Source: a virus
Length of the DNA: 20,412 nt
IMG/VR virus record: IMGVR_UViG_3300032288_000148
Span: 1-20,412 of that record
Strand: one strand, 5' to 3'
The notes beneath the pieces were generated by a model that did no database searches, was not told the DNA's origin, and worked only from the letters and a program-made list of their open reading frames with translations. A program made the translations under genes and the position numbers. This document shows positions 1 through 20,412 of this stretch, one piece after another (positions within the stretch are counted from its first letter, which is position 1; every line of letters begins with the position of its first letter).

Positions 1-1
1 G

Positions 2-733
2 CTAGGTGTATCTATGACGGGTATTCTTGACAACCCGTTGATCAACAACCCTGATGATCCTGAACTGGCTCATCGTCTGGAGGAACTAAAGAATGTTGCT
101 ATTAACACAAACGCTGAATTTGCTAACTCTATTGGTATCAATGTCAGCGCTGCTATTACTTGCGTTAAGCCAGAAGGAACTGTTTCCCAGCTCACCGGTA
201 CGGCTTCTGGTATTCACCCTCAGCATAGCCAGTTTTTCATCCGCCGTGTTCGATCTGATAATAAAGACCCTATTACTGCGTTTATGAAGACTCAGGGTAT
301 TCCTCACGAGCCTTGCGTCATGAAGCCGGACTCGACCACTGTGTTTAGTTTCCCGATGCGTGTTGAGAAAGGCGCTGTGTTGCGTGATGACATTGACGCT
401 CTCACCCATTTGCGTTTGTGGTTGGCCTTTCAGCGTCACTGGTGTGAGCATAAGCCTTCTGTGACCATCAGTGTCAAAGAGCACGAATGGCCAGCCGTTG
501 GGGCTTGGACATGGGAGCACTTCGATGAAATCACTGGTGTGTCATATCTTCCCTACGATGGTGGTACTTACAAGCAGGCTCCTTACGAGGAGATCGGTGA
601 GTACGAATACCATATGTACAGTCAGTCTATGCCGACAGACATTGATTGGGAATCTTTTATCGAGATAACCGACAACGTTGAAGGTGCTCAACAGCTTGCC
701 TGTACCGCCGGGGCGTGTGAAATTGCTTTTTAA
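2..733 (+). CDS. nrdJ: Adenosylcobalamin-dependent (class II) ribonucleotide reductase, 3' part
   Basis: The enzyme reduces ribonucleotides to deoxyribonucleotides using a coenzyme B12 radical, supplying dNTPs for phage DNA synthesis. The reading frame is open to the left edge, so the N-terminal and central parts lie outside the window. The visible part begins LGVSMTGILDNP, a conserved class II segment, and continues with PEGTVSQLTGTASGIHPQHS and IRRVRSDNKDP, which are typical of the monomeric RTPR type. The C-terminus, CTAGACEIAF, has two cysteines five residues apart. This matches the spacing of the C-terminal redox pair that re-reduces the active site in the Lactobacillus leichmannii enzyme. 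The gene is on the strand opposite the virion block, as expected for an early or middle metabolic gene. Its TAA stop is part of the ribosome binding site of the next ORF. The class assignment is firm; the choice between tri- and diphosphate substrate is less so. Confidence 0.93.
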   Translation, partial: LGVSMTGILDNPLINNPDDPELAHRLEELKNVAINTNAEFANSIGINVSAAITCVKPEGTVSQLTGTASGIHPQHSQFFIRRVRSDNKDPITAFMKTQGIPHEPCVMKPDSTTVFSFPMRVEKGAVLRDDIDALTHLRLWLAFQRHWCEHKPSVTISVKEHEWPAVGAWTWEHFDEITGVSYLPYDGGTYKQAPYEEIGEYEYHMYSQSMPTDIDWESFIEITDNVEGAQQLACTAGACEIAF

Positions 734-741
734 GGATTAAC

Positions 742-894
742 ATGAACTGGAATATTAGCTTTATCAACGGACTTGTATTAGGTTTAGTCCACACTGACTC
801 AGTATTGATTGAGGATGTGGAAACAGAAGAGATCGAGTCAGGCCACGGGATTCTTATTTACCTAGGCTTTATCGAGATAGCACTATTTTGGTAG
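742..894 (+). CDS. Small ORF of 50 residues after the reductase, unknown
   Basis: This short reading frame encodes 50 residues starting MNWNISFINGLVLGL and ending in a hydrophobic stretch, YLGFIEIALFW. The middle is acidic (VLIEDVETEEIE). A clear ribosome binding site, TAAGGATTAAC, sits directly before the ATG, and its first three bases are the stop codon of the reductase, so the two are probably co-translated. An intrinsic terminator follows about 15 bases after the stop. I do not recognise a family. The two hydrophobic ends could associate with a membrane or pack together, but neither is long enough for a confident membrane segment. Good spacing and a proper RBS argue for a real gene; the short length is the main doubt. 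Confidence 0.6.
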   Translation: MNWNISFINGLVLGLVHTDSVLIEDVETEEIESGHGILIYLGFIEIALFW

Positions 895-909
895 GAGGGT
901 GAAAACTTT

Positions 910-936
910 AAGGGGCCACTAAAGGCCCCTTTTTTT
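910..936 (+). terminator. Intrinsic terminator between the convergent operons
   Basis: A perfect 8-base-pair stem (AAGGGGCC at 910-917 and GGCCCCTT at 924-931) with a six-base loop ACTAAA is followed by a run of T. It ends transcripts from the reductase arm. The minus-strand endolysin gene stops at 935-937, inside this region. The hairpin can also form in that transcript, but the following bases are TAAAGTTTTC, so it would be a weaker terminator in that direction. Confidence 0.88.
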
Positions 937-1414
937 ATCCCGCTAGAAATAAACTTCTCTCATCTTGTCGCCTCTTAGTGAGGCCGCTTAAGATCTTACC
1001 GCCTGCTTTGTCCCATTTGAGAAACTCATCAGCAGCGCCACTATAGTCACCTCGGTTATATTTCATCCGTAATGTGGAACTCTGTAAGTTACCTAAGCCA
1101 ACATTGAAGGCAAAACTTACCAATGCCTCAAAATGCCCCTTATTGGTGCTAGAAGCAGGACATAGGCGTAAAACACCCACTTCAAACCTATCTAAATCGG
1201 TTTGTAGGAGCTTATCTACCTCTTCTAAGGATAGGGTACGATCCCACTCTTTTGGAAGCTCTAAAGCCATTCTATCGGCATAGGGGACACGAATGTGGGC
1301 AGGGTCTATGACGTGTCCTACGCCTACCGTCCAGAGCCTTGCCGGACACCTGTAGGGCCTCTGGCGCACACCTTCATGGTGCTTGATCATGTCCAAGCAT
1401 CGTTTACTAATCAT
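935..1414 (-). CDS. Endolysin, GH24 (T4/P22-type) lysozyme
   Basis: A 159-residue muramidase that cuts the glycan strands of peptidoglycan to release progeny. The catalytic region is residues 14-34, HEGVRQRPYRCPARLWTVGVGH. Glu14 is the acid. Cys23 occupies the position of T4 Asp20, and Thr29 matches T4 Thr26, giving the E-8-(D/C)-5-T spacing of the family. Cysteine at the second position is known in many phage endolysins. The helical second half includes SFAFNVGLGNLQSSTL and ends with GLTKRRQDERSLFLAG, the usual C-terminal arrangement. There is no N-terminal hydrophobic segment or signal peptide, so export should depend on a holin rather than a SAR anchor. The start codon overlaps the holin stop (ATGA), which couples the two. 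Length is normal for the family. Confidence 0.95.
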   Translation of the reverse strand: MISKRCLDMIKHHEGVRQRPYRCPARLWTVGVGHVIDPAHIRVPYADRMALELPKEWDRTLSLEEVDKLLQTDLDRFEVGVLRLCPASSTNKGHFEALVSFAFNVGLGNLQSSTLRMKYNRGDYSGAADEFLKWDKAGGKILSGLTKRRQDERSLFLAG

Positions 1415-1917
1415 TTTCTAGCAAACGCTTGGGTTCCAAACCAGAAGGCAATAATTGAGGCAAATATTTGTTTGGTATCATCGTCCCAGAGCATCTCCAA
1501 TGCCACGTCAAAGCCTACCCCGGTCTCTACCGCATAGTAGAAACCAAAGATATCTACGAAGACAAACAACAGGAAGAAGCCATAGGTAATCACAGGACGC
1601 ACCAGAGCACGGACGTTCTTAACCCAACGAGAGGTTCCCTCAGCCAGCGACATGTCATGCTCGTATAGAGCTTGCCGTTCCTGTAGCTGGAACTTTTGGG
1701 TTTCAACTTCAGCGCTGATCTGTAACTGATGGGTTTTAATTTCCTCTACATGCGCCTGAGCAACATAGCCCTCTTTGAGCATTTGAAGCTCTCGCTCAGT
1801 CTGCAACCGAGCCAGAAGTAACTCATGGCTTTTGTCGGCTTTGTCTTGGAAGAAGTCCAATAGGCGGGGAAGACCGCCCATTAGGAACGATAAGAACGTA
1901 GAGATTAGAGTCAGCAT
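1411..1917 (-). CDS. Holin, similar to the three-helix GTA/phage holin family
   Basis: A 168-residue membrane protein directly before the endolysin, expected to open the inner membrane for it. The N-terminus (MLTLISTFLSFLMGGLPRLL) is a short hydrophobic or amphipathic helix. Residues about 25-95 form a charged, Gln/Glu-rich coiled coil. Two membrane segments follow at about 108-130 (ITYGFFLLFVFVDIFGFYY) and 150-165 (FASIIAFWFGTQAF). The RPVITYGFF...FWFGTQAFARK pattern resembles the 'holin of 3TMs' family (GTA_holin_3TM), recognised from memory. The start overlaps the preceding gene's stop as TAATG, and the stop overlaps the endolysin start as ATGA, so all three are coupled. The assignment rests on topology, context and the C-terminal pattern. 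Confidence 0.8.
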   Translation of the reverse strand: MLTLISTFLSFLMGGLPRLLDFFQDKADKSHELLLARLQTERELQMLKEGYVAQAHVEEIKTHQLQISAEVETQKFQLQERQALYEHDMSLAEGTSRWVKNVRALVRPVITYGFFLLFVFVDIFGFYYAVETGVGFDVALEMLWDDDTKQIFASIIAFWFGTQAFARK

Positions 1918-3395
1918 TATTGCTCCGGGGGATTAACAGCACCAGACAATAAACCTTGGATACTTGTGCGAGGCAAAGGCTCTTGCACAGCACCGCCAAG
2001 AATATCGCTCATTAAACCACGAGTGGCTCTTCGTTGAGCAACTCCTTGGAGCTTATCAGCAGCAAAACCAGCACCACCCATTACAGCCGCAGCAGCGGGG
2101 CTTTGACCAGCAACATAGAGGTTACTACCAAAAGCAATCTGGCTACGAAGAGGATTCAAACGAGCAGTGGTAGACAATAACAGATCAAAGGGGCCTCCTT
2201 TGGCTACTGCTTTGATTGCATTTTGTTCTTTATCAGAGAACAGACGCATCTTATTTTTGTCTGCCAACAGATCAATCATTTTTTGACGAATAATCGATGC
2301 TTCCGAGGCTGAAGGATTAATTGCTTTGGCATCTGCAACATTCAAAATATCGTCCAAGACCGTAGCACGAGACAGATTACGCCAGTCTTTACGAGCTTCC
2401 ATTACACTCTTAATAGCTTTATCGGCGTTTCCTGCGCCTGTGGAAACATCAGAAGATTTAATATTAGCCACAAAGTCATCAATCTTCTCAGTCATTACGC
2501 CAGCAAGACGACGTACATTAGGCTCATTTGAATTCTTCAGCGAAGTAGCCAGACCACGCATTTGTTCCAACTGAGTAAACGACACATCTTTGTCTTTGAT
2601 AATCTGGTTGAAACGACGCAAAGTATCGCCAATGTCTGATTGTTGTTTGCTCTGGGGTAGCCAATTAGCGTCCTCAAGGGCCTTACGCATATCGCCAATC
2701 AATCCACGAGCACTATTATTCTTGAGACTGACACCAGCATCTTCCATTGTGGTGTAAGCTCGTTGTGCTCGTTGTTTAATCTCGTCCATTGTTACAATAG
2801 GCTGAGACGGTTGTGTCATCTTGCCAGCAACTTTTCCTGCGGCCCCGCCAGCGACAACAGAAGCCCCTAGAGATGCGATAGTGGCTGCAACATCGCTGCC
2901 TGTCAATTCTTTGGTGACATCATATGCAGGCTGAGACGCAGCACCGGCGGCCCCAGCGGCGGGGATCTGTTGTGCAAGATTTTGACCTAGCGAAGTACTC
3001 GGTAGAAGCTTTGCAGCACCGCCAGCCCCGATCATCGCTCCTACACCGCCCTGAGCAGCTTTTTCAACCGTTGTTTCAGGCTGAGGAAGCCCCATAGCTG
3101 TCAGACCTTGTTGCTGTGCTTGAGACATCAAAGGCACACGCTTTTCTGATCCAGCAAGGTTTAGACCAACGTTAGCAGCAGAAGCCAAGAAATCAGCAGC
3201 GGCTGTAACAGGGGCCGACAACGAAGTAATAGCCGTTCTAGCTGTCAATCCAGCTTGGCGCTTGAGTTGATCAGCCGTTGTAGGCTCTTGAGCAGGCTTA
3301 GGCGATTTAATGGAAGCTGCAATTTCATCAATCTCAGCATCAGACAAGGGCGTGTCTGTTTGCACACGCTTGCCTTCAATCAGGTATGTAGGCAT
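1917..3395 (-). CDS. Putative DNA ejection / internal virion protein (492 aa)
   Basis: Third of three consecutive Ala/Gly-rich proteins between the tail factor and the lysis genes, the usual place of podoviral ejection proteins such as P22 gp7, gp20 and gp16 or T7 gp14-16. It starts MPTYLIEGKRVQTDTPLSDA, an N-terminal pattern I associate with such virion proteins in aquatic podoviruses. Residues about 110-200 contain several Gly/Ala-rich hydrophobic stretches (AAQGGVGAMIGAGGAAKLL, AAGAAGAAS, ASLGASVVAGGAAGK) that could insert in a membrane. The centre (about 205-400) is helical and charged. A further Ala/Gly stretch lies near the C-terminus (AAAAVMGGAGFAAD). The RBS TAAGGA contains the stop codon of the preceding gene. 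The ejection role is inferred from position and composition; no enzymatic motif is visible. Confidence 0.7.
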   Translation of the reverse strand: MPTYLIEGKRVQTDTPLSDAEIDEIAASIKSPKPAQEPTTADQLKRQAGLTARTAITSLSAPVTAAADFLASAANVGLNLAGSEKRVPLMSQAQQQGLTAMGLPQPETTVEKAAQGGVGAMIGAGGAAKLLPSTSLGQNLAQQIPAAGAAGAASQPAYDVTKELTGSDVAATIASLGASVVAGGAAGKVAGKMTQPSQPIVTMDEIKQRAQRAYTTMEDAGVSLKNNSARGLIGDMRKALEDANWLPQSKQQSDIGDTLRRFNQIIKDKDVSFTQLEQMRGLATSLKNSNEPNVRRLAGVMTEKIDDFVANIKSSDVSTGAGNADKAIKSVMEARKDWRNLSRATVLDDILNVADAKAINPSASEASIIRQKMIDLLADKNKMRLFSDKEQNAIKAVAKGGPFDLLLSTTARLNPLRSQIAFGSNLYVAGQSPAAAAVMGGAGFAADKLQGVAQRRATRGLMSDILGGAVQEPLPRTSIQGLLSGAVNPPEQ

Positions 3396-3403
3396 ATGAA
3401 TCC

Positions 3404-4636
3404 TTAAGGAATGATCTGATAACGAGTGCCTTTACTGGTTACAGCACCAGAGGGTTGTGCAGCCGGAGTAGGCGCAGCAGCAGCGCCCGGAGGTGTTTGC
3501 TTCTCAGCAGGAAGCTTACCTGTAGCAGCTTCACGCCAGCGGCCATAATGAAACTTGATTTGATCAAGGTTTTGTTTCAGTTTCTCAGGAGACTGATTCA
3601 TATCCAAAGACGCCAGCGACGATTGCAAGGCAACCAATTCTTGTACAGCAACCTGACCAAGAGCGCCTCCTGTGGGAGAAGCATCACGCATTTGTTGCAG
3701 TCGATCAAAACCCAAGTTAGCTTTGATTGTCTCAAGCGTTGAGCGAAGGTTAGCACCCGCAGTTCCGGGAATGTATGAAGTAAACGATCCAAGACCAGTC
3801 GTCAATCCAGACACCAGAGGAAGAGCTTCATCTACTTTAGCGATCACTCTGTCAGCACCAGCAACAGCGGTCTCAGCAGCAGCCATTTGTTTGTCTGCTT
3901 TATCTTGTTTCTTATCGTTCAAAGCATCGATACGGGCTTGAATCAACTGTCGTTGGACATCCGTATTAGACTGTTTCAAAGAAGCCTGCAACTGAGCCAA
4001 TTGAATCTTAAATTCACGATCACGTTCTTTCTCGGCCTGTTTAGCTTCCTGTTTCTCTTTTTCCAGAGCAGCTTTAGCAGCAATGTCTGCTTTCTTTAAA
4101 CTTGCACGCTCCATTGAAGCCAACACAGCATCAGGCTTACCATAGCGACGAACCAGCTTGAGCATATCTTCTTCTGTGGCTCCTTCAGGAAGAGCAGCTA
4201 GTTCCGCCTCTAGCTTGTCCTCACGGGTCAGCGCCGCCTCTTCACGAGATGCTCTCATGGTCTTGATGCGAGTCTCGGTCTCTTGAGCCTCACGAGCAAC
4301 AATCTGTTGGCCAAGTCGAGCAGCCTCTTCGTTGAAGCCAGCGGTTTGAAGACGTGTGGCGTACTCTTTTAGACCTTCTGTCTTTGTCACATCCAAACCT
4401 TCAGCAAGACGCCGAAGATCAGTAGCTTTCTTGACCGTTGGGTCGGTAACGTCAACACCGAACAAACCAGCAGCACCACGACCTAACTGAGCACCACCCT
4501 TGTAGCCAAGGAAAGCACCCATGTCAGAAAGGTTACGGCCAGCCATTTGAGAGGCTTGCTGTTCAATGAGTTGGTTTTGGAGTTGTTGAGGATTCAAAGA
4601 GCTACCAAAGAGTCCTGCGAATGCGTCTGTAGCCAT
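3404..4636 (-). CDS. Putative internal virion / ejection protein, coiled coil (410 aa)
   Basis: Second of the three putative ejection proteins. The N-terminus is Gln-rich, with short Gly/Ala stretches around residues 35-60. Residues about 110-260 form a long charged helix rich in Lys, Glu, Ala and Arg (for example AALEKEKQEAKQAEKERDRE), which looks like a coiled coil. Residues about 300-370 hold NLGFDRLQQMRDASPTGGAL followed by a helix ending in FHYGRWREA. I recognise this SPTGGALG-containing region from internal proteins of other tailed phages, though I cannot name a family. The tail is a Pro/Ala linker ending GTRYQIIP. The gene begins after TAAGGATAGATT, where TAA is the stop of the upstream gene. 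The role is inferred from position and composition. Confidence 0.7.
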   Translation of the reverse strand: MATDAFAGLFGSSLNPQQLQNQLIEQQASQMAGRNLSDMGAFLGYKGGAQLGRGAAGLFGVDVTDPTVKKATDLRRLAEGLDVTKTEGLKEYATRLQTAGFNEEAARLGQQIVAREAQETETRIKTMRASREEAALTREDKLEAELAALPEGATEEDMLKLVRRYGKPDAVLASMERASLKKADIAAKAALEKEKQEAKQAEKERDREFKIQLAQLQASLKQSNTDVQRQLIQARIDALNDKKQDKADKQMAAAETAVAGADRVIAKVDEALPLVSGLTTGLGSFTSYIPGTAGANLRSTLETIKANLGFDRLQQMRDASPTGGALGQVAVQELVALQSSLASLDMNQSPEKLKQNLDQIKFHYGRWREAATGKLPAEKQTPPGAAAAPTPAAQPSGAVTSKGTRYQIIP

Positions 4637-4645
4637 AATCTATCC

Positions 4646-5623
4646 TTACAGTATTTTACCGATCAAACCACCAATCAACTGCGATACAGGATCAACCAAA
4701 CCAGCCGTAGAGGCCGCTTGTGTCCTAGCAGCGCCAGCTTGATAGTTAGCAGCGTTTTGAGCAGAGGAGGTCAAGAACTGACCAGCTTGAGCACCAGCGG
4801 TTGCTTGACGAGCACCCAGATCAGAGCCGAAAGTCAAAGGAGCCTGCCCCAATGTCTCAGCGCCAGAAGCTGCTGTCAGAGCAGTGGTAAACGGAGACAG
4901 GGCAGTGTTTTGAAGGTTAAACCCACCACCAGCAACACCCAAGCCACCAGTCATGAAGCCTTGACCCGCCTGAGCTTGCTGGATAGCAGCATTTTGAGCC
5001 TGAGCAGCCAAGTTAGCATCTTGTTGGGCAATAGCGTTGTAATAAGCAGCCATTTGAGGGTTAGTAGCAGCCAAGCCTTGAGCACCCGGAGCATATCCTG
5101 CTTGCGTAGCTCCAACGGCCAATCCTAGACGACCCTGCTGTTGTTGTTGGTTGGTCAACTGAGCCAATTGTTGCTCACGTCCCGGAGCCAACAGAGCCTG
5201 CTGCTGAGTCATGTAACGCTGACGAGCCGCTTCAGGAGACTCGGCCACATATTGTTGACCCAAGTTAAACAGACCAGTACCGCCAGCCAGTGCAGCCTGC
5301 TGTAGTGGTTGAGCCGCAGCAGCGCCTCCTACTGCTTGTCCTGCTTGGCCTAGCAGAGCCTCACGCATCGCAGCGATATCAGGCGCAACCTGATAACCAG
5401 CACCAATTAAACGTCCTTTAGGATCGTATTGGAAGGCGCTAGTACCAAAGCGAGAGGTAACACCCACAGGACGGAACTGAGTCATCTCTGCGGCTCTCTG
5501 GCCTTGCTGTAGCATAGCGTTAGCGATGTCTGTTTGTGCTCCTGCTGCTTGATTCGCAGCATAAAGATTACCTACTCCAGACAATAAGCCTGTCAAGGTG
5601 CTCAGATCAGGTGTCGTAGCCAT
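4646..5623 (-). CDS. Putative internal virion / ejection protein, Ala/Gln-rich (325 aa)
   Basis: First of the three putative ejection proteins. It starts with a short hydrophobic helix (LSTLTGLLSGVGNLYAANQ). A compact segment at about 50-80 (FRPVGVTSRFGTSAFQYDPK) looks like a small folded motif. The rest is strongly rich in Ala, Gln and Gly, with a glutamine run (TNQQQQQGR) and a Gly-rich stretch (FMTGGLGVAGGGFN). The C-terminus, VDPVSQLIGGLIGKIL, is an amphipathic helix of the kind that can bind membranes. It starts with a TAATG overlap on the 76-residue gene before it. By size and order it could correspond to T7 gp14 or P22 gp7/gp20, proteins that leave the virion with the DNA. No sequence family is certain. 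Confidence 0.65.
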   Translation of the reverse strand: MATTPDLSTLTGLLSGVGNLYAANQAAGAQTDIANAMLQQGQRAAEMTQFRPVGVTSRFGTSAFQYDPKGRLIGAGYQVAPDIAAMREALLGQAGQAVGGAAAAQPLQQAALAGGTGLFNLGQQYVAESPEAARQRYMTQQQALLAPGREQQLAQLTNQQQQQGRLGLAVGATQAGYAPGAQGLAATNPQMAAYYNAIAQQDANLAAQAQNAAIQQAQAGQGFMTGGLGVAGGGFNLQNTALSPFTTALTAASGAETLGQAPLTFGSDLGARQATAGAQAGQFLTSSAQNAANYQAGAARTQAASTAGLVDPVSQLIGGLIGKIL

Positions 5624-5853
5624 TAGTATGTCCCTCCGTTAACGGTGGCATTAAAAGTACCAGAAACGGTCAGGTTTACAGCCGTTGCGTTACCTGTTAA
5701 TGTGCCATTGTTTGTATCAAGCTTGCTGCTCACGGCAGAAGCAATGTTATCAAACTCTGTGTTTAGTTCCGTCCCTTTGATGATTTTGGCAGGATTGCCG
5801 GAAACATAGCCGTCTTTGACAGCAAAGTTAGTGGATTTTGTGTAGTTACTCAT
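5623..5853 (-). CDS. Small fibre-like protein (76 aa)
   Basis: The first 45 residues (MSNYTKSTNFAVKDG...GNPAKIIKGTELNTEFDNIA) resemble the N-terminal anchoring region often found at the start of longer phage fibre proteins. The remaining 30 residues (NGTLTGNATAVNLTVSGTF) are a short beta-repeat of the same T-G-N style as the main tail fibre. The protein then stops. It overlaps the gp10-like gene by ATGA and the next gene by TAATG, so it is fully embedded in the operon. It may be a minimal trimeric tip or plug, or the remnant of a fibre whose shaft and tip were lost. I cannot decide between these. Confidence 0.65.
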   Translation of the reverse strand: MSNYTKSTNFAVKDGYVSGNPAKIIKGTELNTEFDNIASAVSSKLDTNNGTLTGNATAVNLTVSGTFNATVNGGTY

Positions 5854-7388
5854 GCGGTTCTCCCCGGCTTGACATAAACATCAAGTTTCTGAATTGAAAT
5901 GGCCTTATCGTTCACGGTTGTCTCAAACCCTAGCTGAAGAACCTTTCCAGATCCTCCAACGTTGATAATCTTGTTGTCGAAGGCAGAACCGCCATATTCA
6001 CCGATGTTATATTCGGCAATATTATATTCTGCAATAGAGGCGTTGGCAAGATTAAAGTTACGACTGTTTAAAATATCACTGTAATCAAAGCCAAACTTTA
6101 AAATCACAGCATACCCTTGACCACCAATGATAGTGACACCCACCTTCTTTAAAATCTTCAGAGCCGTGGGGCTACCAAAGTCAAAGTAGTTGGTATAATA
6201 TTTCATCAGATACGTCTGGTTATTGTCTAAATGCCCTGCGTACAAAGCCACATAAGATCTCTTACCCATCAAAAGATCTTTAGAGCGTGTGTATTTAAAA
6301 GCTGTGGGTACAAGACCGTCCCATGTAGTGACACGACGAGCACCGTTTTGAAGACTTGTACGCATATCAAAACAATACACCAGACCACGGGTAGGCAGGC
6401 TTATCAGGTAAAACGCTTCCTTGTCGCTATAGACAGCTTTAATATCAGCAGGCGTTTCAGCAATGATTTCAGTGACAATATCATCCCGAACACTGGCACT
6501 GATGTCGCTCATCGGTGCAGACTTCTCTTGAATTGTACGAGCAATTGAGCGAATACCGCTATCGCTGGCAAATAGAATATCGTTACCTGTTACTACTACT
6601 GAGTCCCGAGCATAGCAACCAACACCACCAAGAGTATCTGCCAGAGTCAGGTTTTGAGTATCGTTAGCACCAGAATAAATAAGAATCTGGCGCTTACCGA
6701 AGATATACAGATAGTTGTTATGCACCGCCAGTGCTTGAATTTCATCAGCACCGTTAGGCCATACCTGAGCAACGTTTAGCGTGCCTGAAGTACCGCCAGA
6801 AAAGACATGGCCAGTCAACAAGTCAGAGAATTGTACGGTGTTCTTGTCTGTGGTGGTATTAGCCGACCATGTACGGCCATACGCAGAGACCACACAGTTA
6901 GCGTTAAGAACAGTGCCATTATAGCCACTGACTTCAGTGATACGTTTATATTGAGTGGTAGAAACAGCAGGATCAAACACCAAAGGATCGTGCCCAATCT
7001 GGTACAGATACATTTTACCATTCAAAGGAGCCATTTGCCAGTGGTTGGCAGAGATCGTAGGAGCCGTACCGCCGCCGCCATAAGTCAAGGTAGTCACGGT
7101 AGAGCCGGAGAGCTTAAAAAGCTTATTGTTACCAGCAAACAAGATGTAAGAGTTGCCACTGTTGTCAATCAACTCACCAATGGCTTGAACATCATTCTCA
7201 CCCAGATCAGCGTTAGACACGTGCATCGGCTCCCAGCCCTTACGAGCACCAATACGTCCAAACTTGTCAATCACGCAGTTATTAGCCACTGTAGCAAACC
7301 CGCTTTCAAGCGAGATCGAGCTATCCTGAGTATTTAAACCCAGAAAGCCCGGAGCAGAAATTGAGGTTGTTAGGATCTTCTCAGCCAT
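5850..7388 (-). CDS. Tail accessory / DNA-stabilisation protein, P22 gp10-like
   Basis: A 512-residue, beta-rich protein following the adaptor gene with a TAATG overlap. The N-terminus (SAPGFLGLNTQDSSISLESG, then GFATVANNCVIDKFGRIGAR) is typical of the packaged-DNA stabilisation proteins of aquatic podoviruses. The body alternates short strands with aromatic and Asn/Gly turns (NNKLFKL, GKMYLYQIGHDPLVFD, NNYLYIFGKRQILIYSG, LISLPTRGLVYCFDMRT), as expected for a beta-propeller-like fold. The length is close to P22 gp10 (about 470). Such proteins join the neck below the portal and adaptor and help keep DNA inside. A T7 gp12-like nozzle is the alternative reading and would have a similar role. I favour gp10 because of the N-terminal pattern. 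Confidence 0.7.
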   Translation of the reverse strand: MAEKILTTSISAPGFLGLNTQDSSISLESGFATVANNCVIDKFGRIGARKGWEPMHVSNADLGENDVQAIGELIDNSGNSYILFAGNNKLFKLSGSTVTTLTYGGGGTAPTISANHWQMAPLNGKMYLYQIGHDPLVFDPAVSTTQYKRITEVSGYNGTVLNANCVVSAYGRTWSANTTTDKNTVQFSDLLTGHVFSGGTSGTLNVAQVWPNGADEIQALAVHNNYLYIFGKRQILIYSGANDTQNLTLADTLGGVGCYARDSVVVTGNDILFASDSGIRSIARTIQEKSAPMSDISASVRDDIVTEIIAETPADIKAVYSDKEAFYLISLPTRGLVYCFDMRTSLQNGARRVTTWDGLVPTAFKYTRSKDLLMGKRSYVALYAGHLDNNQTYLMKYYTNYFDFGSPTALKILKKVGVTIIGGQGYAVILKFGFDYSDILNSRNFNLANASIAEYNIAEYNIGEYGGSAFDNKIINVGGSGKVLQLGFETTVNDKAISIQKLDVYVKPGRTA

Positions 7389-8041
7389 TACACATCAACC
7401 CAAACGGTAGATTCCTCGTAACGATTCTTCTCAATGGCAATTGCATCAGCCAAAGCAAGACGATACATCAGGTAAGCTTCAGAGGCTTGGACACCCCCAT
7501 CCTCACCACGCTCTGCGATGGCTTTGGAGTAAGCCAGAAGCTGAACTACATTGGCAGGAACCTTGACAATATCGCCGTTAGCCGTTAAATCCTCTTGAGG
7601 AATAAACAACTCAGCTTTGATTGAATACACCGTGTCAGGACGAGGCCAAACCTCCATCTTTGTGTCTCCATTAGAGTCTACACCACGGAAGTTGTAATAA
7701 ATCGGAGCAGCACTCTGAACAGTCGCCAGTGTATATTGTCTGGAAATCCAATCACCGGGGGCTTGACGCATGGTAACGTCTTCGGTATCATTCATAATCT
7801 GTTCGACACGGAAGCGTTGACCAGAGCCTGTAATGGTGTATGAACGTTGTCCAGCAACAGTATTGAAGACGTATTCAGACTCCAGTGCGTTCCAATTATA
7901 GGCGTCTTCTACCTCACGCTTGGCATCGTTAACAAATACCCCAATCAAGGATGAATAAGGAGTATCCCCAACAGAGGTAACTTCGCTCTCTCGTAGACGA
8001 ATCAAGACATTGTTGACCATCTGAAGGTATGTCGTACTCAT
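7388..8041 (-). CDS. Head-to-tail adaptor (P22 gp4 / T7 gp11-like)
   Basis: A 217-residue protein starting MSTTYLQMVNNVLIRLRESE, followed by GVFVNDAKREVEDAYNWNAL. This helical N-terminal pattern is common to adaptors that bind the lower face of the portal. The centre is beta-rich (YVFNTVAGQRSYTITGSGQ, then MEVWPRPDTVYSIKAELF), and a helical C-terminus (VQLLAYSKAIAERGED...YRLALADAIAIEK) closes the molecule. This mixture matches the gp4/gp11 adaptor class. The size lies between P22 gp4 (166 residues) and T7 gp11 (196 residues) on one side and larger family members on the other. It is followed without a gap by the gp10-like protein, its expected partner, which supports the call. Annotations of such proteins as 'tail tubular protein A' describe the same role. 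Confidence 0.75.
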   Translation of the reverse strand: MSTTYLQMVNNVLIRLRESEVTSVGDTPYSSLIGVFVNDAKREVEDAYNWNALESEYVFNTVAGQRSYTITGSGQRFRVEQIMNDTEDVTMRQAPGDWISRQYTLATVQSAAPIYYNFRGVDSNGDTKMEVWPRPDTVYSIKAELFIPQEDLTANGDIVKVPANVVQLLAYSKAIAERGEDGGVQASEAYLMYRLALADAIAIEKNRYEESTVWVDV

Positions 8042-8042
8042 C

Positions 8043-8378
8043 TTAAATTCCTTGTTTCTTAATCACTTCAAAAGTGCAGACAATACTAAAAGTGCTTCCT
8101 GATTCACTGGTGGCTTTAACAGTGTCGCCTTCTTCTAATACAAAATAAGCAGTGCCGTCGATCTGTTTAAAATCCTTAGTGCTGATTGTGTATGTATCAA
8201 GAAGATAAATATTAGCACTGGCACTTGAATCACGCCAAACAACTGAAATATGCTTAGAAGAGGCAGAACCGTTAGTAATATGCGTCAAAGTCCATTTGGC
8301 ATAATAGCCAACAGGAACCGTGTAGATAGTAGTCTCTACGCCAGCAGTAAGGTTTAAGCCTACGCTTACTTCACGCAT
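8043..8378 (-). CDS. Small beta-rich protein (111 aa), probably structural, unknown
   Basis: The sequence alternates beta strands with polar turns throughout: TTIYTVPVGYYAKWTLTHI, SSKHISVVWRD, ANIYLLDTYTI, QIDGTAYFVLEEGDTV, FSIVCTFEVI. There are no membrane segments or charged helices. This is consistent with a single beta-sandwich domain, the fold of many small virion components. It starts immediately after the stop of the basic protein before it (TAAATG) and ends one base before the adaptor start, so it belongs to the neck and tail transcription unit. I do not recognise a family. A decoration protein or a small neck or tail component is possible. Confidence 0.7.
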   Translation of the reverse strand: MREVSVGLNLTAGVETTIYTVPVGYYAKWTLTHITNGSASSKHISVVWRDSSASANIYLLDTYTISTKDFKQIDGTAYFVLEEGDTVKATSESGSTFSIVCTFEVIKKQGI

Positions 8379-8552
8379 TTATTTCTTCTTTTTAGCTTTG
8401 TTGGCTTCGCTCAAAGCGATAGCTACTGCTTGTTTACGATTCTTTACAACAGGGCCACCCTTGCCGCTATGCAGAGTACCTTCTTTGTACTCACGCATGA
8501 CTTTAGTGATCTTGTTCTTGGCAGTACGTTCGCCTCGTGTGGGTTTTTTCAT
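8379..8552 (-). CDS. Small basic protein, DUF6496-like (57 aa)
   Basis: A 57-residue, strongly basic protein: MKKPTRGERTAKNKITKVMR, then EYKEGTLHSGKGGPVVKNRK, then QAVAIALSEANKAKKKK. The order 'M-x-E-[FY]-K-x-G-x-L-x-S-G-...-V-K-N-R-K-Q-A-x-A-I-A-L-S-E-A' is the hallmark of the short phage proteins grouped as DUF6496, recognised from memory. The function of that family is not known to me. The high Lys/Arg content suggests nucleic-acid contact. It is preceded by AAGG eight bases before the ATG and sits just beyond a duplicated copy of the end of the upstream gene. Its stop directly abuts the start of the beta-rich protein. Confidence 0.8.
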   Translation of the reverse strand: MKKPTRGERTAKNKITKVMREYKEGTLHSGKGGPVVKNRKQAVAIALSEANKAKKKK

Positions 8553-8608
8553 GGATGTACCTTATGTGCTACAGTGGTCATGGATGTATCTTATGCGATA
8601 CAGCGGCA
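8551..8608. repeat. Imperfect tandem duplication of 29 bp at a gene junction
   Basis: Two adjacent copies begin ATGGATGTA(C/T)CTTATG on the plus strand at 8551 and 8580; 23 of the first 27 bases agree. On the minus strand the right copy (8580-8608) encodes the end of the small membrane protein, AVSHKIHP followed by TGA. The left copy (8551-8579) would read TVAHKVHP followed by TGA in the matching register, and it overlaps the start codon of the DUF6496-like gene. Three of the amino-acid differences are conservative (T/A, A/S, V/I). Confidence 0.85.
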
Positions 8609-8811
8609 TAAATAGCGCCAAAGAAGGCGCCGACGATAAGGAGTGGTTTGACAGCCTTGGCCAGCCACTCTAGCACCGTAAAAGCCCCTGAAGCTGCGTT
8701 AAAAGCTTTAACCACATCCTGTGTATTGCGGTCTATCTTATCAACTTTTTGCTCCACTGTCAAGAGCCTTTCGTAGATTTCAGTGTGACTGATTTCTTCA
8801 TTGTCCGTCAT
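8578..8811 (-). CDS. Small one-segment membrane protein (77 aa), holin-like
   Basis: The N-terminal half is acidic and heptad-like (EIYERLLTVEQKVDKIDRN). A linker helix follows (VVKAFNAASGAFTVLEWLAK), then one membrane segment at about 55-72 (VKPLLIVGAFFGAIYAAV) and a short tail ending SHKIHP. An N-terminal coiled coil plus one C-terminal membrane helix is the layout of XhlA-type lysis accessory proteins and some small holins. I know of no residue-level signature that proves it. It overlaps the upstream 166-residue membrane gene by ATGA, so the two are probably partners. It lies far from the main holin/endolysin pair. Its 3' end is part of a 29-bp duplication. Confidence 0.75.
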   Translation of the reverse strand: MTDNEEISHTEIYERLLTVEQKVDKIDRNTQDVVKAFNAASGAFTVLEWLAKAVKPLLIVGAFFGAIYAAVSHKIHP

Positions 8812-9308
8812 TTAAACCACCCTTGATCCTTGGCAAAGATTATTCCGTTGATTAAGACAAGTAGAATTGGTGGAACCAGAACAACCACCAACCCTACCCC
8901 TATGATTGTGTCAATTAACTGCTTAGTCTTCTTGGCTTTCTGTATCGCAGCATCCCTAGCTCGTCTTTGAGCCTCTTTAGCCTCTTTCTCAGCCTCAGCT
9001 ACTCGCTTAGTGATCTTATCCCACGTATCAGCGTGTCCTGTGGTGAAGAAGATCATTTTTAGTTCATTCTCAAACTTCTCCTGAGATAGTAACTGAAGTT
9101 CTAATTCTACCGCCTGAGCTAAGGACGATCCGCCCTTCTTTTTAGCCTCTTCAACAGCTTTGATGGTCTCTTGTTTGGCTCCAAAATACTGAGAAACTAG
9201 AGGCCCAAGAGAGGTAACATCATTGATTGTCTTTTGGGCTTGTTTAATGACCTGAACAGTCTTTTGAACAGCCGCAAACGCAGCCAAAGCTGTTGTCAAT
9301 GGTTCCAT
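8808..9308 (-). CDS. Tail-anchored helical membrane protein (166 aa), unknown
   Basis: The protein is almost entirely helical. An Ala-rich N-terminal helix (TTALAAFAAVQKTVQVIKQA) is followed by the segment EEAKKKGGSSLAQAVELELQ and a strongly charged coiled coil at about 95-130 (KRVAEAEKEAKEAQRRARD). One membrane segment lies at about 132-157 (TIIGVGLVVVLVPPILLVLI), and a short tail ends KDQGWFK. There is no signal peptide or lipobox. The topology (cytoplasmic coil, C-terminal anchor) does not fit an inner-membrane spanin, which has an N-terminal anchor. It shares a 4-base overlap with the next small membrane gene. I have a vague recollection of similar proteins in aquatic podoviruses, but I know of no function. 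Confidence 0.75.
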   Translation of the reverse strand: MEPLTTALAAFAAVQKTVQVIKQAQKTINDVTSLGPLVSQYFGAKQETIKAVEEAKKKGGSSLAQAVELELQLLSQEKFENELKMIFFTTGHADTWDKITKRVAEAEKEAKEAQRRARDAAIQKAKKTKQLIDTIIGVGLVVVLVPPILLVLINGIIFAKDQGWFK

Positions 9309-9312
9309 TTAC

Positions 9313-9810
9313 TTAAGGCTTAACAGGCCAAGAAACAGACCAAGGGAATCCCTCTTGAGTCGTTACATCACGCAAGGCTTGACGATAATTAGCCCAAGCT
9401 GTTTTATCAACAGGCGCATCAGCCAGTTGCGTCCAATCACACTCAGATAAACGCTTAGTGCGGTCATCACGAACAGACTTAGCTTGCTCTGCGTCTTTTT
9501 GAGCCTTGTATTCTGCTTCTTGTTCAGCAGCAGTCTTAGCGGGTTGGTCATCAGTAGCAGGGCGATCAGTAAAGATCGGGCCAAGCACATATTTTGTGTA
9601 CCACTTACCATCAATTTGCTCAACGCCTTGACGCTGACTATATTGGTAGACCGTACCACCAGAGGCTTGTGGGCCTTCAAAGACCACATCACCACCAAAG
9701 TCGTTGATGATCTGCTCTGTCAGTTGAACAGGGAATCCCGTGTTAGGGAACATGGCACGAAACTCACCATCGGTGACTACTGCGCCTGATTGTTTGATGC
9801 GAATTTCCAT
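9313..9810 (-). CDS. Tail fibre assembly chaperone-like protein
   Basis: A 165-residue protein directly after the multi-module receptor protein. The C-terminal 50 residues contain RLSECDWTQLADAPVDKTAW, then ANYRQALRDVTTQEGFPWSV and SWPVKP. This is the signature of the phage tail assembly chaperone domain (Phage_tail_APC type: 'R-x-L-x-x-[ST]-D-W-T-Q-x-x-D-A-P...W-x-x-Y-R-Q-x-L-R-D...FP-x-x-x-x-WP'). The N-terminal half (MEIRIKQSGAVVTDGEFRAM, then FPNTGFPVQLTEQIINDFGG) resembles the N-terminal part of similar proteins. A charged linker (AAEQEAEYKAQKDAEQAK) joins the two. The position after a fibre gene fits a role in folding or trimerising it. The RBS AAGGAAG is good and includes the stop of the preceding gene. 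Confidence 0.85.
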   Translation of the reverse strand: MEIRIKQSGAVVTDGEFRAMFPNTGFPVQLTEQIINDFGGDVVFEGPQASGGTVYQYSQRQGVEQIDGKWYTKYVLGPIFTDRPATDDQPAKTAAEQEAEYKAQKDAEQAKSVRDDRTKRLSECDWTQLADAPVDKTAWANYRQALRDVTTQEGFPWSVSWPVKP

Positions 9811-9819
9811 GATGCTTCC

Positions 9820-11748
9820 TTACGCTATCGCCAAGAAAATGAATGTTCCACCATTGGCGTTGATTGCCGCTGGTGCTGTGCTACTGATCTCGAAACCAGC
9901 AGAGTAGGTGTCGATATAATCGGTGTTGGTGACTTCAGCGGCTGTGCTGTTCAAAAGCAGATACGGATCGTTACCTGACACAATGCCACGGGCAGAGTCC
10001 CACACATACCAATCGCCTGTGCTGTCGGTGCGCTTGATGAGGACAAACCTTGCACCGCCTGTGAACCCGCAATCAATTTGTTTGGTCGTACCAGAGCCTG
10101 TGTATGAGCCGACCTTGCTAACCCCTGCACAAGTGGCAAAAAGATAGGCAACATACTTAGAGCCTGTTTCGTTGGTTCTAGTATCGTCACCTAAAGAAAA
10201 CACAGTGGCTGTTGGTGTTGTGCTATTCCATAAATAAGGGTTGTTACTTCCCTGACCAGCGGTAGTGTTTAACGCCATCCCTTTTGATGCACCTATTGCT
10301 TCAGAATAAACAGCCCAGTTTGACGGATTAACAGTTCTGTTTTTTACAATAATTAGTTGCGGTACAACACTTAAATTATGTGATTGAGTTGTTCCTGCTG
10401 TGGAGTTCCCTGTGTAGCAGACCACATCCATGAAGGAAGGGGCACGCCTGAAACATTCAACAATTTGCGTGTATCCATTTAAAGTACCACCAGCCACAAG
10501 AGTTGTTTGTCCAGCCCCGTTAATATCGGTGCTATTTGCTTCTGCGGCAGTAGATGCAGATGTAATTTGTGGATTCCCAGAAGCAGTCGTTCTTGTAATC
10601 CCACGCAATCTATCAAACCATTCAAATCCATTAGTAGTATCTCTGAAATCAAGCATACACAAATCTGTTGTGATTCCGGGATTGATCGTTTGTGCAGAAG
10701 ATGACGAATTAAACGACAGTGGACTAAACACACTCGTCCCACTCGTAGGCGTTTTCATCGGGCCACGACGAATGGCGATGTAGATAACATTGTCGCTAGG
10801 GTTTGAAAAACTATTGCTAATGATAAACCCAGTTGGCGTAATATTTATCCAGTTTGTTTGTGTATCTTCTATGTTTGAAAGGTTAGCTCTAAGTCGTTGC
10901 TGTGAGCCGCCGACTGCCCATCCACGCATATTGTCAAACATCGTCCAGTTGGAGGCCACATTGGTCGGCCTAGCCAAAATCCATTGAGGCTCGTATCCAA
11001 GATTAACAGTTGTATCACCGCCACCAGAATCAAGCGTTACGCCACCACACGAAATCACATTGTCTGTGCCAGCCAAACCAAAGCCACCAGCATTGTGGGC
11101 AAATATGTAGGCGACATAAGTGCCACCAGATGCGTTTACGCCAGCGTTTGTTCCCACGCTAAAAACAGTGCTCGTTGGCGCAGTACTATTCCAAACATCA
11201 GTCAATAAAGTTTGAGCAGTAGTAAGGTTGACTTGAATGGCATATGCCGCTGAAGTTAAACCCCTATGATAAACTTGCCAGTTTCCAGTTGTGTCTGTTC
11301 GTTTAACAATGATGCAACCAGGAGTAGAACCAAGGTTGTGAGCAATCGTGCGGTTTGCGCCATTCCCCGTGTAAGTCACCACATCAAAGAACTTGGGTTG
11401 TTTGCGGAATGTCCATGTGGCAATGCTATCTGTTGTTGAAAATCCAACAGATTCTGTAAATCCATTAGATAGTGTTGCGGTAATGACATCGGCGTTTACT
11501 GATTGTGCGGCAGTGCTGTTTGAAATAAGACCATTGCGTATTCCTCTTGCCGTGTCTTGTAGCCAGTTGTCATCAAGGCCAGTAACATTTCTGCTTTTAA
11601 GCCAAACCAAACCACCCTTTCCAGAAAGATCAATTCCGTTAATGATGTTTTGGTTTTGATTGCCTGTGCCTTTGTAAATGTATGTGCTAAAAACATCCTC
11701 GACAAAGGTGGCATCAGAGGAAACTTGCGAAGTGTTAGAACTGAACAT
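9820..11748 (-). CDS. Receptor-binding-type tail protein of six related modules (DUF7483-like)
   Basis: A 642-residue beta-rich protein that appears to contain six modules of about 100 residues (roughly 16-117, 121-218, 225-329, 335-436, 440-538 and 542-642). Modules 2 and 5 show the pattern best: FDVVTYTGNG / MDVVCYTGNS, then HNLGSTPGCIIVKR / HNLSVVPQLIIVKN, then NW.VY, then WNSTAPTSTVFSVG / WNSTTPTATVFSLG, and finally YVAYIFA / YVAYLFA. The last module (ARFVLIKRTDSTGDWYVWDS, ending GGTFIFLAIA) is a very common C-terminus of aquatic phage tail proteins, recalled as the DUF7483 type. The N-terminus (MFSSNTSQVSSDATFVEDVF) is intact, so the gene is complete. Its RBS, GGGAGG, lies inside the end of the HNH gene. 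A chaperone gene follows. Host recognition is inferred from this context. Confidence 0.75.
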   Translation of the reverse strand: MFSSNTSQVSSDATFVEDVFSTYIYKGTGNQNQNIINGIDLSGKGGLVWLKSRNVTGLDDNWLQDTARGIRNGLISNSTAAQSVNADVITATLSNGFTESVGFSTTDSIATWTFRKQPKFFDVVTYTGNGANRTIAHNLGSTPGCIIVKRTDTTGNWQVYHRGLTSAAYAIQVNLTTAQTLLTDVWNSTAPTSTVFSVGTNAGVNASGGTYVAYIFAHNAGGFGLAGTDNVISCGGVTLDSGGGDTTVNLGYEPQWILARPTNVASNWTMFDNMRGWAVGGSQQRLRANLSNIEDTQTNWINITPTGFIISNSFSNPSDNVIYIAIRRGPMKTPTSGTSVFSPLSFNSSSSAQTINPGITTDLCMLDFRDTTNGFEWFDRLRGITRTTASGNPQITSASTAAEANSTDINGAGQTTLVAGGTLNGYTQIVECFRRAPSFMDVVCYTGNSTAGTTQSHNLSVVPQLIIVKNRTVNPSNWAVYSEAIGASKGMALNTTAGQGSNNPYLWNSTTPTATVFSLGDDTRTNETGSKYVAYLFATCAGVSKVGSYTGSGTTKQIDCGFTGGARFVLIKRTDSTGDWYVWDSARGIVSGNDPYLLLNSTAAEVTNTDYIDTYSAGFEISSTAPAAINANGGTFIFLAIA

Positions 11749-12376
11749 TAGAGAACCTCCCTGTCGGAGTCGTTAATGCACGCTCTACAGTCCATTTTTG
11801 TTGAGTCAATCTTGTCATTACAGTCCCACAATTCAATGAAAGTTCATCACAAAAATCACGCAATGATTTAGTCACACCATTAAATGTGACTTTGATTGTA
11901 TTGCGCTTATTTCTTGCCTGTTCAGTAATTGATGCCCATCTGCAATTCTCAGGAGTGTAGTCAGCATTGCAATCAATCCGATCAATTGTCATGCCTTCTG
12001 GTTTATCGCCCATATCAGCATAAAAATTCTCAAAGATTGACCATCTTTCGCAAACCTTGATACCACGCTCGCCATATAAGTAGTAATCAGAAGATTTTGG
12101 GTTCTGGCATCTTTTCTTCATGGCAACCCAACATTGATAAATTGGTGTTTTGCTCAATCCATGTTTGCGATGTTCATTACCAACCTTTTCCTGTCGATAG
12201 CAACCACAAGAGTTTGTGTTGCCATACTTGAACCGTCCAGGTTCATAGCAGACCTCTTTGCCGCAATCACATAAAAGATTCCATAAAACACGACCATGCT
12301 TGTCACGCACTTCAGCCTGACCAATTACAGTCAATCGACCAAAGCGTTTTCCTGACAGATCAATAATCTTTTTCAT
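11735..12376 (-). CDS. Free-standing HNH-type homing endonuclease
   Basis: The protein has 213 residues from the ATG at 12376. The frame is open further upstream to 12418 with only a TTG, but the family normally begins here (MKKIIDLSGKRFGRLTVIG). Two cysteine pairs, CDCG (36-39) and SCGC (56-59), form a zinc-binding N-terminal unit. The nuclease core follows: YGERGIKVCERWSIFENFYA, DMG..PEG, and IDRIDCNADYTPENCRWASI with Gln153 and Asn156. The C-terminus (SLRDFCDEL, RLTQQKWTVERALTTP) looks like a helix-turn-helix DNA-binding repeat. Such genes spread by cutting phage genomes that lack them. It lies between two complete fibre genes, starts 2 bases after one and overlaps the next by 14 bases. 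No good RBS precedes the ATG. I place it in the phage HNH group by pattern only. Confidence 0.85.
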   Translation of the reverse strand: MKKIIDLSGKRFGRLTVIGQAEVRDKHGRVLWNLLCDCGKEVCYEPGRFKYGNTNSCGCYRQEKVGNEHRKHGLSKTPIYQCWVAMKKRCQNPKSSDYYLYGERGIKVCERWSIFENFYADMGDKPEGMTIDRIDCNADYTPENCRWASITEQARNKRNTIKVTFNGVTKSLRDFCDELSLNCGTVMTRLTQQKWTVERALTTPTGRFSNVQF

Positions 12377-12378
12377 GT

Positions 12379-14127
12379 TTACAGCGTGTAATTTTGTCCA
12401 CCTGTTGAACCAACCCAATTGCTGTTGTTGTCAGCGGTAAACACATACTTGTCAGCCTTGCTTGCTGTGCTAGTAATGGTCGGCGCAGTAGACCCAGGCC
12501 ACTTCACCGAAGCTGGCCAAGTCACCGTCCTAGACCCTGTTCCATCTTGCTTCAAAATCATGATGAAGCTGCGACCAGCAGTAGCGGTCGGGAAGGTAAA
12601 AGTACAGTTGCCTGTCAGCGTAAGAATCTGAACAGAACCATTGGCAAGATCAATTGTGTAAGAAGTTCCTGTGTTGGCAGTGGCGACCTCTTCCGTGTAT
12701 CCATTGGTAAATGTACCTGCCTCAATGGTCTTATTGGTCAGCGTCTGAGTGTCGGTTGTACCTACAACAGTACCAGTTGGGGCCGTTTTTGTAGCCCACG
12801 TATCGAGATCAGCATCCCAAGCTTGTACATTTGTACCAATTGCCAATCCTAGGTTTGTACGAGCCGTAGAAGCACTCGCCACGTCAGATAAGTTATTGGC
12901 AGCAGTTAAGAAACCTCCAGCCGTCAACGTTGCTTGTGACCAAGCACTACCTGTCCATACCCACAAAGTGTTGCTAGTGCTGTTCCAATAGATCGCACCC
13001 GTCAACAACGCATTACCATCGTTGTCCAACGTAGGAGCAGAAGCTTTAGCGCCTAAATAACGGTCATCAAAGCTGTCATACGAGGCCGCAGCAGCTGAAG
13101 CACTAGCAGCCGCATTAGAAGCGCTTGTAGAGGCACTAGAGGCGCTATTAGCGGCATTGGTGGCGCTGGTGGCCGCAGCAGACGCTGAAGTAGCTGCTGA
13201 GGTTGCAGATCCTAAAATACTGTCAACGTAGGCTTTACGAGTCAGATCATCATCCGTGGTGGGCGTAGCAGTGCTGGTGACTTTGTTAGCCCCCATCGTG
13301 ATATTACCCGTCATCGTGCCGCCAGCCAAGGCCAACTTAGCATCGCCCACTGAATCTACATATGCTTTGGTGGATGCATCAGTGCCAGCAGTAGGTGTAC
13401 CTAAGCCAGTGATCTTGTTGCTGCCCATCGCAAGAGCACCCGTCATAGAGTCACCAGCTTTACTTACCTTAGTGGCAATCGAGTTGGTCAAGGTAGCAGC
13501 AATATTAGCATCGTCATTCAATGCATCAGCAATCTCACCCAAAGTATCCAGAGTAGCTGGAGCAGTGCCGACTAGGTTACTAATCGCTGTGTCCACATAA
13601 CTCTTAGGCGCAGCATCACCAGAGTTGGTGGGCGTAGGAAGACCAGTAATCGTACCCGCTGTACCAGAGTTCATGTCCAACGTGCCGTTGATAGTCACGT
13701 TGTTGAAAGAAGATGTACCGCTAGAAGCTGTGACGTTACCCGTCAAGTTTCCTGTGACGTTACCTGTCACGTTACCTGTGACGTTACCGGTTACATTACC
13801 AGTCACGTTACCTGTCAGATCGCCGCTGAAACCTGTCGTGGCTGTTACCGTGGTTCCACGCACCGTAGAAGCCGTTGTAGCACCAACAGGTGTGTTATTG
13901 ATTGTTCCACCAGTCTGAGCAACACCAGCGACAGTACCACCAGTGATCGCTACGTTGCTGGATTCTTGGTTTCCCAAAGTACCGACAACAGTAACAACAG
14001 TGTTGGAAGCATTTTTAGTGAAAAGCTTCTTGTCAGTGACGTTAACAGCAAGCTCGCCCTGCTGAAGATCACCAGAGGCCGGTACAGCAGACGCTGTAGA
14101 ACTGTTTTTTGTGATGATTGTAGCCAT
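12379..14127 (-). CDS. Tail fibre protein with short repeats and YVD motifs
   Basis: A 582-residue fibrous protein. Residues 1-50 (MATIITKNSSTASAVPASGD, then GELAVNVTDKKLFTKN) form the usual N-terminal unit of such fibres. Residues 104-133 are seven TGNV/TGNL repeats. Three copies of the 'TPT...(D/K)...K-x-YVD' fibre repeat end at 179, 258 and 302. An Ala/Ser coiled coil spans about 307-349 (SATSAATSASAAATSATNAA). A globular tip then runs from about 350, with IYWNSTSNTLWVWTGSAW, NNLSDVASASTARTNLGL, and a C-terminal beta domain ending NWVGSTGGQNYTL, a natural end for this type. The RBS is GGAG eight bases before the ATG. It should be a trimeric adhesin or a spacer for the receptor protein. The HNH gene follows without disturbing it. 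Confidence 0.88.
   Translation of the reverse strand: MATIITKNSSTASAVPASGDLQQGELAVNVTDKKLFTKNASNTVVTVVGTLGNQESSNVAITGGTVAGVAQTGGTINNTPVGATTASTVRGTTVTATTGFSGDLTGNVTGNVTGNVTGNVTGNVTGNLTGNVTASSGTSSFNNVTINGTLDMNSGTAGTITGLPTPTNSGDAAPKSYVDTAISNLVGTAPATLDTLGEIADALNDDANIAATLTNSIATKVSKAGDSMTGALAMGSNKITGLGTPTAGTDASTKAYVDSVGDAKLALAGGTMTGNITMGANKVTSTATPTTDDDLTRKAYVDSILGSATSAATSASAAATSATNAANSASSASTSASNAAASASAAAASYDSFDDRYLGAKASAPTLDNDGNALLTGAIYWNSTSNTLWVWTGSAWSQATLTAGGFLTAANNLSDVASASTARTNLGLAIGTNVQAWDADLDTWATKTAPTGTVVGTTDTQTLTNKTIEAGTFTNGYTEEVATANTGTSYTIDLANGSVQILTLTGNCTFTFPTATAGRSFIMILKQDGTGSRTVTWPASVKWPGSTAPTITSTASKADKYVFTADNNSNWVGSTGGQNYTL
13729..13815 (-). repeat. Seven 12-bp tandem repeats encoding TGN(V/L)
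   Basis: The plus strand shows repeated units of the type GTTACCTGTCAC / GTTACCTGTGAC. They encode Thr-Gly-Asn-Val in the fibre, with one Leu unit. Third-base changes between units (GTC/GTG, ACC/ACG) show the array is not freshly duplicated throughout. Length variation here would change the fibre shaft without breaking the frame. Confidence 0.9.
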
Positions 14128-14200
14128 TTAGACTCCGCAGTTTAATCGTTGCATTGTTTATCGTGTGGTAGCTTCTGTTTTTGCAGCCGTTCTTTTATCA

Positions 14201-16030
14201 TCAAGCAGCTCTATTACCCAGTAAGGACAAAATATTTTGAATATCTTGTGCAGGCATTGAAGCAAAAACGGAAGGAGCTTGTGGGTTTACCTGTGTGTTG
14301 CTAACTTGGTTAGGAAAGGACTGTGTTTGACCAACCGGAGCCATGATTGATGAGACAGGCATTGCAGCACCCATCAAACCAGCGCCCACAGGTGTGTTGC
14401 TGGATTTGTAATTACCAAAAGATGAATTATACCAGTCAGCCAAAGGAGTTGCAACATCTCTGGGCTGTTCAGGCATATAAGCATTGTAATATTGCTGAAT
14501 ACGTTGATAGTAGTCTGGAGAAAACCGAGACATGCCTGTTGATGTGCCGCTAAGGTCTGAAGCAACCGGAAGAGAGACACCACCTCCACCGCCGCCACCG
14601 CCAGTAAGAGCGCCTAAGCCTCCTGTAAGCAGGCCGCTACCAACCAAAGCAGTCAATATGTCTTTAGCTCCTAAACCGCCAGCGGCTCCGGCGGCAGCTC
14701 CAGCGGCACCAGCGGCAGCTCCAGCGCCTCCAACAGCTCCTGCGGCAGCCCCAGCGTCAATGTCGGAGATATACCCACCTTCTCCCGGAAGAACTGATGT
14801 AGGCGCCAACATAGAAGTATCGTAGATATTAGCGCCGTATGTACGAGACAATTGTGTGCTCAGTTGGTCTACAGTCAGGTTGGGATTGAATGCAATCTGT
14901 TGAGAAACATCAGCAGCTACCAAAGGATCAACACCAGAAGCTACAAGGTTTTGCTCAATCGCAGCGAAGTCATTACCGACTGCGCCTTTAAGGTTCATTG
15001 CGTCCTGAGCTATCATGTCTGCATCAGTATAATTCTGAAGCGTAAGACCAGTATTGGCGCTAAGATCGGTCAAAGATTTAGCAATCTGAGACTCAGCAAG
15101 GCCATTAGAGGCCATTGAAGCTGCTAAGTTCGCAGCAGCAGTGGAACCATACTGACTAAGGTTTTGAGCGATAGCGGCCTCGGAAAGACCTTGACCAGCC
15201 AGTTGAGCCGCATCAGCAGCTAAGAAAGCAGCATCAGGGTTAACAGCAACGCTAGCGCCTCCACTCAAAGCTTGAGCGCCTTGAGCAAGACCTGTAGTCA
15301 GTAAACCGCCTTTAAGTGCTGTTCCAAGATCCTGCCCACCAGCAGCGTTATATAAAGTCTGTGCTGCGATCTGTTCAGGAATTGATAATCCACCAGTAGC
15401 AACTGCCAAAGCAAGATTACCGACTGGGCCGATATCTTGGATAAAACTACTTAATGCACCGCCGGGAGCACCGCCTTGATAACGGACTGCACCATTGTCA
15501 ATAAAGTCTTTATTAAATATGGCTTTATTGTCATCGGTTATGCCAATTGCAACATTGTATGAGCCAGATCGTGCGCCAATTGGAATGTCATACAAATTGT
15601 TACCAAGTGGTCGCAAACCAAAATTTCCATAAGGGGTAATGAGTTGCGATTTATCTGGGCTAACCTTGTATGCACCGGAGTTTATGCTGTCATAAATTTT
15701 TTCAAGTTGCCCAAACGAGAACGGATTTACATCTTGAAAAACTGCACTTTGTGAGACTTCTTGTGGCCGTGTGTAGTCTTTAGGAACAGGAGGTGGCGTA
15801 ACCGCCTCCACAGCTTTTTGGTAAACATCTGAAGAAACCGTGTATTGCTGATATGACCCACCGCCATCTTCACCATACGGAACATTAACTGTCTCAGACT
15901 TTACTGATGATGCTGGGACTTCAACTCGTTGATATATGGCATTGCCATCGTAATCTACATTTCCAGATGGTACATCCACAAAATAGCGGACTGCTCCATT
16001 TTCATCGTATTGCAGTTGTACTCCAGCCAT
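14201..16030 (-). CDS. Large Gly/Ala-rich virion protein, unknown (609 aa)
   Basis: I do not recognise a family. The N-terminal 100 residues are beta-rich (GVQLQYDENGAVRYFVDVPS). A compact domain follows at about 105-190 (FGQLEKIYDSINSGAYKVSP, then LIPIGA-like NNLYDIPIGARSGSYNVAIG). Residues about 200-260 are hydrophobic (VGNLALAVATGGLSIPEQIA). Residues about 270-410 contain degenerate helical repeats of the type 'AAxLAxxGLSExxIAxxLS' (AGQGLSEAAIAQNLS, ASNGLAESQIAKSLT). Residues about 430-500 are an extreme Ala/Gly run ending in eight or so glycines. The C-terminus is Pro/Gln/Asn-rich. A virion role is likely from its place between coat and fibre genes. The hydrophobic Ala/Gly segments recall ejection proteins. 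No enzymatic motif is visible. Confidence 0.65.
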   Translation of the reverse strand: MAGVQLQYDENGAVRYFVDVPSGNVDYDGNAIYQRVEVPASSVKSETVNVPYGEDGGGSYQQYTVSSDVYQKAVEAVTPPPVPKDYTRPQEVSQSAVFQDVNPFSFGQLEKIYDSINSGAYKVSPDKSQLITPYGNFGLRPLGNNLYDIPIGARSGSYNVAIGITDDNKAIFNKDFIDNGAVRYQGGAPGGALSSFIQDIGPVGNLALAVATGGLSIPEQIAAQTLYNAAGGQDLGTALKGGLLTTGLAQGAQALSGGASVAVNPDAAFLAADAAQLAGQGLSEAAIAQNLSQYGSTAAANLAASMASNGLAESQIAKSLTDLSANTGLTLQNYTDADMIAQDAMNLKGAVGNDFAAIEQNLVASGVDPLVAADVSQQIAFNPNLTVDQLSTQLSRTYGANIYDTSMLAPTSVLPGEGGYISDIDAGAAAGAVGGAGAAAGAAGAAAGAAGGLGAKDILTALVGSGLLTGGLGALTGGGGGGGGVSLPVASDLSGTSTGMSRFSPDYYQRIQQYYNAYMPEQPRDVATPLADWYNSSFGNYKSSNTPVGAGLMGAAMPVSSIMAPVGQTQSFPNQVSNTQVNPQAPSVFASMPAQDIQNILSLLGNRAA

Positions 16031-16044
16031 GTTTATTCCTAGGT

Positions 16045-16227
16045 CTAAGCAGTGTGTGTTTGATTTTTTTGTTGATGTTTACGTTTGGGCTTAATTTCTT
16101 CGATTATTTTAACCACCGAATCCTCTAAAACCTCAACATACTCAGGATGCTTTCGCATCGATATAATGTCTACTTCGTATTTAAACTCAAATATATTACC
16201 AGTAGAGAGACATTTAAACTTAGCCAT
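16045..16227 (-). CDS. Small conserved-looking protein (60 aa), unknown
   Basis: The first 35 residues (MAKFKCLSTGNIFEFKYEVD, then IISMRKHPEYVEV) look like one small folded domain. The tail (EEIKPKRKHQQKNQTHTA) is basic and probably flexible. The motif 'M-x-K-F-K-C-x-x-T-G-N' followed by 'M-R-K-H-P-E-Y' is one I recall from small proteins of aquatic phages, with no known role. It starts after RBS AAAGG and is the first gene after the double hairpin downstream of the coat gene, so it is probably read by leak-through transcription. It ends 14 bases before the start of the 609-residue gene. Confidence 0.7.
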   Translation of the reverse strand: MAKFKCLSTGNIFEFKYEVDIISMRKHPEYVEVLEDSVVKIIEEIKPKRKHQQKNQTHTA

Positions 16228-16263
16228 GAGTTTACCTTTCTAAAAGACTCACTTGAAACTTTT

Positions 16264-16286
16264 AAAAAGGCCCCTCCGAAGAGGGG
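16264..16286 (-). terminator. Intrinsic terminator after the coat gene
   Basis: On the minus strand a six-base-pair stem, CCCCTC and GAGGGG, is capped by the stable TTCG tetraloop and followed by CCTTTTT. The shape is that of a strong intrinsic terminator. It lies about 50 bases after the coat stop codon and before the 60-residue gene, the same place as the T7 late terminator after gene 10. Partial read-through would be needed for the fibre and tail genes unless they have another promoter. Confidence 0.85.
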
Positions 16287-16301
16287 ACTTAAGGGTGCAA
16301 G

Positions 16302-16326
16302 CTCTTGAGGCCCCGAAGGGCCAGAG
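16302..16326 (-). other. Second TTCG-capped hairpin after the coat gene
   Basis: A five-base-pair stem, GGCCC and GGGCC, with a TTCG loop on the minus strand lies only 10 bases after the coat stop codon. Outer CTCT/AGAG pairing can extend it across a three-base bulge. No T run follows. It more likely protects the 3' end of the coat message or supports the terminator that follows than terminates on its own. Confidence 0.7.
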
Positions 16327-16335
16327 TTATTGTTA

Positions 16336-17241
16336 TTAAGCCGGGACAGCCAGAGCAACAGCACCGTTGTCACGCAACTCACCAACGCCGTACAGGACGT
16401 CAGCGGTGAACAGCGTACCGAGGTACTCTTGCTTGTACTGGGTCTGGGTGCGAACGCCCATCTGCTCAACCAGCACGGCGAAGTCTTTGTGAGCCAGCAA
16501 ACAGATACGATCACCATCGGTGGCCGCATCAGCGTTGGAGGTCACAAACACGGGGATGCCGTACACGTTGCCGATTTCACCATTGCGGATGGTGTTCGAG
16601 CTGCCTGCCTCACCAACGAAGGCTTGCTCGGTGAAACGAGCGATGCCCATCAGGGTGTTGCGGGTTGAGGGCGGAACGATCAGGAAACGGCCATCCATAG
16701 GCACGTCATTGTCGTCCAAACGCTGAATGGTGCGGCGGATGGCAGCATCAGTCAGAGCACCAGCAGTGCCAGTGTAGGCAGTCGTGCCATCAGCACCAGA
16801 GTAGGCTCCAGTGTAGTTGGCAGTGCCATCGCCACCGTTGGCAGCACGACCCAGTTGGATCAGAGAGGTGTCAACCTGACGAGCCAAAGCGTAACCAGCG
16901 TCATCAGTGTAGAACTGACGCAGGCTGGACAGAGCTTGGGCTTCCACGATGTCCTCGATCAGACGGGAATATTCCCAGTGCTGGTTGATCGTGACGGTCT
17001 TCTCGCCTTCAGTGGCAGCGATCAGGGTCACTTGGGTGTTAGCAGCCTTGGCCGAGGCAGAGCCACGGTTGGGGGCAGGCATGTGAACAACATCACCCTT
17101 TTTGCCTTTGAAGTTCATCTTTTTGATGAGGTTCGCAGCAACGAGGTTCTTCTTGTACGCAGCAACGATCTCATCACTCCATACTTCAGGAATGAACGTT
17201 GCAGCAGTGGTGGTGGTTACTTGATTTGTACCGAGAGGCAT
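16336..17241 (-). CDS. Major capsid protein (HK97-fold type)
   Basis: A 301-residue coat protein following the scaffold gene. The N-terminal region (MPLGTNQVTTTTAATFIPEV, WSDEIVAAYKKNLVAANLIK) and the segments GDVVHMPAPNRGSAS, HWEYSRLIEDIVEAQAL and DDAGYALARQVDTSLI are the usual pattern of coat proteins of P22/N4-like and aquatic podoviruses: a short N-arm, then the long spine helix and P-domain. The C-terminal part (FLIVPPSTRNTLMGIARFTE, AVLVEQMGVRTQTQYKQEYL) matches the same group. The RBS, AAGGAG, is the strongest in the window. Codon choice is more biased to C- and G-ending codons than in its neighbours, as expected for the most abundant protein. Tandem hairpins follow the stop. Confidence 0.92.
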   Translation of the reverse strand: MPLGTNQVTTTTAATFIPEVWSDEIVAAYKKNLVAANLIKKMNFKGKKGDVVHMPAPNRGSASAKAANTQVTLIAATEGEKTVTINQHWEYSRLIEDIVEAQALSSLRQFYTDDAGYALARQVDTSLIQLGRAANGGDGTANYTGAYSGADGTTAYTGTAGALTDAAIRRTIQRLDDNDVPMDGRFLIVPPSTRNTLMGIARFTEQAFVGEAGSSNTIRNGEIGNVYGIPVFVTSNADAATDGDRICLLAHKDFAVLVEQMGVRTQTQYKQEYLGTLFTADVLYGVGELRDNGAVALAVPA

Positions 17242-17272
17242 TTTTGAAACTCCTTGAATTGTTTAAATTGAA

Positions 17273-18052
17273 TTATTTGACCCTGCCCTCAGCATACGCA
17301 GCCATAATTTCAGGCTGGAGCGCCTCATAACGGGCGGGATCAGTCATCTTGAGCCGGATGAGGTCGGCACGACGATAGACTTTCTTAGAAGATTCACCTG
17401 TACCGCCAACATCTACTGCGGCAGCTTGTAGGTTCTTTTTCAACACTTTATCGCCAGCATCAGCGGTTTGTTGTGCCTTTGCTGAACGAATCTGTTTGAA
17501 AGTGCTCAGAAGCTCATCGGCAGAAGCAAAATCATACTGGCTATCAGCCAAGGCAAACATGTTCAACCGAATTGGAGAACCCTTAACCCATTGCTGGAAT
17601 TCAGGATCAGTAACCACCTGAGTAAAATCAGGGTGTTTAGCTGCCAATTGCTGTTGCGTCTGCATCGCCTTCATCTGCATCGCTGCTTGTTGGGCAGCCA
17701 AAACAGACGGATGATTCGACACTGCTTTTTCGATGGCCTTTTGAGGGTCTTCAAAAAAATCAATCTCTTGTTTTTCTGGTGCAGGCGTTGCTTGTTTAGC
17801 GGCAAGATTCTGTTTTAATAGCTGATCTGCAAGTCGTCGAACTTCACCAACCTCTTGTGCCTGACGACCAATAAGCTTTTCAGCTTCTTGATGCATCTGG
17901 ATGATTTCATCGACTGTTTTGCCTTCGTATTTGGAAGGAACCCTCGGTTTATCAGGTTGTGCCTCAGCCTGTTCGGTTGCTTCGGCTTGTTTCTGTTCTT
18001 CTGCGTCTATTTCGCTAGTAGAATCGTCGTTTACGCTGTCAATAAGTGCCAT
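17273..18052 (-). CDS. Capsid scaffolding protein
   Basis: A 259-residue, highly charged, helical protein lying directly before the coat gene. The N-terminus is very acidic and Gln/Glu/Ala-rich (EIDAEEQKQAEATEQAEAQP). The centre is coiled coil (VDEIIQMHQEAEKLIGRQAQ, then Gln-rich AAQQAAMQMKAMQTQQQ). The basic C-terminus (YRRADLIRLKMTDPARYEAL, ending EIMAAYAEGRVK) is a helix-turn-helix of the type that binds coat subunits in P22 and T7-like phages. It should guide procapsid assembly and then leave. An RBS (GAGGT) precedes the ATG. No protease motif is present. Confidence 0.88.
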   Translation of the reverse strand: MALIDSVNDDSTSEIDAEEQKQAEATEQAEAQPDKPRVPSKYEGKTVDEIIQMHQEAEKLIGRQAQEVGEVRRLADQLLKQNLAAKQATPAPEKQEIDFFEDPQKAIEKAVSNHPSVLAAQQAAMQMKAMQTQQQLAAKHPDFTQVVTDPEFQQWVKGSPIRLNMFALADSQYDFASADELLSTFKQIRSAKAQQTADAGDKVLKKNLQAAAVDVGGTGESSKKVYRRADLIRLKMTDPARYEALQPEIMAAYAEGRVK

Positions 18053-18094
18053 ACCTACCTCTTTCCTGCCGTATAAACGGTTCTAGGATGTTTT

Positions 18095-18127
18095 AAAAAT
18101 GACTCGCTGGTTTTTCAGTTACGAGTC
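18095..18127 (-). terminator. Candidate terminator after the zinc-ribbon gene
   Basis: On the minus strand GACTCG pairs with CGAGTC, and an inner CTG/CAG pairing is offset by a three-base bulge that is the TAA stop codon of the zinc-ribbon gene. ATTTTT follows immediately. The stem is imperfect and the T run short, so this may be a weak terminator or attenuator upstream of the scaffold and coat genes. Confidence 0.5.
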
Positions 18128-18355
18128 GGCCTTTTTGCGCTCTTGGGCCATCTTTTCTGCCCTTTTGCGGTTCCAAGCGTGATAAGCGCCGGGGAAAGCA
18201 CCGCTAAAAGGCTCCAAATATGTCCTAGGAGCAGAGACTGTTCGCTTCGCCGGATCTTCACACACCTTACAGGTGATCTGGAAGACTTCGGTATCCACTA
18301 AAGCCTCGTTTTCGTGTCCTTGTTCACATAGGAAATCAAACATCCGCCGTGGCAT
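18119..18355 (-). CDS. FmdB-like zinc-ribbon protein (78 aa)
   Basis: I start it at the ATG at 18355 (MPRRMFDFLCEQGHENEALV), not at the upstream in-frame ATG. The RBS GAGGAG lies ten bases before it, and the 'MP-x-x-x-[FY]-x-x-C-x-x-G-H' opening is typical. Cys10, His14, Cys29 and Cys32 make a C-x3-H...C-x2-C zinc site as in FmdB-type regulators. The C-terminal half (RTYLEPFSGAFPGAYHAWNR, then a Lys/Glu-rich tail) differs from bacterial FmdB. Small zinc ribbons of this sort occur between portal and scaffold in many aquatic podoviruses. Whether they bind DNA, RNA or a virion partner is unknown to me. The start overlaps the end of the upstream gene by 20 bases. Confidence 0.8.
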   Translation of the reverse strand: MPRRMFDFLCEQGHENEALVDTEVFQITCKVCEDPAKRTVSAPRTYLEPFSGAFPGAYHAWNRKRAEKMAQERKKADS

Positions 18356-18581
18356 TTGTAAGCTCCTCGTAAACTTTAGCACACATTTCACGCCTTTGAA
18401 GGATCAGGCCAAGGATGTCTAACTGTCCTTTCCGGAAATACAACTCATTTGGCTCCGAGACAGTTGACAGATCGTTGATCTTTTCTCTCAAAATCGTAAA
18501 ATCTTCAATTAGATGAGCCCAACCTTTTGTGGACATCATCGAGAATGTGTTTTCGTAATATTCCTGTAGTTCTTTATCCAT
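18336..18581 (-). CDS. Small helical protein (81 aa), unknown
   Basis: The protein appears fully helical: MDKELQEYYENTFSMMSTKG, WAHLIEDFTILREKINDLST, ELYFRKGQLDILGLILQRRE, MCAKVYEELTNA. The 'W-x-x-L-I-x-D' and 'F-R-K-G-x-L-D-x-L-x-x-[IL]' elements are familiar from small head-module genes of aquatic phages, function not known. It is the first gene after the promoter at 18611-18639, with AGGT ahead of the ATG. Its last codons overlap the start of the zinc-ribbon gene, which suggests they are produced together. Confidence 0.75.
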   Translation of the reverse strand: MDKELQEYYENTFSMMSTKGWAHLIEDFTILREKINDLSTVSEPNELYFRKGQLDILGLILQRREMCAKVYEELTNATADV

Positions 18582-18610
18582 GCGGAGAACCTATTTAACA
18601 AAGATAGTGG

Positions 18611-18639
18611 ATACTAACATAAAAAATGTTAGTTGTCAA
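18611..18639 (-). promoter_or_regulatory. Sigma70-type promoter for the head genes
   Basis: On the minus strand the perfect -35 box TTGACA (18639-18634) is separated by 17 bases from TAGTAT (18616-18611), a 4/6 match to the -10 box. A TGT directly before it provides the extended -10 element. It lies nine bases after the portal stop codon and about 30 bases before the next gene. Transcription would start near 18604. This points to use of host RNA polymerase for at least part of the late block. Confidence 0.7.
18613..18633 (-). promoter_or_regulatory. Perfect inverted repeat inside the promoter (possible operator)
   Basis: ACTAACAT and ATGTTAGT form an eight-base inverted repeat separated by five T. 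It fills the spacer and overlaps the -10 box. A dimeric regulator bound here would block the promoter. Alternatively it is just an AT-rich hairpin of no importance. Confidence 0.5.
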
Positions 18640-18647
18640 CACTTTTG

Positions 18648-20412
18648 TTATTGTTTTCTTAGCATTTGTAAGCCAGCAATACGCTCATTAGAGGCTATAT
18701 CGGCTGCTTTGAGGTTAATTTCACGCTCCTTAAGCATACGATCAGCCAGTTTCAGGCGCTTGTCAAAGTCATCTGAACGATCAATGTTCGTGGCAGCAGC
18801 TTGAATAATATCAACTTGGTGCTTCTCAGGCAGTAATTGAGCCTCGATAGTGGCCTTTTGAGCCTCTGCCTGCTCTTTCTGTGCTTTGGCTTGTATTTCC
18901 ATAGCCTGTGCCTGCTTGATCTGCATATCAAGTTGGATAGCCTGTTGCTGGGCCGCTTGTTGCTCAGGGTTCGGTTGACTCATCTGCTCCAACATAGCAA
19001 TCATTTCACCACGGTTGGAGAGACCAGAGTTTTGCAAGATACCTTTGAGGATAACAGGCAACACCGGAGTATCAGGGCCTAGCGTTTGCAACAAAGCAAT
19101 CAATTGCTGTTGTTCGTACTCACGAGCCATGATGCCCAACGTAGCTGTCGGGATAAACTTCATGTCCGTTGAAGGATAACGCTCAGGGTCAAACTGCATA
19201 TACCGGAACGCAGCTTTCTCGATGAACGGAATCAGGAAGTCTTCTTGGAAGTTACTCAAAGTACGTTTGTACTTCTTGATGATCCCAGCCAATACCATCG
19301 ACATCCCTGAAGCACCAGCATCACGAGGAACGTTGGTGGGCATACCAGAGGCATCAACCGTACCAGTGGCTTGCAACAACAAACGCTCAAAGTTTTGGGC
19401 GGTTTGGATGTTAGTCCCATCTGTCTGACCAAACTTAAACGGTTGCAGAATCTCTGACGGGTTTCCGTTGGTCAAAATAGCTTTACCGGGCTTAATCTCA
19501 AACTTAGCGCCACGAGGCAGTCGGGTAGCGTCCATCGCCACCATAGGGGCCGTTGTAAGGGCCACAGAGTCCATATGAGCACGCAATTGACCATCAATAG
19601 CCTTTTGCATATTGTAAGCCTTCTCAACGGTTCCACGGCCCCAGAAACGTCCGGGAACGGTATCGTCTTGATAAGCCACCACAGGACGATCTTTCATCAT
19701 GTACGGATTGGCTTCAGCTTTCAGCAATTGACTGTCATTGGCAATAACGACAATGGCTTCAACAAGGTTACAGTATTCGTCACCCTCAGAGCCTTCAGGG
19801 AATAGCTCTTCATATTCAGCCTCATCGCCTTCCAAATACTCACGAGGCACAAGACCATAGTAAGTCGTGAGTTTTACTTTGTTATCTTGAAAGTTCTGCG
19901 GGTCTTGAGTTGGCTCAAGCTCTGTGTCATCGTAAGTAGACGAAATATCAACTTTGCGATACACACCACGCTCAATGTTCTCAACAACCTTGTGGATAGA
20001 CACATACTTCTCAATAGCGCAACCCATCGCATCTTCAATGCTGTCTGCATTAGGATCAATCAGGAAGTTGCGGGGGTTCACAGGCTTGATCTGAACAGAG
20101 ATACGATCCTTCTCCTGCACCCCAATAGCAGCAGGGCCTACAACGCCGGGAATCGGCATAGTGGCAGGGACATACTCTTTCTTAGGATTGACAACAATCT
20201 CACCAATGCCTGTACCATAGATTTCAGCCATCAACTCGATCTGATCGATAGCTTTCTTGATTTTGTCTTTGTCAAAGTCTTCTTTGAGTTGAGCTTTGAT
20301 CTGTTCAATATCAAGTGGATTACCGTTCAAGTCAAGGATATCATCCTTGATGTCGAAGTAGTCCCCTTGACCAAAGATTGCTTCCATGATCTCAGCGTGG
20401 CGGGTCTCCACC
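18648..20412 (-). CDS. Portal protein, P22-like, 3' part
   Basis: The frame is open to the right edge, so the N-terminus lies outside; 587 or so residues are visible. The portal is the twelve-subunit ring through which DNA is packaged and ejected. Diagnostic segments are IELMAEIYGTGIGEIVVNPK, VNPRNFLIDPNADSIEDAMG, RFWGRGTVEKAYNMQKAIDG, and GTVDASGMPTNVPRDAGASG followed by FLIPFIEKAAFRYMQF. These correspond to the stem, clip and crown order of P22/T7-type portals. The last 110 residues are a Gln/Ala/Lys-rich coiled coil (PEQQAAQQQAIQLDMQIKQA onward), like the helical barrel of P22 gp1. The gene opens the visible head module. Terminase genes are expected further right, outside the window. The clear family pattern makes this call secure; the exact subfamily is less so. 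Confidence 0.92.
   Translation of the reverse strand, partial: VETRHAEIMEAIFGQGDYFDIKDDILDLNGNPLDIEQIKAQLKEDFDKDKIKKAIDQIELMAEIYGTGIGEIVVNPKKEYVPATMPIPGVVGPAAIGVQEKDRISVQIKPVNPRNFLIDPNADSIEDAMGCAIEKYVSIHKVVENIERGVYRKVDISSTYDDTELEPTQDPQNFQDNKVKLTTYYGLVPREYLEGDEAEYEELFPEGSEGDEYCNLVEAIVVIANDSQLLKAEANPYMMKDRPVVAYQDDTVPGRFWGRGTVEKAYNMQKAIDGQLRAHMDSVALTTAPMVAMDATRLPRGAKFEIKPGKAILTNGNPSEILQPFKFGQTDGTNIQTAQNFERLLLQATGTVDASGMPTNVPRDAGASGMSMVLAGIIKKYKRTLSNFQEDFLIPFIEKAAFRYMQFDPERYPSTDMKFIPTATLGIMAREYEQQQLIALLQTLGPDTPVLPVILKGILQNSGLSNRGEMIAMLEQMSQPNPEQQAAQQQAIQLDMQIKQAQAMEIQAKAQKEQAEAQKATIEAQLLPEKHQVDIIQAAATNIDRSDDFDKRLKLADRMLKEREINLKAADIASNERIAGLQMLRKQ

Follow-up and report, generated by a model that had tools for sequence, protein, structure and literature searches.

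A conserved host-type promoter and a covarying RNA hairpin ahead of the head genes in a family of uncultured podoviruses

Genes and promoter between portal and head

The window, by which we mean the whole stretch of DNA analysed here, is the 20,412-nt IMG/VR record IMGVR_UViG_3300032288_000148, in which the promoter and late genes lie on the minus strand. The features at the locus are as follows.

18648–20411, minus strand: portal protein, whose 5' part extends beyond the window edge (PHROG 1216, E = 7.4e-42)
18611–18639, minus strand: P_head, a sigma70-type extended -10 promoter (TTGACA-17-TAGTAT, TGT before the -10 box)
18639–18634, minus strand: -35 box TTGACA, as read in the sequence
18633–18617, minus strand: P_head spacer of 17 nt ending in TGT, as read in the sequence
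18616–18611, minus strand: -10 box TAGTAT, as read in the sequence
18602–18606, minus strand: predicted transcription start of P_head, near 18604, placed from the -10 position
18568–18591, minus strand: late-gene leader hairpin, containing the AUG of g81 (pairing and covariance model)
18336–18581, minus strand: g81, 81 aa, the gene with which the head transcription unit begins (open reading frame and homologues)
18119–18391, minus strand: 90-aa open reading frame overlapping g81 by 56 nt; its two Cys pairs resemble, by eye, a zinc ribbon
17273–18052, minus strand: putative scaffold gene (named by position; in PHROG 13678, a family with no assigned function)
16336–17241, minus strand: major capsid protein (PHROG 267, E = 1.9e-53)

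The product of g81 is modelled by AlphaFold as an all-helical protein (mean pLDDT 94.1) with no structural match in the PDB at E <= 0.001 and no match to an RNA-binding fold, so that g81 does not reveal a binder of the hairpin. A PHROG scan of 61 g81 members returned sporadic matches only, two g81 proteins searched against 50,697 phage records found no relative, and the 90-aa frame matched nothing in Pfam or PHROG. The other late transcription unit would begin with a gene that we call putative terS, a name based on the large terminase encoded next to it (PHROG 2, E = 2e-49) and on the AT-hook-like GRPPK at the start of its product, which in a sister contig has no family match at E <= 0.01. Elsewhere in the window an HNH endonuclease gene lies between two tail-region genes (11735–12418, minus strand), and the C-terminal part of a ribonucleotide reductase (2–733, plus strand) converges on the late genes at their lysozyme end.

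No open reading frame longer than 754 aa is listed in two sister contigs (30.1 and 35.4 kb; possibly incomplete), so a phage RNA polymerase of T7 or N4 size is not visible there. Neither a polymerase nor a regulator was recognised among the proteins scanned, and a search of 20 contigs with PF00940 for a phage RNA polymerase returned nothing, its controls being silent too. Since the sister contigs hold no such large frame and no polymerase was recognised, late transcription is probably carried out by the host RNA polymerase. A scan of genome contigs for the host yielded six MAG contigs of mixed label, with 37–68% coat identity and no evidence of a host.

According to the initial annotation, a TTGACA, a 17-base spacer, an extended TGT and a TAGTAT follow directly on the portal gene, and all of these can be read at 18639–18611 on the minus strand, with 8 nt between the portal stop (the reading frame ends at 18648) and the -35 box. 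The hexamers match the sigma70 consensus at 10 of 12 positions. In these hexamers, the 17-nt spacing and the TG, P_head resembles the extended -10 promoters of bacteria (TG-N-TATAAT); unlike typical promoters of that class it lies inside a phage late operon, in a family whose sister contigs show no RNA polymerase of their own. Promoter-like strings of the quality of P_head are found at 21 sites in the window as against 23.0 in shuffles, and it is therefore conservation, not the string itself, that gives P_head its significance.

Conservation was assessed on loci from IMG/VR scanned with the portal (80 loci kept out of 591 confirmed), g81 (47 loci) and the coat protein (80 loci kept out of 600 confirmed); a g81 homologue is present in 191 of the 205 loci so gathered. 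DNA reaching 160 nt upstream was available for 187 g81 loci, of which 149 are unique over the last 100 nt. Scored against TTGACA/TATAAT, 108 of these 149 regions contain a match of at least 10/12 with at least 5/6 in the -35 box, while mononucleotide shuffles give 9.15 (maximum 13). The spacer is exactly 17 nt in 104 of the 108 and the TG is present in 92, and a stricter form (17 nt plus TG, at least 9/12) occurs in 94 of the 149 regions against 1.4 expected. Boxes and spacing are constant across clades while the spacer sequences diverge widely, TTGACA in some relatives includes the TGA stop codon of the portal gene, and TTGACA-17-TG-N-TAGTAT is kept in three contigs with 90% portal identity, so that the boxes have not been lost from close relatives. 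The idea of a host promoter within the late operon thus gains a family-wide basis. That the boxes might be a chance string, with late transcription beginning elsewhere, agrees with the window-wide frequency of such strings, which is that of shuffles, but is very improbable in view of a fixed 17-nt spacer at the same place in 104 of the 149 regions around a spacer sequence that varies.

Judged from these comparisons, P_head is a conserved host-type promoter between the portal and head genes; that it fires, and that it does so from near 18604, we infer. Because a promoter of this type is kept between portal and scaffold/coat across a large family, a separate head transcription unit seems likely.

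A palindrome restricted to one lineage

Two symmetric elements, to neither of which a strand is assigned, overlap the promoter.

18613–18633: perfect 8-bp dyad ACTAACAT-T5-ATGTTAGT, its right arm overlapping the -10 box, lineage-specific
18596–18650: longer dyad, imperfect, spanning the promoter with two arms of 25 nt that are 72% complementary (RNA fold z-score -2.6)

The perfect inverted repeat reported earlier is present, and it has the two-fold symmetry and the overlap with a promoter that a repressor operator would have. Perfect dyads of at least 8 bp with a loop of 3–9 nt number four in the window, against 0–6 in 12 simulations, and the exact pattern ACTAACAT-5-ATGTTAGT occurs once in the window record, none being expected from 100 shuffles. 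Besides the window record five near relatives have the palindrome, one contig in identical form and four with one outer base changed and 7-bp arms. It is missing from the three contigs of 90% portal identity, in which TAGTAT and the TG are retained.

Other clades have P_head dyads of different sequence. Arms of at least 7 are found in 14 of 42 promoter clusters, against 8.3 in chimeras (p 0.01) and 4.5 in column shuffles, and in-promoter arms of at least 6 in 9 of the 42 against 2.9–4.4 expected, a modest excess that depends on the null model and comes from clusters that are not independent. We rejected the view of the promoter dyads as one conserved structure, their geometry and sequence differing between clades. 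In some relatives an antisense extended -10 promoter, also with a 17-nt spacer, overlaps P_head face-to-face and points back into the portal. Such pairs are seen in 18 of the 149 regions, against 2.2 expected with the sense promoter held fixed, their -10 boxes lying 16–19 or 5–8 bp apart, and they include two clades.

Portal/g81 gap of L158, L141, L199, L150, L162, L159, L180 and L167: face-to-face promoter clade, 8 regions
Portal/g81 gap of L133, L138, L139, L142, L130 and L153: face-to-face promoter clade, 6 regions

These antisense promoters account for several of the dyads outside the window; at the window's own P_head none reaches the threshold used.

The initial annotation took the palindrome for an operator, on which a repressor dimer of phage or host would recognise ACTAACAT-5-ATGTTAGT and block RNA polymerase at P_head. 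A perfect dyad overlapping the -10 box, with a chance of about 0.002 of arising inside P_head given the spacer composition (a post-hoc figure), and the mild family-wide excess of dyads speak for such a repressor. Its absence from relatives with 90% portal identity speaks against it, as do the face-to-face promoters that explain several of the other clades' dyads, the lack of a second copy at up to 3 mismatches in either sister contig, and the failure of PHROG and Pfam to recognise a repressor or other HTH protein among the early proteins scanned, several small ones of which match nothing at all. Both follow-ups that the annotation had proposed, a search for further copies of the element and one for a phage-encoded HTH repressor, thus came back empty within that scope; the palindrome as a repeated operator was rejected on its single copy in the record and the sister contigs. 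With neither conservation in 90%-identity relatives nor a second copy in the sister contigs, an operator role is unsupported and we regard it as unlikely; most likely the palindrome is a lineage-specific sequence with no conserved role. Of the separate regulation of scaffold and coat proposed alongside it, the conserved promoter of their own stands and the operator, lost in the 90%-identity relatives, is not supported.

A hairpin over the first start codons

Downstream of the predicted transcription start, over the beginning of g81, the RNA can fold into a short hairpin, whose parts are listed in the 5' to 3' direction of the transcript.

18591–18587, minus strand: first arm, GGUUC
18586–18584, minus strand: UCC
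18583–18580, minus strand: loop, GCAU
18579–18577, minus strand: GGA
18576–18573, minus strand: bulge, UAAA
18572–18568, minus strand: second arm, GAACU

Reading the sequences downstream of P_head side by side gives a general form, arm1-UCC-loop-GGA-NAAA-arm2, lying over the g81 start. The UCC...GGA anchor, chosen regardless of pairing, is found in 75 of 134 unique g81 starts, and in 40 unique arm pairs the flanking segments pair at 4.33 of 5 positions, misses included, whereas permuting the arms leaves 2.62 +/- 0.17 pairs of 5 (maximum 3.18 in 2000). Across 223 loci (1.87 Mb) a strict descriptor of the hairpin finds 50 unique contexts and six altered control descriptors find 0, 8, 3, 1, 3 and 1; the control with 8 coincides in part with the true pattern where the bulge reads AAAA.

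Covariance models point the same way. A MAFFT alignment, in which the variable loops were misaligned, was given up in favour of 10 equal-length sequences, from which the first model was built. At E <= 1 this model finds 58 sites in 80 sources, in which all five stem pairs change on both sides and 95.3% of cells pair; its covariation is 0.581 against 0.127 +/- 0.020 after shuffling (reached by none of 500 shuffles) and at most 0.130 in slid registers. A second model, run on 85 sources of which 84 had not been searched before, gives 44 sites at E <= 0.1 and a covariation of 0.401 against 0.135 shuffled (again 0 of 500). Because the alignments behind these covariation values were made to fit the model, they are biased towards pairing; the arm-permutation test is free of this bias. 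In the window the only match is at 18565–18594 on the minus strand (E = 1.3e-4). The UCC and GGA are invariant or nearly so, and their pairing with one another is accordingly a deduction from the fold, since bases that hardly vary cannot covary. Taken alone the window hairpin is moderately stable (-5.6 kcal/mol); in a longer stretch of the window an alternative fold beats it. At the Rfam gathering threshold the window has no match, and three copies of the element have sub-threshold, unrelated matches only. On this comparative evidence the hairpin is a covarying RNA element.

The two models together give 101 sites (58 + 44, with the window taken only once and some loci being overlapping pieces of one contig), of which 64 are at g81, 31 at putative terS and 6 elsewhere, or 51, 26 and 5 by distinct 70-nt sequence. 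Among 21 records searched, 16 have one to three matches (E <= 0.5), and both sister contigs have exactly two, at terS and at g81. The start codon does not keep one position relative to the fold: in one register the AUG overlaps the loop and GGA, in another it follows 8–13 nt after the GGA, which then is the Shine-Dalgarno sequence, and because the AUG sits in different registers coding constraint cannot explain the fold. There is also a circularly permuted form, GG-AUAA-arm-loop-arm'-CC, with the AUG in the loop, a pattern that arises in 43 of 1240 shuffles. The 134 unique g81 starts divide into 72 with the ordinary hairpin, 25 with the permuted one (mostly from one clade) and 37 with neither, these last including the antisense-promoter clade around L158, and at least five records (L044, L061, L073, L078, L082) combine the permuted form or close kin at g81 with the ordinary form at terS.

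Three of the six other sites occupy the same place after P_head, with an HNH-like gene inserted between hairpin and g81. Two of the others (L088, minus strand, and L177) lie at no gene start and seem to be chance matches.

L023:2073–2501, L025:6837 and L178:597: HNH-like gene between hairpin and g81, labelled HNH by eye
L057:1054–1084: hairpin copy before a 57-aa DUF5710 gene, the sole other plausible target gene seen

The HNH-like gene keeps the hairpin and opens with the same MDKEL codons as g81, which looks like the capture of a leader by a mobile gene; this was judged from the translation in L023 and from the DNA in L025 and L178.

At P_head the first arm follows the -10 box at a distance of 5–28 nt, which places the hairpin close to where the P_head transcript would begin. 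L135, L143 and L144 have a terminator-like stem with a T-run between the -10 box and the g81 start. Upstream of terS the sole good promoter match in a sister contig precedes the hairpin by about 230 nt, and in L047, L088, L134, L181 and L212 a TTGACA-17-TG promoter lies about 120–155 nt upstream of it; a further example is given below.

L206:14332–14360: TTGACA-17-TG promoter before terS

The terS promoter and hairpin are separated by a long AT-rich leader with short palindromes and often a TTTGTCTA motif.

Translational control of two late operons as a working model

A cis-regulatory RNA should overlap the site on which it acts and have a fold backed by compensatory changes, and the hairpin has both: it overlaps the ribosome-binding site and start codon, in two registers and a permuted form, and its stem covaries. 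A fold over the first start codons of both operons, with an invariant core and a freely covarying stem, fits a translational operator. In the model that we favour, P_head, recognised by host sigma70, would start a head-morphogenesis transcript carrying g81, the 90-aa gene, the putative scaffold and the coat. This mRNA would begin near 18604 and bear the hairpin where its first gene has its ribosome-binding site and AUG, and the same fold stands at the start of putative terS, which would be the first gene of the other late unit. A promoter so near consensus should work as soon as the phage enters, which means that head production must be held back at some later step. The hairpin, once formed or once held by a factor reading the UCC/GGA-NAAA core, may block initiation on both late operons. 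Repression by the hairpin and the binding of a protein to it are both steps that we infer. We put the probability that P_head is a functional sigma70 promoter and the hairpin a translational operator of both late operons at roughly 0.55. Control of the head genes comes more plausibly from this conserved RNA hairpin downstream, which the initial annotation does not mention, than from the palindrome.

Other functions for the hairpin have to be weighed against this. It could stabilise the 5' end of the late mRNAs or serve there as an RNase processing site, as the first arm, only 5–12 nt after the -10 box in several relatives and thus close to the 5' end, would allow; but the fold lies over the initiation region in several registers, its invariant core and bulge exceed the needs of a generic stabilising stem, and the good promoter matches for terS are found 120–230 nt upstream, all of which makes such a function rather unlikely, if the best placed of the other functions. 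Somewhat less likely still is a switch at the ribosome-binding site that folds and unfolds with temperature or with ribosomes and has no dedicated binder. The pairing of the Shine-Dalgarno GGA or of the AUG region is what such a switch would use, and the conserved NAAA bulge and invariant UCC/GGA, both kept as core and bulge in the permuted form, suggest specific recognition instead. An antitermination signal of the put or nut kind would explain why each of the two late transcription units has one copy close to its start, but would not need to overlap or abut the first start codon as the hairpin does, and we think it improbable.

More broadly, and with a little under even odds, the translational operator may mark a very widespread family of uncultured podoviruses, with no RNA polymerase of their own in view, in which host-consensus late promoters are combined with a putative RNA-binding factor. 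Acting on a compact helix-bulge-helix made of UCC/GGA and NAAA, which would serve in two permuted forms and at least three registers, this factor would gate packaging and head genes together as one RNA regulon of two operons. If so, a phage transcribed by the RNA polymerase of its host avoids premature heads by gating translation, and the late operons of a phage family whose first head gene has no relative in the 50,697 cultured phage records are marked by a new covarying RNA element for which there is a model and a clear set of target genes; the hairpin could then be used as bait for a new RNA-binding protein. We regard the hairpin as the more important feature of the locus than the palindrome and found no earlier report of it, in a literature search of open-licence papers that is weak evidence of absence from print.

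The family has distant relatives in Saffermanviridae (Pf-WMP3) and HMO-2011-type podoviruses, with about 35% identity in the coat or 22–28% in the portal and a similar order of packaging and head genes; the RNA model has no match in the whole Pf-WMP3 record or in 9-kb stretches of HMO-2011, HTVC115P and CRP-345. Hairpin promoters of the N4 type go with a very large virion RNA polymerase gene, and were set aside as a model for our element on the absence of a frame above 754 aa from the two sister contigs, possibly incomplete as these are. In MS2, an RNA phage with one operator site per genome, the coat protein operator is a hairpin with an unpaired A feature that spans the start codon; the late-gene hairpin is like it in its unpaired A feature and its start codon, and different in topology.

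By function, the nearest kinds of control are two from phage T4 (PMC3014915). At T4 gene 43 a phage mRNA has its translation controlled by an RNA hairpin together with the sequence of the ribosome-binding site, the hairpin lying about 40 nt upstream of the start and serving one gene (PMC3014915). The likeness, by function alone, is in the proposed control of translation through a hairpin and ribosome-binding site; unlike the gene 43 hairpin, the late-gene hairpin covers the AUG region and is common to two operons. In T4 a single protein, RegA, also regulates several mRNAs at their start codons, through sites that the same review describes as A+U rich and without apparent structure (PMC3014915). 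What our model would share with RegA, so described, is one regulator for several start codons, while the late-gene element, unlike RegA sites, is a covarying hairpin.
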